NCBI RefSeq assembly: GCF_003609835.1
Contig: NZ_AP017898.1
Coordinates: 930,001-994,000 of the forward strand
Source of the DNA: Sphingopyxis sp. FD7
Lineage (GTDB): Bacteria > Pseudomonadota > Alphaproteobacteria > Sphingomonadales > Sphingomonadaceae
Length of the DNA stretch: 64,000 nt
Direction of reading: 5' to 3'
This document shows positions 1-64,000 of this stretch, in pieces. Each line of letters opens with the position of its first letter. Position 1 is the stretch's first letter. The notes under the pieces were generated by a model. The model made no database searches. It worked only from the letters and a program-made list of their open reading frames with translations, and was not told where the DNA came from. Position numbers and translations under genes: made by a program.

Positions 1-959
1 ACGGCAAGATTCCCGGCGGTTTCGCCTATCGCGTCGAGGCTGATGTGGCGAACAGCTCGGTCGAGCTCACCGACGTTTACCTGACTTATGGCACCGGCCC
101 GCTGTCGATCACTGCGGGGCAGATCAAACCCTTCTGGTCGCTCGACGAGATGACAAGCGACCTCTTCACCAGCTTCATGGAGCGTGCAGCCTTTGCGCAG
201 GCCTTTGGTTTCGAGCGGCGCGTCGGCCTGTCAGCGCAATATAAGCGCGGCGACCTGCTGCTTCAGGCGGGGGTGTTCGGCGACAATGCCGAGGATCTGC
301 TCGATGACACGAACAATGCGGTCAGCCTCGACGGTCGCGTCGTGTGGATGCCGAAGCTCGGCGATACGCAGCTGCACCTTGCCGCGTCGGGCCACTGGCG
401 CGACCCCAATGACCCGGCGGCGCTGGGCCGTTATCGCGCCCGGCCCTTCGTTCACACGACCGACGTGCGGCTGGTCGATACCGGACAGATCGATGTGGCG
501 AGCGAGCGCGGCGTCGGGCTGGAGGGCGCAGTGATCGCGGGGCCGTTCCACGCCGCGGGCGAAGCCTATTGGCACCGGGTCAACCGAACCGGCTCGGCCG
601 ATCCGACCTTCTTCGGCGGCTATGCCGAGGTCGGGATGGTGCTGACGCCGGGTGACCGCCGCGGATATAAGGACGGCGGTTTCGACCGGCTGAAGCCCTC
701 GAAGCCGATCACCGCCGGCGGCATCGGCGCGTTTCAGGTGAACGCCCGTTACGATCATCTCGATCTCAACGACGGTGGAATCGTCGGCGGACGCCAGCAG
801 GCGGCGCTGATCGGCCTTGTCTGGGCGCCGATCGACTATATCCGCATTTCTGCCAATTACGGCAAATTGTGGATCGACGATGCGCGCGTGGCGACGGCAA
901 CGGGCGATCGCGATTATACGGCGGACACTTTCGGACTGCGAACGCAGGTCGATTTCTGA
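1..959 (+). CDS. Porin, phosphate-selective OprO/OprP type (5' partial)
   Basis: The reading frame is open from the first bases of the window, so the signal peptide and N-terminus lie outside. The GTG at 45 is internal and not the start. The visible part has the alternating hydrophobic/polar strands of an outer-membrane beta-barrel (for example SITAGQIKPFWSLDE and AALIGLVWAPIDYIRISANY). It ends in an aromatic residue (QVDF), the usual C-terminal signal for BAM insertion. The GQIKPFWSLDEMTS stretch resembles the Porin_O_P family, whose members let phosphate or other anions cross the outer membrane. Substrate specificity cannot be read here. The gene converges with the acyltransferase on the other strand. 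Confidence 0.75.
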   Translation, partial: GKIPGGFAYRVEADVANSSVELTDVYLTYGTGPLSITAGQIKPFWSLDEMTSDLFTSFMERAAFAQAFGFERRVGLSAQYKRGDLLLQAGVFGDNAEDLLDDTNNAVSLDGRVVWMPKLGDTQLHLAASGHWRDPNDPAALGRYRARPFVHTTDVRLVDTGQIDVASERGVGLEGAVIAGPFHAAGEAYWHRVNRTGSADPTFFGGYAEVGMVLTPGDRRGYKDGGFDRLKPSKPITAGGIGAFQVNARYDHLDLNDGGIVGGRQQAALIGLVWAPIDYIRISANYGKLWIDDARVATATGDRDYTADTFGLRTQVDF

Positions 960-973
960 CGCGGATCGGCGGG

Positions 974-2395
974 CTATTTCGGCTTCTTGATGCCTGCCGC
1001 CGCCTCCAGTTCGACCAGAGCATCCTCCAGATAGTCGATCATCCGCTGTGCATGGGGCACGCTGCGGCGACAGGCGGTGATGCCGAAATCGATGTTTCTG
1101 AAGTTCGACACCTGGGTGATGTTCATCGCCATGCCGTCGACAGGGATGCTCGCGGGATACATGCCGTCAAGGCGCGCGCCGTTCCAGTACATCTGCTCGC
1201 GCGGGCCGGGGACGTTGGAAATGGTCGCCGAATAGGCGGGAAACCTGTCGGCGGTGCGGGTGAGCGCGGTGAGCATCATCGGGAAGCTGGTGATCGCGGT
1301 GTAAAGCTGAATCTGCTGCGCGGTCATCGCGCGCAGCTGCGCCTTCGCCGAGTTCATCGATTCCTGGATCGCCGCCATGCGGCTTGCCGGATCGTCGATA
1401 TGCGTCGCAAGGTTCGCGGTGACCGATGCGACCGAATTGCCCGAATCGACGTCGTCCTTGGGCCGGATCGACACCGGCGCCATGGCCTTCAGGGGCTTGT
1501 CGGGCAGTTCGTTCAGCGACTGGAGATATTTGCGCATCGCGCCCGCGCACATGCCGAGCACCGCGTCGTTGATCGTGCCGTCATAGGCCTTGCCCATCGC
1601 GCGCACGCGTTCCAGCGACCAGCTTTGCGCGACAAAGCGCCGCGCGCCCGTGATGTTGCGGTTGAAGCTGGTGCGCGGCACCCCGGCAAAGGGGGTGACG
1701 AGGCCGTCGCCGCCGATGCCGAACATCGCCGCAAGATATTGGTTCATCGCCTTGGTCACCCCGACGCTGTTGCCCCATTGTTCCTTGAGGAAATCGCCGA
1801 TCGCCCTGATGTCGGTGAGGTCGGGGCGCGGCGGTTTTTTGGGGGCGGGGAACTTGCGCTTATAGGCCTCATAGGCCTCGACCGACAGCGGCGAGGCGGT
1901 ACGGCGCTCGTCGGGGTCGGGCGAGAACATCGAGTTGTAGAAATGGATGCTCGCCGCGCCATCCATCAGCGCGTGGTGGATTTTCTTGAAGGTCGCGATC
2001 TGGCGGTTGGGCAACCCCGAAATGAGCGTGATTTCCCACAGGGGCCGCGTGCGGTCGAGGAGGCTCGAATGGAGCCGCGAGGCCAGCTCGAACATCTCGC
2101 GATAGCGCCCCGGCCTGGGCAGCGCCGCGGCGCGGACATGATAGTGCATGTCGATGTCGCGGTCGGGGACGAGGCGGATCGGGCCGTACTGGCCGAAGGG
2201 GGTGAGCTTCAGCACTTCGCTGAACGGTCGCCTGAGGCCTTCCGACTCGCGGAGGAGGGCAAGCTGGTCATTGAGCCACTCGGTCTCGTCGACCCCGTCG
2301 GGCAGCGTATAGAGGTTGATGCCGCCAATGTGCATCGGCATCTCGCGACTTTCCCCCCACAGGAACATCGCATCGGTCACCGGCATCAACCGCAT
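974..2395 (-). CDS. WS/DGAT-type wax ester synthase / diacylglycerol O-acyltransferase
   Basis: The 473-residue protein carries the family signature HHALMDG at residues 140-146, the HHxxxDG acyltransferase motif. Its N-terminus (LMPVTDAMFLWGES) is typical of bacterial WS/DGAT enzymes. These transfer an acyl group from acyl-CoA to a fatty alcohol or diacylglycerol to make storage wax esters or triacylglycerol, normally at the inner face of the membrane. Length matches the family (about 450-480 aa). The ATG at 2395 leads directly into the conserved N-terminus. No partner gene for lipid storage is adjacent. The exact acceptor substrate is not predictable. Confidence 0.88.
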   Translation of the reverse strand: MRLMPVTDAMFLWGESREMPMHIGGINLYTLPDGVDETEWLNDQLALLRESEGLRRPFSEVLKLTPFGQYGPIRLVPDRDIDMHYHVRAAALPRPGRYREMFELASRLHSSLLDRTRPLWEITLISGLPNRQIATFKKIHHALMDGAASIHFYNSMFSPDPDERRTASPLSVEAYEAYKRKFPAPKKPPRPDLTDIRAIGDFLKEQWGNSVGVTKAMNQYLAAMFGIGGDGLVTPFAGVPRTSFNRNITGARRFVAQSWSLERVRAMGKAYDGTINDAVLGMCAGAMRKYLQSLNELPDKPLKAMAPVSIRPKDDVDSGNSVASVTANLATHIDDPASRMAAIQESMNSAKAQLRAMTAQQIQLYTAITSFPMMLTALTRTADRFPAYSATISNVPGPREQMYWNGARLDGMYPASIPVDGMAMNITQVSNFRNIDFGITACRRSVPHAQRMIDYLEDALVELEAAAGIKKPK

Positions 2396-2479
2396 GGCAG
2401 CTCTCCCCTATGCTGCGTCTTGGCCGCGCAGCATGGCAGGGGAGGCGGGCGAGTCAAGGCCGGGGCCCGAGGGCGATCA

Positions 2480-2788
2480 TCAGGCGGAGGCGGTCAACGC
2501 CCGGAACTCGATCGTGATCGTGACCGGGCCTTCCGGTTCCAGATGGTGCGGGACGCCAGGCGGGATCAGCATCGTATCGCCAGCCGCGATCCGGCGTGCG
2601 CCGCCGCTCGCGTCGTCCCAGCGGAAGCGGATCGCGCCCGTCACGACATGCAGCAACCCCCAGGCGCCGGGCTTCAGCCGATGCTCGCGGAGCAATCCGG
2701 CCGGAATCTCGGCCGCGGCAAAGGGGCCGATCTGGCGGTAAGCCGCCGCGCCCGTCGGCAGCGGCGGTCCGCGATCGGCGATCAGCAT
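2480..2788 (-). CDS. DUF1971-type cupin-like small protein
   Basis: This is a 102-residue soluble protein. The pattern PAGLLREHRLKPGAWGLLHVVTG followed by IPPGVPHHLEPEGPVTITIEF is that of the small YeaR/TehB N-terminal-like (DUF1971) beta-barrel. Such proteins occur fused to the tellurite methyltransferase TehB or alone next to nitrosative-stress genes. Here the gene lies 10 nt downstream of a membrane protein and a truncated haemoglobin on the same strand, so it probably belongs to the NO-responsive operon controlled from near 3700. YeaR in E. coli is NO/nitrate inducible, which fits the context. The molecular activity is unknown. Confidence 0.7.
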   Translation of the reverse strand: MLIADRGPPLPTGAAAYRQIGPFAAAEIPAGLLREHRLKPGAWGLLHVVTGAIRFRWDDASGGARRIAAGDTMLIPPGVPHHLEPEGPVTITIEFRALTASA

Positions 2789-2798
2789 TTTTCCATCG

Positions 2799-3206
2799 TC
2801 AGAAGCTGGCGGCGCGGATGACGAAGAAGGTCAGGCCCAGAAAGGCGAAGCCCGCGGGCACGGCGAGCAGCTGCGCCGCGACGGTGCCGCGGTCCATCGG
2901 GCCGGTCCAGGTATCGAGCATCCCGCCGACGCGATCGAGCGGCGAGTCATGTTCGGGGCCCTTTTGCGCATGGAGCAGTCCGGCGGTCACGAAATACATC
3001 AGCATGTAAAGCAAGGAGATGGCGAGCATGAAGATCGTCGCTGTGTCGCGGCCGGTCGCCGCGGCGATGCCGACAAAGAAGACGGCATAGCAGGCGAACA
3101 TCGCGCGCCACATCCAGCGCGGCAGCTGAAAACCCGCCTGGACCCCGCTGGTTTCATAGGGATCGTTGGACAGGCGGGCGGGATGAACGGCAGGCATGTC
3201 AGACAT
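2799..3206 (-). CDS. Small multi-pass membrane protein of unknown function
   Basis: The protein has 135 residues counted from MSDMPAVHPARL. The ATG at 3206 has GGAG about 9 nt upstream; a longer frame exists but has no such signal. Three hydrophobic stretches are visible: MWRAMFACYAVFFVGIAA, IFMLAISLLYMLMYFVTAGLL and LLAVPAGFAFLGLTFFVIRA, suggesting three inner-membrane helices. It overlaps the end of the truncated-haemoglobin gene by 8 nt, so the two are translationally coupled. I do not recognise a family. Its position suggests a role in the NO/respiration response governed by the divergent NsrR-like regulator. Confidence 0.65.
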   Translation of the reverse strand: MSDMPAVHPARLSNDPYETSGVQAGFQLPRWMWRAMFACYAVFFVGIAAATGRDTATIFMLAISLLYMLMYFVTAGLLHAQKGPEHDSPLDRVGGMLDTWTGPMDRGTVAAQLLAVPAGFAFLGLTFFVIRAASF

Positions 3207-3684
3207 GGGGAAGCTCCACTTTGCTGGACAGATCGGCATCGCGGTCGCGATGCAGGCGGATGCCGGTGAGCAGGCTTTCGGCGATCATTCGCGCCTTCTC
3301 CCCGACCAGTTTCGCCGCTTCGGGTGTCGGCGCGATGCGGTGTAGCGTCGCGTAGAAGAGGTCGAGCCAGTGCGCGAAATGCGCGGCGTCGAGGCCGGGG
3401 ATCGCGAGATGCTTGACCATCGGATTGCCCGAAAAACTGCCCGCGCTCAGCAGGATCGACTGCCAGAAGCGGTTCATCTGGGCGAGGTGCGCGGGCCAAT
3501 CGTCGATGCGAGCGGCAAAGACCGGGCCGAGCAGCGCATCGGCCCGGGTCGCGGCGTAAAAATCATCGACGAAGGCCGCGATAAAGGTTTCGTCGATGCC
3601 GATGACCTTTGCATCGGCGCGCCGCGCCGCGCGCGCGGCGGCGGCGTGGGGATGGGCTGGCGCGTGCGCGCGGATCGGTTGCAT
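3199..3684 (-). CDS. Group III truncated haemoglobin
   Basis: The 161-residue protein has a short two-over-two globin core: DFYAATRADALLGPVF, an MNRFWQSILL helix with Phe-Trp, and KHLAIPGLDAAHFAHWLDLFYATL. H92 or H102 is the likely proximal haem ligand; Trp106 follows the family pattern. Group III trHbs (Ctb/Cgb type) bind O2 and NO and are linked to nitrosative stress defence. The divergent nsrR-like gene and the palindrome at 3703-3717 just upstream of the start support NO-responsive control. An N-terminal Ala/Arg-rich extension of about 25 residues may be non-native if a later start is used, but no later ATG fits well. Confidence 0.8.
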   Translation of the reverse strand: MQPIRAHAPAHPHAAAARAARRADAKVIGIDETFIAAFVDDFYAATRADALLGPVFAARIDDWPAHLAQMNRFWQSILLSAGSFSGNPMVKHLAIPGLDAAHFAHWLDLFYATLHRIAPTPEAAKLVGEKARMIAESLLTGIRLHRDRDADLSSKVELPHV

Positions 3685-3702
3685 CGGGCTCGACTCAATA
3701 AT

Positions 3703-3717
3703 GGTATTTCAGATACC
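3703..3717. promoter_or_regulatory. Candidate NsrR operator between nsrR and the truncated haemoglobin gene
   Basis: The palindrome GGTAT-ttcag-ATACC has perfect 5-nt arms. It lies 19 nt upstream of the haemoglobin start and 50 nt before the Rrf2-family gene, inside an AT-rich patch (3696-3766) in otherwise GC-rich DNA. NsrR proteins bind AT-rich dyads and repress trHb-type genes until NO destroys their iron-sulphur cluster. Assignment to NsrR is inference from position. Confidence 0.5.
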
Positions 3718-3766
3718 TCTTATTATCGCGGTTGAGATAAAAAGCAATATCCAATATACCTAATTA

Positions 3767-4198
3767 ATGCGACTGAGCCTTCACAGCGACTATGCGCTGC
3801 GGATCCTGATGGCGCTGGCGGCGACCGGCCAGCAGATGTCGGTCGACGAGATCGCCAGCCACTACGGCATTTCGCGCAACCATCTGGCCAAGGTCGCGCA
3901 GCGGCTGCAAACACTGGGCTATGTCAGCGCGCAGCGCGGCCGCGGCGGGGGACTGACCCTCGCGCGAGCGCCGAGCGAAGTGATCGCGGGAACGGTCGTG
4001 CGCGAGTTTGAAAATCTGGGCGGCCTGGTCGAATGCATGGACCCGGCAACCTCGACCTGCCCGGTGCGCGGCGGATGCGGGTTGCAAGGTGCGCTCGGCG
4101 GCGCGCTCGCCGCCTTCCTCGCGCACCTCGACCGCTACACGCTCGCCGACCTGCTGCCGCAGCCCGCGCGGTTCCGCGCGCTGCTCGGCGCGGAGTGA
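3767..4198 (+). CDS. nsrR: Rrf2-family NO-sensing transcriptional repressor NsrR
   Basis: The 143-residue winged-helix regulator starts MRLSLHSDYALRIL, the canonical Rrf2 N-terminus, which fixes the ATG. The recognition helix region is GISRNHLAKVAQRL. Three cysteines at 90, 98 and 104 (C-x7-C-x5-C) are spaced as in NsrR/IscR iron-sulphur regulators. NsrR represses NO-detoxification genes and is relieved when NO nitrosylates the cluster. The divergent haemoglobin gene and shared AT-rich control region support NsrR over IscR; no isc/suf genes are near. Confidence 0.85.
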   Translation: MRLSLHSDYALRILMALAATGQQMSVDEIASHYGISRNHLAKVAQRLQTLGYVSAQRGRGGGLTLARAPSEVIAGTVVREFENLGGLVECMDPATSTCPVRGGCGLQGALGGALAAFLAHLDRYTLADLLPQPARFRALLGAE

Positions 4199-4217
4199 GG
4201 CAGCGGGAGCCGCCCGG

Positions 4218-5807
4218 TCAGGGCGCCGAGGTCGGCACCGGGATATGCACGCTCGCGCCTGGCCCGAGGGGGAGGTCGAGCGCGACCCAGCCGATCACCA
4301 GCGCCGTGCCGGTGACGAGCAGCCCGATCGAATAGGGCAGCATCGTCGCGGCAAGGCTGCCCAGCCCGAAGCTCGGTTGCCAGCGCTGGCAGAAAATCAG
4401 GATCAGCGGGAAATAGACCATCAGCGGGGTGATGATGTTGGTCGACCCGTCGCCGACGCGATAGGCCGCGGTCGTCATTTCGGCGCTGATGCCGAGCAGC
4501 ATCAGCATGGGCACGAGGACGGGTGCGAGTAGCGCCCACTTGGCGCTTGCCGACCCGACAAACAGGTTGAGCGCGGCGGTCAGCAGCACGATGGCGGCGA
4601 GCAGCACGGGCGCGGGCAGGTCCATCGCTTTCAGCCCGTCGGCGCCATGGACGGCGAGGATGAGGCCGAGGTTCGACCAGGCGAACATCGCGACGAAATG
4701 CGCCGCGGCAAAGGCGAGGACGAGATAATAGGCCATGTCGCCCATCGATTCGCTCATCATCTTAACCAGGTCGCGGTGGTTGCCGACGACGCCGGTGGCG
4801 CGGCCATAGGCCCAGCCGGCGAGCAGGAAGAGCAGGAAAAAGCCCGCGACGAGCGACTGGTAGAAGGGGGTGAAGCGGCCCTCGGGCGGTCCGTCCTCGG
4901 CGATCAATGGCGTGCCGGGGCCGAGCGTGAAGAGCAGCCACAGCCCGATGACCAGGAGGATCGCGAGGCCGGCGTGGCGCAGCCCCTTGCGCTCGCCGTC
5001 GTTCAGCGGACGGTCCTGTTCGCCGATGTCGCCCTTCGCCGCGAGACCGGCGGGGACATAGGCGCCAAGGCGCGGCTCGATGATACGGTCGGTGACGTAC
5101 CAGATGACCGGCAGGAAGATGAAGAGCATCGCCGCGATGAAATACCAGTTGCCCGCGATATTCGCCTGCCAGTCGCCGAACACCGTTTCGACCGCGGCCT
5201 CGGTGATGCCGAACAGCAAGGCGTCGAGCTGGCCCGGCAGCAGATTGGCCGAAAAGCCGCCCGATACGCCCGCAAAGGCCGCGGCGATCCCCGCGACGGG
5301 ATGGCGCCCGGCGGCGTGATAGATCACCGCCGCAAGCGGGATCAGCACGACATAGGCGGCGTCGGCGGCGAGATTGCCCATCATCGCGACAAAGGCGACC
5401 AGCGGGGTGAGCATCCATTTCGGCGCGCCGCGCACGCTCGCGCGCATCGCGGTGCCGAACAGGCCGCTGCGCTCGGCCACGCCCGCGCCGAGCATGACGA
5501 CGAGCACATAGCCGAGCGGATGGAAATGGGTGAAGGTCGCGGGCATTTCGACCCACAGCCGCGCGATATTGTCGGCGCTGAGCAGGCTCGTTGCAGCGAT
5601 GACTTTCTGTCGCCCGGTTTCGGGATCCACCTCGGTCGGGTGCAGCGCCGACCAGCCCGCCGCCGACGCGATCGCCGAAATGACGACAAGCATGCCGACG
5701 AGCCACAGAAACAGCACCACGGGATCGGGCAGGCGGTTGCCGACCCGTTCGATCCATCCCAGCACGCCCTTTTGCGGCGGCGTGGCGGCGGCGGTGCTGT
5801 CGGTCAT
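4218..5807 (-). CDS. AbgT-family transporter
   Basis: This is a 529-residue polytopic inner-membrane protein with about a dozen hydrophobic segments. The N-terminus [25 protein letters not shown] and later [21 protein letters not shown] and [18 protein letters not shown] are typical of the AbgT family (p-aminobenzoyl-glutamate importer, or sulphonamide/antimetabolite exporters such as MtrF). The ATG at 5807 is chosen because AAAGGGA precedes it at good spacing; a TTG two codons upstream is less likely. Direction of transport is not predictable. It is divergent from tdk. Confidence 0.88.
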
Positions 5808-5863
5808 CCTCAATCCCTTTTCGATCGGCTTGTCGTTCGCGTGGCGCCGACTATAGCCGGGCC

Positions 5864-6457
5864 ATGGCCAAGCTCTACTTTTATTATGCCAGCATGAACG
5901 CAGGCAAATCGACCACGCTGTTGCAGGCGGATTTCAACTATCGCGAGCGCGGCATGGAGACAATGCTGTGGACCGCGGCGCTCGACGACCGCTATGGCAC
6001 GGGGCAGGTGACGAGCCGCATCGGGCTGATGGCCGAGGCGCACAAGTTCGACCCCGACAGCGATTTGTTTGCGGCGGTGACTGCGGAGAATGCCGAGCGG
6101 CCGCTCGCCTGCGTGCTCGTCGACGAGGCGCAATTTCTGTCGCGCGAGCAGGTGTTGCAGCTGGCACGGCTCGCCGACGAGGCGAATATCCCGGTGCTCT
6201 GCTATGGCCTGCGCACCGATTTCGCCGCCAACCTGTTTCCGGGCTCGGCGGCCTTGCTCGGCCTCGCCGATGCGCTCGTCGAACTCAAAGCCGTGTGCGA
6301 ATGCGGGCGCAAGGCGACGATGAACCTGCGCGTCGATGAAAGCGGCCGCGCGGTGGTCGAAGGCGCGCAGACCGAAATCGGCGGCAACGACCGCTATGTC
6401 GCGATGTGCCGGCGGCATTTCATGCAAAAGCGGCGCGAGGCGGCGGGTGATGCTTGA
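5864..6457 (+). CDS. tdk: Thymidine kinase
   Basis: The 197-residue protein matches type II thymidine kinases. The P-loop ASMNAGKST lies at residues 9-17, the lasso/substrate region follows, and VLVDEAQFL holds the catalytic Glu88. Zinc-binding cysteines appear in VCECGRKA and in AMCRRH near the C-terminus. It phosphorylates thymidine to dTMP in the cytosolic salvage pathway. Length is normal. Its stop overlaps the start of the following acetyltransferase gene, indicating co-transcription. Confidence 0.95.
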
Positions 6458-6986
6458 CCGGCTTTATGTCGAGCTTGCCGACGGCGACCTTCGGCTCGTC
6501 AAGCTCGCCGAGGCGCATCGCGAAGCGCTGCGCGTCGCCTGCGCCGCCGATCCTGACATCTGGCCGATCTATTCGTCGAGCTATGACCCCGAGCATTTCG
6601 ACGCGAGCTTCACCGCGCTCGTCGGGCATGAAAGCCGGATGCCCTATGCCATTTTCGACCGCGAAACGCTCGTCGGCATGACCGCGTGGCTGCGTCCCGA
6701 TATGTCGGCGCAGACGATCGAGCTGGGCAACAGCTATATCCATCCCGCTGCGCGCGGCACCGGGCTCAACGGCCGGGTCAAGCGGCTGATGCTTAATCAT
6801 GCGTTCGCTGTCGGCATCCGCCGCGTCGAGTTCCGCATCGACGAGCGGAACGGGCGGTCGCAGGCGGCGGTCGCCAAGCTTGGCTGCACCAAGGAAGGCG
6901 TGCTGCGCGCCGAGCGGATCACCTGGACCGGGCATGTGCGCGATACGGGGCTGTGGTCGATCTTGGCGGGGGAGTGGGCCGGATAA
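6450..6986 (+). CDS. GNAT-family N-acetyltransferase (RimJ-like)
   Basis: The 178-residue protein begins [19 protein letters not shown]. The ATG at 6450 overlaps tdk by 8 nt; a GTG one codon earlier is an alternative. Features of the GNAT fold are visible: [25 protein letters not shown] is motif A with the R-G-x-G-like acetyl-CoA loop, followed by [26 protein letters not shown]. This subgroup (ribosomal-protein-Ser acetyltransferase-like) acetylates protein N-termini or small amines. The substrate is unknown. Confidence 0.85.
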
Positions 6987-6994
6987 CAGGCTTT

Positions 6995-7091
6995 GTCATT
7001 GCGAGCGCAGCGAAGCAATCTCCAGCTATCGACCTTGTGCACGGCCAAAAAGCTGGAGATTGCCGCGTCGCCTTCGGCTCCTCGCAATGAC
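6995..7091. repeat. Dispersed palindromic repeat, family A, copy 1
   Basis: The element is bounded by perfect inverted arms GTCATTGCGAG and CTCGCAATGAC. Inner arms AATCTCCAGCT and AGCTGGAGATT can extend it to a long hairpin. A second copy is at 39330-39432. It fills most of the gap between the acetyltransferase and the next gene. Confidence 0.8.
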
Positions 7092-7143
7092 GGCCGCAGC
7101 AGGGTCAGCGCTGGTTCAGCCTGCTCCTGCTAGACGAGTCGCC

Positions 7144-7548
7144 ATGAAGATACTCGCACTCTCCCTGGCCGCTGCGCTCCTTCCCCTTTCGGTCGCGGCG
7201 GCCGACGAGCCCGCCGGGGAACCGCGCGCGCTCGGCGTCGAATCGAGCATCGTCTTTCCGAGCGACAGCTCGATCCGCAACTGGCGCGCCGATGGCGAAC
7301 GCGGCGTCTGGATCCAGGACCGCCGCGGCGACTGGTATTATGGCGCCTTTGCGGGATATTGCCGCGACATCGACTTCGCCCATGCGATCGGCGTCGAAAC
7401 GCGCGGCGCGGCGCGGCTCGACCGTTTTTCGGCGATCATCGTGCGCGGCGAGCGCTGCCCGCTCTCCTCCTTCGTGACCTCCGCGCCGCCGCCGTCGAAG
7501 CGCGACAAGTCGAAGGACATCATGGGCGAAAAGCCCGCGGCAAATTGA
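7144..7548 (+). CDS. Secreted/periplasmic hypothetical protein (DUF6491-like)
   Basis: The protein has 134 residues from ATG 7144. A clear signal peptide, MKILALSLAAALLPLSVAAA, ends at an ADE-type cleavage site. The mature part contains IRNWRADGERGVWIQDRRGDWYYGAF and ICRD-type cysteines (GYCRDIDF and GERCPLSSF) that could form one disulphide. Its W-R-x-D-G-x-x-G-V-W-I-Q pattern resembles the DUF6491 family of small exported proteins; the function is unknown. An upstream frame reaching 6799 runs through the palindromic repeat and is not coding. Confidence 0.7.
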   Translation: MKILALSLAAALLPLSVAAADEPAGEPRALGVESSIVFPSDSSIRNWRADGERGVWIQDRRGDWYYGAFAGYCRDIDFAHAIGVETRGAARLDRFSAIIVRGERCPLSSFVTSAPPPSKRDKSKDIMGEKPAAN

Positions 7549-7580
7549 CAAGCGCGGCCCGGCGCGCCTAGCGCGCCCCC

Positions 7581-8537
7581 GTGGACGGCTGGATCATTCT
7601 CGACAAACCCATGGGGCTCGGATCGACGCAGGCGGTCGGCGCGGTCAAGCGCGTGTGCCGCGAGGCGGGGCTGGGCAAGGTCAAGGTGGGCCATGGCGGC
7701 ACGCTCGACCCGCTCGCGTCGGGGGTGCTGCCGATCGCGCTGGGTGAGGCGACGAAGCTCACCGGACGGATGCTCGATGCGAGCAAGGTCTATGATTTCA
7801 CCATCGCCTTCGGGACCGAAACCGCGGGCCTCGATGCCGAGGGTGACATCGTGGCGGTGAGCGACGTGCGGCCGACGCTGGCGGACATCGAGGCGGTGCT
7901 GCCGCGCTTCACCGGGCCGATCGAGCAGGTGCCTCCGGCTTATTCGGCGATCAAGATCGACGGGGAGCGGGCTTATGACCGCGCGCGCAAGGGCGAGGCC
8001 GTCGAGATGAAGGCGCGGGGGGTGACGATATACTCGCTTCGTCATGCCGGACTTGATCCGGCATCCATTGCCGCGGGCGCCGGATGGACCCCGGATCAAG
8101 TCCGGGGTGACGAGGGTGGGGAAGCGTGGTTGGATTCGATCACTCTCACCGCCCATGTCTCAAAGGGCACCTATATCCGCTCGCTCGCGCGCGACATTGC
8201 CCGCGCCGTCGGCAGTGTCGGCCATGTCACGATGCTCCGCCGGACGAAAGCCGGGCCATTTACGCTCGAACAGGCGATTTCGCTGGACAAATTGAACGCT
8301 TTCGGCCAAGGGGCCGCGCAATCAGAAGTATTTCTGCCGTTCGAGGCAGGGCTGGTCGACATCCCGGCTCTTGACCTTTCCCCGGAAGCGGCAGGGGCGA
8401 TCCGTCAGGGTCGCGTCTGGACCGGGGTTAGCACGCACGACGGGCTCTATTGGGGACGCGACGCCGAAAACCGGCCCGTTGCCTTGATCGAGGCTTTGGC
8501 GGGAACGCTGAAGGTCGTGCGGGGCTTCAATCTGTAA
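7581..8537 (+). CDS. truB: tRNA pseudouridine(55) synthase TruB, with in-frame repeat insertion
   Basis: The 318-residue enzyme makes pseudouridine 55 in the T-loop of tRNAs. The catalytic Asp43 is in GHGGTLDPLASGVLP. The later motifs PPAYSAIKIDGERAYDRAR and VSKGTYIRSLARDIA are intact. The GTG at 7581 is taken as start because MDGWIILDKP is the usual N-terminus. Codons 154-178 (RHAGLDP..RGDE) are encoded entirely by a palindromic repeat of family B at 8040-8112, inserted between the VTIYSL strand and the SITLTAHVSKGTYIR strand. The frame is preserved, so the insertion probably forms a surface loop. rpsO follows 24 nt downstream. Confidence 0.93.
   Translation: MDGWIILDKPMGLGSTQAVGAVKRVCREAGLGKVKVGHGGTLDPLASGVLPIALGEATKLTGRMLDASKVYDFTIAFGTETAGLDAEGDIVAVSDVRPTLADIEAVLPRFTGPIEQVPPAYSAIKIDGERAYDRARKGEAVEMKARGVTIYSLRHAGLDPASIAAGAGWTPDQVRGDEGGEAWLDSITLTAHVSKGTYIRSLARDIARAVGSVGHVTMLRRTKAGPFTLEQAISLDKLNAFGQGAAQSEVFLPFEAGLVDIPALDLSPEAAGAIRQGRVWTGVSTHDGLYWGRDAENRPVALIEALAGTLKVVRGFNL
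8040..8112. repeat. Palindromic repeat (family B) inside truB
   Basis: The 73-bp element starts CGTCATGCCGGACTTGATCC and ends GGGGTGACG, with nested arms GGACTTGATCCGG/CCGGATCAAGTCC. It matches the style of intergenic copies elsewhere in this window. Its 25 codons read without stop in the truB frame. Confidence 0.85.
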
Positions 8538-8561
8538 GACACGATGTTCGAGGAAGAAATT

Positions 8562-8831
8562 ATGTCGATTACCGCCGAGCGCAAAGCCGAAGTCATCAAG
8601 GACAATGCCCGTGCAACGGGCGACACCGGTTCGCCGGAAGTCCAGGTTGCGATCCTCACGGACCGCATCAACGCGCTGACCGAGCATTTCAAGGCGCACC
8701 ACAAGGACAACCACAGCCGCCGCGGCCTGTTGATGATGGTCAACAAGCGCCGCAGCCTCCTCGACTATCTCAGGAAGAAGGACGAGGCCCGCTATTCGGC
8801 GCTGATCGCGAAGCTGGGCCTTCGCAAGTAA
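8562..8831 (+). CDS. rpsO: 30S ribosomal protein S15
   Basis: This is an 89-residue protein with the invariant S15 features [18 protein letters not shown] and [28 protein letters not shown] 8562 has GAGGAAG upstream; an ATG 18 nt earlier lacks such a site. S15 binds 16S rRNA helices 20-22 in the 30S platform. The order truB-rpsO-pnp is conserved in proteobacteria. A strong hairpin follows the gene. Confidence 0.98.
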
Positions 8832-8841
8832 CGCAATCGTT

Positions 8842-8868
8842 CGGCCCCCGGTAACGGGGGCCGTTTAC
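8842..8868 (+). terminator. Intrinsic terminator/attenuator after rpsO
   Basis: A perfect 9-bp stem, CGGCCCCCG with loop GTAA and CGGGGGCCG, is followed by a short T-run (TTTACG). It lies between rpsO and pnp, where a hairpin commonly limits read-through. Confidence 0.75.
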
Positions 8869-8874
8869 GTATTG

Positions 8875-8961
8875 CGTTATCCCCGCGCAGGCGGGGATCC
8901 AGGGCGGGATCAAGCCGAAGCCTCATCCCGCCAGCGGCCCCCCGCCTTCGCGGGGGCGACA
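8875..8961. repeat. Palindromic repeat (family B variant) upstream of pnp
   Basis: It opens CGTTATCCCCGCGCAGGCGGGG and closes CCCCCGCCTTCGCGGGGGCGAC, an imperfect inverted repeat around a GGCGGGATCAAG core. It is non-coding, in the 263-bp gap between rpsO and pnp; the rest of the gap shows no gene. Confidence 0.7.
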
Positions 8962-9094
8962 CAAAGAACAAGGGCCGCTCCCGCATCCGGCGGGGCCGCC
9001 ATAGGGCAGACAGACGCCCTACACCGCCCCGGGCCGGATTGCCCGGAATCAGAGGCCCCGCCCGGCATAGGGCCCGGCGGGCGAAGGAAAAAGC

Positions 9095-11395
<2,301 letters not shown>

Positions 11396-11419
11396 GTCTT
11401 TCGATCAGCGAACAGGGAA

Positions 11420-11446
11420 GGGGCTGCCGAGAGGCGGCCCCTTTTC
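11420..11446 (+). terminator. Intrinsic terminator after pnp
   Basis: The stem GGGGCTGCC/GGCGGCCCC (one G-T pair) with loop GAGA is followed by TTTTCC, 25 nt after the pnp stop. Confidence 0.75.
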
Positions 11447-11680
11447 CTTTGGCGGAATGGCGGTTTTGGGCTGGGGAGCGGACAAGGTCGGTCCCCGCCC
11501 GAAAGGGGGCGGACGGCGGCCCGGCATGGAGTGCGCGCGGCCGAACCCAATTGCCCCGCAACGACGTTGGTTCGGTTCCGCGCGCGCCTCGATCACGTCG
11601 AGGTGCGCCTTTCCAGCCGGTCGGCCCGGCCCGTCGCCGCGCGACAGGAAAGCACTCGCGTCGGCGGCGCAGTTGCGTTT

Positions 11681-12385
11681 ATGATCGGGGTCATGCTGAA
11701 CCTTGTCTTCGCCTTCTTCTTCGCCGCCCAATCGCCGTCGGCTCCGCCGCAGGCCACGCAGTTGCCGCCGCCCGTGCCGCCGGTGCCCGCGCCCGTCACG
11801 CCGGTCGTCGAGGCCGACACGCGGCCCCATGTCGCACTCACCACCGATCTCGGCACGATCACCGTGCGGATCGAGGACAAGCGCGCGCCGGTCACCGCCG
11901 CCAATTTCCTTCGCTATGTCGATACGAAGCGGATGGACGGGTTCCAATTCTATCGCTCGACCCGCAGCTGGGGGCCTGCGAACCAGTTGATCCAGGCGGG
12001 CAATCGCGGCGATGCGCGCCGGAACTTTCCGCCCATCGCGCACGAGCCGACGACGACGACGGGCCTGACCAATTGCAAGGGCGCGCTGTCGATGGCGCGG
12101 CTCAATCCCGGCGACGCAACCACCGACTTTTTCCTGCTGCTCTCCGACATCAAGGGGTTCGACGCCGATGCGCCGGGGGGTGACGGGGCGGGCTTTGCGG
12201 TGTTCGGCGAAATCGTCGCGGGCGCCGATGTCGCCGCAGCAATCTTCAACGCGCCGATATCGCCCACCGCGGGCGAGGGGGTGATGGCGGGGCAGATTCT
12301 TGACCCGCATGTGACGATAAGGACGGCGCGCCGCGTCCCCGCGCCCGCCGATGCGCCAGAGGGCTGCGTGGTCAAAGCGGGATGA
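11681..12385 (+). CDS. Exported cyclophilin-type peptidyl-prolyl cis-trans isomerase
   Basis: The protein has 234 residues from ATG 11681; ATG 11693 is equally possible. A hydrophobic N-terminus (MLNLVFAFFFAAQ) acts as signal peptide or anchor, then comes a proline-rich linker and a cyclophilin domain beginning HVALTTDLGTITVRIEDKRAPVTAANFLRYVD. Conserved positions such as GFQFYRSTR, GALSMAR and FAVFGEIVAG are present. The usual aromatic in the active site is replaced by local variation, as in many bacterial exported cyclophilins. It likely assists folding in the periplasm. The frame extends further upstream without a plausible start. Confidence 0.85.
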   Translation: MIGVMLNLVFAFFFAAQSPSAPPQATQLPPPVPPVPAPVTPVVEADTRPHVALTTDLGTITVRIEDKRAPVTAANFLRYVDTKRMDGFQFYRSTRSWGPANQLIQAGNRGDARRNFPPIAHEPTTTTGLTNCKGALSMARLNPGDATTDFFLLLSDIKGFDADAPGGDGAGFAVFGEIVAGADVAAAIFNAPISPTAGEGVMAGQILDPHVTIRTARRVPAPADAPEGCVVKAG

Positions 12386-12482
12386 CTCGTCCCGCCGCTT
12401 ATTCCCGCAAGGCGACGCCGAAACCCGACCGGGCGGCCATCATTTATTTTGCGTTCATCCGCGCTGTGGCTATACCGCGCGC

Positions 12483-13277
12483 ATGACTCATTTTGCACCT
12501 TCGCGCGCCGCCGCGCGCCTGCTCGCCGCCGCATTCGTGATCACGCCCATGCTCGCGGCCTGCGCCGGGGGCGGGGGAGTCAAGCAGGACACGCGCTATG
12601 TCGCGCGCGACGTCAACACGCTCTACCGCGCCGCGCAGGATCGGCTCGACCGCGGGCAATATGGTCTCGCCGCCGCGCTGTTCGATGAAGTCGAACGTCA
12701 GCACCCCTATTCGCCCTGGGCGCGCCGCGCGCAGCTGATGAGCTCGTTCAGCTATTATATGGACCGCGAATATACCCCGGCGATCGAAGCCGCGCAGCGC
12801 TTCCTCGCGATTCATCCGGGCAACAAGGACGCGCCCTATGCCTATTATCTGATCGCGCTCAGCTATTATGAGCAGATCAGCGACGTGACGCGCGACCAGC
12901 GGATCACGCAGCAGGCGCAGGCGGCGCTCGGCGAAATCGTCCGCCGCTATCCCGACAGCCGCTATGCCGCCGACGCGCGGCTGAAGCTCGACCTGGTGCA
13001 GGATCATCTCGCGGGCAAGGAGATGGAAATCGGGCGTTTCTATCAGCGCAGCTCGAACTGGCTCGCCGCGTCGATCCGCTTTCGCGAGGTCGTCGACAAA
13101 TATCAGACGACCAGCCACGCGCCCGAGGCGCTCTACCGGTTGACCGAATCCTATCTCGCGCTTGGCATTCCCGAAGAAGCGAAGAAATCGGCGGCGGTGC
13201 TCGGCGCCAACTATCCGGGCAATGAATGGTATGAGCGCGCGTACAAGCTGATGCAGAAGCACGCGCCGAGCGCATAG
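12483..13277 (+). CDS. bamD: Outer membrane protein assembly factor BamD
   Basis: The 264-residue lipoprotein has a signal peptide with lipobox MLAAC (Cys at about residue 22), then TPR repeats: LYRAAQDRLDRGQYGLAAALFDEVERQHPYSPWARRAQLM, YYEQISDVTRDQRITQQAQ and ALYRLTESYLALGIPEEAKK. BamD is the essential lipoprotein of the BAM complex at the inner leaflet of the outer membrane. ATG 12483 is set by the signal peptide. The neighbouring recN 33 nt downstream is the usual alphaproteobacterial arrangement. Confidence 0.95.
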   Translation: MTHFAPSRAAARLLAAAFVITPMLAACAGGGGVKQDTRYVARDVNTLYRAAQDRLDRGQYGLAAALFDEVERQHPYSPWARRAQLMSSFSYYMDREYTPAIEAAQRFLAIHPGNKDAPYAYYLIALSYYEQISDVTRDQRITQQAQAALGEIVRRYPDSRYAADARLKLDLVQDHLAGKEMEIGRFYQRSSNWLAASIRFREVVDKYQTTSHAPEALYRLTESYLALGIPEEAKKSAAVLGANYPGNEWYERAYKLMQKHAPSA

Positions 13278-13309
13278 ATTCTGGCTTTGTTCTGCGGTAA
13301 GGACGGCGC

Positions 13310-14976
13310 GTGCTGACCGCATTGTCCATCGCCAACATCGTTCTCATCGAACGGCTCGACCTCGACTTCGAGGCCGGGCTGGGCGTGCTGACCGGCGAGA
13401 CGGGGGCGGGGAAATCGATCCTGCTCGACGCGCTGGGCCTCGCGCTCGGCGCGCGCGCCGACAGCGCGCTGGTGCGGCAGGGGAGCGGGCAAGCACAGGT
13501 CACCGCGAGCTTCACCGCGCCCGCCGCGGGCAGCCCGCTCGCTGCGCTGCTCGCCGAAAATGACCTGGTGCAGGAACCGGGCGAGCCGCTGATCGTGCGT
13601 CGCACGCTGAAAGCCGACGGCGGCAGCCGCGCCTTTCTGAACGACCAGCCCTGTTCAGCGGCGCTGCTGCGCGAGGTCGGAGCGCATCTGGTCGAAATCC
13701 ATGGCCAGCATGACGACCGCGGCTTGCTCGCGCCCGCGGGGCACCGCGCGCTGCTCGACGCCTATGCACGCGCCGACACCGCCGCGGTCGCCGCCGCCCA
13801 TGCCGCGTGGCGCGCCGCCGAGGCGAAGCTTTCCGCCGCGCGCGCGGCCATCGCCGAGGCCGAGCGCGACCGCGAATGGCTCGCACATTGCGTCGCCGAA
13901 CTGCGGGCGCTCGCTCCGCAACCGGGCGAAGAGGCCGAACTCGCCGAAGCGCGCGCCGCGATGCAGAAGGGCGAACGGCTCGCGGGCGACCTCGGCGCGA
14001 TCCTTGAAGTCTTCGACGGCAGCGAGGGCGGCCCCGCGCTGCTGCGCGGCGCGGCGCGGCGGCTCGACCGGCTTGCGGGCGACCATGTGCTGCTCGCCGA
14101 GGCGCTCGCCGCGCTCGACCGCGCGATCATCGAGGCCGACGAGGCGGAGACGAAGCTGCACGAGGCGGCGCGCGCGCTGGAATATGACCCCGAACGGCTC
14201 GAGGCGGCCGAGACGCGGCTGTTCGAGCTGCGCGCGATGGCGCGCAAGCATGGATGCCAGCCGGACGAACTCGCCGAACTCACCGGCACGCTCGCCGCGC
14301 GGCTCGACGCGATCGAGGGCGGCAGCGCGGGCCTTGCGAAGCTTGAAGCCGCGGTCGCCGAGACGGCCGCCGCTTATACCCATGCCGCGACGGCGCTCTC
14401 CGATCAGCGCACGAAGGCGGCGGCGCGGCTCGACGCGGCGGTCGCGGGCGAGCTGGCGCCGCTGAAGCTCGACGCCGCGCGGTTCCAAACGCTTGTCGAG
14501 CGGCTTCCCGCCGACCGCTGGGGCGCCGATGGTATGGACCGCGTCGAGTTCCTGATCGCGACCAACCCCGGCGCGCCCTTTGCCCCGCTCGCCAGGATCG
14601 CGAGCGGCGGCGAATTGTCGCGCTTCATCCTCGCATTGAAGGTCGCGCTCGCCGAAGAGGGCGGCGCCGACACGATCATCTTCGACGAGATCGACCGCGG
14701 CGTCGGCGGCGCGGTGGCAAGCGCGATCGGCGAGCGGCTGGCGCGACTGGCCGGTGCGGGCAAGCAATTGCTCGCGGTGACGCACAGCCCGCAGGTCGCG
14801 GCCAAGGGCGCGTTCCACTTCATCATCGCCAAATCGAGCGAGGGGACCATCACGCGCACCAGCGTCCACGCGCTCGACGATCGCGGCCGCCGCGAAGAAA
14901 TCGCGCGGATGCTGTCGGGGGCGGAGGTGACCGAGGAAGCAAGGGCACAGGCGGAGCGGCTGCTGGAGGTGGCGGC

Positions 14977-14980
<4 letters not shown>
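13310..14980 (+). CDS. recN: DNA repair protein RecN
   Basis: The 556-residue SMC-like ATPase has Walker A GETGAGKSI (29-37), a central helical coiled-coil region of Ala/Glu/Arg-rich heptads, then IASGGELSRFILALKVAL (ABC signature) and DTIIFDEIDRGVGGAVASAIG (Walker B, D-loop). The C-terminal QLLAVTHSPQVAAKG holds the H-loop. RecN acts early in double-strand break repair. The start is GTG at 13310 preceded by TAAGGA. It overlaps the next gene by 4 nt. Confidence 0.96.
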
Positions 14981-17818
<2,838 letters not shown>

Positions 17819-17868
17819 GGCAATCCGCCCACTTGCCAGCCGCGCAGGCGCGCCATAAGGCGCGCGCC

Positions 17869-18267
17869 GTGACCCTGCTCGCCGCCTTTCGCCGTCCCGG
17901 CATCCTGCTCCTGCTGCCCGTGCTGCTGGCGCTCGCGGCGCGGATGCTCGTCGCGCCGGGCTGGATGATCGAAAGCGATGCAAACGGGTCGATCACCGTG
18001 CGCATCTGTTCGGACCCCGCCAATCCCGGCGCGACGATGACGATCCCGATCCCGATCGAAAAGACCGGCGAGCACGACATGGCGGAGGGGCAGCAGCATT
18101 GCCCGTGGGGTGCGCTGGCCACTGCGCCGATCGTTCCCGACCTGCCGGTTCTGGTTGCCGCGCCGATGGGAGCCGAGCCCGCGCCGCTTGCGCTGCCGTC
18201 ACTGGGCTTTGCCCCCGGCATCGCATCGCCGCTGCCGCCCAGTACCGGACCACCTTCCCTAAGCTGA
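17869..18267 (+). CDS. Small exported protein, DUF2946-like
   Basis: The protein has 132 residues from GTG 17869. The N-terminus GILLLLPVLLALAARMLVAPGWMIES is one hydrophobic segment. The region GSITVRICSDPANPGATMTIPI and a GQQHCPWG motif with Cys and His resemble DUF2946, a family often beside copper-related TonB receptors. The TonB-dependent receptor gene starts 142 nt downstream, with a palindromic repeat between, so a shared metal-related role is possible but not shown. Start choice is uncertain. Confidence 0.55.
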   Translation: MTLLAAFRRPGILLLLPVLLALAARMLVAPGWMIESDANGSITVRICSDPANPGATMTIPIPIEKTGEHDMAEGQQHCPWGALATAPIVPDLPVLVAAPMGAEPAPLALPSLGFAPGIASPLPPSTGPPSLS

Positions 18268-18272
18268 CGCCT

Positions 18273-18350
18273 CGTCACCCCGGCGAAAGCCGGGGTCTCG
18301 CCCTTGCGCCCCGATGCGCCGTCGAGATTCCGGCCTTCGCCGGAATGACG
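18273..18350. repeat. Palindromic repeat (family B), between the DUF2946-like gene and the TonB receptor
   Basis: It starts CGTCACCCCGGCGAAAGCCG and ends CCTTCGCCGGAATGACG. Inverted arms of about 18 nt surround a GC-rich core. Confidence 0.8.
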
Positions 18351-18409
18351 AGTGATTTGCCGCGCCCTTTTACGCGGCTCCATGCCAGTTTTCCGGGGAA
18401 GATATTTCC

Positions 18410-20413
18410 ATGACCAAATTCGCCACTCGCGCGGCGCGCTTGCTCGCGCTCGCCACCTGCCTTGCCGCCGTTCCTGCGCACGCCGACGAAGCGGCGGACA
18501 GCACTATCATCGTCACTGCGCCGCAACTGACCAACGAAGCCGAAGCGCGTGTCCAAAAGACCGCGGGTGGCGCCGATGTCGTCAGCCATCAGGATTATGC
18601 GGATAAATCCATTGTCAGCTTGCGCGACACGCTCGCCTTTTCGCCCGGCGTCTATCTCCAGCCGCGCTATGGGCAGGAGGTGCGCATTTCGATCCGCGGA
18701 TCGGGACTGTCGCGCGGCTTTCACATGCGCGGCCTCACGCTGTTGCAGGATGGCGTGCCGATCAACCTGGCCGACGATAACGGCGATTTCCAGGAACTCG
18801 AACCGATCTTCTTCGACCATCTGGAGGTCTATCGCGGGGCAAATGCGCTGCGTTTCGGGTCGGGAACACTGGGCGGCGCGGTCAATGGCGTGACGCCGAC
18901 CGGGCGTACGGCGACAGGCTTTTACCTGCGCGGCGATGTCGGCAGCTTCGGCAGCTATCGCGGCCTGATTTCCGCGGGGGCTGTGGGCCAGCGGGTCGAC
19001 GCCTGGGGCGCGGTCAGTGCCGACACGTCGGACGGCGACCGCGAGCATGTGGCGCGGCGCGGCTTCCGCTTCCACGGCAATGTCGGGATGCAGTTCAGCG
19101 ACCTGATATCGAACCGCCTCTATGTCAGCTTCAACAATATCAATCAGGACATCCCCGGCGCGCTGACGCGCGAACAGGCGCTGACGGCTCCGCGCATGGC
19201 GAATTCGGGCAGCATCGCGGGCGACAATGCGCGCGACATCGATTCGCTGCGTATCCAGAACCGCACACGCTTCGATTGGGGCGCGCTCCGCGTCGACGTC
19301 GGCGTCTTTGTCAACGCCAAGCGGCTCTATCACCCGATCTTTCAGGTGATCGACCAGGACAGCACCGACCGTGGCGGATATGTCCGGCTCGACTATATGG
19401 ATGATCTGATCGAAGCGACGCTGGGCGGCGAATTGCGCGTCGGCGACACCAGGTCGAAGCGCTTTGCGAACCTCGCGGGAAAGCGCGGTGCGGCGACCTT
19501 CGACGCCGATCTCGATGCGCACGCGGCGACAGTCTATGGCGAAGTCCGTTTGAAGCCCGTTGACAGGCTGTCGCTGATCGCGGGCGGCATTTACGCCGAC
19601 GGGATGCGCAAGCAGCGCATCAACCGGAACAGCGCAGCACCGACGCAGAATGGCACCGTCGCCCGCGCCGATTTCAACGCTTTCTCGCCCAGGTTCGGCC
19701 TGTTGTTCGAGCCGGTGGCGGGGGCGCAAATCTATGCCAACTACAGCCGCTCGGTCGAGTTTCCGGGGTTCAGCGAGCTTGCGCAGATCGCGAGCTTCGT
19801 CCCGCTCGATCCGCAGCGCGCGTGGACGGCGGAGGTCGGCACGCGCGGCCGGGCTGGGCCGGTCAGCTGGGACATCACCCTCTATCGCAGCGACATCAAG
19901 GGCGAGCTGCTCCAGTATAATGTCGGCCCGGCGATCCCGGCGTCGACCTTCAACGCGGGGCGCACGCGGCATGAGGGGATAGAGGCGGCGTTCGAGGTCA
20001 AACCGGCCGTCTGGCTGCGGCTCCGTCAGGTCTATACCTCCAGCAATTTCCGCTTCCGCGATGATGCCGACTATGGCGACAACCGCCTGCCGGTGGTGCC
20101 GCGCCACGTCTACCGTGCAGAGGCGCGCATCGGCACCGACGCGCTGCATATGGCGCCGAATGTCGAATGGGTGCCCGATGGACCCTATGCCGACTATCGC
20201 AACCAGGTTCGCACCCCCGGCTATGCGCTGGTCGGCGTGACCGGCGGCGCGCGGCTGGCGGAGGGGGTCGACGCCTTTGTCGACGTGCGCAACATCACGG
20301 GCAAAAAGGCGATCGGCGACATCAGCGCGGCGATCGCCGTGACCGATGCCTCGGCCATTTATTACCCCGTCGAGCGCCGCGCCATAGCGGTCGGCGTCCG
20401 CGCGCGCTTCTGA
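18410..20413 (+). CDS. TonB-dependent outer-membrane receptor
   Basis: The 667-residue protein has a signal peptide (about 1-25, ending AHADEA) and a TonB-box-like STIIVTAP at about 31-38. The plug domain includes VRISIRGSGLSRGFHMRGLTLLQDGVPINLADDNGDFQELEP and the LEVYRGANALRFGSGTLGGAVN motif. A 22-strand barrel ends VGVRARF with a terminal Phe. It imports a scarce ligand across the outer membrane using TonB energy. The substrate is not predictable. Neighbours are a DUF2946-like gene upstream and modABC 98 nt downstream, so a metal, metallophore or oxyanion complex is possible. Confidence 0.9.
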   Translation: MTKFATRAARLLALATCLAAVPAHADEAADSTIIVTAPQLTNEAEARVQKTAGGADVVSHQDYADKSIVSLRDTLAFSPGVYLQPRYGQEVRISIRGSGLSRGFHMRGLTLLQDGVPINLADDNGDFQELEPIFFDHLEVYRGANALRFGSGTLGGAVNGVTPTGRTATGFYLRGDVGSFGSYRGLISAGAVGQRVDAWGAVSADTSDGDREHVARRGFRFHGNVGMQFSDLISNRLYVSFNNINQDIPGALTREQALTAPRMANSGSIAGDNARDIDSLRIQNRTRFDWGALRVDVGVFVNAKRLYHPIFQVIDQDSTDRGGYVRLDYMDDLIEATLGGELRVGDTRSKRFANLAGKRGAATFDADLDAHAATVYGEVRLKPVDRLSLIAGGIYADGMRKQRINRNSAAPTQNGTVARADFNAFSPRFGLLFEPVAGAQIYANYSRSVEFPGFSELAQIASFVPLDPQRAWTAEVGTRGRAGPVSWDITLYRSDIKGELLQYNVGPAIPASTFNAGRTRHEGIEAAFEVKPAVWLRLRQVYTSSNFRFRDDADYGDNRLPVVPRHVYRAEARIGTDALHMAPNVEWVPDGPYADYRNQVRTPGYALVGVTGGARLAEGVDAFVDVRNITGKKAIGDISAAIAVTDASAIYYPVERRAIAVGVRARF

Positions 20414-20510
20414 TCGGGAGGCGATGACCGGCGCCCGGCAAGCGCGTTGCTTCGCGCGGCGCGCTGGCTCGGCGTTGCGGTCGGAGGCTCGGCGCGCCTA
20501 TAGCGGACGG

Positions 20511-21275
20511 ATGGTCCCTGTCCTTCGCCTGCTGGTCGCGTTCGCCTTCTTGTCGCTGACGCCCGCCGCGGCGGCCCACGGGCGCGGCCCGGTGGTGCTT
20601 GCGGCGGCGAGCCTGCAGGAATCGCTCACCGAAGCGGCGGACGTCTGGGCGGCGCGCGGGCATTCCCGGCCCATTCTGTCCTTCGCGGCGTCGTCGGCGC
20701 TCGCGCGGCAGGTGATCGCGGGGGCGCCGGCCGACCTCTTTCTGTCAGCCGACGAGCCGTGGATGGATGCGGTGGCGAGGGCGGGGCGGCTCCGCGCGGG
20801 GACGCGCGCGACGCTGTTCGGCAACCGGCTCGTGCTCATCGCGCCCGCGCGCAGCCGCGTGCGGCTGAGCCCGGCACGCGGCTTTCCGCTCGCCCGCGCA
20901 CTCGGCTCCGGCCGTCTCGCGATGGCCGATCCCGACGCGGTGCCCGCCGGGCGTTATGCGAAGGCGGCGCTGACCCATCTCGGCGTCTGGCGCAGCGTCG
21001 CGGGCCGACTCGCGCCCGCCGAAAATGTCCGCGCCGCGCTGGTGCTGGTCGAGCGGGGCGCCGCGCCGCTCGGCATCGTCTATGCCACCGACGCGCGCGC
21101 GTCGAAGGCGGTGCGCATTCTCGGCACATTTCCAGCGGCGAGTCATCCGCCGATCCGTTATCCGGTGGCGGTGTTGAAGGCCTCACGGCACCGCGATGCC
21201 GCGGCTTTCCGCGCCTTCCTTCTGTCCACACAGGGTCGTGCGATCTTTACGCGCCACGGCTTTTCGGCGCCGTGA
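20511..21275 (+). CDS. modA: Molybdate ABC transporter, substrate-binding protein
   Basis: The 254-residue periplasmic protein has the signal peptide MVPVLRLLVAFAFLSLTPAAAAHG. The mature domain matches ModA: VVLAAASLQESLTEAADVWAARG, ILSFAASSALARQVIAGAPADLFLSADEPWMD and MADPDAVPAGRYAKAALTHLGVW. It binds molybdate (or tungstate) and delivers it to ModBC. ATG 20511 is chosen for the signal peptide. The stop overlaps the modB start (ATGA). Confidence 0.93.
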   Translation: MVPVLRLLVAFAFLSLTPAAAAHGRGPVVLAAASLQESLTEAADVWAARGHSRPILSFAASSALARQVIAGAPADLFLSADEPWMDAVARAGRLRAGTRATLFGNRLVLIAPARSRVRLSPARGFPLARALGSGRLAMADPDAVPAGRYAKAALTHLGVWRSVAGRLAPAENVRAALVLVERGAAPLGIVYATDARASKAVRILGTFPAASHPPIRYPVAVLKASRHRDAAAFRAFLLSTQGRAIFTRHGFSAP

Positions 21276-21970
21276 TGCTGTCGGCGGAGGAATGGGGGAT
21301 CGTCGCGCTGTCGCTCAAGGTCGGCGGGCTCGCGGTGCTCGCGACGCTGCCGCTCGCCTTCCTGATCGCGTGGTTGCTCGCGCGTCATCGTTTCCCCGGC
21401 CGGATGCTTGTCGATGCGCTCGTCCACCTGCCGCTCGTGCTGCCGCCGGTCGTCACCGGCTGGCTGCTGCTCATCGCTTTCGGTCCAGCCGGGCCAGTGG
21501 GACGCTGGCTTGAGGACTGGTTCGGCGTCACCCTGATATTCCGCTGGACCGGCGCGGCGCTCGCGGCGGCGATCATGGCGCTGCCCCTGATGGTGCGCGC
21601 GATGCGGCTGTCGATCGAGGGGATCGACCGGCGGCTGGAGGGCGCGGCCCGCACATTGGGCGCCGGACGCTGGCACGCGTTTCGCACGATCAGCCTGCCG
21701 CTTGCGCTCCCCGGCATCCTCGCGGCGCTCGTCCTCGGCTTCGCGCGCTCGATCGGCGAGTTCGGCGCGACGATCACCTTTGTCTCGAACATTCCGGGCG
21801 AGACGCGCACCTTGCCGCTCGCCATCTATTCGGCGCTCCAGACGCCCGGCGGCGAGACGATGGTGACGCGGCTTGCGTTGCTGTCGGTGGCGCTGTCGCT
21901 CGGCGCGCTGGTCCTCTCCGAATGGCTCGTGCGCCGCACGCACGGCGAAAGGGCGCGGCGTGGCGATTGA
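21275..21970 (+). CDS. modB: Molybdate ABC transporter permease
   Basis: This 231-residue integral membrane protein has about five helices. It shows LVDALVHLPLVLPPVVTGWLLLIAFG, the ModB signature, and the EAA-type loop EGAARTLGAGRWHAFRTISLPLALPGILAAL. It forms the channel of the ModABC importer. ATG 21275 overlaps the modA stop by one base. The 3' end overlaps modC by 11 nt. Confidence 0.94.
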   Translation: MLSAEEWGIVALSLKVGGLAVLATLPLAFLIAWLLARHRFPGRMLVDALVHLPLVLPPVVTGWLLLIAFGPAGPVGRWLEDWFGVTLIFRWTGAALAAAIMALPLMVRAMRLSIEGIDRRLEGAARTLGAGRWHAFRTISLPLALPGILAALVLGFARSIGEFGATITFVSNIPGETRTLPLAIYSALQTPGGETMVTRLALLSVALSLGALVLSEWLVRRTHGERARRGD

Positions 21971-22580
21971 TATCGACGTCGAGAAGCGGCTGGGCGAGCG
22001 CAGCATCGCCGCGCGCTTCGCCGCAGGGCCGGGGCTGACGGCGCTGTTCGGGCCGTCGGGGGCGGGCAAGACGACTATCCTCAACATGGTCGCCGGACTG
22101 CTCCGCCCCGATCGCGGCCATATCCGCGTCGGCGAACGCAGCTTGTTCGGTCCCGGCGTCGATCTGGCGCCGGAGGCGCGGCGCATCGGCTATGTCTTTC
22201 AGGACGGACGGCTCTTTCCGCACAAGCGCGTGCGCGCGAACCTGCTTTATGGTCATGATCTTGCAGGCCCCGCGCACCGCTGGATGGGGTTCGACGAGGC
22301 GATGGCCTTCCTCGGCATCGACCATCTGCTGGGGCGCTGGCCGCAAAGCCTGTCGGGCGGCGAGGCGCAGCGGGTCGCGATCGGGCGTGCGCTGCTCGCG
22401 GGGCCGGAACTGCTGCTGATGGACGAACCGCTCGCGTCGCTCGACGCCGCGCGGCGCGACGAGATCATGGCCGTGATCGAGCGCATCCGCGACGAGCTGC
22501 GCGTGCCGATCCTCTACGTCAGCCACGACCGCGCCGAGGTCGAACGGCTGGCGACCGAGATCGTGCCGATCGGCGAATAA
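21960..22580 (+). CDS. modC: Molybdate ABC transporter ATP-binding protein, short form
   Basis: The 206-residue ATPase has Walker A GPSGAGKTT (31-39), Q-loop VFQDGRLFPH, signature LSGGEAQ (131-137), Walker B LLLMDE (151-156) and H-loop YVSHD. It powers ModB. The protein stops right after the nucleotide-binding domain. The C-terminal TOBE/Di-MOP domain of typical ModC (about 350 aa) is missing. GTG 21960 overlaps modB, so translational coupling is likely. Confidence 0.9.
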   Translation: MAIDIDVEKRLGERSIAARFAAGPGLTALFGPSGAGKTTILNMVAGLLRPDRGHIRVGERSLFGPGVDLAPEARRIGYVFQDGRLFPHKRVRANLLYGHDLAGPAHRWMGFDEAMAFLGIDHLLGRWPQSLSGGEAQRVAIGRALLAGPELLLMDEPLASLDAARRDEIMAVIERIRDELRVPILYVSHDRAEVERLATEIVPIGE

Positions 22581-22618
22581 GTTTCACTTGAAACCATATT
22601 TGTGATAGAAGTCAGCCC

Positions 22619-23491
22619 ATGGAAAGCCATTTTACCCACGTTCACGAAACGCCGCCGTCGGGCGCCGCGGCCGACTGGACGATTCCGCAGAACTGGGACG
22701 CCTTCACCGCCGCCGAACATGCGATGTGGGACCGGCTGTTCGCGCGCCAGTCGGCGATGCTGCCCGGTCGCGCTTCGGAGGCATTCTTGCGCGGCATCGA
22801 CGTGCTCAAGCTCGAAAAGCCGGGCATCCCCGATTACCGCGAGCTCAACGCGCGGCTGATGGCGGCGACCGGGTGGCAGGTCGTGGCGGTGCCGGGACTG
22901 GTGCCCGACGACGTGTTTTTCGACCATCTCGCGAACCGGCGCTTTCCCGCGGGCAATTTCATCCGTACCCCCGACCAGCTCGATTACCTCCAGGAACCCG
23001 ATGTCTTTCATGACGTGTTCGGTCATGTTCCGATGCTCGCCGACCCGGTGTTCGCCGACTATATGGTGGCCTATGGGGAAGGAGGCCTGCGCAGTCTGAA
23101 GTTCGATGCGCTGAAACAGCTGGCGCGGCTTTACTGGTACACGGTCGAATTCGGGCTGATCCGCGAAGCCGGGGCCTTGCGCATCTATGGCGCGGGCATC
23201 GTTTCCTCCTATGCGGAAAGCATTTTTGCGCTTGAATCGGACAGCCCGAACCGCATCGGCTTCGACCTCGCGCGCGTGATGCGCACCGATTACCGGATTG
23301 ACGATTTTCAGCAGAATTATTTTGTGATCGACAGCCTCGAACAGTTGCTCGACGTGACCGTGAACACCGACTTCGCGCCGCTCTATGCCGCGAACGCCGC
23401 GCTGCCGCCGATCCCGATTGCCGACATCTTGCCCGGCGACGCGGTGGTCACCCGCGGCACGCAGGAATATGCCCTCGCCAAGAGCGGCTGA
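22619..23491 (+). CDS. phhA: Phenylalanine 4-monooxygenase
   Basis: The 290-residue enzyme has iron ligands His131 and His136 in FHDVFGHVPM and Glu177 in WYTVEFGLI. PEPVF and IRTPDQLDYLQEPDVFHDVF are family hallmarks. It converts phenylalanine to tyrosine using tetrahydropterin and O2 in the cytosol. Length matches bacterial PAH. The upstream gap of 38 nt is AT-rich, so it may have its own promoter. It converges with the next gene; the two stops are 3 nt apart. Confidence 0.96.
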   Translation: MESHFTHVHETPPSGAAADWTIPQNWDAFTAAEHAMWDRLFARQSAMLPGRASEAFLRGIDVLKLEKPGIPDYRELNARLMAATGWQVVAVPGLVPDDVFFDHLANRRFPAGNFIRTPDQLDYLQEPDVFHDVFGHVPMLADPVFADYMVAYGEGGLRSLKFDALKQLARLYWYTVEFGLIREAGALRIYGAGIVSSYAESIFALESDSPNRIGFDLARVMRTDYRIDDFQQNYFVIDSLEQLLDVTVNTDFAPLYAANAALPPIPIADILPGDAVVTRGTQEYALAKSG

Positions 23492-23494
23492 CGT

Positions 23495-24307
23495 TCACTC
23501 GCTTTCCTTGCGCACCGTCGATATCAGCTGACGCCGCTGCTGAAAGGCTTCGCGGTCGGGCGGCACGGTATAGATACCGCGGAGCAGCGCCGCGTCGTGG
23601 CGCGACAGTTCGCGGCGCTCGGTTTCGCCGTCGAACAGCGAGAGGATCGACTCCTTCGGCGGCGGGGGATTGCTCCGGAATTCGGCGAGCGCGACCATGG
23701 CGGCGTAGGAGGCGACCGAGTCAAGCGGGGTGCCGTCGGCCTGATGGACGTCGATCACGACCGTCGCGGTCTGCAGCGCCCGCACGACCTGCGTGCTGAC
23801 GATGCTGCTGTTATAGAGCTTTATATAATAATCATTGATCGGCATGCCGTCGCGGCTCTCGTCGCGCGTCGTATACCACCAGCGGATCGCACCCGTTCCG
23901 TCGAGCACGCGGTCGCGCGCCACGGGCCCTAGCTCGGCGAACTGTTGGGGCGCCTTGCGGCGCGCCGCACGCGCGAGCGCGCGCCCGTCCGCGCTGAAAG
24001 CGACGACGATATTGGGTCGGCATTCGGCTGGGGCGACATCGGCACCCGCCGCAGCGGCGACGGCGCGGACGCGTGCATTGACGATCGCGGCCACATGATC
24101 GTCGACCCCTATTGTGTGTGGACAAACAGGGTCTACCCATCGCGCGAGCGGTTTGAGCTGCACGACCCCGGAGCGGCGCACATATTCGGCCGCGCGCTTC
24201 TTTGCTTCCTCGCGGGTCAGCGGCGTCCCCGTGACGATGATCGAATCGGGATCGTCGCCGGCAATGGGCGCGGCGGCGAGCAGGGCGATGGCGGTAAACA
24301 GGCTCAT
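23495..24307 (-). CDS. Exported hypothetical protein
   Basis: The protein has 270 residues from ATG 24307. A signal peptide, MSLFTAIALLAAAPIAGDDP, comes first; the next part SIIVTGTPLTREEAKKRAAEYVRRSGV is helical. CPHTIGVDDHVAAIVNARVRAVAAAAGADVAPAECRPNIVVAFS has two cysteines. The C-terminal region is SLFDGETERRELSRHDAALLRGIYTVPPDREAFQQRRQLIS. I do not assign a known domain. Similar secreted proteins of about 270 aa are common in sphingomonads. A longer frame to 24361 is not preferred because it destroys the signal peptide. Confidence 0.7.
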   Translation of the reverse strand: MSLFTAIALLAAAPIAGDDPDSIIVTGTPLTREEAKKRAAEYVRRSGVVQLKPLARWVDPVCPHTIGVDDHVAAIVNARVRAVAAAAGADVAPAECRPNIVVAFSADGRALARAARRKAPQQFAELGPVARDRVLDGTGAIRWWYTTRDESRDGMPINDYYIKLYNSSIVSTQVVRALQTATVVIDVHQADGTPLDSVASYAAMVALAEFRSNPPPPKESILSLFDGETERRELSRHDAALLRGIYTVPPDREAFQQRRQLISTVRKESE

Positions 24308-24369
24308 GGCCGATTCTCCCGATGACGTGCCAAAAGCTAGCAAGCCACCGGTAAAATTCAACTATTTGG

Positions 24370-25341
24370 CTACCAGCTCCCGAAACTCGCGTCCGACGGG
24401 CTGGCGCGGTGCAGCGCGCGTTCTTTGCGCCGCCAGCCATAGCGGCGACGCTTGACGAGCAGCAGGCACGGCCATTCGGCGCTGCCGCCGCGCGCAGCGA
24501 GGCGAAAGCCCTGCGCGCGATAGGCAGCGAGCACGGGATCCATCTGGCGCGCGATCAGTCCCGCGAGGATCGCATGGCCGCCCGGCGCGGTCGCGGCTGC
24601 GATATCGGGGGCAAGCGTGATCAGCGGCCCGGCAAGAATGTTCGCGACAACAAGGTCATAGGGCACGCGGTGACGGATCGCCGGATGGTCGGTCCCCGGT
24701 GCGACCGCGAGCGCGAGCCGTCCGCCGCCGCGGCCCAGTGGCACGCCGTTGATCGCGGCATTGTCGCGGGTGACAAAGATGCTTGCGGGGTCGATGTCCG
24801 ACGCGATCGTGCGCGCGCGCGGCCAGAGCGACATGGCGGCAAAGGCGAGCAGCCCGGTGCCGGTCCCGATATCGGCGATGTTGCGCGGGCTTGCGCCCTG
24901 CCGCGCCAGCCGGTCGAGCATCGCAAGGCAGCCCGCCGTCGTATCGTGCCCACCGGTGCCGAACGCCTGGCTCGCGTCGATCAGAAAGGGGGTCGTGCCA
25001 GGCGGTATGCGGTCGGCAAAACTGCTGGTATGGACAAAGAAGCGGCCCGCGCGGACGGGCTCGAGGCCCTGCTGCGATATCTTGACCCAATCCGCTTCGG
25101 GCAATGGCTCGACGATCGGCATATCGTCCCTGGCGCTTGGAACGAGCGAGCGGAGGAGGTCCAGCAGCGCCGCGTCGGGCTTGTTGTCCAGATAGACGTC
25201 GAGCTGCCACCGCCCCGAATCCTCGTCGATCTCGCGCGTAACCACCACCGGAGGCTGGGTCAGCGCATCGAGTGCCGGTATCTCGCCCGACAGCGCTTCG
25301 GCCTCGGCGCGGGTGCAGGGGAGGGAAGCGATCCAGTTCAT
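24370..25341 (-). CDS. prmA: Ribosomal protein L11 methyltransferase
   Basis: The 323-residue class I methyltransferase has FLIDASQAFGTGGHDTTAGCLAML and the SAM-binding motif NIADIGTGTGLLAFAAM, then VVANILAGPLITLAPDIA (NPPY-like catalytic loop NILA, typical of PrmA). It trimethylates ribosomal protein L11. The C-terminal 25 residues (KRRRYGWRRKERALHRASPS) are basic and slightly longer than usual. The SDR gene ends at the base right after its start codon, so the two are one operon. Confidence 0.92.
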   Translation of the reverse strand: MNWIASLPCTRAEAEALSGEIPALDALTQPPVVVTREIDEDSGRWQLDVYLDNKPDAALLDLLRSLVPSARDDMPIVEPLPEADWVKISQQGLEPVRAGRFFVHTSSFADRIPPGTTPFLIDASQAFGTGGHDTTAGCLAMLDRLARQGASPRNIADIGTGTGLLAFAAMSLWPRARTIASDIDPASIFVTRDNAAINGVPLGRGGGRLALAVAPGTDHPAIRHRVPYDLVVANILAGPLITLAPDIAAATAPGGHAILAGLIARQMDPVLAAYRAQGFRLAARGGSAEWPCLLLVKRRRYGWRRKERALHRASPSDASFGSW

Positions 25342-26034
25342 TCAGCGCACATAGCTCGCGCCATTGATGTCGAGCACCGCGCCGGTCATCGACGCGGGTG
25401 CCTCCATCGCGCACCAGCGCGCCGTTTCGGCCACTTCATCGGGCGCCGCGACGCGTCCCAGCGGAATGTCGGCGAGCAATTTGTCGCCGCCGCGGCTTTC
25501 CAGATAGTCGTCGGCCATGCCCGTCATCGTGAAGCCGGGGCAGATCGCAAAGGCAAGGATGCCCTCCCTGGCATAGGCGCGTGCGATCGTCTTGGTCATC
25601 GCAACCATTCCCGCTTTCGATGCGGCATAGTGCCAGTGCGCGGGGCTGTCGCCGCGATACGCCGCCCGGCTCGCGATATTGACGATGCGTCCGCCCGACT
25701 GGCGCGCCTGCCAGTGCAGCACCGCGCAGCGGCAGAGCTGCGCGCTGGCGGTGAGGTTGACCTGCATCGTGCGGTTCCAGTTCGCGAGCCAGTCGGCGTC
25801 GGCCGCGTCAATGGGGTTCGCCTCGAACACCCCGGCGTTGTTGACGAGTATGTCGATGCGCCCGCCCAGCCGGTCGAGGCTCGTCTGCCACAACCGGTCG
25901 GGGGCCGCAGGGTCGGCCAGGTCGCCGTCGGCGCTCGACAGCGCGACCACCTTCGTTGCGTCGGTGCTCAGCGCTTTGGCGATCGCCGCGCCAATGCCGC
26001 GGCTCGCGCCGGTGATCAGGATGTGGGTTGGCAT
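25342..26034 (-). CDS. Short-chain dehydrogenase/reductase
   Basis: The 230-residue Rossmann-fold enzyme has the nucleotide-binding TGASRGIG (8-15), NNAG (65-68), catalytic Ser122 and Tyr136-xxx-Lys140 (HYAASKAG). It ends PASMTGAVLDINGASYVR, as in FabG-like 3-ketoacyl reductases. It directly precedes prmA in the same operon. The substrate is unknown. Confidence 0.88.
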   Translation of the reverse strand: MPTHILITGASRGIGAAIAKALSTDATKVVALSSADGDLADPAAPDRLWQTSLDRLGGRIDILVNNAGVFEANPIDAADADWLANWNRTMQVNLTASAQLCRCAVLHWQARQSGGRIVNIASRAAYRGDSPAHWHYAASKAGMVAMTKTIARAYAREGILAFAICPGFTMTGMADDYLESRGGDKLLADIPLGRVAAPDEVAETARWCAMEAPASMTGAVLDINGASYVR

Positions 26035-26088
26035 GATGCGGCTTTAGGCAGCGGGGCTGGGCTTGCCAAGCGGGCGCATCCCCAAACT

Positions 26089-26166
26089 CGTCATCCCGGC
26101 GAAGGCCGGGATCTCACCCTATCGGAATGACGCACCGGCGAGATCCCGGCCTTCGCCGGGATGACG
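26089..26166. repeat. Palindromic repeat (family B), intergenic
   Basis: Nearly perfect inverted arms start CGTCATCCCGGCGAAGGCCG and end CCTTCGCCGGGATGACG with GATCTCACC/GGCGAGATC inside. It lies between the SDR operon and the chemoreceptor. A near copy is at 41075-41152. Confidence 0.88.
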
Positions 26167-26181
26167 ATGAAATAAGTGAAC

Positions 26182-27534
26182 TTACGCCACCCGGCGGCTG
26201 AACTCGCTGGCCGCCTGTTCGAGCTGTTGCAACCGTCCACCCATCTTGGCGAACTCCTGACTCAGCACACTGATCTCGCTCGCGACCATGCCCGAATCGT
26301 TGCGGATGCTGGCGATCGTCGACGACATGCTGTCGGCGGCCAGCGCGGTTTCGTCGACTGCGGCGGTGATCGAAGTCACCGTCTGCGCCTGCGCGTCCAT
26401 CGCCTCGCGGATGCGTTGCGCCGAGCGTTGGACTTCAACGATCGTCTGCTGGATCGACTGGTTCGCGCTTACCGACCCGCGCGTCGCCTGCTGGATCGCG
26501 GCGATCTTGCCCGCGATATCGTCGGTCGCGCGCGCGGTTTCGTTGGCGAGGCTTTTCACCTCCTGCGCGACGACGGCAAAGCCACGGCCCGATTCACCCG
26601 CGCGCGCGGCTTCGATAGTGGCGTTGAGCGCGAGCAGGTTGGTCTGCCCGGCAATCTCGCGGATCAGTCCCAGGATCGACTCGATCGATTCGGCGTGGTG
26701 CGACAGCGCCTCGGACATGGCGACCGCTTCGCCCGCCTGTTCCGACGCGCGCGTCGCGACACTGGCCGAGGCTTCGACTTCGCTGCGTGCATCCTCGATC
26801 GCGCGGATCAGCCCCGCGGCGGTCGATGCCGCTTCGCGCATCGCCATCGCCGACTGTTCGGACGCTGCGGCGACCTCGCTCGTCTTGGCGATCATGCCCT
26901 TCGCCGCCTGGTCGGCCGAAGCCGCCTGCCTGGCGAGCTGCTCGCGCACGCCTTCCGTATCCTGCACCAGAGAGGCGATCGAGCGGTCAAAGTCGCGCGC
27001 GAGCGTCTGTCGTTCGCCGGAAATCACGGCGCGATCAAGCTTGCTGGCGTATCGCTGCATGATGTCGAACTCGAGCAGCGCAAGGCGGTTGATGGCGCTT
27101 GTCAGCCGTGCCAGCCGTTCGGCGTCGCCGATACAGGCCTCGACGACATATTCGATTGTCAGTCGCTGGCTTTCGGCGATGCACGACATGACCGAGGCAA
27201 GCGGCATTTTGACGCGCCGCGCCATATGCGTATTCTGACAGGCGATCGTCGCGGCTTCCTGTCCGGCCGCGTCGGCATATTTGACCGAGGCGTGGCGGGC
27301 GCTACCGCGGACATAGCGGTCGTAAAGCTCGCCTTCGACACGGCGATCCATGTTCGGCAGCGCATTGAACGCATCCCAATAGGCCCGCGCGACGGCTTCC
27401 TCGCGGCCGCCGACGATGGCATGGATTTCGGCCGCGTCTGCGGCCAGCCGGCCGTCGAGATCATAATAAGGAAAGCGCTCCGACATCAAAATCGGCTCGA
27501 TCTGCTGTTTGTGAATCGGACTGTCCTTCACCAT
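26182..27534 (-). CDS. Soluble chemoreceptor with N-terminal globin-type sensor domain
   Basis: The protein has 450 residues from ATG 27534; a longer frame is less plausible. No membrane segment is present. Residues 20-170 are helical and resemble the globin of globin-coupled sensors: H103 in [19 protein letters not shown] would be the proximal haem ligand, followed by [15 protein letters not shown]. The C-terminal half is a methyl-accepting signalling domain with the hairpin [22 protein letters not shown] (about 293-314) and [14 protein letters not shown]. It would sense O2 or another gas and control a CheA kinase. Globin assignment rests on pattern only. Confidence 0.8.
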
Positions 27535-27634
27535 GATCCCATCCCTGGTCGATCCAAAGCCGCGCGGGTCTTCGCCCGTGTGCGTCCCACGAAACTGGTG
27601 AACGGGATATGCGGCAAGACTGGTAAATCGATCG

Positions 27635-28102
27635 TTAACCCGCGGCGGAGACCGGATAGCCCTCGAACGCCTTGATCGTGCGCAACGCAAAGGCGCTGTG
27701 CATCGCCGCCACGCCCGGCAGGCGCGACAGGCAATGGCGGTGCAGCCGGTCGAAATCGGCGACGCTGCGCGCCGCGACGCGCAGCCGATAATCGGAGGCG
27801 CCCGACAAGAGCTGGCATTCCAATATCTCGTCGAAACTTTTGACCGCGCTCTCGAACGCCGTCAGCGCTTCCTCGCTCTGCGAGGTCAGGCTGATGTCGA
27901 CGAAGACGTCCAGTCCCAGCCCGATGCGTTCGGGCGACAGCCGCGCGGCATAGCCGGTAATGATTCCCGCCGCCTCGAGCGCGCGGATGCGGCGGTGGCA
28001 CGCCGACGGCGACAGCCCGACGATCTCGCCGAGTTCGGCGGCAGGTTTCGGTCCCTTGCGCTGGAGCAGATGAAGCAGCTTTGCATCGATCCGATCAATC
28101 AT
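27635..28102 (-). CDS. Lrp/AsnC-family transcriptional regulator
   Basis: The protein has 155 residues from ATG 28102. An HTH is formed by [43 protein letters not shown], followed by the RAM ligand-binding domain with [29 protein letters not shown]. It is divergent from ald, 154 nt away, so an AldR-like role (alanine-responsive activation of ald) is likely. The intergenic region contains AT-rich repeats of TTGCAC/TTGCGC type that could be binding sites. Confidence 0.87.
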
Positions 28103-28256
28103 TGTGCAGAAAATCCCGATGTTGCGCAAAAAACTTGCACATATGTGTCGAATCAAAGGATCATATGCAAGCACCTCGCGGGGCTTTGCTGCTATTCTTT
28201 TCCGAAGGCACCGCGCGCCGACCGGGCGCCATGGCCAAGGACAGTGGAGAGCGAAG

Positions 28257-29372
28257 ATGATCATCGGCACCCCGAAGGAAATCAAGAATCACGAATATCG
28301 CGTCGGGCTGACCCCCGAAAGCGCGCGCGAGCTCGTCGTCCACGGCCACCGCGTCCTGGTGCAGACCGGCGCGGGCGAAGGCATCGGTGCGCACGACCGC
28401 TTTTATGTCGAAGCGGGCGCCGAGATCGTCCCGACGGCGGAAGAGATTTTTGCGGCCGCCGACATGGTCGTGAAAGTCAAGGAGCCGCAGCCAGGCGAGC
28501 GCGCGATGCTGCGCGAGGGGCAGATCCTCTACACCTATCTCCACCTCGCCCCCGACCCCGACCAGACGCGCGACCTGATGAAATCGGGCGCGGTGTGCAT
28601 CGCCTATGAAACGGTCACCAGCCCGCACGGCGGGTTGCCGCTCTTGAAGCCGATGAGCCAGGTCGCGGGGCGCATGTCGATCCAGGCGGGCGCCACCGCG
28701 CTCGAAAAGGCGCATGGCGGTCGCGGGGTGTTGCTCGGCGGCGTCCCCGGCGTCGCGCCGGGCAAGGTGTGCGTGATCGGGGGCGGCGTCGTCGGCTTCA
28801 ACGCGGCGCAAATGGCGGCGGGGCTCGGCGCCGACGTCACCATCCTCGACCGCGATCCCGAAGTGCTCGAACGCGTCGGCACCTTTTTCGAGGCACGCGC
28901 CAAGACGCGCTTCTCGAACCGCGCCAACCTGGCGGAATGCGTCGCCGAAGCCGACCTGGTGATCGGCGCGGTGCTGATCCCCGGCGCCGAAGCGCCCAAG
29001 CTGGTGACGCGCGAGATGCTCGGGACGATGCGGCCCGGCTCGGTGCTCGTCGACGTTGCGATCGACCAGGGCGGATGTTTTGAAACCAGCCATGCGACCA
29101 CGCACGCCGATCCAACCTATGTGATCGACGGCATCGTCCATTATGCGGTGGCCAACATGCCGGGCGCGGTCGCGCGCACCAGCACCTATGCGCTGAACAA
29201 TGTCACTTTGCCGCACGCGCTGCGCATCGCCGATCTCGGCTGGAAGGAAGCTTTGAAACGCGACGTGCATCTTGCGCAGGGTTTGAACGTTTGGAATGGT
29301 AAGGTGACGTTCGAAGCCGTAGCGGCAGCGATCGGAACCGATTATGTGCCTGTCGAACAGGCACTCGCCTGA
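28257..29372 (+). CDS. ald: Alanine dehydrogenase
   Basis: The 371-residue enzyme begins [20 protein letters not shown], the standard Ald N-terminus, with GTGGAGAG upstream. It shows the substrate/catalytic K in KVKEPQP, H in YLHLAPD, and the NAD-binding [30 protein letters not shown]. It interconverts L-alanine and pyruvate plus ammonia with NAD. The frame extends upstream to 28104 without coding features. It is divergent from an Lrp-type regulator. Confidence 0.97.
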
Positions 29373-29393
29373 CGACAAGGACCATAGAGCAAG

Positions 29394-29627
29394 ATGACCG
29401 ACCAAGCCCCGCCGCCCAACGACGACGAACAAGAAGAAAATGAAGTGCTGCGCGCCGCGCGCGAGTTGCGGCAGCAGCGCGAGGCGGCCGAAGCAGCCGA
29501 AGCCGCGGACCAGGACGCGACCAAGGCGAAACGCGGCTGGAAAACCGCCGCCGCCGCGGGGCTGGGCATCGGATCGGCGGCGGTGATCGCCGCGCTGCTT
29601 TACGTTAATCGCGACAAGCTCAAATAA
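29394..29627 (+). CDS. Small single-pass membrane protein
   Basis: The 77-residue protein begins with an acidic, Glu-rich coiled-coil-like part (QEENEVLRAARELRQQREAAEAAEAADQD), then has one transmembrane helix (TAAAAGLGIGSAAVIAALLYV) near the C-terminus. It lies 21 nt after ald and before a terminator, so it is probably co-transcribed. No known family. High coding bias and good start context suggest it is real. Confidence 0.6.
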   Translation: MTDQAPPPNDDEQEENEVLRAARELRQQREAAEAAEAADQDATKAKRGWKTAAAAGLGIGSAAVIAALLYVNRDKLK

Positions 29628-29654
29628 ACCCGCCGGACTCCGGCGAACAAAAAA

Positions 29655-29680
29655 GGGCGGCCATCGCGGCCGCCCTTTTT
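29655..29680. terminator. Bidirectional intrinsic terminator between the ald operon and azoR
   Basis: The 8-bp stem GGGCGGCC/GGCCGCCC with loop ATCGC is flanked by AAAAAA on the left and TTTTT on the right. It can serve both converging transcripts. Confidence 0.88.
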
Positions 29681-29695
29681 CGTCAATGTCGCCAA

Positions 29696-30292
29696 TCAGG
29701 CGGCCTGTTGCAGCGCCTCGATCGCCGAGGTCGCGCGCGCGATCGCCTCGCCGTCCATCATCTGCTGGTCGGCGGCGATGATCGTGACATCGGTGATGCC
29801 GACGAAGCCGAGGACGTGGCGGAGGTATCCGGTGGCGAAATCATGGTCGCTGCCAACGGGCACGCCGCCCGACGCGACGACCAGCCAGGCCTTCTTTCCC
29901 TTCAGCAGCCCTTCGGGACCGTTCTCGGTGTAGCGGAAGGTGCGGCGGGCGCGGGCGATCAGGTCGACCCAGGCCTTGAGCGACGCGGGGATCGCGAAAT
30001 TATAGACGGGCACGCCGATGACGATGGTGTCCGCCGCTTCCAGTTCGGCGATCAGCTCGTCGGAGCTCGCGAGCGCGGCCTTCTGCTCGTCGCTGCGCTC
30101 GGTCTCGTCGGTGAAATTGGCGCCGACCCAGCTTTCGGTGAGCAGCGCGGGCGGGGCCAGCGCCAGGTCGCGGGTGGTGACCGCCGCGCCATAGCCCTGT
30201 TCGACGAGGCGTGCGACGAGCTGGTCGGTGAGCTGGCGCGTGGTCGATCCGCTGGTGCGGGCGCTGGCATCGATACGAAGGATATTGGACAT
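29696..30292 (-). CDS. azoR: FMN-dependent NADH-azoreductase
   Basis: The 198-residue flavodoxin-like protein begins MSNILRIDASARTSGSTTRQL, with the FMN phosphate loop SARTSGSTTRQL. VPVYNFAIPASLKAWVDLIARARRTFRYTENGPEGLLKGKKAW and VASGGVPV are AzoR hallmarks. It reduces quinones and azo dyes in the cytosol. ATG 30292 follows AAGGAG by 7 nt; a second ATG one codon earlier is too close. It lies downstream of a pirin gene. Confidence 0.92.
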   Translation of the reverse strand: MSNILRIDASARTSGSTTRQLTDQLVARLVEQGYGAAVTTRDLALAPPALLTESWVGANFTDETERSDEQKAALASSDELIAELEAADTIVIGVPVYNFAIPASLKAWVDLIARARRTFRYTENGPEGLLKGKKAWLVVASGGVPVGSDHDFATGYLRHVLGFVGITDVTIIAADQQMMDGEAIARATSAIEALQQAA

Positions 30293-30406
30293 CATATTAC
30301 TCCTTGGGTTCAAGCGGGGAGAGGGGGTGCCGCGAGCCGGGGGCAACTCGCGGCACCGGGTAGGCCGCCGTCGGGGAGGGACGTCGGCGGCCGAGGCGGG
30401 GCTTCG

Positions 30407-31105
30407 TTACAGGCTGTCGACAAGGACCAGTTCGGCGTCGTCGATCGCCTCGACCTCGATCCGCCCGACATCGCGCAGCGCGATGCCGTCGCGGGGATCG
30501 GCGTCGTGGCCGTTGACGCGGATACGTCCCCTGGCGGCGACCAGATAGGCATGACGCCCGGCTTCGAGGTCATAGGAGACGCTTTCCCCGGCGTTCACCG
30601 TCGCCGCGGCGACGCGGGCATTGGCGCGGATCGGCAGCGCATCGCCGTCGCCGTCGATCCCGCTGGCCAGCGTCACGAACCGGCCCGAACGATCATTCTT
30701 GGGAAACTGCCGCGCCCCCCAGCCGGGATTGCCGCCCGCCTGATCGGGGATGATCCAGATCTGGAACAGCGTCGTTTCCTCATCTTCCAGGTTGAACTCG
30801 CTGTGCGTGACACCGGTGCCGGCGCTCATCACCTGCACGTCACCCGCGGCGGTGCGGCCGACGTTGCCCATGGAGTCGCGATGGCTGATCGCGCCCGTGC
30901 GGACATAGGTGATGATTTCCATGTCGCGGTGCGGGTGCGGGGGAAAGCCCGACTGCGCCGCGATCCGGTCGTCGTTCCACACGCGCAGCGCGCCCCAGCC
31001 CATGCGGTCGGGATCGTGATAGTTCGCGAAGGAAAAATGGTGGCGGGCGTCGAGCCAGCCATGGTCGGCGTGGCCCAGCGTGTCGAATTTGCGAATGTCG
31101 ATCAT
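30407..31105 (-). CDS. Pirin-family protein (YhhW-like)
   Basis: The 232-residue bicupin shows the metal-binding FPPHPHRDMEIITYV and the TGVTHSEFN motif, with histidines and Glu coordinating a metal as in quercetinase-like pirins. It begins IDIRKFDTLGHADHGWLDARHHFSFANYHDPDRMGWG, typical of YhhW. The function may be redox sensing or quercetin dioxygenation. It sits with azoR on one strand and is divergent from a LysR gene, forming a likely quinone/redox stress cluster. Confidence 0.9.
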   Translation of the reverse strand: MIDIRKFDTLGHADHGWLDARHHFSFANYHDPDRMGWGALRVWNDDRIAAQSGFPPHPHRDMEIITYVRTGAISHRDSMGNVGRTAAGDVQVMSAGTGVTHSEFNLEDEETTLFQIWIIPDQAGGNPGWGARQFPKNDRSGRFVTLASGIDGDGDALPIRANARVAAATVNAGESVSYDLEAGRHAYLVAARGRIRVNGHDADPRDGIALRDVGRIEVEAIDDAELVLVDSL

Positions 31106-31204
31106 GGCCTTGTCCTTTCTCTGCCGCCGCTGGGCCGGGGTGCCCGGCGGCGTTCATCTGTTGAGGACAAAATAAGGATTGGGATTGTTTCTAAAATAGC
31201 ATAG

Positions 31205-31225
31205 ATGGAAAATCATCGTTTCCAT
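31205..31225. promoter_or_regulatory. Candidate LysR operator between the pirin and LysR genes
   Basis: The palindrome ATGGAAA-N7-TTTCCAT has perfect 7-nt arms. It ends 14 nt before the LysR start, in an AT-rich gap of 134 bp. LysR proteins often bind such dyads in divergent promoters. Confidence 0.5.
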
Positions 31226-31239
31226 TTTGGAGCTATGGT

Positions 31240-32175
31240 ATGGCGCTTCCCGATTATGAAGGCTGGGCCTGTTTCGTCGCCGTCGCCGACGGCGGCAGCT
31301 TTACCGCCGCCGCCGCCGCGCTCGGCCTGTCGAAAGCGAGCGTGTCGAAAGCGGTGACGCGCCTCGAGGCGTCGCTCGGTATCACCTTGCTCCACCGCAG
31401 CTCGCGCGTCGTTGCGGTATCGACCGCGGGGGCGGGGCTGCTCGAGGAGGCACGCGCGATGGTTGCCGCGGCGACCGCGGCGACCGAAGCGGCGCGCGGC
31501 GACCGGCTCGACCTCGCCGGCCCGATCCGCCTTGCAGCGCCGATGAGCTTCGGGATCAAGGTGCTCGGCCCCGTGCTCGCGGCCTTTCTTGAGCAGCATC
31601 CCGCGGTCGAGATCGAACTTTTGCTCAGCGACGCGCGCAACGACCCGATCGCCGAGGGCATCGACCTCACGCTGCGCATCGCGCCGCTCGCCGATTCCAG
31701 CCTGCTCGCCCGCACGATCGCGCCGGTCGCGGCGTCGCTGATCGCCAGCCCCGCCTATCTCGAAAAACATGGCACGCCCCGGCACCCGCTCGACCTCGCG
31801 CGCCATCGTCTTATCGGCTATGGCCACCGCCAGCGCGCGATGCCGCTCCATTTCTCGCGCAAGGGCGAAGAGGCGACGGTGCTGCCGACCGGGCCGCTGT
31901 TCGCGAACAATGGTGATGTCATGGTGCCGATGATCGTTGCGGGCGGCGGCATTGCGGTCCTGCCCGACTTTATCGCGGCCGACGAGCTCGCCGCGGGGAC
32001 TGTGGTGCCGATCCTCACCGACTGGTCGCTGCCGCAATCACATCTCCACCTTCTTTCGCCCCCTTCGCGGCTGCGTCCGGCGCGCGTCCGCGCCTTTTCG
32101 GACCATCTCGTCGACACGCTCAAACGCTCCTGCAGCGGCGCCAACGATCGTTATGCGATGCTCCCCAAGGGGTGA
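31240..32175 (+). CDS. LysR-family transcriptional regulator
   Basis: The 311-residue protein has an N-terminal HTH (YEGWACFVAVADGGSFTAAAAALGLSKASVSKAVTRLEASLGITLLHRS) and a periplasmic-binding-like effector domain (GPIRLAAPMSFGIKVLGPVLAAFLEQHPAVEIELLLSD). It belongs to the CrgA/AaeR-like group. It is divergent from the pirin-azoR operon, so it likely controls that operon, in response to a quinone or electrophile. The start GCTATGGTATGG gives two ATG options (31234 and 31240); 31240 is used. Confidence 0.88.
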   Translation: MALPDYEGWACFVAVADGGSFTAAAAALGLSKASVSKAVTRLEASLGITLLHRSSRVVAVSTAGAGLLEEARAMVAAATAATEAARGDRLDLAGPIRLAAPMSFGIKVLGPVLAAFLEQHPAVEIELLLSDARNDPIAEGIDLTLRIAPLADSSLLARTIAPVAASLIASPAYLEKHGTPRHPLDLARHRLIGYGHRQRAMPLHFSRKGEEATVLPTGPLFANNGDVMVPMIVAGGGIAVLPDFIAADELAAGTVVPILTDWSLPQSHLHLLSPPSRLRPARVRAFSDHLVDTLKRSCSGANDRYAMLPKG

Positions 32176-32208
32176 AAGCGCGGTCTCCGACTGTTGCAAA
32201 TAAGGCGC

Positions 32209-32243
32209 GACTCGTGGATTCCTGCGGGTTAAACCAAAATTAA
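32209..32243 (+). promoter_or_regulatory. ctrA control region: two GANTC sites and a CtrA box
   Basis: GACTC (32209-32213) and GATTC (32217-32221) are CcrM methylation motifs. They are followed by a perfect TTAA-N7-TTAA CtrA-binding site (32229-32243). The cluster lies about 130 nt upstream of the ctrA start. This parallels the methylation- and CtrA-controlled ctrA promoters known from Caulobacter. Confidence 0.75.
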
Positions 32244-32371
32244 CCTTTTCCCTTCATTGCTTTCATGGTTAATGTTCCGGCAGTCCTGCAACGGGGGTTG
32301 GTCGGTGACATCCTTGATGGTCATGCGATCGGTTCGCGGGATCATCGTGGGAAACAGTCAAGGGGTGCCCA

Positions 32372-33079
32372 ATGCGCGTACTGCTGATCGAGGACGAGCC
32401 GACGACCGCGAAAGCGATCGATACGATGCTCACGACCGAGGGCTTCAACGTCTACACCACCGATCTGGGCGAAGAGGGCCTCGATCTGGGTAAGCTCTAT
32501 GATTACGACATCATCCTGCTCGACCTGAACCTGCCCGACATGCACGGCTATGACGTGCTCAAGAAGCTCCGCACCGCCAAGGTGCAGACGCCGGTGCTGA
32601 TCCTGTCGGGCATTTCGGAAATGGACAGCAAGGTGCGCTCGTTCGGCTTCGGCGCCGACGATTATGTCACCAAGCCCTTCCACCGCGACGAGCTGGTCGC
32701 CCGCATCCACGCGGTCGTCCGCCGGTCGAAGGGGCACAGCCAGAGCGTCATCAAGACGGGCAAGCTCGCGGTCAATCTCGACACCAAGACGGTCGAGGTC
32801 GACAGCATCCGCGTGCATCTGACCGGCAAGGAATATCAGATGCTCGAACTGCTGAGCCTGCGCAAGGGCACGACGCTCACCAAGGAAATGTTCCTGAACC
32901 ACCTCTATGGCGGGATGGACGAGCCTGAACTGAAGATCATCGACGTCTTCATCTGCAAGCTACGCAAGAAGCTCGCGCTCGCCTGCGGCGGCGACAATTA
33001 TATCGAGACGGTCTGGGGCCGCGGTTATGTCCTTCGCGACATCGACGACGAAGGCAATGAGGTGCGCCGCGTCGCCTGA
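32372..33079 (+). CDS. ctrA: Cell-cycle response regulator CtrA
   Basis: The 235-residue OmpR-type regulator begins [20 protein letters not shown]. The phosphoacceptor is Asp51 (LLDLNLP) and the receiver lysine is K101 (YVTKPF). The winged helix contains [54 protein letters not shown], nearly diagnostic of CtrA. In alphaproteobacteria CtrA controls cell division, motility and replication genes. A CtrA box and GANTC sites upstream suggest autoregulation and methylation timing. The C-terminus ([10 protein letters not shown]) matches sphingomonad CtrA style. Confidence 0.96.
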
Positions 33080-33113
33080 CGCCGCGCATCGCGCACAAGT
33101 TAACCGAGGGAAG

Positions 33114-33150
33114 CCGGCGCGGAGCGATCCGCGCCGGTTTTCCTTTTTTG
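33114..33150 (+). terminator. Intrinsic terminator after ctrA
   Basis: The perfect 10-bp stem CCGGCGCGGA/TCCGCGCCGG with loop GCGA is followed by TTTTCCTTTTTTG. Confidence 0.9.
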
Positions 33151-33200
33151 AGGATGCGCGGGGGGATGAAGTGAGCAGGCGACCGGTGGCGGCCTGAAGC

Positions 33201-33334
33201 GATCCTCCTCCAACGGGGGAGGGGGACCACCCGAAGGGTGGTGGAGGGGCACAGGAGGTCGAGCGCGGCATTCCGACTGCCCGTGCCCCTCCACCATGCG
33301 TCGCATGGTCCCCCTCCCCGTGCCGGGGAGGATC
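33201..33334. repeat. Large palindromic repeat, family C, copy 1
   Basis: The 134-bp element starts GATCCTCCTCCAACGGGG and ends CGTGCCGGGGAGGATC. Long arms GGAGGGGGACCA/TGGTCCCCCTCC and GTGGAGGGGCAC/GTGCCCCTCCAC fold into a multi-branched hairpin. A sister copy is at 44202-44332. It lies in the 356-bp gap between ctrA and rplQ, which holds no gene. Confidence 0.85.
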
Positions 33335-33375
33335 GGCAACGCCCGCTTTTCACCCCAAACCGCCGCCCCGCCAAA

Positions 33376-33410
33376 GAAAAAGGGCGGCTGTCCAACCGGA
33401 CGCCGCCCTT
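33376..33410 (-). terminator. Intrinsic terminator of the rpsM-rplQ operon
   Basis: On the minus strand a stem of AGGGCGGCGTCC/GGACAGCCGCCCT (with a bulge) is followed by TTTTTC, 26 nt after the rplQ stop. Confidence 0.75.
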
Positions 33411-33435
33411 GATTCCGTATGTCCGAAAGCGCGGT

Positions 33436-33855
33436 TTATGCGTCTTCCAGTTCCTCGTCGGTCATCACCGGGCCCGAATCCTGGCCCTTGGCATCGACGT
33501 CGCGGTCGACGAATTCGATGATCGCGATCGGCGCGGCGTCCGATGCGCGGATGCCGGCCTTGATGACGCGGGTATAGCCGCCGTTACGGTCCTTGTAGCG
33601 TTCGGCGAGCACGTCGAACAGCTTGGCAAGCTGTGCTTCGTCCATCAGGCGGCTCATCGCGAGGCGGCGGTTGGCGAGGCCCCCGCGCTTCGCCAGCGTG
33701 ACCAGCTTTTCGACATAGGGACGCAGTTCCTTCGCCTTGGCGAGCGTCGTGGTGATCTGCTCATGCTTGATGAGCGCGGCCGACATGTTGCGGAACAGGG
33801 CCGTGCGGTGTGCGCTCGTGCGCTGCAGCTTCCGGCCACCCGATTTATGACGCAT
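33436..33855 (-). CDS. rplQ: 50S ribosomal protein L17
   Basis: The 139-residue protein begins [58 protein letters not shown], the invariant L17 N-terminus. The C-terminal extension ([19 protein letters not shown]) is acidic. L17 is part of the large subunit near the tunnel exit. It is the last gene of the rpsM-rpsK-rpoA-rplQ operon, with a terminator downstream. Confidence 0.98.
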
Positions 33856-33936
33856 GATTTCTTCCTTCGTTTGTCAAAGGGGCCGTGTGAGGTACCCCAA
33901 GCCAGGTCGATTAAAGGGCCGACCCATTCCCGAAAT

Positions 33937-34011
33937 CGTCATCCCAGCGAAAGCTGGGATCGCTCGCGGTGTGTCACCACGATAGCGGCCCCAGCTTTCG
34001 CTGGGGCGACG
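33937..34011. repeat. Palindromic repeat (family B variant) between rpoA and rplQ
   Basis: It starts CGTCATCCCAGCGAAAGCTGGG and ends CCCCAGCTTTCGCTGGGGCGACG. It lies inside the ribosomal operon, 7 nt from the rpoA stop, and would form a hairpin in the polycistronic mRNA. Confidence 0.85.
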
Positions 34012-34018
34012 GCTATCT

Positions 34019-35077
34019 TTACCCCAGCAGTTCCTGCTCCAGCTTCTTGGCCATTTCCTCGATATTTTCGGGCGGCCAGCCGGGGATGTCCATGCCGAGG
34101 CGCAGGCCCATCGACGACAGCACTTCCTTGATTTCGTTCAGGGACTTGCGGCCGAAGTTCGGCGTGCGGAGCATTTCGGCTTCGGTCTTCTGAACCAGGT
34201 CACCGATATAGATGATATTGTCGTTCTTCAGGCAGTTGGCCGAACGGACCGACAGTTCGAGCTCGTCGACCTTCTTCAGGAGGAAGCGGTTGAGCTGATT
34301 GACGTCGGACTCGTCGCTGGCGGCCGAGGGGGCCGCCATGCCGATGAGGCCGCTGTCGTTCATCGCTTCCTCGAAGTGGACGAAGACCTGGAGCTGGTCC
34401 TGAAGGATGCGCGCGGCGTAAGCGACGGCATCTTCGGGCGTCACCGTGCCGTCGGTTTCGACGGTCAGGTTCAGCTTGTCATAGTCCAGTTCCTGCCCGA
34501 TGCGGGCATTGTCGACCTTGTAGGCGACCTGGCGCACCGGCGAATAGAGCGAGTCGACCGGGATCAGCCCGATCGGCGCGTCGGCCGGACGGTTGGCGGT
34601 CGCGGGGACATAGCCCTTGCCGGTGTCGGCGACGAGTTCCATGTTCAGCGTCGCGCCCTCGTCGAGGTGGCAGATGACATGGTTCGGGTTCATCACCTTG
34701 ATGTCGCCCGACACCATGATGTCGCCCGCCTTGACGGTCGCCGGGCCGGTCGCCGAAAGCTGGAGCCGCTTCGGCCCTTCGCCCTCCATCTTGAGCGCGA
34801 TCTGCTTGACGTTGAGCACGATGTCGGTGACGTCTTCACGCACGCCGGCGAGGCTCGAAAACTCGTGCAGCACATTTTCGATCTTGATCGAGGTGATCGC
34901 CGCGCCCTGGAGCGACGAGAGCAGCACGCGGCGCAGCGCGTTGCCCAGCGTCAGACCGAAACCGCGTTCAAGCGGCTCGGCAACGAAGGTCGCCTTGCGC
35001 TTGCCGTCGCCGCCGGCCTTGATTTCCAGGTTGCTGGGCTTCTTCAATTCCTGCCAGTTCCGGATGTTGACAGTCAT
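34019..35077 (-). CDS. rpoA: DNA-directed RNA polymerase alpha subunit
   Basis: The 352-residue protein has the alpha-NTD ([56 protein letters not shown]) and the alpha-CTD ([48 protein letters not shown]) with DNA/UP-element-binding residues. It dimerises to start RNA polymerase assembly. Start and length are standard. The operon order is conserved. Confidence 0.99.
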
Positions 35078-35180
35078 GGATTTCCCTTTGCTAGTGGCGG
35101 GACGGATGGGGGTCGGCCATCGGTCCAGCGAGGAGTTTTATGCGGGCGGCGCCCCGTTCCGGGGCGCGCCCGAAAGGACG

Positions 35181-35570
35181 TCAGACGCGGCGGCGCTTGG
35201 CCGGGCGGACGCCATTGTGCGGGATCGGGGTCACGTCGCGGATCGACGTGATGTGGAAACCCACGGCCTGCAACGCGCGCAGCGCCGATTCGCGACCGGC
35301 GCCGGGGCCCTTGACTTCGACTTCCAGCGTGCGGACGCCATGTTCGGCGGCCTTCTTGCCCGCGTCTTCGGCGCAGACCTGCGCCGCATAGGGGGTCGAT
35401 TTGCGGCTGCCCTTGAAACCCATCATGCCGGCGCTCGACCAGGCAATCGCATTGCCCTGCGCGTCGGTGATGGTGATCATCGTGTTGTTGAAGGTCGCGT
35501 TGACGTGGGCCACACCCGACGAGATATTCTTGCGTTCGCGCCGACGAAGGCGCTGCGGTTCACGAGCCAT
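35181..35570 (-). CDS. rpsK: 30S ribosomal protein S11
   Basis: The 129-residue protein contains [87 protein letters not shown], matching S11 throughout. It binds the 16S platform beside the mRNA exit. It sits between rpsM and rpoA. Confidence 0.99.
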
Positions 35571-35648
35571 GATGAAATCCTAACCTAAATCCGTAAAGCG
35601 GGCCGGGGCGCAGCCGCGATGGGCGGCCGCCGACGCGGAAAAACCGAC

Positions 35649-36017
35649 TTACTTTTTCTTGCCGGCGATCGGCTTGGCCTTGCCCTTGCGGGTGCGCGCA
35701 TTGGTGTGCGTGCGCTGGCCGCGAACGGGAAGGCCCTTGCGATGGCGCAGGCCGCGATAGCAGGCGAGGTCCATCAGGCGCTTGATGTTCATCGCCGTGT
35801 TGCGGCGAAGATCGCCCTCGACCGTGTGGTCGGCGTCGATCGTTTCGCGGATCTGCAGGACTTCGGCGTCCGACAGGTCCTGAACGCGGCGGCTGTGGTC
35901 GATGCCCAGCTTGTCGGCGATGTCGACGGCGGTCTTGCGGCCGATGCCATGGATATAGGTGAGCGCGATGATCACGCGCTTGTTGGTGGGCAGGTTGACG
36001 CCCGCGATACGTGCCAT
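35649..36017 (-). CDS. rpsM: 30S ribosomal protein S13
   Basis: The 122-residue protein begins [39 protein letters not shown] and ends with [34 protein letters not shown], the classic S13 sequence. It contacts tRNA and the 50S subunit in the head. It is the first gene of this operon segment in the window; about 200 nt upstream to ychF is non-coding. Confidence 0.99.
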
Positions 36018-36224
36018 TGTTAACTTTCTCCTGCTCCACAGGGCGCGCTGGCAAACGGCCCCATCTCAAAGCGTCTGATTTCCAACGCAAAAAACGGACC
36101 ACGAACGCGCCGCTGCGCTTCGCCGTCCGGTCAGCCTGTCGGAATGGAAGCGCAACTAGGCTGAGTCGGACCGATTGTCAAGCGAAGCGCCCGGCGGCGG
36201 CGCGGCGGAATGGCCTGGGCCGCG

Positions 36225-37322
36225 TCAACTATGCAGGAAATGCATCACATCGCCGTCCTGCACGACATAGGCCTTGCCTTCGGCGCGCAGCTTGCCGGCC
36301 TCGCGTGCCCTGGCTTCGCCGCCCAGCGCGACATAATCGTCATAGGCGATCGTTTCGGCGCGGATGAAGCCCTTCTGGAAATCGCTGTGGATCTCGCCCG
36401 CGGCCTCGGGCGCGGTTGCGCCCTGATGCACCGTCCACGCGCGCGCTTCCTGCGGGCCGACGGTGAAGAAGGTGATGAGGTGGAGCAGCTCGTAACCCGC
36501 GCGGATGACGCGCGCGAGGCCGGTCTCGCTGAGGCCCATTTCGGACAGGAACTCCATCCGGTCGGCCATGTCCATCGTCACCAGCTCGCTCTCGATCGCC
36601 GCGGAGACGACGACCGCCTGCGCGCCTTCGGTCGCGGCCTTGGCGAACACCTTGTCCGAAAAGGCGTTGCCCTTCGCCGCGCTGCCCTCGTCGACGTTGC
36701 AGACATAGAGCACGGGTTTCGAGGTCAAAAGCTGCGCGTTGCGCAGCACGCGCGCTTCCTCGTCGCCCCTGGGTTCGACCAGCCGCGCGGGCCTGCCGTC
36801 GCGCAGCAGGTCAAGCGCCTGGCCCAGCACCGACGCGGCGATCCTGGCTTCCTTGTCGCCCTGTGCCGCCTTCTTGGCAAAGGCGGGGACGCGCTTTTCC
36901 AGGCTTTCGAGGTCGGCGAGCAGCAATTCGGTTTCGACCGTCTCGGCATCGGCGACGGGATCGACGCGGTTTTCGACATGCTGGATGTCGTCATCCTCGA
37001 AACAGCGCAGCACATGGACGATCGCATCGACCTCGCGGATATTGCCGAGGAACTGGTTGCCCAGCCCTTCACCCTTCGACGCGCCGCGCACGAGGCCGGC
37101 GATGTCGACGAAGGCGAGCTGCGTCGCGATGATCTTCTTGCTGCCGGCGATCGCCGCCAGCTTGTCGAGCCGGTCGTCGGGCACCGCGACATTGCCGATA
37201 TTCGGCTCGATCGTGCAAAAGGGATAGTTCGCCGCCTGCGCCGCCGCGGTTTCGGTGAGCGCGTTGAACAAGGTGGACTTGCCGACGTTGGGCAGTCCGA
37301 CGATCCCGCATTTGAAACCCAT
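36225..37322 (-). CDS. ychF: Redox-regulated ATPase YchF (Obg-like)
   Basis: The 365-residue protein begins MGFKCGIVGLPNVGKSTLFNALT with P-loop GLPNVGKST. The Obg-type domain contains FVDIAGLVRGASKGEGLGNQFLGNIREVDAIVHVLRCF, the coiled coil lies in the middle, and the C-terminal TGS domain has ITFFTVGPQEARAWTVHQGATAPEAAGEIHSDFQKGFIRAE. It is a ribosome-associated ATPase linked to stress responses. Length and start are standard. Confidence 0.97.
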   Translation of the reverse strand: MGFKCGIVGLPNVGKSTLFNALTETAAAQAANYPFCTIEPNIGNVAVPDDRLDKLAAIAGSKKIIATQLAFVDIAGLVRGASKGEGLGNQFLGNIREVDAIVHVLRCFEDDDIQHVENRVDPVADAETVETELLLADLESLEKRVPAFAKKAAQGDKEARIAASVLGQALDLLRDGRPARLVEPRGDEEARVLRNAQLLTSKPVLYVCNVDEGSAAKGNAFSDKVFAKAATEGAQAVVVSAAIESELVTMDMADRMEFLSEMGLSETGLARVIRAGYELLHLITFFTVGPQEARAWTVHQGATAPEAAGEIHSDFQKGFIRAETIAYDDYVALGGEARAREAGKLRAEGKAYVVQDGDVMHFLHS

Positions 37323-37439
37323 AAAAACTCCATCAGGCCGGATAACCCCGGCGTCGCAGCGCCCCTAGCGTCAAGTCGCGATGCGCGCCAGCCTTTGCGG
37401 TTGCGCTGCGTTCAGACTTGGCGCTTTATCGCCCGGCCT

Positions 37440-38093
37440 ATGAAACCCTCGCGCCCGATTGCCGCCATTCTCTTCCTGCTCGCCTTGGGCACAACTTCCG
37501 CGCTCGCCGCCCCTGACCGCTTCGAGGCAGGGGTGTTCGCCGAACTCAACCGCTTCCGCAGCGATCCCGCCGCCTATGCCGATTTTCTGCGCGATTATCG
37601 CCCGCGGTTCGAGGGGCGGCGGCTGCGCGCCGCCGAGGAGGGGGAGATCGACATAATGACGCGCGAGGGCGTCGTCGCGGTCGACGAGGCGATCCGCGAA
37701 CTCAGCCGCGAGCGGCCCTTGCCGCGTCTCGAATGGAGCGACCTGCTCGCCCGCGCCGCCGCCGATCATGTCGCGGTCCAGTCGCGGTCGGGCGCGGTCG
37801 GCCATTATACGCGGGGGCAGGGGCCCGGCGAGCGGATGCGCGCGCGCGGCGGCGGCCCCTATGTCAACGAAGTCATCACCTATGGCCATCACACGCCCGA
37901 AGGCGTCGTCGACCAGCTGCTGATCGACGATGGCGTTCCCGACCGCGGCCACCGTTTCAGCCTGCTCCGCCCGACGCACCGTTTTGTCGGCGTCGCCTGC
38001 GGGCGCCATCCGGTTCACCGCACGATGTGCGTGACGCTCATGGCGCAGACCGCCGACGGATCACCGCCCCCGCCGCCCAAACGGACACCGTAG
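37440..38093 (+). CDS. Secreted CAP-domain (SCP/PR-1-like) protein
   Basis: The 217-residue protein has the signal peptide MKPSRPIAAILFLLALGTTSALAAPD. The CAP domain includes VFAELNRFRSDPAAYADFL, LARAAADHVAVQSRSGAVGHYT and PYVNEVITYGHHTPEGVVDQLLIDDGVPDRGHR, with two His and Glu of the CAP cavity. The role is unknown; these proteins act in the periplasm or outside. The ATG 37440 starts the signal peptide; the long upstream frame is antisense to ychF. Confidence 0.85.
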   Translation: MKPSRPIAAILFLLALGTTSALAAPDRFEAGVFAELNRFRSDPAAYADFLRDYRPRFEGRRLRAAEEGEIDIMTREGVVAVDEAIRELSRERPLPRLEWSDLLARAAADHVAVQSRSGAVGHYTRGQGPGERMRARGGGPYVNEVITYGHHTPEGVVDQLLIDDGVPDRGHRFSLLRPTHRFVGVACGRHPVHRTMCVTLMAQTADGSPPPPPKRTP

Positions 38094-38104
38094 CCGCCCC
38101 CGCC

Positions 38105-39091
38105 TCAGTCGTGGACCGCCTTCACCAGCGGCCCCAAGGCCGATCCGCCGAGCCAGGCGAGCTGGACCTCGGCTGACACGCGGTTGATCGCTTCCTGCGG
38201 CTTGTTCCCCGGATGCACCGCGCGGCGCAGCGGCCGCTTGCCCGCGGGCATCGCCATGATCTCGGCGATCGCGCGCGGCACGTCGAGCGGATCGGCGCTG
38301 CGTCCGCTGCCGTCCTCGGTCCCCATGCCGCGCGTGAAGGGCGCATAAGCCTCAAGCAGCGCCGGATCGCTGCGCTCTTTCAGCGCCCCCGTATAAGCGT
38401 TGCGGTTGACCCATACTTTCGTCGGATAACCGCCCGGCTGGATGACCGTGACGTCGATGCCGTGTGGCACCAGTTCATAGGCGAGCTGTTCGGACAGGGC
38501 CTCGACCGCGAATTTGGTCGCCGAATAATGGCCGCCGCCGGGCACGATGACGCGGCCGAGTTGCGAGGAGATGTTGAATATCTGTCCGCCCTTCGCCGTG
38601 CGCATCTGTGGCAGCAGCGCGCGGAGCATCCGCTGGATGCCAAAGACATTGGTGTCGAAGATCAGCTGCGTGGCCGTCATATCCTGCACCTCGACAGGTC
38701 CGGTGATGCCGATCCCGGCATTGTTGACCAGCGTGTCGATGTGCCCGCCCGCAATGTCGAGCGCCTTCGCGGTCCCGCTCGCGACCGAGGCATCGTTCGT
38801 CACGTCGATTTCGACGATGTGGAGGTCGAGCTTTTCTTTCGCGGCCTCGGCGGCCAGGCTTTCCGCTTCGGGGCGCGGCAGATTGCGCATTGTCGCGATC
38901 ACCTTCGCCCCCGCGCGCGCATAGTGCAGTGCGCCGACGCGCCCGAACCCGCTCGAGCAGCCGGTAATCAGCACGGTGCGACCTTTCAGCGAGGGATTGT
39001 CGGCAGGCGTGGCGGCGTGCAGCAGGGCCGGGGCGGCGGACAGCGCGGCGGCCCCGGCAAGAATCTCGCGGCGATTGGGGGTATGCGGCAT
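38105..39091 (-). CDS. Exported SDR-family oxidoreductase
   Basis: The protein has 328 residues from ATG 39091, preceded by AAAGGAG. The N-terminus PNRREILAGAAALSAAPALLHAATPA is a Tat-like signal (RRE-x-L), unusual for an SDR. The catalytic domain follows: TVLITGCSSGFGRVGALHYARAGAKVI, NNAG, and Tyr-x-x-x-Lys in HYSATKFAV. A Tat signal fits export with bound NAD(P). The substrate is unknown. The frame upstream to 39334 lacks an SD site. Confidence 0.85.
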   Translation of the reverse strand: MPHTPNRREILAGAAALSAAPALLHAATPADNPSLKGRTVLITGCSSGFGRVGALHYARAGAKVIATMRNLPRPEAESLAAEAAKEKLDLHIVEIDVTNDASVASGTAKALDIAGGHIDTLVNNAGIGITGPVEVQDMTATQLIFDTNVFGIQRMLRALLPQMRTAKGGQIFNISSQLGRVIVPGGGHYSATKFAVEALSEQLAYELVPHGIDVTVIQPGGYPTKVWVNRNAYTGALKERSDPALLEAYAPFTRGMGTEDGSGRSADPLDVPRAIAEIMAMPAGKRPLRRAVHPGNKPQEAINRVSAEVQLAWLGGSALGPLVKAVHD

Positions 39092-39516
39092 GGCGAACGG
39101 CTCCTTTCGAGGGTCATCATGCCTCAGTTGGGGGCGCGTGCCAAATTGGCGGTCGGGAGGGTGGTTTGCGGTGGGAAGCAACCCGATAACTCCGTCATGC
39201 TGGCTGCGGCGATGGCCTCGCTGTTTCAGCATCCATGGCCTGACCTCTGATCCGGCGCAGCGCCGAATGAAACGAGTGGGCCATGGACCCTGAAACAAGT
39301 TGGCGCTTATCCCGCTCGCATACGTAGGCGTCATTGCGAGCGCAGCGAAGCAATCTCCAGCTTGCGTAGCACCCGAACGATGGCTGGAGATTGCTTCGTC
39401 CCCCGGATCAAGTCCGGGGTCCTCGCAATGACGAGTGGGGTCTCCTTATGGTAAGGGGATAATCGCCAAACAAGTTCAGGGCGACGATGAAGAAATGGCC
39501 CGCAACCGCCCCCAAC
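39092..39516. other. Intergenic region without recognised gene
   Basis: This 425-bp gap holds the family-A repeat at 39330-39432 and no supported gene. Short frames here lack start signals and family features. Confidence 0.6.
39330..39432. repeat. Dispersed palindromic repeat, family A, copy 2
   Basis: Its ends GTCATTGCGAG and CTCGCAATGAC are the same as in the copy at 6995-7091. Inside are AATCTCCAGC/GCTGGAGATT arms and an additional CCCCGGATCAAGTCCGGGG hairpin. Confidence 0.85.
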
Positions 39517-40086
39517 TCATCCCTGCAACCGCAACGCCAGATCGCTCTGGAACCGCACATCATCACCCTTCGCCAGCCATTCCGCCTCCGCGGCAATCGC
39601 GCCGAGCAGGTCGATCAGCGGCTCCATCTCGCTCTTGTGATAATTGCCGAGGACATGGCCCGTCACGCGGTCCTTGTGTCCCGGATGGCCGATGCCGATA
39701 CGAACGCGGCGGAAATCGTCGCCGATATGCTGGATCATCGACCGGATGCCGTTGTGCCCCGCCGCGCCGCCGCCGCGCTTTACCTTCACCTTCATCGGCG
39801 CGAGGTCGAGCTCGTCGTAAAAGACGGTGACGTCGGCGGCGATCAGCTTGTAGAAATCGAGCGCCGCGCGCACGCTGCGGCCGCTTTCGTTCATGAAGGT
39901 GCCGGGTTTGAGCAGCAGGATGCGTTCCGCGCCGACGCGGCCGTCCTGAATCCAGCCCTGAAATTTCTTCGTGGGCGGCGGAAAATCGTGGAAATCGGCG
40001 ATGACGTCGGCGGCCATGAAGCCGACATTGTGACGGTGCATCGCATATTTGGGCCCCGGATTGCCAAGGCCGACCCAGAGCTGCAT
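39517..40086 (-). CDS. pth: Peptidyl-tRNA hydrolase
   Basis: The 189-residue enzyme begins MQLWVGLGNPGPKYAMHRHNVGFM (His catalytic in RHNVGF), with KPGTFMNESGRSVRAAL, FYDELDLAPMKVKVKRGGGAAGHNGIRSM and RVRIGIGHPG. It recycles peptidyl-tRNAs. ATG 40086 is the conserved start; a palindromic repeat lies directly upstream, between rplY and pth. Confidence 0.97.
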   Translation of the reverse strand: MQLWVGLGNPGPKYAMHRHNVGFMAADVIADFHDFPPPTKKFQGWIQDGRVGAERILLLKPGTFMNESGRSVRAALDFYKLIAADVTVFYDELDLAPMKVKVKRGGGAAGHNGIRSMIQHIGDDFRRVRIGIGHPGHKDRVTGHVLGNYHKSEMEPLIDLLGAIAAEAEWLAKGDDVRFQSDLALRLQG

Positions 40087-40093
40087 TCTTTTT

Positions 40094-40219
40094 CTCCCCT
40101 CCACTTCAGGGGAGGGGCAGCGAGCCCCGGACTTGATCCGGGGTGCAGCGGGGCGGGCCGACCGGCCTAGCGCTGCCCCGCGGAACCCCACCCCAACCCC
40201 TCCCCCGATGGGGAGGGGC
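40094..40219. repeat. Composite palindromic repeat between rplY and pth
   Basis: Outer arms CTCCCCTCC/GGAGGGGCC, inner CCCCGGACTTGATCCGGGG hairpin, and CGGGCGGGCC-like arms. The element starts 8 nt upstream of the pth start and ends 14 nt after the rplY stop, so it fills the whole gap. Confidence 0.7.
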
Positions 40220-40232
40220 CGAAGTGCTGGTC

Positions 40233-40871
40233 TCAGGCTTCGTCGCCGCCTTCGGCTGCGCCTTCGCCTTCATCCTTCGTCGTGTCGCCGTCGCTCGACT
40301 TGAGCGCCGACGGGGCGACGATGGTGGCGATGGTGAAGTCGCGGTCGGTGATCGCGCTTTCGACGCCCTTCGGCAGGGTGACGTTGCTGATGTGGATCGA
40401 ATCGCCGATGTCGAAACCGGTGACGTCGATCACGATCTCGTCGGGAATCTTGTCCGCGTCGCAGACCAGTTCCAGCTCGTGACGAACGATATTCAGTACG
40501 CCGCCGCGCTTCAGGCCCGGCGACTTTTCTTCGTTCTGGAACACGACCGGCACCGCGACGGTGACCTTGGCGTCCTTGGCGATACGCAGGAAGTCGGCGT
40601 GGATCGGGCGATCCTTGACCGGGTGGAAAGCGACGTCCTTGGGCAGGGTGCGGATGGTCTTGCCGCCGACCTCGATCATCACGACCGAGTTCATGAAGTG
40701 ACCCGTCATCAGCTGCTTCATCAGCAGCTTTTCCTCGACGTGGATCATCAGGGGTTCTTCCTTGCCGCCATAGACGACGGCGGGGACGCGGCCATTGCGA
40801 CGCAGATCACGCGAGGCTCCCTTGCCTCCGCGTTCGCGCGTCTCGGCCGTCAGCGTCAGCTGATCGCTCAT
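40233..40871 (-). CDS. rplY: 50S ribosomal protein L25 / general stress protein Ctc
   Basis: The 212-residue protein has the L25 N-terminal part ([32 protein letters not shown]) and the longer TL5/Ctc C-terminal domain ([49 protein letters not shown]). It binds 5S rRNA. It ends in an acidic Glu/Gly/Asp tail. It precedes pth, a conserved order in alphaproteobacteria. Confidence 0.97.
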
Positions 40872-41074
40872 ATCATTTCTCCGAGAAACAGTTACACAGT
40901 TCCGCCGCGCCTCCAGGGATGACCATGGCGGAAGCCGGGGCGCTTAGCGGGGAACGGCCGGAAAAGCAAGCGGAACGGGGAGGGGCGGGAAAAGGATCGG
41001 GTTGGGGCCTCGCGCGTCGATGGGTTGGCGAGGGCAAATGTCTGGAAGCGGTCGGAATAGGACCTTCATTCCAT

Positions 41075-41152
41075 CGTCATCCCGGCGAAGGCCGGGATCT
41101 CACCTTATCGGTTTACTGCACCGGCGAGATCCCGGCCTTCGCCGGGATGACG
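41075..41152. repeat. Palindromic repeat (family B), intergenic
   Basis: Nearly identical to 26089-26166, with ends CGTCATCCCGGCGAAGGCCG and CCTTCGCCGGGATGACG. It lies in the 326-bp gap between rplY and the TraB/GumN genes; nothing else is recognised in the gap. Confidence 0.88.
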
Positions 41153-41197
41153 GAATTGAAGATGTCCGCTCTCCACCCCGATGCCGCCACACACCCG

Positions 41198-42097
41198 CTA
41201 CTGCACCCGCCGGACCCGCACGCCCCGCGCTTCCAGCAACGCGGGCACACCATCCTCGCCCACCAGATGCCCCGCGCCGACCGCCATCAGCACCGTGCCC
41301 GGCCGCTCCATCCGGCGCGCCGCCCATTTGGTCCAGCGATGATTGCGATCGGTGATGATCGCCTTGCGCGCCGCGGGGACGGCGTCGATGTCCTCGTTGA
41401 CGACCTTCTCCAGCGCCGCGACGTCGCCGCGGCTCCATGCCGCGGTCAGCGCGAGCACGTCGCGGGTCGCCGTATCGGCCTCTTCGGCCGCGCGAATGAG
41501 CAGCATACGCTGCGTCGCTGGATCGAGCGTTTCAAACAGCATCAGCTGTTCGCGTGCGCGTTCCAGTCCCGCGACCGGCTTGCCCGCCGTCTCGAAGCGT
41601 TCGGTCAGCTGCGCCTCGACTCCTTCCTCCGGAGACAGCTTGGCATTCTGCGCGATGCGCTGGCCGACCAGCACCATGACCGCCCAATCGTCCAGGCCGT
41701 CGCCGTTCAGCGGCCGCCCGCTCGCCTCCAGCGCGCGGTAACCCATCAGCGCCTTGCCGGTCAGTCGCGCGTCGATTGCCAGCGGAGCGCTGCGCGGCGC
41801 CAGCCTGCGGAATGTATCGGCGGCGGCGTCGAGCTGGGTCGGCGACAATTCCATCACCAGCTCGTCGGCGGCTTCGATCGCGGCGCCGACCGCGCCGTCG
41901 TCCCAATCGGTGCCGCGCGGCAGCGCGTGCATCGACCCCAGGATATAGATGCGCGTGTCGGCATCCTCGGCCAGCCACATTGCCGGCCGCGCCCTGGTTC
42001 CGGGATCGGCGGGGCCGCACGCCGCGAGCAGCAACGGCAGAAGGGCCGCCGCGATGCTGCGCCTCCCTGGGCCGGGCGAGGCCGATGCCCGCCTCAA
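41198..42097 (-). CDS. TraB/GumN-family lipoprotein, paralogue 1
   Basis: The 299-residue protein has a lipobox LLLAAC (Cys at about 27). The TraB/GumN core includes RIYILGSMHALPRGTDW near the N-terminus and a C-terminal GTVLMAVGAGHLVGEDGVPALLEARGVRVRRV. The family has conserved GxxH and GxGH motifs and may be metal-dependent hydrolases; function is unsettled. Its start overlaps the stop of the next paralogue by 4 nt, so the two are translated together. Confidence 0.85.
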   Translation of the reverse strand: MRRASASPGPGRRSIAAALLPLLLAACGPADPGTRARPAMWLAEDADTRIYILGSMHALPRGTDWDDGAVGAAIEAADELVMELSPTQLDAAADTFRRLAPRSAPLAIDARLTGKALMGYRALEASGRPLNGDGLDDWAVMVLVGQRIAQNAKLSPEEGVEAQLTERFETAGKPVAGLERAREQLMLFETLDPATQRMLLIRAAEEADTATRDVLALTAAWSRGDVAALEKVVNEDIDAVPAARKAIITDRNHRWTKWAARRMERPGTVLMAVGAGHLVGEDGVPALLEARGVRVRRVQ

Positions 42098-43059
42098 TAA
42101 TCGACCCGTGTTACCGTCAGGCCGCGCTCTTTCAGATAGTCCTGCACGCTCTTTTCGCCCGCCAGATGCCCCGCGCCGACCGCGACGAACAGCGTTCCCG
42201 GCTGTTCCATCCGGGCTTTCAGCGCGTCGGCCCAGCGCGCGTTGCGATCGTAGAGCAGCGTCTCAGCCAGTTCGGGCGTCGCGGCGAGGCTTTCGTTCAT
42301 CGCAACGGCGAGCCCGTCGGGGTCGCCCTTCGCCCACAGCACGACCATCTTGTCGAGCGTCGGCCCCAGCGTGTCGAGATCCTTCACCACCGAATTGAGG
42401 AAGGCGATTTGCTGCGGTTCGGGCAGACCATCGAAAAAGCCGAGCTGCTCGCCCAGCGTCTCGAATCCCGCCACGGGCTTGCCGCTCGCCTTGGCAAAGC
42501 GCGTGAGCTGCTTTTCGGCGCCCTGTTCGGGATCATAACCCAATTTGGTGAGCGGCAGGACCGACAGGGTGATGGCGGGGAACCAGGGTTCGAACATGTC
42601 AAACTGCGCCGGAGGCAGGCCGACGCTCGCCATCGCCGCCTGATAGGCCGCAAGCTGCTCCGCGTCGAGCCGCGAGGTCAGCGTCGTGCCGTTCGCGTCG
42701 ATCGCGAGCGGCAGCATCGTCCTGGCCACCTCGGCCTGGTCGTCGGGCAGCACGAGTTCGAGCATCAGCTGGTCCGATTTGTCGAACGCATCCTTCACCG
42801 CCTCGTCGAACCAGCTGAGGCCGGGTTTCAGCACATGGACGGTGCCGAACAGATAGATGGTCGTGTCCTCGTCCCTGACGACCCATAGCGCGGGATCGGC
42901 GTCGACGGTCGCGGGCGGGGCAGCGACCGCGGGTGCTGCTGTAGCCGCCGCGGGCGCCGGTTCGGCGGCGGAGGCCATATTGCCGCCGGGGATCAGCGCG
43001 CATTGCGCAAAGGGAATGATTGCGCAGGTCGAGGCGAGCGTCTTGAACCAGCTGTTCAT
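42094..43059 (-). CDS. TraB/GumN-family protein, paralogue 2
   Basis: The 321-residue exported protein has signal sequence [16 protein letters not shown], an Ala/Pro-rich linker, then [24 protein letters not shown] (GxVH) and [34 protein letters not shown]. It is paralogous to the gene directly downstream. Tandem GumN pairs are frequent in sphingomonads. The function is unknown; the conserved histidines suggest a metal site. Confidence 0.85.
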
Positions 43060-43264
43060 CGGGAGGGCCTTTCGTGGATCGGTTATGGCGGTTGAGAGGA
43101 TGAGGAGCGGCGACCTTCAACCACATAAGGGTGGGGGAGTTCAAGGGCGGCCGAAACGAAGCCATGGGCCGGCGGTGCGCACTGCCCGTTTGCCCGCCCT
43201 TGACCCCCGCGCGCGGCTGCGCCAAGGGCGGCGGCACTTGTTGCACCTGCGAAAGAGCGGAATT

Positions 43265-44188
43265 GTGGCCGACGCGGCGGAGACGAAACCCTTAAGCTTT
43301 CAGGATATGATCCTGACGCTGCACGCCTATTGGAGCGCGCGCGGCTGCGCGATTTTGCAGCCCTATGACATGCGCGTCGGCGCAGGGACATTCCACCCCG
43401 CGACCACCCTGCGCAGCCTGGGGCCCGAGCCGTGGAACGTCGCCTATGTCCAGCCGAGCCGTCGGCCCACGGATGGCCGCTATGGCGAGAATCCGAACCG
43501 GCTCCAGCATTATTACCAATATCAGGTGATCCTGAAGCCCTCGCCCGCCGACCTGCAGGAACAATATCTGGGCAGCCTCGCCGCGATCGGCATCGACCCG
43601 CTGCTCCACGACATTCGCTTCGTCGAGGACGACTGGGAATCGCCGACGCTCGGCGCGTGGGGGCTGGGCTGGGAAGTCTGGTGCGACGGGATGGAAGTCA
43701 CCCAGTTCACCTATTTCCAGCAGATGGGCGGTTTCGATTGCAAGCCCGTCGCGGGCGAGCTGACCTATGGGCTCGAGCGGCTCGCCATGTATATCCAGGG
43801 CGTCGACAATGTGTACGACCTGCGCTTCTCCGACCCCGTCGGCGACGTGCCGGGGGTGAGCTATGGCGACGTGTTCCTCGAGAATGAACGCCAATTCTCG
43901 AAATGGAACTTCGAGGTCGCCGACACCGACAGCCTGTTCGCGGGCTTCAGGGCCGCCGAAGCCGAATGCCAGCGCGCGATCGAGGCGGGGGTGCCGCTCG
44001 CCGCCTATGACCAGGCGATCGAGGCGAGCCATTTGTTCAACCTGCTCCAGGCGCGCGGCGTGATCAGCGTGCAGGAACGCGCCAATTATATGGCGCGCGT
44101 CCGCGATCTGGCGAAGGGCAGCTGCAAGGCATGGATCGACAGCCAGTCCGAACGCTGGACCCAAAACTATCCGGGGTGGACGCTATGA
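43265..44188 (+). CDS. glyQ: Glycyl-tRNA synthetase alpha subunit
   Basis: The protein has 307 residues from GTG 43265 ([28 protein letters not shown]). It has the class II motifs [31 protein letters not shown] and [35 protein letters not shown]. It forms the alpha2beta2 enzyme with GlyS. The longer upstream frame has no SD or homology. glyS starts 149 nt downstream, after a family-C repeat. Confidence 0.96.
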
Positions 44189-44201
44189 TGGCGGCAAGCG
44201 C

Positions 44202-44332
44202 GATCCTCCCCCACCGGGGGAGGGGGACCATGCGCAGCATGGTGGAGGGGTACGCGGTGTCGAGCGCTGTGGACGCGGGCCCGTGCCCCTCCACCAGCTT
44301 CGCTGGTCCCCCTCCCCGTGCCGGGGAGGATC
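44202..44332. repeat. Large palindromic repeat, family C, copy 2, between glyQ and glyS
   Basis: It starts GATCCTCCCCCACCGGGG and ends CGTGCCGGGGAGGATC, like the copy at 33201-33334. Its last bases GGGGAGGA form the Shine-Dalgarno sequence of glyS. Confidence 0.87.
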
Positions 44333-44336
44333 AAGA

Positions 44337-46613
44337 ATGACCGATTTTCTGCTCGAACTGCGCAGCGAGGAAATCCCGGCGCGGATGCAGGCGGGCGCGC
44401 GTGCCGAACTCGACAAGCTGTTCCGCGCGCAGATGGCCGCTGCGGGCATCGAGGTCGGCGACCTCACCATCTGGTCGACGCCGCGCCGCCTCGCGCTGAT
44501 AGCGAAAGGCCTGCCCGAAGCGACCGCTGCGGTTAGCGAAGAGATGAAAGGCCCACGCACCAGCGCGCCGCCGCAGGCGCTCGAAGGCTTCCTCCGCAAG
44601 ACCGGGCTGACGCAGGACCAGCTCGAAGATCGCGACGGCGTCTGGTTCGCCGTCATCGACAAGCCCGGCCGCGCGACCGCCGACGTGCTCGCCGAGGTGA
44701 TCCCCGCGATCATTCGCGGCTTTGCCTGGCCCAAGTCGATGCGCTGGGGCCGCGAAAGCGCCAGCAGCGAAAGCCTGCGCTGGGTGCGCCCGCTGTCGGG
44801 CATCGTCGCGATCTTCGGCGAAGAGCTGATTCCGTGTGAAGTTAGCGGGATTTCCGCGGGTTTCGCGACGCGCGGCCATCGCTTCCACTGCCCCGGCGAG
44901 ATCACGATCGGCTCGGCGTCGGACTATGTCGAAAAGTTGCGCGCCTGCCATGTCATCGTCGACCATGAAGAGCGCCAGTCGATGATCCGCGACGGCGCTG
45001 CGAAAGTCGCGGCCGACGCCGGATTGGGTCTGGTCGAGGACGAGGGGCTGGTGATCGAGAATGCCGGGCTGACCGAATGGCCGGTGCCCTTGCTCGGCCG
45101 CTTCGACGAGGCATTTCTGGAGGTGCCGCCCGAGGTCATCCAGCTCACCGCGCGCGTGAACCAGAAATATTTCGTCGTGAACGGCGCAGACGGCAAGCTC
45201 GCCAACGGCTTCGTCTGCACCGCGAACATCGATGCGGTCGATGGCGGCGCGGAGATCGTCGCGGGCAACCGCAAGGTGCTGGCGGCGCGGCTGTCGGACG
45301 CGCGCTTCTTCTGGGAGCAGGACCGCAAGACCCGACTGGAAGATCACGCGAAGAAGCTCGACCGCATTACGTTTCACGAAAAGCTGGGCACGGTTGCCGA
45401 CAAGGTCGAGCGGGTGGCCAAGCTGGCGCGCTGGCTGGTCGAGCAAGGCATCGTTACGAACCGCACCCCGGCGAAAGCCGGGGTCCAGGGCGGCACGGAA
45501 CAAACGGCAGCGCCAGGCAACCCTGGACCCCGGCTTTCGCCGGGGTGCAGCGATATTTCGACGGCGGAATTGGCCGACCAGGCCGAACTCGCCGCGCGCT
45601 TGTGCAAGGCCGACCTCGTCACCGAAATGGTCGGCGAGTTCCCCGAATTGCAGGGCCTGATGGGCGGCTATTACGCCCGCGCCGAAGGCTTGCCCGATGC
45701 GGTCGCCGACGCGATCCGCGACCATTACAAGCCGGTCGGGCAGGGCGATGATGTGCCAACCGCACCGGTGACCGTGGCGGTGAGCTTGGCGGATAAGTTG
45801 GATACAATTGCTGGCTTCTTCATGAAGAATATGAAGCCAACGGGATCAAAAGATCCCTTCGCCTTGCGTCGAGCTTGGCTTGCCAACATCTCTTTGGTTA
45901 TAGAAAATGATATTCGAGGCGAGTTGACCGCATGGCTTGCAAAAGCCCGCAATCTTTACCTTGAGCAGGGCATTGGCGACGAACGAAGTTATCCTGACGC
46001 CGGTGGCTCAATCGAAAATGCGGTTGGTGCAGCTATGGAGCAAGTCTTCATGCTGGATGTTCGGGACTTTCTCGCCGACCGCCTCAAGGTCCAACAACGC
46101 GAAGCGGGCGTTCGCCACGACCTGATCGACGCGGTTTTCGCGCTCGGGGGCGAGGATGATCTTGTCCGCCTGCTCGCCCGCGTGAAGGCGCTGCAGGCGT
46201 TTATGGCGACCGACGACGGCACCAACCTGCTCGCGGGCTACAAGCGCGCGGCGAATATTTTGAAACAAGCCAGTGTTCCGGCGGAAGCCGGAACCCAGGG
46301 TGGCCAAGAACGGACGTCTGCGGATGCACGCCCTGGGCTCCGGCTTTCGCCGGAGCGCATGACGGATGTGGATCGGGCTTTGCTTGCCGCCCTCGACACC
46401 GCCGAACCGGCTGCGCGCAACGCTGTCGAAGAAGAACGCTTCACCGATGCGATGGCCGCGCTCGCGAGCCTCCGCGCGCCGATCGACGCCTTTTTCGACG
46501 GCGTGATGGTCAACGATCCCGACGAAGCGGTCCGCGCCTATCGGCTCGGCTTGCTCGCGCGATTTACCGGCGCGGTGCATGGCGTCGCCGATTTCTCGAA
46601 GATAGAGGGATAA
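44337..46613 (+). CDS. glyS: Glycyl-tRNA synthetase beta subunit, with two in-frame repeat insertions
   Basis: The 758-residue protein is longer than the usual roughly 690 residues. The N-terminus MTDFLLELRSEEIPARMQ and AELAARLCKADLVTEMVGEFPELQGLMGGYYA are diagnostic. Two palindromic repeats are translated: residues about 376-404 (TPAKAGVQGGTEQ..GPRLSPG) and about 646-677 (VPAEAGTQGGQER..GLRLSPER), both in frame. Codons from about 45779 to 46080 are markedly less GC-rich than the rest, though the protein is continuous. The SD GGGGAGGA belongs to the upstream repeat. Confidence 0.95.
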   Translation: MTDFLLELRSEEIPARMQAGARAELDKLFRAQMAAAGIEVGDLTIWSTPRRLALIAKGLPEATAAVSEEMKGPRTSAPPQALEGFLRKTGLTQDQLEDRDGVWFAVIDKPGRATADVLAEVIPAIIRGFAWPKSMRWGRESASSESLRWVRPLSGIVAIFGEELIPCEVSGISAGFATRGHRFHCPGEITIGSASDYVEKLRACHVIVDHEERQSMIRDGAAKVAADAGLGLVEDEGLVIENAGLTEWPVPLLGRFDEAFLEVPPEVIQLTARVNQKYFVVNGADGKLANGFVCTANIDAVDGGAEIVAGNRKVLAARLSDARFFWEQDRKTRLEDHAKKLDRITFHEKLGTVADKVERVAKLARWLVEQGIVTNRTPAKAGVQGGTEQTAAPGNPGPRLSPGCSDISTAELADQAELAARLCKADLVTEMVGEFPELQGLMGGYYARAEGLPDAVADAIRDHYKPVGQGDDVPTAPVTVAVSLADKLDTIAGFFMKNMKPTGSKDPFALRRAWLANISLVIENDIRGELTAWLAKARNLYLEQGIGDERSYPDAGGSIENAVGAAMEQVFMLDVRDFLADRLKVQQREAGVRHDLIDAVFALGGEDDLVRLLARVKALQAFMATDDGTNLLAGYKRAANILKQASVPAEAGTQGGQERTSADARPGLRLSPERMTDVDRALLAALDTAEPAARNAVEEERFTDAMAALASLRAPIDAFFDGVMVNDPDEAVRAYRLGLLARFTGAVHGVADFSKIEG
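45463..45548. repeat. Palindromic repeat (family B) inside glyS, copy 1
   Basis: Perfect 27-nt inverted arms run from GCACCCCGGCGAAAGCCG to CGGCTTTCGCCGGGGTGC, around a 30-nt centre. The reading frame is open through the element. Confidence 0.9.
46273..46363. repeat. Palindromic repeat (family B) inside glyS, copy 2
   Basis: Arms CCGGCGGAAGCCGGAACCC and GGGCTCCGGCTTTCGCCGG with extra CAGGG/CCCTG pairs. It is inserted after YKRAANILKQA, in frame. Confidence 0.87.
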
Positions 46614-46629
46614 AGCGAACCGTCAGTTT

Positions 46630-46708
46630 CCGTTCGTGTCGAGCGAAGTCGAGACACCGGGAAGGCGAGGATGAACGATGGGTATGTCGACTGCGCTCGA
46701 TGCGAACG
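46630..46708. repeat. Imperfect palindromic repeat between glyS and ppdK
   Basis: Arms CGTTCGTGTCGAGCGAAGTCGA and TCGACTGCGCTCGATGCGAACG pair imperfectly. This family is distinct from A-C. It lies in the 206-bp gap before ppdK. Confidence 0.65.
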
Positions 46709-46819
46709 GGAATTGAGATGCCGCTTAGCTTATAACGAACGAAGCAAAACTGAATCGACCAAGTGCGATTGCATACCTATCCAGCCGCAACCTCCTCCCC
46801 GGGGCAGCAGGAGCAAGAG

Positions 46820-49477
46820 ATGACGAAGATGGTGCATTTGTTCGGCGGCGCGGCCACCACGACCGAGCGGTCGAAGGAATTGCTGGGCGGCAAGGGGTCG
46901 AACCTCGCCGAAATGGCCTCGATCGGCCTGCCGGTGCCGCCGGGCTTCACGATCACCACCGAAGTCTGCACCGCCTATTACGCCAATGGCGAACAATATC
47001 CGGCCGGGCTGGCCCAAGAGGTCGCCGCGGGCATCGCGCATATCGAGGCGATCACCGGCAAGCGTTTCGGCGACGCCACCGACCCGCTGCTCGTTTCGGT
47101 GCGCTCGGGCGCGCGCGTGTCGATGCCGGGGATGATGGACACGGTGCTCAACCTGGGGCTCAACGACAGGACCGTCATCGGCCTCGCGGAAGCCTCGGGC
47201 GATCCGCGCTTCGCGTGGGACAGCTATCGCCGCTTCGTCCAGATGTATGCCGACGTCGTCATGGGCCTCGACCATGCCGAGTTCGAGGAGGCGCTGGAAA
47301 TCGCCAAGGAAGACAAGGGATTTTTCCTCGATACCGAAATGTCGGCTGAAGACTGGCAGGCGCTGGTCAAACAATATCAGGCGATCGTCGAGCGCGAGAC
47401 CGGCGCACCCTTTCCACAGGAGCCGAACGACCAGCTGTGGGGCGCGATCGGCGCGGTGTTCGCGAGCTGGGAAAGCGACCGCGCGAGAGTCTATCGCCGC
47501 CTGAACTCGATCCCCGCCGAATGGGGCACCGCGGTCAATGTGCAGGCGATGGTGTTTGGCAATATGGGCGACACGTCGGCGACCGGCGTGGCTTTCACCC
47601 GCGATCCCGCGACGGGTGAGCGCGCCTGGTATGGCGAATGGCTGATCAATGCGCAAGGCGAAGACGTCGTGGCGGGAATCCGCACCCCGCAATATCTGAC
47701 AAGGCAAGCGCGCGAGAAGGCGGGCGCCAAGCCGCTCAGCATGGAAGAGGCGATGCCCGAAACCTTCGCCGAATTGGGCCGCGTCTTCGACACGCTCGAA
47801 AATCATTATCGCGACATGCAGGACATCGAGTTCACCGTCGAGCGCGGGACGCTTTGGATGCTGCAAACGCGCTCGGGCAAGCGCACCGCCAAGGCGGCGC
47901 TCAAGATTGCGGTCGATATGGCGGCCGAGGGGCTGATCAGCGAGGAGGAGGCCGTGGGCCGCGTCGATCCGGGCGCGCTCGATCAGCTGCTTCACCCGAC
48001 GCTGGATCCCAAGGCCCCGCGCGACGTTTTGACCAGGGGACTGCCCGCCAGCCCCGGCGCGGCGTCGGGCAGGATCATGTTCACCGCCGACAGCGCGGAG
48101 AAAGCCACCGCGATGGGCGAGGCGGTGATCCTCGTCCGCGTCGAGACGTCGCCTGAGGACATCCACGGAATGCACGCGGCCAAGGGCATCCTCACCGCAC
48201 GCGGCGGGATGACCAGCCACGCGGCGGTTGTCGCGCGCGGCATGGGGCGCCCCTGCGTCTCGGGCGCGGGCGGACTGAGTATCGATGGCGCCGCGCGCGT
48301 GCTCCGCGTTGCGGGTCGCGAACTGCGCGAGGGCGACATCATCACCCTCGACGGCTCGACCGGCGAGGTGATGGCGGGCGAGGTTCCGACCTTGATGCCC
48401 GAACTCGTCGGCGATTTCGGCACGCTGATGGGCTGGGCCGACAAGGTGCGCCGGATGAGGGTGCGTACCAACGCCGAAACCCCGCAGGACGCGCAGGTCG
48501 CGCGCGACTTCGGCGCCGAGGGGATCGGGCTGTGCCGCACCGAACATATGTTCTTCGACGCCGCGCGCATCACCGCGGTGCGCGAGATGATTCTCGCCGA
48601 CAGCGAGGACGGTCGCCGCGCCGCGCTCGCCAAGCTGCTTCCCGAACAGCGCGGCGACTTTGCCGCGATCTTCCGCGTGATGGCGGGGCTGCCGGTGACG
48701 ATCCGTCTGCTCGACCCGCCACTCCACGAGTTTCTGCCGACGCGCGAGGAGGATTTTGCCGATGTGGCCGCCGCGGCGGGGGTGGGGATCGAGGCGCTGA
48801 AAGCGCGCGCGAACGAGCTGCACGAGTTCAATCCGATGCTCGGCCATCGCGGGTGTCGCCTCGGGGTCACCTATCCCGAAATATATGAGATGCAGGCACG
48901 CGCGATTTTCGAGGCGGCGTGCGACGTCGCCGCCGAAACCGGCGCGGCGCCGATCCCCGAGGTGATGATTCCGCTCGTCGCCACGCGCCGCGAGTTCGAC
49001 CTGATGAAGGCGGTCGTCGACGCCCAGGCGAAGGCGGTGTTCGCCGAAAAGGGGCGTGAGATCGCCTATCTGGTGGGAACGATGATCGAACTGCCGCGCG
49101 CCGCGCTGATGGCGGGCGAGATCGCCGAGTCGGCGGAGTTTTTCAGCTTCGGCACCAACGATCTGACGCAGACGACGATCGGCATCAGCCGCGACGACGC
49201 CGGGCGCTTCCTGACGCAATATGTCGACAAGGGCATTTTCGTCACCGACCCTTTCGTCAGCCTCGACGTCGAGGGCGTGGGACAGTTGATCGAGCTCGCC
49301 GCGACACGTGGCCGCAAAACGCGCGCGGGCATCAAGCTCGGCATCTGCGGCGAACATGGCGGCGATGCGCCGAGCATTCTTTTTTGCGAGAAAACTGGGC
49401 TCGATTACGTCAGCGCCTCGCCCTATCGCGTGCCGATCGCGCGGCTCGCGGCGGCGCAGGCGGCGCTGCGCAAATAA
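46820..49477 (+). CDS. ppdK: Pyruvate, phosphate dikinase
   Basis: The 885-residue enzyme begins MTKMVHLFGGAATTTERSKELLGGKGSNLAEM. The catalytic His467 is in GGMTSHAAVVARGMGRPCVSG, with Cys843 in GICGEHGGDAPS of the PEP/pyruvate domain. The ATP-grasp domain is at the N-terminus. It interconverts pyruvate + ATP + Pi and PEP + AMP + PPi. ATG 46820 is preceded by AGGAG; an upstream in-frame start is possible but less likely. Confidence 0.97.
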   Translation: MTKMVHLFGGAATTTERSKELLGGKGSNLAEMASIGLPVPPGFTITTEVCTAYYANGEQYPAGLAQEVAAGIAHIEAITGKRFGDATDPLLVSVRSGARVSMPGMMDTVLNLGLNDRTVIGLAEASGDPRFAWDSYRRFVQMYADVVMGLDHAEFEEALEIAKEDKGFFLDTEMSAEDWQALVKQYQAIVERETGAPFPQEPNDQLWGAIGAVFASWESDRARVYRRLNSIPAEWGTAVNVQAMVFGNMGDTSATGVAFTRDPATGERAWYGEWLINAQGEDVVAGIRTPQYLTRQAREKAGAKPLSMEEAMPETFAELGRVFDTLENHYRDMQDIEFTVERGTLWMLQTRSGKRTAKAALKIAVDMAAEGLISEEEAVGRVDPGALDQLLHPTLDPKAPRDVLTRGLPASPGAASGRIMFTADSAEKATAMGEAVILVRVETSPEDIHGMHAAKGILTARGGMTSHAAVVARGMGRPCVSGAGGLSIDGAARVLRVAGRELREGDIITLDGSTGEVMAGEVPTLMPELVGDFGTLMGWADKVRRMRVRTNAETPQDAQVARDFGAEGIGLCRTEHMFFDAARITAVREMILADSEDGRRAALAKLLPEQRGDFAAIFRVMAGLPVTIRLLDPPLHEFLPTREEDFADVAAAAGVGIEALKARANELHEFNPMLGHRGCRLGVTYPEIYEMQARAIFEAACDVAAETGAAPIPEVMIPLVATRREFDLMKAVVDAQAKAVFAEKGREIAYLVGTMIELPRAALMAGEIAESAEFFSFGTNDLTQTTIGISRDDAGRFLTQYVDKGIFVTDPFVSLDVEGVGQLIELAATRGRKTRAGIKLGICGEHGGDAPSILFCEKTGLDYVSASPYRVPIARLAAAQAALRK

Positions 49478-49531
49478 TCGCCCAAAGGGGCTTGCGCGAC
49501 TCCGCGCGGCCCCCTAAAGGCACCGCTCCAC

Positions 49532-49608
49532 GCACCCGTAGCTCAGCTGGATAGAGCATCAGACTACGAATCTGAGGGTCGGGCGTTCGAATCGCTCCGG
49601 GTGCGCCA
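49532..49608 (+). tRNA. tRNA-Arg (anticodon ACG)
   Basis: The 77-nt cloverleaf has acceptor stem GCACCCG/CGGGTGC with CCA encoded, D-arm AGCTCAGCTGGATAGAGC, anticodon stem-loop TCAGA-CTACGAA-TCTGA with ACG, and T-arm GGCGTTCGAATCGCT. It is the last clear core gene before the rearranged region. Confidence 0.97.
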
Positions 49609-49617
49609 GCTTTTTCG

Positions 49618-49650
49618 AGGCCTTCCGCGTTTCGATGCGGGAGGCCTTTT
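49618..49650 (+). terminator. Intrinsic terminator after tRNA-Arg
   Basis: Stem AGGCCT-T-CCGC and GCGG-G-AGGCCT with loop GTTTCGAT, followed by TTTG, 9 nt after the tRNA. Confidence 0.7.
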
Positions 49651-49655
49651 GCGGT

Positions 49656-49940
49656 CAGCAATCACATGGCAGTCTCGCAAACCGGTTTCGCGTCGGTGCC
49701 GCAGCGGGAGCAAGTCCCGCCGCCAGGGCCGAGCGCATGGGGCGAGGGAAGTCGAAGCCTGCGTCGAGATGGCGGCAGCGCCCCTCGCGGGGGTGCTGTT
49801 CGACCACTTCAAATGGCGCGGGGCGAGAGCGCCGTCGCGCGACGCGGCGCCGTGACGCCGATAGCCGGGGCCATTGGGATAATCGGGTCGTATGGGGGAA
49901 TCCCCTGAGTCTTTTGTTCGACGTGACAGATCCCCGGGAA
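49656..49940. other. Region without recognised gene between tRNA-Arg and an IS remnant
   Basis: About 285 bp. Only a short frame (49666-49908) is open; it has no start signal or family features. The DNA marks the change from core genome to the mobile region. Confidence 0.5.
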
Positions 49941-50562
49941 TGTGACCCGTTTTGATTAGAATCCGACGCGAAGGAGTCGGATAGAATATAGCAAAGCAGG
50001 TTCAGCGAAGAGCAGATCATCGCGATGTTGAAGGAGCATGAGGTAGGGGTGCCGTCGGCGGATGTATGCCGTCGGCACGGGGTCAGCTCGGCGACCTTCT
50101 ACAAGTATAAGGCCAAGTTCGGGGTGTGGAGTGTCGGAGGTGCGGCGTCTTCGGGCGCTGGAGGACAAGAACGCGAAGCTGAAGAAGCGCCTGGCCGAGG
50201 CCATGCGTGACAATGCGGTGCTGAAGGATCTGACATCAAAAAAATGGTGACGCCCGGCGCCAAGCGGGAGGCCGTCGCATATGCTCGTGACCATCACGGG
50301 CTGAGCGAGCGTCGGGCGTGCAGCCTGGTGGGCGTGAGCCGCCGAGTGATCAGATATGAGCCGACGAGGCCGGATGACGGTGCTCTGCGGCAACGCCTGC
50401 GCGAACTGCCGACCGAGCGCCGCCGGTTCGGCTATCGTCGCCTGGGGTGTCCGGCATCCCCGTTGCCCGGGAACTGACGATGCTGATCGGCCTGCGGGGG
50501 AAGCCTCATATGGTCGTCAACGACAATGGCACCGAACTGACCTCGTCGGCGATCCTGCGCTG
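49941..50562 (+). pseudogene. Degenerate IS3-family element (orfA/orfB remnants), fused to the CRISPR array
   Basis: The left end TGTGACCC resembles the terminal sequence of the intact IS at 52532. The orfA remnant ([42 protein letters not shown], then VRRLRALEDKNAKLKKRLAEAMRDNAVLKDLTSKKW in another frame after a frameshift near 50130) is IS3/IS407-group TnpA. The orfB remnant starts MVTPGAKREAVAYARDHHG at 50244. It reaches GYRRLG, then jumps to [16 protein letters not shown], so the middle of the DDE domain is missing. It ends exactly where an 11-nt CRISPR-repeat tail (AATGCTATGAC) begins. Confidence 0.85.
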
Positions 50563-52531
50563 AATGCTATGACCTAGTCCGCCGTAGCACACTGAACCAG
50601 TTAGTTGCAGCTGGACCGCGATTTCTGAAATGCTATGACCAAGCGCCAGCTGACCTGATCCCACCCCTCGTTGCAGCTGGACCGCGATTTCTGAAATGCT
50701 ATGACTAACATTACTGGTAACGCAATTAGAAATGTGTTGCAGCTGGACCGCGATTTCTGAAATGCTATGACTGCTCGCTCGCGTTTCCAGTCGATGAGAT
50801 CGTTGCAGCTGGACCGCGATTTCTGAAATGCTATGACACCTGCCACGCCAGCGGCGCTAGCTATTAAGTTGCAGCTGGACCGCGATTTCTGAAATGCTAT
50901 GACGCCATCGCAGTCAGGGCACCGTTCCGCCTGGTTGCAGCTGGACCGCGATTTCTGAAATGCTATGACCGAGCGGCGAGGAGGCAAGGCGGCGGGTCTG
51001 TTGCAGCTGGACCGCGATTTCTGAAATGCTATGACATTCGGTTCGGCTGGCTCGACGATTTCGACGTTGCAGCTGGACCGCGATTTCTGAAATGCTATGA
51101 CCTTAACGAACGCCGGATCATTCCGTTCGTTGTTGCAGCTGGACCGCGATTTCTGAAATGCTATGACTTGCGCCTGAATGTCCACAGGATCAGCGGCGTT
51201 GCAGCTGGACCGCGATTTCTGAAATGCTATGACCCAGCGTCGGGTCGGCCGATGCGATGAGCTGTTGCAGCTGGACCGCGATTTCTGAAATGCTATGACC
51301 CGCAAAAAATCTCATCGCGCCCAGTCTCGTTGCAGCTGGACCGCGATTTCTGAAATGCTATGACGACGTCTTGGGGTTTGTTGTCGCTGCCCTCGTTGCA
51401 GCTGGACCGCGATTTCTGAAATGCTATGACGCCGCGCAGATCGAGGCCGTGACCGAATGCGTTGCAGCTGGACCGCGATTTCTGAAATGCTATGACGCAA
51501 TCGACCGGCGGCATGTCGTGCGCCGTGTTGCAGCTGGACCGCGATTTCTGAAATGCTATGACTGTAGCAGCGTAGTGTAGAGGCCAACACGCGTTGCAGC
51601 TGGACCGCGATTTCTGAAATGCTATGACTCACGGCATTTTCGAAGCCGAGCGCAAGTTGTTGCAGCTGGACCGCGATTTCTGAAATGCTATGACCTATGT
51701 TTTCAACGTCAAAAGCGGCGGTAAGTTGCAGCTGGACCGCGATTTCTGAAATGCTATGACACAACGCTCAATGGTGGCGCGATTACTGGGTTGCAGCTGG
51801 ACCGCGATTTCTGAAATGCTATGACTGATCCACGCATCGCCGCGCGCCATGCGCCGTTGCAGCTGGACCGCGATTTCTGAAATGCTATGACCGCCGTAGT
51901 AGCCCCAGCACGAGCCGTCCTGTTGCAGCTGGACCGCGATTTCTGAAATGCTATGACGCCGCCATGATAATACTTGATGTCGGCAGCGTTGCAGCTGGAC
52001 CGCGATTTCTGAAATGCTATGACATAGGGGGTGGGTTACCGTGTGCAGCGGTCGTTGCAGCTGGACCGCGATTTCTGAAATGCTATGACGATCACCGACG
52101 TTGGACACAGACTCGATGAGTTGCAGCTGGACCGCGATTTCTGAAATGCTATGACGCCGACGCCATAGGTCGGCGGCAAGCGCAGTTGCAGCTGGACCGC
52201 GATTTCTGAAATGCTATGACTTTTTCAAGGTCAATCCTTTGGTTCGCATAGTTGCAGCTGGACCGCGATTTCTGAAATGCTATGACGGAATGCGCGGTGG
52301 CCTAATCCCCGGTCCGTTGCAGCTGGACCGCGATTTCTGAAATGCTATGACTCCTGCAGCTTCTCCGACGCCCGCTTATGGTTGCAGCTGGACCGCGATT
52401 TCTGAAATGCTATGACTGCGCTGGCAGAGGCTATCGGCCGGGCGCTGTTGCAGCTGGACCGCGATTTCTGAAATGCTATGACCCGTAATAATATACGGCA
52501 TGACAAAAATCAGTTGCAGCTGGACCGCGAT
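50563..52531 (+). CRISPR. CRISPR array, segment 1 (type II-C)
   Basis: There are 29 complete identical 36-bp repeats (first 50604-50639, last 52447-52482; each starts GTTGCAGCTGG and ends ATGCTATGAC). Spacers are 30 nt, with five of 29 nt (before 51329, 51790, 52185, 52316 and 52381). The left end is an 11-nt repeat tail (50563-50573), then a spacer. The right end is the first 19 nt of a repeat (52513-52531), cut by an IS. This segment has 30 spacers. The crRNA sense is the plus strand because the anti-repeat at 59463 is its complement and repeats start GTTG as in other II-C systems. Confidence 0.97.
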
Positions 52532-52596
52532 TGACGTGACCCCCTGATTTTCCTCCAACAGTGATTAGAGTCCGGTCTTGAAGGAAGGACGGACAG

Positions 52597-52863
52597 ATGA
52601 AGCGTTTGAGGTTTTCGGAAGAGCAGATCATCGGGGTGTTGAAGGAAGCGGAGGCGGGCGCGAAGACCGGCGAGCTGGCGCGGCGACACGGGGTGTCGGA
52701 AGCAACGATCTACAACTGGAAGGCCAAGTATGGCGGCCTTGAGGTGTCGGAGGCGAAGCGGCTACGCTCGCTCGAGGACGAGAACGCGAAGCTGAAGCGG
52801 TTGCTTGCGGACTCGATGCTGGACAATGCGGCGCTGAAGGATCTTCTCACAAAAAAATGGTGA
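52597..52863 (+). CDS. IS3-family transposase OrfA
   Basis: The 88-residue HTH protein ([47 protein letters not shown]) carries a C-terminal leucine-zipper-like helix ([32 protein letters not shown]). It binds the IS ends. Its end overlaps orfB at a run of A's (about 52849-52856), where a -1 frameshift would yield the OrfAB transposase. Confidence 0.93.
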
Positions 52864-53768
52864 CGCCCGCCGTTCAGCGGGAAGCGGTCGCCCATCTCCA
52901 GGCTTGCCATGGGATGAGCGAGCGGCGGGCGTGCCGTGTCACAGGCGCCGATCGGAAGAGCATGCGCTACCGGTCGCAGCGTGGCGACGATGCCGAGGTT
53001 CGGGAGAAGCTGCGCGAGTTGGCGCAGCAGCGTCGCCGGTTCGGTTATCGGCGCCTGCATATCCTGCTGCGCCGGGAGGGCGTGATGATCAACAGGAAGA
53101 AGACCCAGCGCCTGTATCGAGAGGAGGGGCTGATGGTCCGACGAAGACGCAACCGGCGCCGGGCGATCGGTGCGCGGGCGCCCGCACCGGTGCTCGCGCT
53201 GCCGAACCAGCGGTGGAGCCTCGACTTTGTGCATGATCAGATGGCGTCAGGTCGGCGGTTCCGGGTGCTCAACATCGTGGACGATGTCACGCGGGAGTGC
53301 CTGCGCGCGGTGCCCGACACGTCGATCTCCGGGCGCCGGGTCGTGCGCGAGCTCAGCGATCTGATCGAGGAGCGCGGCAGACCGGGGATGATCGTCAGCG
53401 ACAATGGGACCGAGCTGACATCGAACGCGGTGCTCGCATGGTGCGGTGAGGTCGGGGTCGAGTGGCATTATATCGCGCCGGGCAAGCCGATGCAGAACGG
53501 CTATGTCGAGAGCTTCAATGGCCGGATGCGCGATGAGCTTCTGAACGAGACGCTGTTCCTCGACCTCGATCATGCCCGCACAGTGATCGCGGCCTGGGCC
53601 GAAGATTACAACCAGGCGCGGCCACACTCGGCCCTTGGATATGAGACACCGGCGGCGTTCGCCGCCGAACTGCATAAGCAATGGCCTGTGCAGCTACGCC
53701 CTTCGGGCTCCGCTGCACAGGCCATTGCTTACACTGCGCTCATGCGCAACAAAGCTGCTGGGCTCTAA
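52857..53768 (+). CDS. IS3-family transposase OrfB (DDE)
   Basis: The 303-residue integrase-fold protein has DDE residues Asp123 (SLDFVHD), Asp182 (VSDNGTE) and Glu218 (YVESFNGR). It has the HTH_21 domain N-terminally. It is intact, so this IS may still be active. The last 30 codons lie over a perfect 19-nt inverted repeat (53676-53694/53712-53730) that may act as a terminator. Confidence 0.94.
53676..53730. repeat. Long hairpin at the 3' end of IS orfB
   Basis: Perfect 19-nt arms AAGCAATGGCCTGTGCAGC and the complement, with a 17-nt loop that itself can pair (CGCCC/GGGCTCCG). It is coding in orfB. Confidence 0.85.
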
Positions 53769-53801
53769 TCCCCGCTGGTGGAAACCAGGGGGTCACGTCA
53801 C

Positions 53802-54593
53802 TCCCGCCCAACAATCCATCGTCGAGATGGAGTTGCAGCTGGACCGCGATTTCTGAAATGCTATGACCGCGCGATCAACGAGGGCGTTCCGATCACCGTT
53901 GCAGCTGGACCGCGATTTCTGAAATGCTATGACCTTCCGGCGTGCCGTAGAAGACCTGCGCTTGTTGCAGCTGGACCGCGATTTCTGAAATGCTATGACA
54001 GCCGATGCCTTGAAAGAACAAGGCTTCACGTTGCAGCTGGACCGCGATTTCTGAAATGCTATGACGCCCCATAGCGTCGGATTGAGCGTGCCCTGGTTGC
54101 AGCTGGACCGCGATTTCTGAAATGCTATGACATGGCCAGCGATCTGTTCTGGATGAAAGATGTTGCAGCTGGACCGCGATTTCTGAAATGCTATGACAGC
54201 GCTCGATAGTGCCAGCGGGACGGCCCAGTTGCAGCTGGACCGCGATTTCTGAAATGCTATGACGTCATCAGGGCTATCCCAGGCGATAGCATCGTTGCAG
54301 CTGGACCGCGATTTCTGAAATGCTATGACGGAAGGACCATCCGGGGACGCGGGACTTCCGTTGCAGCTGGACCGCGATTTCTGAAATGCTATGACCAGGG
54401 CTTTCGCCATCGCTCCCGCCACGCCGTTGCAGCTGGACCGCGATTTCTGAAATGCTATGACCGCACTGCCCGTCGAGCAGGCCGAACTTGCGTTGCAGCT
54501 GGACCGCGATTTCTGAAATGCTATGACCAGTCGGATTGGCACTATCCCTAGTAATATGTTGCAGCTGGACCGCGATTTCTGAAATGCTATGAC
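53802..54593 (+). CRISPR. CRISPR array, segment 2 (cas2-proximal)
   Basis: There are 12 complete 36-bp repeats, identical to those of segment 1, starting at 53832, 53898, 53964, 54030, 54096, 54162, 54228, 54294, 54360, 54426, 54492 and 54558. The exact period is 66 bp. Counting the spacer at 53802-53831 next to the IS there are 12 spacers. The final repeat ends at 54593. The 72 bp to the cas2 stop contain no repeat and could be leader or trailer DNA. Confidence 0.97.
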
Positions 54594-54665
54594 GGATGGG
54601 CTCTTAACTGGTTGAACTGAAACCGGAAAAGATCCCATCTGTCACTGCAAAAATGCAGCGAATCA

Positions 54666-54995
54666 TCAAAACAGGGCGAGTTGATCGGGATTTTTTCGTT
54701 GCCGCTGGCGACGTTGGCTCGAGAACCGGATGATATTCTCGTACTGCTTGTCGGTAAAGTTGAGCACATGAATCTCTCCGCGTTCGGGCAGGTGAGCCTC
54801 GATTCGCCGCAGGTAGGTTTCATAATGTTCTTTGCCATTGCAAAACCGAGCATAGATTGAAAACTGGCTCATTTCAAAGCCTTCATCAAGCAGAAACTCC
54901 CGGAATTTCGTCGCTTCGCGTGCGTGTTCCTTGGTGTCCACCGGCAGGTCGAACATAACGAATATCCACATCAGCCGGTATCCGCTCAGGTTCAT
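54666..54995 (-). CDS. cas2: CRISPR-associated endoribonuclease Cas2
   Basis: The 109-residue protein has a ferredoxin-like fold; MNLSGYRLMWIFVMFDLPVDTKEHAREATKFREFLLDEGFEM has the conserved Asp16. It forms the Cas1-Cas2 integrase complex for spacer acquisition. ATG 54995 overlaps the cas1 stop (ATGA), indicating coupling. A longer frame to 55031 exists. The C-terminus is short and basic (RRQRQRKNPDQLALF). Confidence 0.95.
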   Translation of the reverse strand: MNLSGYRLMWIFVMFDLPVDTKEHAREATKFREFLLDEGFEMSQFSIYARFCNGKEHYETYLRRIEAHLPERGEIHVLNFTDKQYENIIRFSSQRRQRQRKNPDQLALF

Positions 54996-55924
54996 GCTTC
55001 GATCGCAACTGATTGCCCGATCGAGGCCCAATCGAGAGGATCGGGTGGGTCAAACAGGGCCAGTGCCGATCTGCGTTCTTCGAAGCTTCGGGCAAGCGAT
55101 TGCGCCAGTCGCTGGGCTGCCACGGACACGGGTGATACGACTCCGCCCAAGCGGAGATCATGGCCGATCAGACGCGCCAGCCGCTGTTTCGCTTGCGTGG
55201 TGACGGCGTCGACGCCTTCCTCGCTCATCCGCAGAACCAGCGCGTCAACAAGCGGTCGGAACGGCTCGACCAGATCGTCGGCCAATGCAAAGCCGTTGAG
55301 GCGACTATGGTGGTGCAGCCCGATCGCCGGGTGAAGCCCCGCGCCGATGATTGACCTAGCGACGCAGGATCGCACGACCGTGTAGCCATAGTTCAGAAGG
55401 GCATTCGGGCCATCGGCATTCTGATCCCGACGAAAATCGCTCCCGAACAGGGCGGGCCAGTATTTCCGCGCGGCCTGCGCCTCCAGATTATCCGGGTCGC
55501 CGGAACGAACGCGCCGTGCCATCAAGGCCAGTGCGTTGGCTTCATCCCTGCCTTGCGCCGCCAGCAACGAGGCTTGCAGCGAAATCTTGGAGACAATGAT
55601 TTTCTGCCAGAGCTGTTTGAAAAGGGGACGCGGCGCCTCCCATTGTGCCCGCATTCTGGCAGCCTGAGCGTGATGACCATCAATGGGTGACATGATCGCC
55701 ACCGGCAAATGGTTGGCCGCGCACAGCACCATGATTGCACCGCGTTCGGCAAGCGCGACGACCAGGCTGGTCGTCCAGGTCACGCCGTGGGCATGGACGA
55801 TGACCGCCTGAATATCGTCGAGCGCTACGCGCCCCTGTTCCTGCCGATCAAGGCTGACGACAAGAAATCCGCGATAAGCAGAGAGATGGAGGTCGTTTGT
55901 GGCAATATCGACAATGCGATCCAT
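54992..55924 (-). CDS. cas1: CRISPR-associated integrase Cas1 (type II)
   Basis: The 310-residue protein shows Cas1 active-site positions Glu148 (NLEAQAARKYW), His205 (LHHHSRLN) and Glu220 (ADDLVEPFRP). It integrates new spacers. ATG 55924 is preceded by AAAGG at 7-nt spacing; a GTG at 55954 would add ten residues. The gene starts 49 nt downstream of the cas9 stop. Absence of cas4 and csn2 and the small Cas9 place the locus in subtype II-C. Confidence 0.96.
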   Translation of the reverse strand: MDRIVDIATNDLHLSAYRGFLVVSLDRQEQGRVALDDIQAVIVHAHGVTWTTSLVVALAERGAIMVLCAANHLPVAIMSPIDGHHAQAARMRAQWEAPRPLFKQLWQKIIVSKISLQASLLAAQGRDEANALALMARRVRSGDPDNLEAQAARKYWPALFGSDFRRDQNADGPNALLNYGYTVVRSCVARSIIGAGLHPAIGLHHHSRLNGFALADDLVEPFRPLVDALVLRMSEEGVDAVTTQAKQRLARLIGHDLRLGGVVSPVSVAAQRLAQSLARSFEERRSALALFDPPDPLDWASIGQSVAIEA

Positions 55925-55972
55925 GGCCAGCCTTTCGGGAGAGCAGGCTGGCACATCATGGATAATGACGGG

Positions 55973-58900
55973 TTAACGCGGCCCGGGGTCGAAAATGCGG
56001 CCGAGTTCATCGACGCGAACCTGGCGGGCTTTCATGTTCTTGAGCGCCGATGCCCCCGGCCCATAGAATTTGAAGGGGTCATCCGGGTTTTTGTTGCGCT
56101 CGGTCATATTTCCCGCTTCGTTGTGCTCGATCAGGAAAATCTGGCCGTTTTGTCCGTATTTCTGTACCCGCATAATCTGGCGAGGCCCGCCATCACGCTC
56201 AATCGCGATCAGATCATTCTGCCTGAGGCTCAGCACTTTCTTCGCTGCCGGGTGAGGGCGCTGTTCGATAAAGCCCGGCTGGTGAAGATCGAATGTCGAG
56301 ATAACCTGATGGACCCATCGGCCGTCCGGCATCTGCCAGACATTATAGCGCGCATTGGAATCGCCCAGATAGCCCTTGTAGGGCTTGCCTGTTCGATCTC
56401 TGATCGGAATGAGCGTGAGTCCCTCCCGAACTCTCACCCGGCGAATGCCCCTGAAGTGCGGATGAGTGCGGGAAAAGTCGAGCAAGGCCTTCTCGAACTC
56501 CTTGCCCGCAACATCGCGCGTTGCCTGCCATAATGCGTCGCGCAGAGCGGTATCGGGAATGCGATCCGGATCGGCGATGTCCTTGGGCGTCAGGCTGGCG
56601 AGCGGAACGCGGTGGACAACGACCGGCAGGCCCGTATCGCTGATCAGGCCGGTGAAGCCATAAGCCGTGTCGTTGTGCAATTTGCCGGCCGTGATGTCGC
56701 GCCCCGGTTCGGGCTTGCCCCGGCGGCCGTGATCCGCCTTGTGACTCACGGTCGCGGCCAGAATCTTCTCACGCAGTTCGTCGCGGAAACGGCGATCGTT
56801 CGGATGCCGCGCCCACGGCATAGGCAAATCTTCAAACAGCCTGTCGAGATTCTGCTTTTCGGCGCGCGCCGCCGCCTTCGCAATCTCCGCGATCAGCGCC
56901 GGCGTCATGATGCCGACCACGGCGGCGTCGATCGCGTGATGACGATGATCGAGGCGGTTCTTGGGCGCATTGCTTTCCTTATTATCCACCCAATTATGAT
57001 CGGGCAGGATGGAGTTCAGATCCCACAGGCGGCGCAACATCGCGGTCATCCCGCCATGAACGGCGAACACATGCCGCTCGCCGCGTTCGGGATAGAGGCA
57101 GGCCAGATATTTCGCCGCGATACGGGTGAGATATTGGGTATCGACCAGTTGCCGGGGCAGGAAGCTGCCTTCCTCCGCCGCATAGCGGTCCCGCGCATCC
57201 GGGCCGAAGCGCCATTGCTTCGAGCGGTGAAGGTGCGCAACCTGCTCCTGGATGATGGACCATCGGTCGGGATCATGGCCCCAGCGCTCCCAGGGGGTTT
57301 GACTGCCCTTCTCGCGGTTGCACCACGTATGGACAAGCACCTTGTTGCCAATGCCGTCATCATAGCTTTGGGAATATGGAACGATGTGGTCGATCTCGAC
57401 ATCGTTGTTCCGGATATGCGCCTGGCCGATATTCTCCCCGCAATAGGGGCAGCGGCGATTGAGGACGTCCTTGGGGTTCAGTTCCGTCCACAACCGCAGG
57501 ATCAGTCGGTTGCGCCCGGTATCGCGGACGCCCATCGTGCCCAGCTTCGCGCCACGGTCGCGTGCGGCATCGGTGTTCTCCTTGAGTTGCCGATTATAGG
57601 CGACCTTCTCCTTTTCGTTGAGCTTCAGTTCGCGCGCCAGTTCGACGAAGATCTGGTCGGGCTTTCCGTGGACCCGGATGATCGCGCTCACCAGTCTGGC
57701 CAGCTGGTTCAGCCCGATATGGACGGTGGGATTGGTGATCTTGCCGAACCGGCGTTCATTCGCGTCGCCATATTCAGGCTTGCCCGGCGCGATCTCGCGC
57801 GAGAGGATTTCACCATAGTAAGGGAGTTGGTCGAACGCTTCCCCAGTCCGGAAATCGCTGTGATGAAATCCAGCCCGTTTCGCGGCTTCGGCGTAGGTGC
57901 AGACATCAGCCTTATATTCTTTGAGCAGCGCTTTTGTCGCCGTCAGTCCAAAGCGCCCATGCCCTTCGGGCAGTTTCGCGTTGGCGACAGCCAGCGCGGT
58001 TTCGTCGTCCAGCCCATATTCGCTTTTCAGCCAGGTCAGCAGGGTGTCGCTGTCCTCCTCTTCGAGCAGCCGTTCGATGATCGTCCATTGTTCTTCGGCG
58101 CTGAAATGAAACCAGCGCGGACCAAACAGTTTCTTGTGCGAAAGTTCGGCGCGCACCTCGTCACCATCCAGCGCCTTGCGGTTTTCGCCTTCCTTGTTGA
58201 ACCGTTCGCCGTCCTTGAGTTTCAGCGTCTTGCCCAGCGTGTCGAAAGAAACCGACTTCTTGTCCTGCAACTTCAGGATCAGGGCGTCGCGCTCATCGAG
58301 CGTCAACGGGCGCCCGGCTGCACCCGGTGCAACCACCCTGAGCTGGTTGACCTCCTCATACAGGCGGCGCTGCTGGAACAGCGGATGCGCCTTGGGCAGG
58401 CGCTTCTCGTCCGTCGGCACGCCGTTGATTCCTGCGAAGGTGCAAGGACCGACAATCTGTGGCTTCAGCGGTCGTTGATATTCGATCACACGGTAAATGC
58501 CGTTCCATGCCTGCGGCGTCAGCAGGTCTGGATACCAGGCCTTTTGCGCATCCCAGATAGCGCGGAACTCGTCCAGCACATGCCGACGGTCCGGATAGAA
58601 GTCATAAGCCTTGCTGTCGGCGCGCATCCTGACGCGCTTGCCCATCGTGCCATTCGATTCATGATCGCGCTTGACCAGAAACTCGCCCAGGGTTCGCGCA
58701 CCCAGTCGCCGCATGTCCTCGTCAAGCAGCCTGGTGGCCGTGGCGATCTTGCCATCCTCGCCGGCTTTCGACGTGCGCTCCGCCTTGCGGTTGGATTTGA
58801 AACCGCGCCGCTGGTTGAGATGGAACAGCGCGCGCCCGATCTGGTGAGGTTCCAGCTTCTCGTCGAGCGCGCGAACACGCAACGCATAGGGGTCTTGCGT

Positions 58901-59185
58901 CTCCAGCGCCCTGGCCAGTTCGGGATCGGCTGGCAGCAGTCCGTGCCGACGCAATTCCCGCAGCATGGCGGAACGCCGCCCGATATAGCGGTCCCGCCGC
59001 CGCCTTGCGCCGCGCGCCTCCCGCCGTTTGACCGCCAGCGGCGTGCCGGACCCGGAAACGGCGAGCTTCGACGGCTCGCGCCCGTCCGAAAAGATGCGCA
59101 CGCCGATGTCGCGGATGCTGTCGCCGTCATAGAGGCACCAGCCGATGCTGTTGGTGCCGATGTCGAGGCCGAGACGCGTTGTCAT
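55973..59185 (-). CDS. cas9: CRISPR-associated endonuclease Cas9, subtype II-C
   Basis: The 1070-residue nuclease begins with RuvC-I (RLGLDIGTNSIGWCLY, Asp8), then the Arg-rich bridge helix (53-72, KRREARGARRRRDRYIGRRS) and REC lobe. RuvC-II is IFVELARE (Glu515). The HNH domain is about 570-640, with zinc-type cysteines Cys579/Cys582 and Cys622, His600 in EIDHIVPYS and Asn614. RuvC-III is DHRHHAIDAAVV (His750, Asp753). The C-terminal part is the wedge/PAM-interacting region. All key residues are present. The start has GGAGGGA upstream. Length is typical of II-C. Confidence 0.98.
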   Translation of the reverse strand: MTTRLGLDIGTNSIGWCLYDGDSIRDIGVRIFSDGREPSKLAVSGSGTPLAVKRREARGARRRRDRYIGRRSAMLRELRRHGLLPADPELARALETQDPYALRVRALDEKLEPHQIGRALFHLNQRRGFKSNRKAERTSKAGEDGKIATATRLLDEDMRRLGARTLGEFLVKRDHESNGTMGKRVRMRADSKAYDFYPDRRHVLDEFRAIWDAQKAWYPDLLTPQAWNGIYRVIEYQRPLKPQIVGPCTFAGINGVPTDEKRLPKAHPLFQQRRLYEEVNQLRVVAPGAAGRPLTLDERDALILKLQDKKSVSFDTLGKTLKLKDGERFNKEGENRKALDGDEVRAELSHKKLFGPRWFHFSAEEQWTIIERLLEEEDSDTLLTWLKSEYGLDDETALAVANAKLPEGHGRFGLTATKALLKEYKADVCTYAEAAKRAGFHHSDFRTGEAFDQLPYYGEILSREIAPGKPEYGDANERRFGKITNPTVHIGLNQLARLVSAIIRVHGKPDQIFVELARELKLNEKEKVAYNRQLKENTDAARDRGAKLGTMGVRDTGRNRLILRLWTELNPKDVLNRRCPYCGENIGQAHIRNNDVEIDHIVPYSQSYDDGIGNKVLVHTWCNREKGSQTPWERWGHDPDRWSIIQEQVAHLHRSKQWRFGPDARDRYAAEEGSFLPRQLVDTQYLTRIAAKYLACLYPERGERHVFAVHGGMTAMLRRLWDLNSILPDHNWVDNKESNAPKNRLDHRHHAIDAAVVGIMTPALIAEIAKAAARAEKQNLDRLFEDLPMPWARHPNDRRFRDELREKILAATVSHKADHGRRGKPEPGRDITAGKLHNDTAYGFTGLISDTGLPVVVHRVPLASLTPKDIADPDRIPDTALRDALWQATRDVAGKEFEKALLDFSRTHPHFRGIRRVRVREGLTLIPIRDRTGKPYKGYLGDSNARYNVWQMPDGRWVHQVISTFDLHQPGFIEQRPHPAAKKVLSLRQNDLIAIERDGGPRQIMRVQKYGQNGQIFLIEHNEAGNMTERNKNPDDPFKFYGPGASALKNMKARQVRVDELGRIFDPGPR

Positions 59186-59384
59186 ATACGATTCCCTCCC
59201 TCAGCTTCCATCCGCAAGGGAAGGGGCGAGCGTCGGCTCGACCCTTCCAGGCTCCACCAGCTGCAGCCCGAATCGGACACGACAAGGGCTTTTTACCACA
59301 GGTCAATCGAAGTTAAAACTCCCTACTCCATTTAAATCACTTCCGATCACGGGCCAGGCGTGGCATGGTGGCGTTGGCGACTGA
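59186..59384 (-). promoter_or_regulatory. Intergenic promoter region of cas9
   Basis: Reading towards cas9 there is a TTGACC (59306-59301), a possible -35 box, and an SD GGAGGGA near 59195. No convincing -10 is visible. The sequence TAAATGGAGTAG on the minus strand (59334-59323) lies 17 bp upstream of the -35-like box and is duplicated, as the guide-like sequence, at 59385-59396. Confidence 0.5.
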
Positions 59385-59432
59385 TAAATGGAGTAGGCTG
59401 CAATCGGACCGGCGATTTCTGAACCTCTTGAC
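59385..59432 (+). ncRNA. Guide-like segment plus degenerate CRISPR repeat (tracr-L/scaRNA-like)
   Basis: Bases 59397-59432 form a 36-nt degenerate repeat (GCTGCAATCGGACCGGCGAT.. to CTCTTGAC) aligned to the array repeat with one inserted G, one deletion and several changes. It lies on the plus strand, like the tracrRNA 30 nt downstream. The 12 nt just before it (TAAATGGAGTAG, 59385-59396) equal a stretch of the minus strand in the cas9 upstream region. The degenerate repeat can pair with the anti-repeat over about 23 bp with a single bulged G. Function is inferred. Confidence 0.7.
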
Positions 59433-59462
59433 ATCAGCCGCGATTCCTGATGGACTGAATCC

Positions 59463-59540
59463 TTCAGAAATCGCGGTCCGGTTGTTAACAAGCAACTTGA
59501 TTGCACCAAATAAGGTGGGGGCTACGGCCCCCATTTCTTA
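59463..59540 (+). ncRNA. tracrRNA
   Basis: The anti-repeat starts TTCAGAAATCGCGGTCC (59463-59479) and is complementary to the array repeat (12 perfect pairs at GCGATTTCTGAA plus more after it). It is followed by GTTG-N8-CAAC, then CACC-N6-GGTG (59504-59517), and the terminator hairpin GGGGGC-TACG-GCCCCC (59517-59532) with ATTTCTT. A perfect TTGACA (59428-59433) would place a start near 59463. It is divergent from cas9. Confidence 0.85.
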
Positions 59541-59777
59541 CCGTTGCCCAAGAAGCGGGATTCGTAGTTGTGACCGAATCCGACCGTGTGGAAATGTTCG
59601 GTTGCCCGCTAATGCCAGACTCATCTGACAAGTACCGAGCAAATCATTCGTCGTAAATGGTTGCGGGCAACCCGGATGTCGTGGCGGTTGTTTACTGGCA
59701 AGGGTACCGTGTCCTGAAGACCGCCTTGCGGGAAGCTGCTGCGGGGTGCTGATAGCCGCTCTTTGCGAGGAGCGGTG

Positions 59778-60011
59778 ATGAACGAGGATACCGGAGCGGC
59801 GGGAGCGAGTGTTCTCGTGAGTGGTCATATGAGTGATCGTATGAGCAGTCGGATCGCGGTCGTTGGCGGTCGTCGCCGTTGGTCGGTGGATCAGAAGCTG
59901 TCGATCCTGCGCGAGGCGTTCGGCCCCGACGGCTCGGTCTCGGCGACGTGCCAGCGGCACGCGGTCGGCAGCGGGATGCTTTATACGTGGCGCCGACAGG
60001 CCCTGTCGGGC
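59778..60011 (+). pseudogene. IS66-family TnpA, truncated by an IS3-type element
   Basis: The N-terminal fragment (about 78 codons) contains VVGGRRRWSVDQKLSILREAFGPDGSVSATCQRHAVGSGMLYTWRRQ, the HTH of IS66 TnpA accessory protein. The frame ends right at the IS end (60012), where a stop is created. A GTAA-type sequence near 59653 may be the IS66 left end. The 237-bp stretch before it (59541-59777) has no other supported gene. Confidence 0.75.
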
Positions 60012-60042
60012 TGATCTTCCCCCGGTTGCGCGGACACCAGGG

Positions 60043-60924
60043 TTAGCCCGTCATGCGTTGCTCGGCCTGTTCGGGGGTGAGATACCCGAGGGCCGAGTGC
60101 ATGCGGTTCCGATTATAATAGCCTTCGATATATCCGAACAGAGCCTGCCGGGCTTCGAGATGCGTTGCCCAGCGGCATTGATGGACCAGTTCGACCTTCA
60201 GCGTATGGAAGAAGCTCTCCATCGGCGCGTTGTCGTAACAGTTCCCAGTGCGGCTCATCGACGCGGTCGCGCCGATCGCAGTGAGTTGATCGACATAAGC
60301 CCCGGCGGCATATTGCGATCCGCGATCGGAGTGATGCACGAGTCCGCGTAGCGGTCGCTGCCGTTGGGCGGCCATCATCAACGCAGCGAGCGTCAGTTCG
60401 GTGCGCATGTGATCCCGCATCGCCCAGCCCACGATCTTGCGAGTCGCCAGATCGAGCACGGCGGCCAGATACAGCCAGCCTTCGCCGGTCGGGATATAGC
60501 TGATATCGGCCAGCCACACGCGGTTCGGCGCCGTGGCTTCGAAGCGCTGCGCGAGCAGGTTCGGCGCGATCGGCAGGTAATGGCGGCTGTCGGTCGTCGA
60601 GGGCCGAAAGCGGCGACCGGCAAGCGCACGGATGCCGTGGCGGCGCATCAGCCGCTCGACACGACCGCGGCTGCAGCCGCGCCCTTCCGCGCGCAGCGCG
60701 GCATGCATCCGGGGACTGCCGTATCGCCCGGAATGCCGCGCCTGGATCCGACGGATATCGCCGAGCAACACGGTGTTCGCCGTCGTGCGCATACTCGGCG
60801 GCCGATCGCGCCAATCGTAATAGCCGCTGCGCGACACACCGAGCATGCGGCACATGACGCTGACCGGCCAGGTGCCAGCATGGGCGCGGATGAACTGGAA
60901 CTTCACCGTGGCATCTCCGCGCAA
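60043..60924 (-). CDS. IS3-family transposase OrfB (DDE)
   Basis: The 293-residue protein has DDE residues Asp140 (WLADISYIPT), Asp200 (HHSDRGSQY) and Glu236 (DNAPMESFF), with HTH_21 N-terminally (RRIQARHSGRYGSPRMHAAL). It is likely made as an OrfAB fusion by -1 frameshifting at A6G (60935-60941, minus strand). Intact. Confidence 0.94.
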   Translation of the reverse strand: MRGDATVKFQFIRAHAGTWPVSVMCRMLGVSRSGYYDWRDRPPSMRTTANTVLLGDIRRIQARHSGRYGSPRMHAALRAEGRGCSRGRVERLMRRHGIRALAGRRFRPSTTDSRHYLPIAPNLLAQRFEATAPNRVWLADISYIPTGEGWLYLAAVLDLATRKIVGWAMRDHMRTELTLAALMMAAQRQRPLRGLVHHSDRGSQYAAGAYVDQLTAIGATASMSRTGNCYDNAPMESFFHTLKVELVHQCRWATHLEARQALFGYIEGYYNRNRMHSALGYLTPEQAEQRMTG

Positions 60925-61217
60925 ATGCCGACCGCTTTTTTCAGAATGTCGCGCTCCATGCGCGTGCGATCGAGTTCGCGGCGCAGCCTGGCAATCTCCG
61001 ACGCCTGATCCGCCGGCGACGCCATCGGCGATGATAGCGGCTTCGCCGCAGGCACTGTCCCCTTGATCTCCAGTGCCCGCTGCCAGCGCCTCAACATCGT
61101 CGGCATGATCCCCAGCTCACGCGCAACGTCGGTCTGCATCCGACCGCTCGTCTCCCACAGCGTCACAGCCTCGCGCTTGAACTCGTCTGTGAAATATCGC
61201 TTCCCAACCTTCGCCAT
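60903..61217 (-). CDS. IS3-family transposase OrfA
   Basis: The 104-residue protein has the HTH YFTDEFKREAVTLWETSGRMQTDVARELGIMPTMLRRWQRAL and a C-terminal coiled coil (EIARLRRELDRTRMERDILKKAVG). Overlaps orfB by 22 nt. The AAAAAAG motif in ILKKA is a standard slippery sequence for IS3 elements. Confidence 0.94.
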   Translation of the reverse strand: MAKVGKRYFTDEFKREAVTLWETSGRMQTDVARELGIMPTMLRRWQRALEIKGTVPAAKPLSSPMASPADQASEIARLRRELDRTRMERDILKKAVGICAEMPR

Positions 61218-61277
61218 CTTACACCTCCTCGCTCCAATGAGCCGTTCATCGGTGTCCGCGCAACCGGGGGAAGATCA

Positions 61278-61791
61278 CTGGGAGCAGGTCGACTTGTCCC
61301 GCCGCATCGTCACGATCGGGCACGGCGACACCAAGAATGGCGAAGCACTGGGCGTACCGCTCAACGATCTCGCCATCGCGGTGCTCGAGCGGAGGATGGC
61401 GATCCAGCACGAATATGTGTTCACCTTCAAGGGCCGCGCGCTCGGCCAGGTGAATACCAAGACGTGGCGTGCGGCGCTCGTGCGGGCAGGGATCACCGAC
61501 TTTCGTTGGCACGATCTTCGCCATACATGGGCAAGCTGGCTTCGGCAGAATGACGTGCCCACCTGGGTGCTTCAGGAGCTGGGCGGGTGGAAGTCCGAAT
61601 CGATGGTGCGGCGCTATGCCCATATGTCGGTGAAGCATCTCCAGCCCTATGCCGACCAGCTGACGTTTTCGGTCACACCTCGGACCGGCGGAAATCCGCC
61701 AGCCGGGGGTTCGGCCGAAGGTCACAAAAATGGTCACAGTTCGGAGCCGCCAAGGCTCAAGCTCGTGGCCGGGACTGACCTAAGTTACTGA
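61278..61791 (+). pseudogene. Tyrosine recombinase (phage-type integrase), 5' truncated by the IS
   Basis: The C-terminal catalytic part remains, about 170 codons: WEQVDLSRRIVTIGHGDTKNGEALGVPLNDLA, then HDLRHTWASWL (H-x-x-R), GGWKSESMVRRYAHMS (W/H and Tyr nucleophile). The N-terminal SAM-like and arm domains and the first catalytic Arg are lost. The C-terminal tail (TPRTGGNPPAGGSAEGHKNGHSSEPPRL) is low complexity. The gene ends 17 nt before the tRNA-Lys remnant, the usual site of such integrases. Confidence 0.85.
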
Positions 61792-61808
61792 TTATATTGA
61801 AGAATAAA

Positions 61809-61880
61809 TGGTGGACGCACTAGGGCTCGAACCTAGGACCCGCTGATTAAGAGCCATGATCAGAGGGTCCTAGCGCGTCC
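61809..61880 (-). pseudogene. tRNA-Lys(CTT)-derived remnant, probable attachment site
   Basis: The minus strand has the 3' half of a tRNA-Lys from anticodon CTT to CCA: T-arm CTAGG-TTCGAGC-CCTAG, acceptor TGCGTCC and ACCA. The expected D-arm is absent. Instead the 5' part (GGACGCGCTAGGACCCTCTGAT) is an inverted copy of the 3' half minus the T-loop, so the locus folds as a hairpin. It lies between two integrase genes. Confidence 0.75.
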
Positions 61881-61984
61881 GCATGTGTCCGAAAATGGCG
61901 GAAATCTGCGATTCACAGTCCGCATTGTTCTTGAAATGTTCACCAGTATCCACTACAAAAAGCTACCTAAGGTAGCAGGTACAT

Positions 61985-63256
61985 ATGGCGAACAAAGTAG
62001 GTTTGACGGACGCGAAGATCGCAGGGCTCAAGGCGCCGGCGGCTGGTCAGGTTGAGCTGGCCGATGGTATCGTCCCCGGCCTGAGGCTCCGCATGGGTGC
62101 CAGTGGTATCAAGACGTACATTCTGCGCAAGCGGGTTCAGGGCAAGTGGTTGAATGTGACCATCGGACGCCATGGTCCGAGTTTTACCCTCGCTCATGCG
62201 CGTAAGAAGGCGCGAGATCTGCTGGTCGATGTCGAGCAGGGCAAGAGCATTGCCAGGAAGCCGGGTGCTAAGAGGAAAGGGGCAAAGGGCGTCGGTACGG
62301 TCGCCGAGCTCTACGAGACGTATCTGTCCCAGCAGATCGAGGGCAAAAAGCGCAGCGCAAGGGAGTTCGATCGGGTCTTCCGAAAGTACATTGAGCCCGA
62401 GCTGGGAGACCGCCTCGCGGACTCCATTACCCGAGGTGACGTGAGCCGCTTTGTTGAGAAGATCGCATTCGAGCGGGGCAAGGAAACCCTGACGATGGCG
62501 CGGATCGTCTATCGCCATCTTTCGACCTTCTACACTTGGGCACTCACCAGACTCGAGCATATGCCCGCCAATCCCTGCCGGGACGCGTGGCGTCCGAAAC
62601 GCAATGAACCTCGTGATCGCGTACTCAGCGACCGAGAACTCGCGGCGCTATGGCAATCTGCGGTCGAGGATGGCTATCCATTCGGTCACCTTGTGCAGAT
62701 GCTTGTCCTTACGGCTCAACGCCGGGGTGAAGTGCTCGATGCAGCTTGCGACGAGTTCGATTTCAAGGCGAAGGTTTGGACCGTCCCAGGCGACCGAGCG
62801 AAAAATGGCAAAGCGAATGTGGTGCCGCTATCCGCGCAGGCCCTTGCAGTAGTCACAGAGGTCTTCGTGGCCGCAGGGATCGATCCTGACGATGCTCACA
62901 AGCAATCCCAGATTCTGTTGGCATCGAAGGTCACCAGCACGAACAGCGTTAGCGGCCTCTCGAAAGCATGGAAGCGGATCAGAGCAAGCGTGGACGAGAA
63001 GCTCGGCTACGAAGCCGGTCACTTCACAATGCATGACATTCGGCGGACGGTGGCAACTGGCCTCCAGCGTCTCGGCATACCTCTGGTGGTTTCTGAAGCG
63101 GTCCTCAATCACCAGTCAGGATCAGCTATGGCCGGTGTGGCGGGGGTTTATCACCGACACCAGTATACCAACGAGAAGCGCGAGGCGTTGGCGTTGTGGG
63201 GCAAGGAGGTAATGCAGATTGTAGCCAAGTACCCCGTCGAGGCCAAAAGCGGCTAA
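61985..63256 (+). CDS. P4-type tyrosine integrase (DUF4102 N-terminus)
   Basis: The 423-residue protein begins MANKVGLTDAKIAGLKAPAAGQVELADGIVPGLRLRMGASGIKTYILRKR, the DUF4102 arm-binding domain. The catalytic set is Arg246/247 (TAQRRGE), His350-x-x-Arg353 (HDIRRT), His376 (LNHQSG) and Tyr389 (GVYHRHQY). It integrates islands at tRNA genes; a tRNA-Lys remnant lies 105 nt upstream. Intact. GC content is lower than in the core genes, consistent with transfer. Confidence 0.95.
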   Translation: MANKVGLTDAKIAGLKAPAAGQVELADGIVPGLRLRMGASGIKTYILRKRVQGKWLNVTIGRHGPSFTLAHARKKARDLLVDVEQGKSIARKPGAKRKGAKGVGTVAELYETYLSQQIEGKKRSAREFDRVFRKYIEPELGDRLADSITRGDVSRFVEKIAFERGKETLTMARIVYRHLSTFYTWALTRLEHMPANPCRDAWRPKRNEPRDRVLSDRELAALWQSAVEDGYPFGHLVQMLVLTAQRRGEVLDAACDEFDFKAKVWTVPGDRAKNGKANVVPLSAQALAVVTEVFVAAGIDPDDAHKQSQILLASKVTSTNSVSGLSKAWKRIRASVDEKLGYEAGHFTMHDIRRTVATGLQRLGIPLVVSEAVLNHQSGSAMAGVAGVYHRHQYTNEKREALALWGKEVMQIVAKYPVEAKSG

Positions 63257-63345
63257 ACTCCCGTGCAGTCGCTTGCCTGCAAAATGGTCCAGCCCGGCAA
63301 CAATCCGTCGATTTCCTCTGTTTCGGCTAACTTGCGGATAAACCG

Positions 63346-64000
63346 CTAAAAGCGCCAATAGCGAAGGACGTCGCGGACATATCCGGGCGTTTCGCCATTC
63401 CGCGGTATCCCGCCCGCGCGTTCGACTGCACCTGGACCGGCATTGTAGGCTGCGACAGCGAGGTGAACCACGCCGAACCTGTCGAGCATCTGCCTCAGAT
63501 ACCGCGCCGCGCCGAAGATATTGGCCATGGGGTCAAAGCGATTGAAGACGCCAAGTTCCTTTGCCGTTGCTGGCATCAGCTGGCCAAGGCCCGCAGCGCC
63601 TGCCGGGCTGACAGCAAGGGGGTTATAGCGGGATTCCGTCCAGACGAGCGCGTCGAGCAGGCCGGTAGGCAATGAATACTTCGCTTCCGCCGCATAAACG
63701 TGGGGCAGGTAGCTCGCCCGCCGAAACCCGGATGCGGCAGTTTTGGCCTTGGGCTCGTATCTGTGCGGCAGGTTGACCCGTCCATTTTCTGCAACGCTCG
63801 AACTTGGTGCTGGGGCGGCTTGCGCGGATTGCCAGAACCCATGCTCGACCAACTGAAATCCGTTCGATGCTTCGGCAATCCGAAAGCCGCCTGAAGGACC
63901 GGCATGTTGCTCTGGTAAATCTGGCATTGGCAGTTCTTGGGCATTGGCAGGCATGGCTGATGCGATGGCAATGCCACCGATCAAGAGAGCTTTTATTGTC
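63346..64000 (-). CDS. Lytic transglycosylase (SLT domain), 5' partial
   Basis: The frame runs to the window edge and begins [21 protein letters not shown], a signal peptide whose Met must lie just outside. The C-terminal SLT domain has [55 protein letters not shown] and [14 protein letters not shown], with catalytic Glu in WTESRYNP. It cleaves peptidoglycan. Such genes are often part of conjugation or secretion loci (VirB1/TrbN-like), consistent with the nearby integrase, but a cell-wall role is equally possible. Confidence 0.88.

Follow-up and report, generated by a model that had tools for sequence, protein, structure and literature searches.

A putative natural single-guide RNA directed at the cas9 promoter in a small-Cas9 CRISPR-Cas locus of Sphingopyxis and its relatives

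Introduction

Does a CRISPR-Cas locus with a small Cas9 carry its own guide RNA against cas9? The question is raised by a 64,000-nt stretch of DNA from Sphingopyxis sp. FD7 (the whole stretch analysed is referred to here as the window), in which a reading of the sequence alone had noticed a degenerate CRISPR repeat upstream of the tracrRNA, preceded by 12 nt that occur again beside cas9, and had proposed a natural single-guide RNA.

An RNA of this kind, tracr-L, has been described for the II-A system of Streptococcus pyogenes, where a long tracrRNA is transcribed from an upstream promoter beside the short form (Workman et al. 2021; PMC11417352, PMC8616872, PMC8730458, PMC12216829) and functions as a single guide that represses the cas promoter beside a PAM without cutting (PMC8616872, PMC11417352, PMC8730458, PMC12216829). 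The matching length is given as 11 nt (PMC8616872) or 9 bp (PMC8730458), and a 2021 review states that tracr-L has not been found in subtypes other than II-A (PMC8616872). The scaRNA of Francisella novicida is described as a separate RNA targeting lipoprotein genes and not cas9 (PMC8730458, PMC8616872), and a II-C scaRNA of Neisseria meningitidis as acting post-transcriptionally on efeO mRNA (PMC13431127). For type II systems, scaRNAs were predicted by Guzina et al. (2018), whose main text gave no hit for the terms II-C, Sphingo or autoregul-. In the openly licensed literature searched, we found no description of a natural single guide that acts on cas9 in II-C.

Results

The window harbors cas9 (55973-59185, minus strand; 1070 aa, TIGR01865, E 8.5e-169) with recognizable HNH and RuvC-III domains (Pfam HNH_4 and RuvC_III), followed by a type II cas1 (54992-55954, minus strand; TIGR03639, E 3.2e-75) and cas2 (54666-55031, minus strand, as limited by the open reading frame list and with a provisional start; TIGR01573, E 8.4e-19 over 54666-54974). 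A CRISPR array lies at 50600-54603 on the plus strand, with the perfect 16-nt core of repeat GTTGCAGCTGGACCGCGATTTCTGAAATGCTATGAC in 41 copies; an IS3-type element at about 52597-53768 breaks it into blocks of 29 and 12 (a separate run counted 42, as 30 and 12). The locus consists of cas9, cas1, cas2 and array, with a Cas9 of 1070 aa and a type II Cas1, a composition that does not place it in II-A; from gene content and Cas9 size we take it to be II-C. The IS3-type element inside the array carries a transposase pair (52597-53768), and a further IS3-type transposase is found at 60043-60924. The whole CRISPR-Cas locus is flanked by a tRNA-Arg gene (49532-49608) and a phage-type tyrosine integrase (61985-63256), with a second integrase-family reading frame at 61063-61791, and the system is probably located on an integrative island.

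The tracrRNA is divergent from cas9, and the guide and the degenerate repeat sit between the two on the plus strand. The 12-nt guide TAAATGGAGTAG occupies 59385-59396 and directly precedes the degenerate repeat, the putative crRNA-like arm, at 59397-59432, which aligns locally to the array repeat with a score of 17 and reaches a prefix score of 16 compared with a maximum of 10 among 15 shuffles. With up to three substitutions, the repeat core recurs elsewhere in the window at only two sites, within the degenerate repeat (59408-59423, plus strand) and in the anti-repeat (59463-59478, minus strand). The coordinates bear out that the degenerate repeat ends 30 nt before the tracrRNA anti-repeat (59463-59490) on the same strand; nexus, tail and a terminator hairpin with a T-rich end follow at 59491-59539, also on the plus strand. 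A consensus scan places a candidate internal promoter for a short tracrRNA at 59428-59456 on the plus strand (TTGACA, 17 nt, TGGACT) and yielded no strong promoter for a long form upstream of the guide. An Rfam match at 59435-59472 was set aside, being under its gathering score.

Folding of 59385-59543 as a single RNA predicts a structure of -68.9 kcal/mol (z = -6.7), in which the degenerate repeat would pair with the anti-repeat in a stem with one bulged G, giving a single-guide-like structure as the sequence-only reading had anticipated. That reading had also held that the degenerate repeat fits the anti-repeat better than the array repeat does at two positions, and had seen selection in this. 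A59403 and C59405 do replace wobble pairs, but T59404 adds one, so the gains are offset and the pairing fit gives no ground for a claim of selection. Folds predicted for 11 loci, including the window, contain the cis repeat:anti-repeat pairing in eight, and the minimum-energy folds of the other three (L103, L105 and L125; L numbers denote loci) lack it.

The predicted target of the guide, or protospacer, lies on the minus strand at 59323-59334, an exact 12-nt match that keeps register with the repeat boundary. It is followed by a PAM-side octamer, GGAGTTTT (59315-59322, minus strand), with G at position 2 and T at position 6, and, 8 bp past the octamer, by the expected TTGACC box (59301-59306, minus strand), which the consensus scan ranks as a candidate cas9 -35 box with a weak candidate -10 at 59279-59284. 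Allowing up to one mismatch, TAAATGGAGTAG occurs at exactly two sites in 64 kb, at 59385-59396 (plus strand) and 59323-59334 (minus strand), as had been reported, compared with a mean of 0.02 occurrences in shuffled sequence. The exact match in fact extends to 13 nt, the first G of the repeat being shared with the target copy, and the two 13-nt copies are inverted, perfectly complementary and 50 nt apart. When anchored at the repeat boundary, the match had no equal among 200 dinucleotide-shuffled versions of the upstream region or among 74 upstream regions of matched length from other loci.

We collected Cas9 relatives from 27 of 397 genomes of the family (21 of 396 with another Cas9 as query), from 34 of 385 genomes of the class and from 28 of 295 of the phylum; genus-level searches gave 3/6, 20/94, 1/24, 1/5, 1/14, 1/5 and 1/80 genomes, and five named loci and 46 plasmid records were added, the source sets overlapping. 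Longer stretches supplied the arrays and hence each locus with its own repeat; for 6 of 76 loci (L103, L110, L113, L119, L125 and L139) the repeat was taken from a related locus. Out of 94 stretches, 76 were scored and 18 were dropped as lacking the cas9 5' end or a readable repeat or having too short an upstream region. The loci were taken as Cas9 relatives irrespective of subtype, and the most distant Cas9 proteins are less than 30% identical to that of the window. The interval from cas9 to the anti-repeat was searched automatically for the 5' portion of the repeat in the 67 loci with an anti-repeat, of which 66 were scored; L119 and L242 yielded no anti-repeat, and the plasmid loci L101 and L102 were covered in only one scan.

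Nine loci, namely L204, L110, L103, L233, L112, L127, the window, L118 and L201, carry a clear repeat copy with a score of at least 13 and above all 15 shuffles. Six weaker copies were added by eye, four of them found automatically with a low score (L125, L107, L123 and L126) and two placed by eye (L105 and L139), giving a total of 15 of 76 loci with the element; these weak copies were accepted partly on the strength of their guide match, and in L125 and L123 the copy scores no higher than its shuffles. Five loci with repeat scores of 7-11, just over their shuffles (L117, L120, L116, L131 and L122), were left uncounted because their top sites are mostly tracrRNA-promoter-like and their guides match poorly, although that of L117 stands at 1 of 62 in the cross-locus comparison. 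With the repeat in the correct direction, none of L184, L187, L189, L208, L234 and L236 has a comparable matching repeat copy, the copy in L184 scoring 8 against a shuffled maximum of 6 with a guide match of 3. In the window and in 13 other element loci, the unit precedes the anti-repeat and shares its strand.

Several loci have layouts of their own. L103, L118 and L233 show two partial repeats in tandem before the anti-repeat, resembling a decayed mini-array; in L103 and L233 the automatic anchor fell on the downstream second partial repeat and the guide was taken from the first copy, which a 14-nt search selected unaided in L103. The linker between repeat copy and anti-repeat of L112 bears a strong hairpin. 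In L127/L067 (G846) the tracrRNA is reversed, and a repeat-like unit with a weakly self-matching guide lies beside cas9 in a scaRNA-like layout. A second tracrRNA nexus-like copy is found upstream of cas9 in L183 (G437; about 180 and 550 nt), possibly a duplicated tracrRNA.

Guide matches were scored over 20 nt, counted from the repeat boundary. Each of the 15 element loci has its own, different guide, so that of the conservation expected in related loci the 12-mer itself is not kept, but the relation between guide and local cas9 upstream region is, clearly so in 13 of 15. In a length-matched control, the locus's own cas9 upstream region was the best outright in these 13 (0 of 74 other regions as good; 0 of 73 for L201), with the guide of L127 equaled or beaten by 2 of 74 regions and that of L126 (L066), which has a repeat copy and a guide with no match, by 18 of 75. 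Among 12 loci compared with dinucleotide shuffles of their own region, 0 of 200 shuffles reached the score for the window, L103, L105, L110, L112, L118 and L125, followed by L139 (1), L123 (3), L107 (7), L127 (8) and L126 (107). All nine clear loci match, L103 and L233 after re-anchoring on the first tandem copy and L127 weakly. For comparison, 3 of 52 loci without the element (L117, L004 and L177) also come to a match level of 0 or 1 of 62, a level that is lenient since the cross-locus regions behind it are often shorter than the own region. A null of random guides from the same region was discarded, being contaminated by terminator hairpins and by the guide-target pair itself.

Over the whole of each stretch (11-64 kb, both strands), the best in-register match is the cas9-upstream site in 11 of 15 loci; this site is tied first in L105 and L139, second in L107 and absent in L126. 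Left unanchored, the longest exact match stops at the boundary of the repeat, or 1 nt beyond it, in 9 of 15 (one tie) and elsewhere in six. The three different guides of L105, L107 and L118 all fail to match their targets at the third seed position, a feature that might adjust binding or keep Cas9 from cutting.

The closest relative of the window's Cas9 is that of Sphingobium wenxiniae (L103), at 91% identity. Repeat copy, linker, anti-repeat, nexus and terminator of the two loci align closely, whereas the cas9-ward region does not; guide and target of L103 are unrelated to those of the window, yet they match each other within the locus, as they do in the window. The L103 match is 18 nt long, its two PAM-proximal bases mismatch and its octamer, TACAGATT, departs from the pattern described below; given the two mismatches, this element may be inactive or recently copied.

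Target and guide are inverted relative to each other in 10 of the 14 matching loci and direct in four (L118, L123, L139 and L233). In the 12 matching loci of the window's Cas9 clade, position 6 of the PAM-side octamer is T in 11 and position 2 is G in 10; at random sites of the same regions (background without L233), any base at any of the eight columns reaches 10 of 11 with P = 0.00025. The neighboring -35 box (ATTGAC) may be partly responsible for the T at position 6 in several loci. L201 and L204 share a different octamer, GNNAACNT, and their Cas9 proteins are 48% identical to each other and 34-40% identical to the other 13. Spacer searches for protospacers that could report the PAM gave no convincing hit with the first array block of the window and the L112 array against plasmids, with the L112 array against phages and 298 sphingomonad genomes, or with 912 spacers (some loci counted twice) against all collected loci; the matches obtained were arrays, repeats or GC-rich coding sequence.

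Promoters were called by consensus scan alone in 12 loci, with L233, L201 and L204 outside the scan. In the window, L103, L112 and L125 the target adjoins the -35 box that ranks first towards cas9, and in L107, L110 and L118 one of lower rank; it overlaps -35/-10 in L123 and lies just downstream of the -10 in L105 and L139, and the scan gave no clear relation between target and promoter in L127. Between repeat copy and anti-repeat, a TTGAC box is present in 10 of 11 loci (L118 being the exception and L127, with its flipped tracrRNA, left out), and the -10-like hexamers after these linker boxes are weak in several loci.

The distribution of the element was mapped on an approximate FastTree phylogeny of 91 Cas9 proteins, which has long branches and on which unscored loci count as having no element. 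It takes 13 changes, against an average of 14.1 in shuffles, 114 of 500 of which need no more than 13; the element is therefore scattered, with many gains and/or losses. In viral contigs, a peptide-pattern scan detected no relative of the window's Cas9, and a search of a phage collection at blastn sensitivity found no match to the element. The spacer work brought up two fragments that resemble non-spacer parts of the L112 array and are separated by about 8 kb in another genome (G295:C1, near 1059732 and 1068013), a genome that gave no Cas9 match in a search with E up to 1e-50. In L173, the plasmid pBSY17_1 of Sphingobium sp. RAC03, a related array neighbors an IS110 transposase and a cas9 whose annotation spans only 2307 bases.

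Discussion

We consider it very probable that the window encodes a natural single-guide RNA like tracr-L, here in II-C, that directs Cas9 to repress cas9 without cutting. Guide, degenerate repeat and tracrRNA would be transcribed together as one long RNA, in which degenerate repeat and anti-repeat would pair in cis. Once loaded with this RNA, Cas9 would bind the match beside the cas9 -35 box, with the octamer presumably serving as PAM, and would block transcription of cas9 and probably of cas1 and cas2 too. The 12-nt match would be too short for cutting, as reported for S. pyogenes tracr-L with its 11 nt; because it is short, we expect binding without cleavage, and the outcome would be a negative feedback on the Cas9 level. 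The sequence logic of the original interpretation is thus supported, and the support is confined to that logic, since transcript, PAM and repression are what we infer from it.

Alternatively, guide and degenerate repeat could form a separate RNA, like a scaRNA or crRNA, that pairs in trans with the short tracrRNA and guides Cas9 to the cas9 promoter. The promoter-like site for a short tracrRNA in the linker of 10 of 11 scanned loci makes two RNAs possible, the strong hairpin in the L112 linker would suit them, and with the reversed tracrRNA of L127/L067 only a trans arrangement is possible in that locus. We nevertheless regard such action in trans as unlikely for the window, given that the unit precedes the anti-repeat on the same strand there and in 13 other element loci and that the cis stem is predicted in 8 of 11 folds; the regulatory outcome would in any case be identical.

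The matching copies might also be a plain inverted repeat, that is, an operator for a protein or a long-range RNA hairpin of 59322-59334 with 59385-59397, as the sequence-only reading itself had allowed. Their inverted, perfectly complementary arrangement in the window, with the same sense in 10 of 14 matching loci, agrees with such a repeat. As a general account it fails, because the direct copies in four of the 14 cannot be explained by a palindromic operator or a hairpin; in 9 of 15 loci the repeat boundary is where the longest exact match stops, and with a different guide in every locus one protein family is unlikely to read them all. We rate this explanation as quite improbable. We give hardly any credence to a remnant of a former CRISPR array, a decayed terminal spacer-repeat unit that matches the promoter by accident: the diverged repeat beside the tracrRNA and the tandem partial repeats of L103, L118 and L233 do look like relics, but in 13 of 15 loci the match is not likely to have come about by chance, and array remnants would not match one local promoter after another in a constant register and with a shared octamer. 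A decayed array is a likely origin of the element, as distinct from its function.

The proposed single-guide RNA resembles tracr-L in several respects: a 5' extension of the tracrRNA is predicted to pair in cis with the anti-repeat (in 8 of 11 folds, that of the window among them), and the match is short (12 nt in the window) and placed at a cas promoter by consensus scan. As to the two promoters of tracr-L, 10 of 11 loci have a candidate internal promoter for a short form, and the long-form promoter of the window is weak or unclear in that scan. Unlike tracr-L, it occurs with II-C gene content and a small Cas9, mostly in alphaproteobacteria; its crRNA-like arm is a recognizable degenerate repeat; and its targets lie in either orientation, each locus having its own guide and target, with the loci scattered on the Cas9 tree. 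In contrast to the F. novicida scaRNA, the unit of the window lies on the same strand as the tracrRNA, directly before the anti-repeat, and has its target at cas9; the L127/L067 layout is nearer to that scaRNA. The N. meningitidis scaRNA is likewise a CRISPR-associated small RNA in II-C, but, unlike the RNA proposed here, is no DNA guide to cas9. Shmakov et al. are said to have described in 2023 CreR RNAs and mini-arrays, stand-alone degenerate repeats with partial guides matching cas promoters; these regulatory RNAs reportedly occur mostly in type I and V-A systems and without fusion to a tracrRNA.

A wider scenario, possible but doubtful in our view, is that natural single-guide RNAs are a recurrent II-C invention, in which a copy of the repeat first comes to lie ahead of the tracrRNA and its guide is then exchanged again and again, perhaps for a new copy of the promoter itself. 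Guide and cas9 promoter would thus turn over together, even between loci with Cas9 proteins still 91% identical, against a nearly constant repeat copy and tracrRNA. The 18-nt S. wenxiniae match looks like a recent promoter copy, and the two Cas9 clades with the element differ in their target-side motif (NGNNNT and GNNAAC).

The control of small II-C Cas9 systems is, in our judgement, little known. The present findings suggest that self-regulation of cas genes by a natural guide arose repeatedly outside the group in which it is known. Loci of II-C in which guide and promoter change together are ready-made tests of such regulation, and the set of elements predicts PAMs for otherwise uncharacterized small Cas9 proteins and supplies natural single-guide scaffolds. 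With a tRNA-Arg gene on one side of the locus and a phage-type integrase on the other, the element may also help the system to settle in new hosts.
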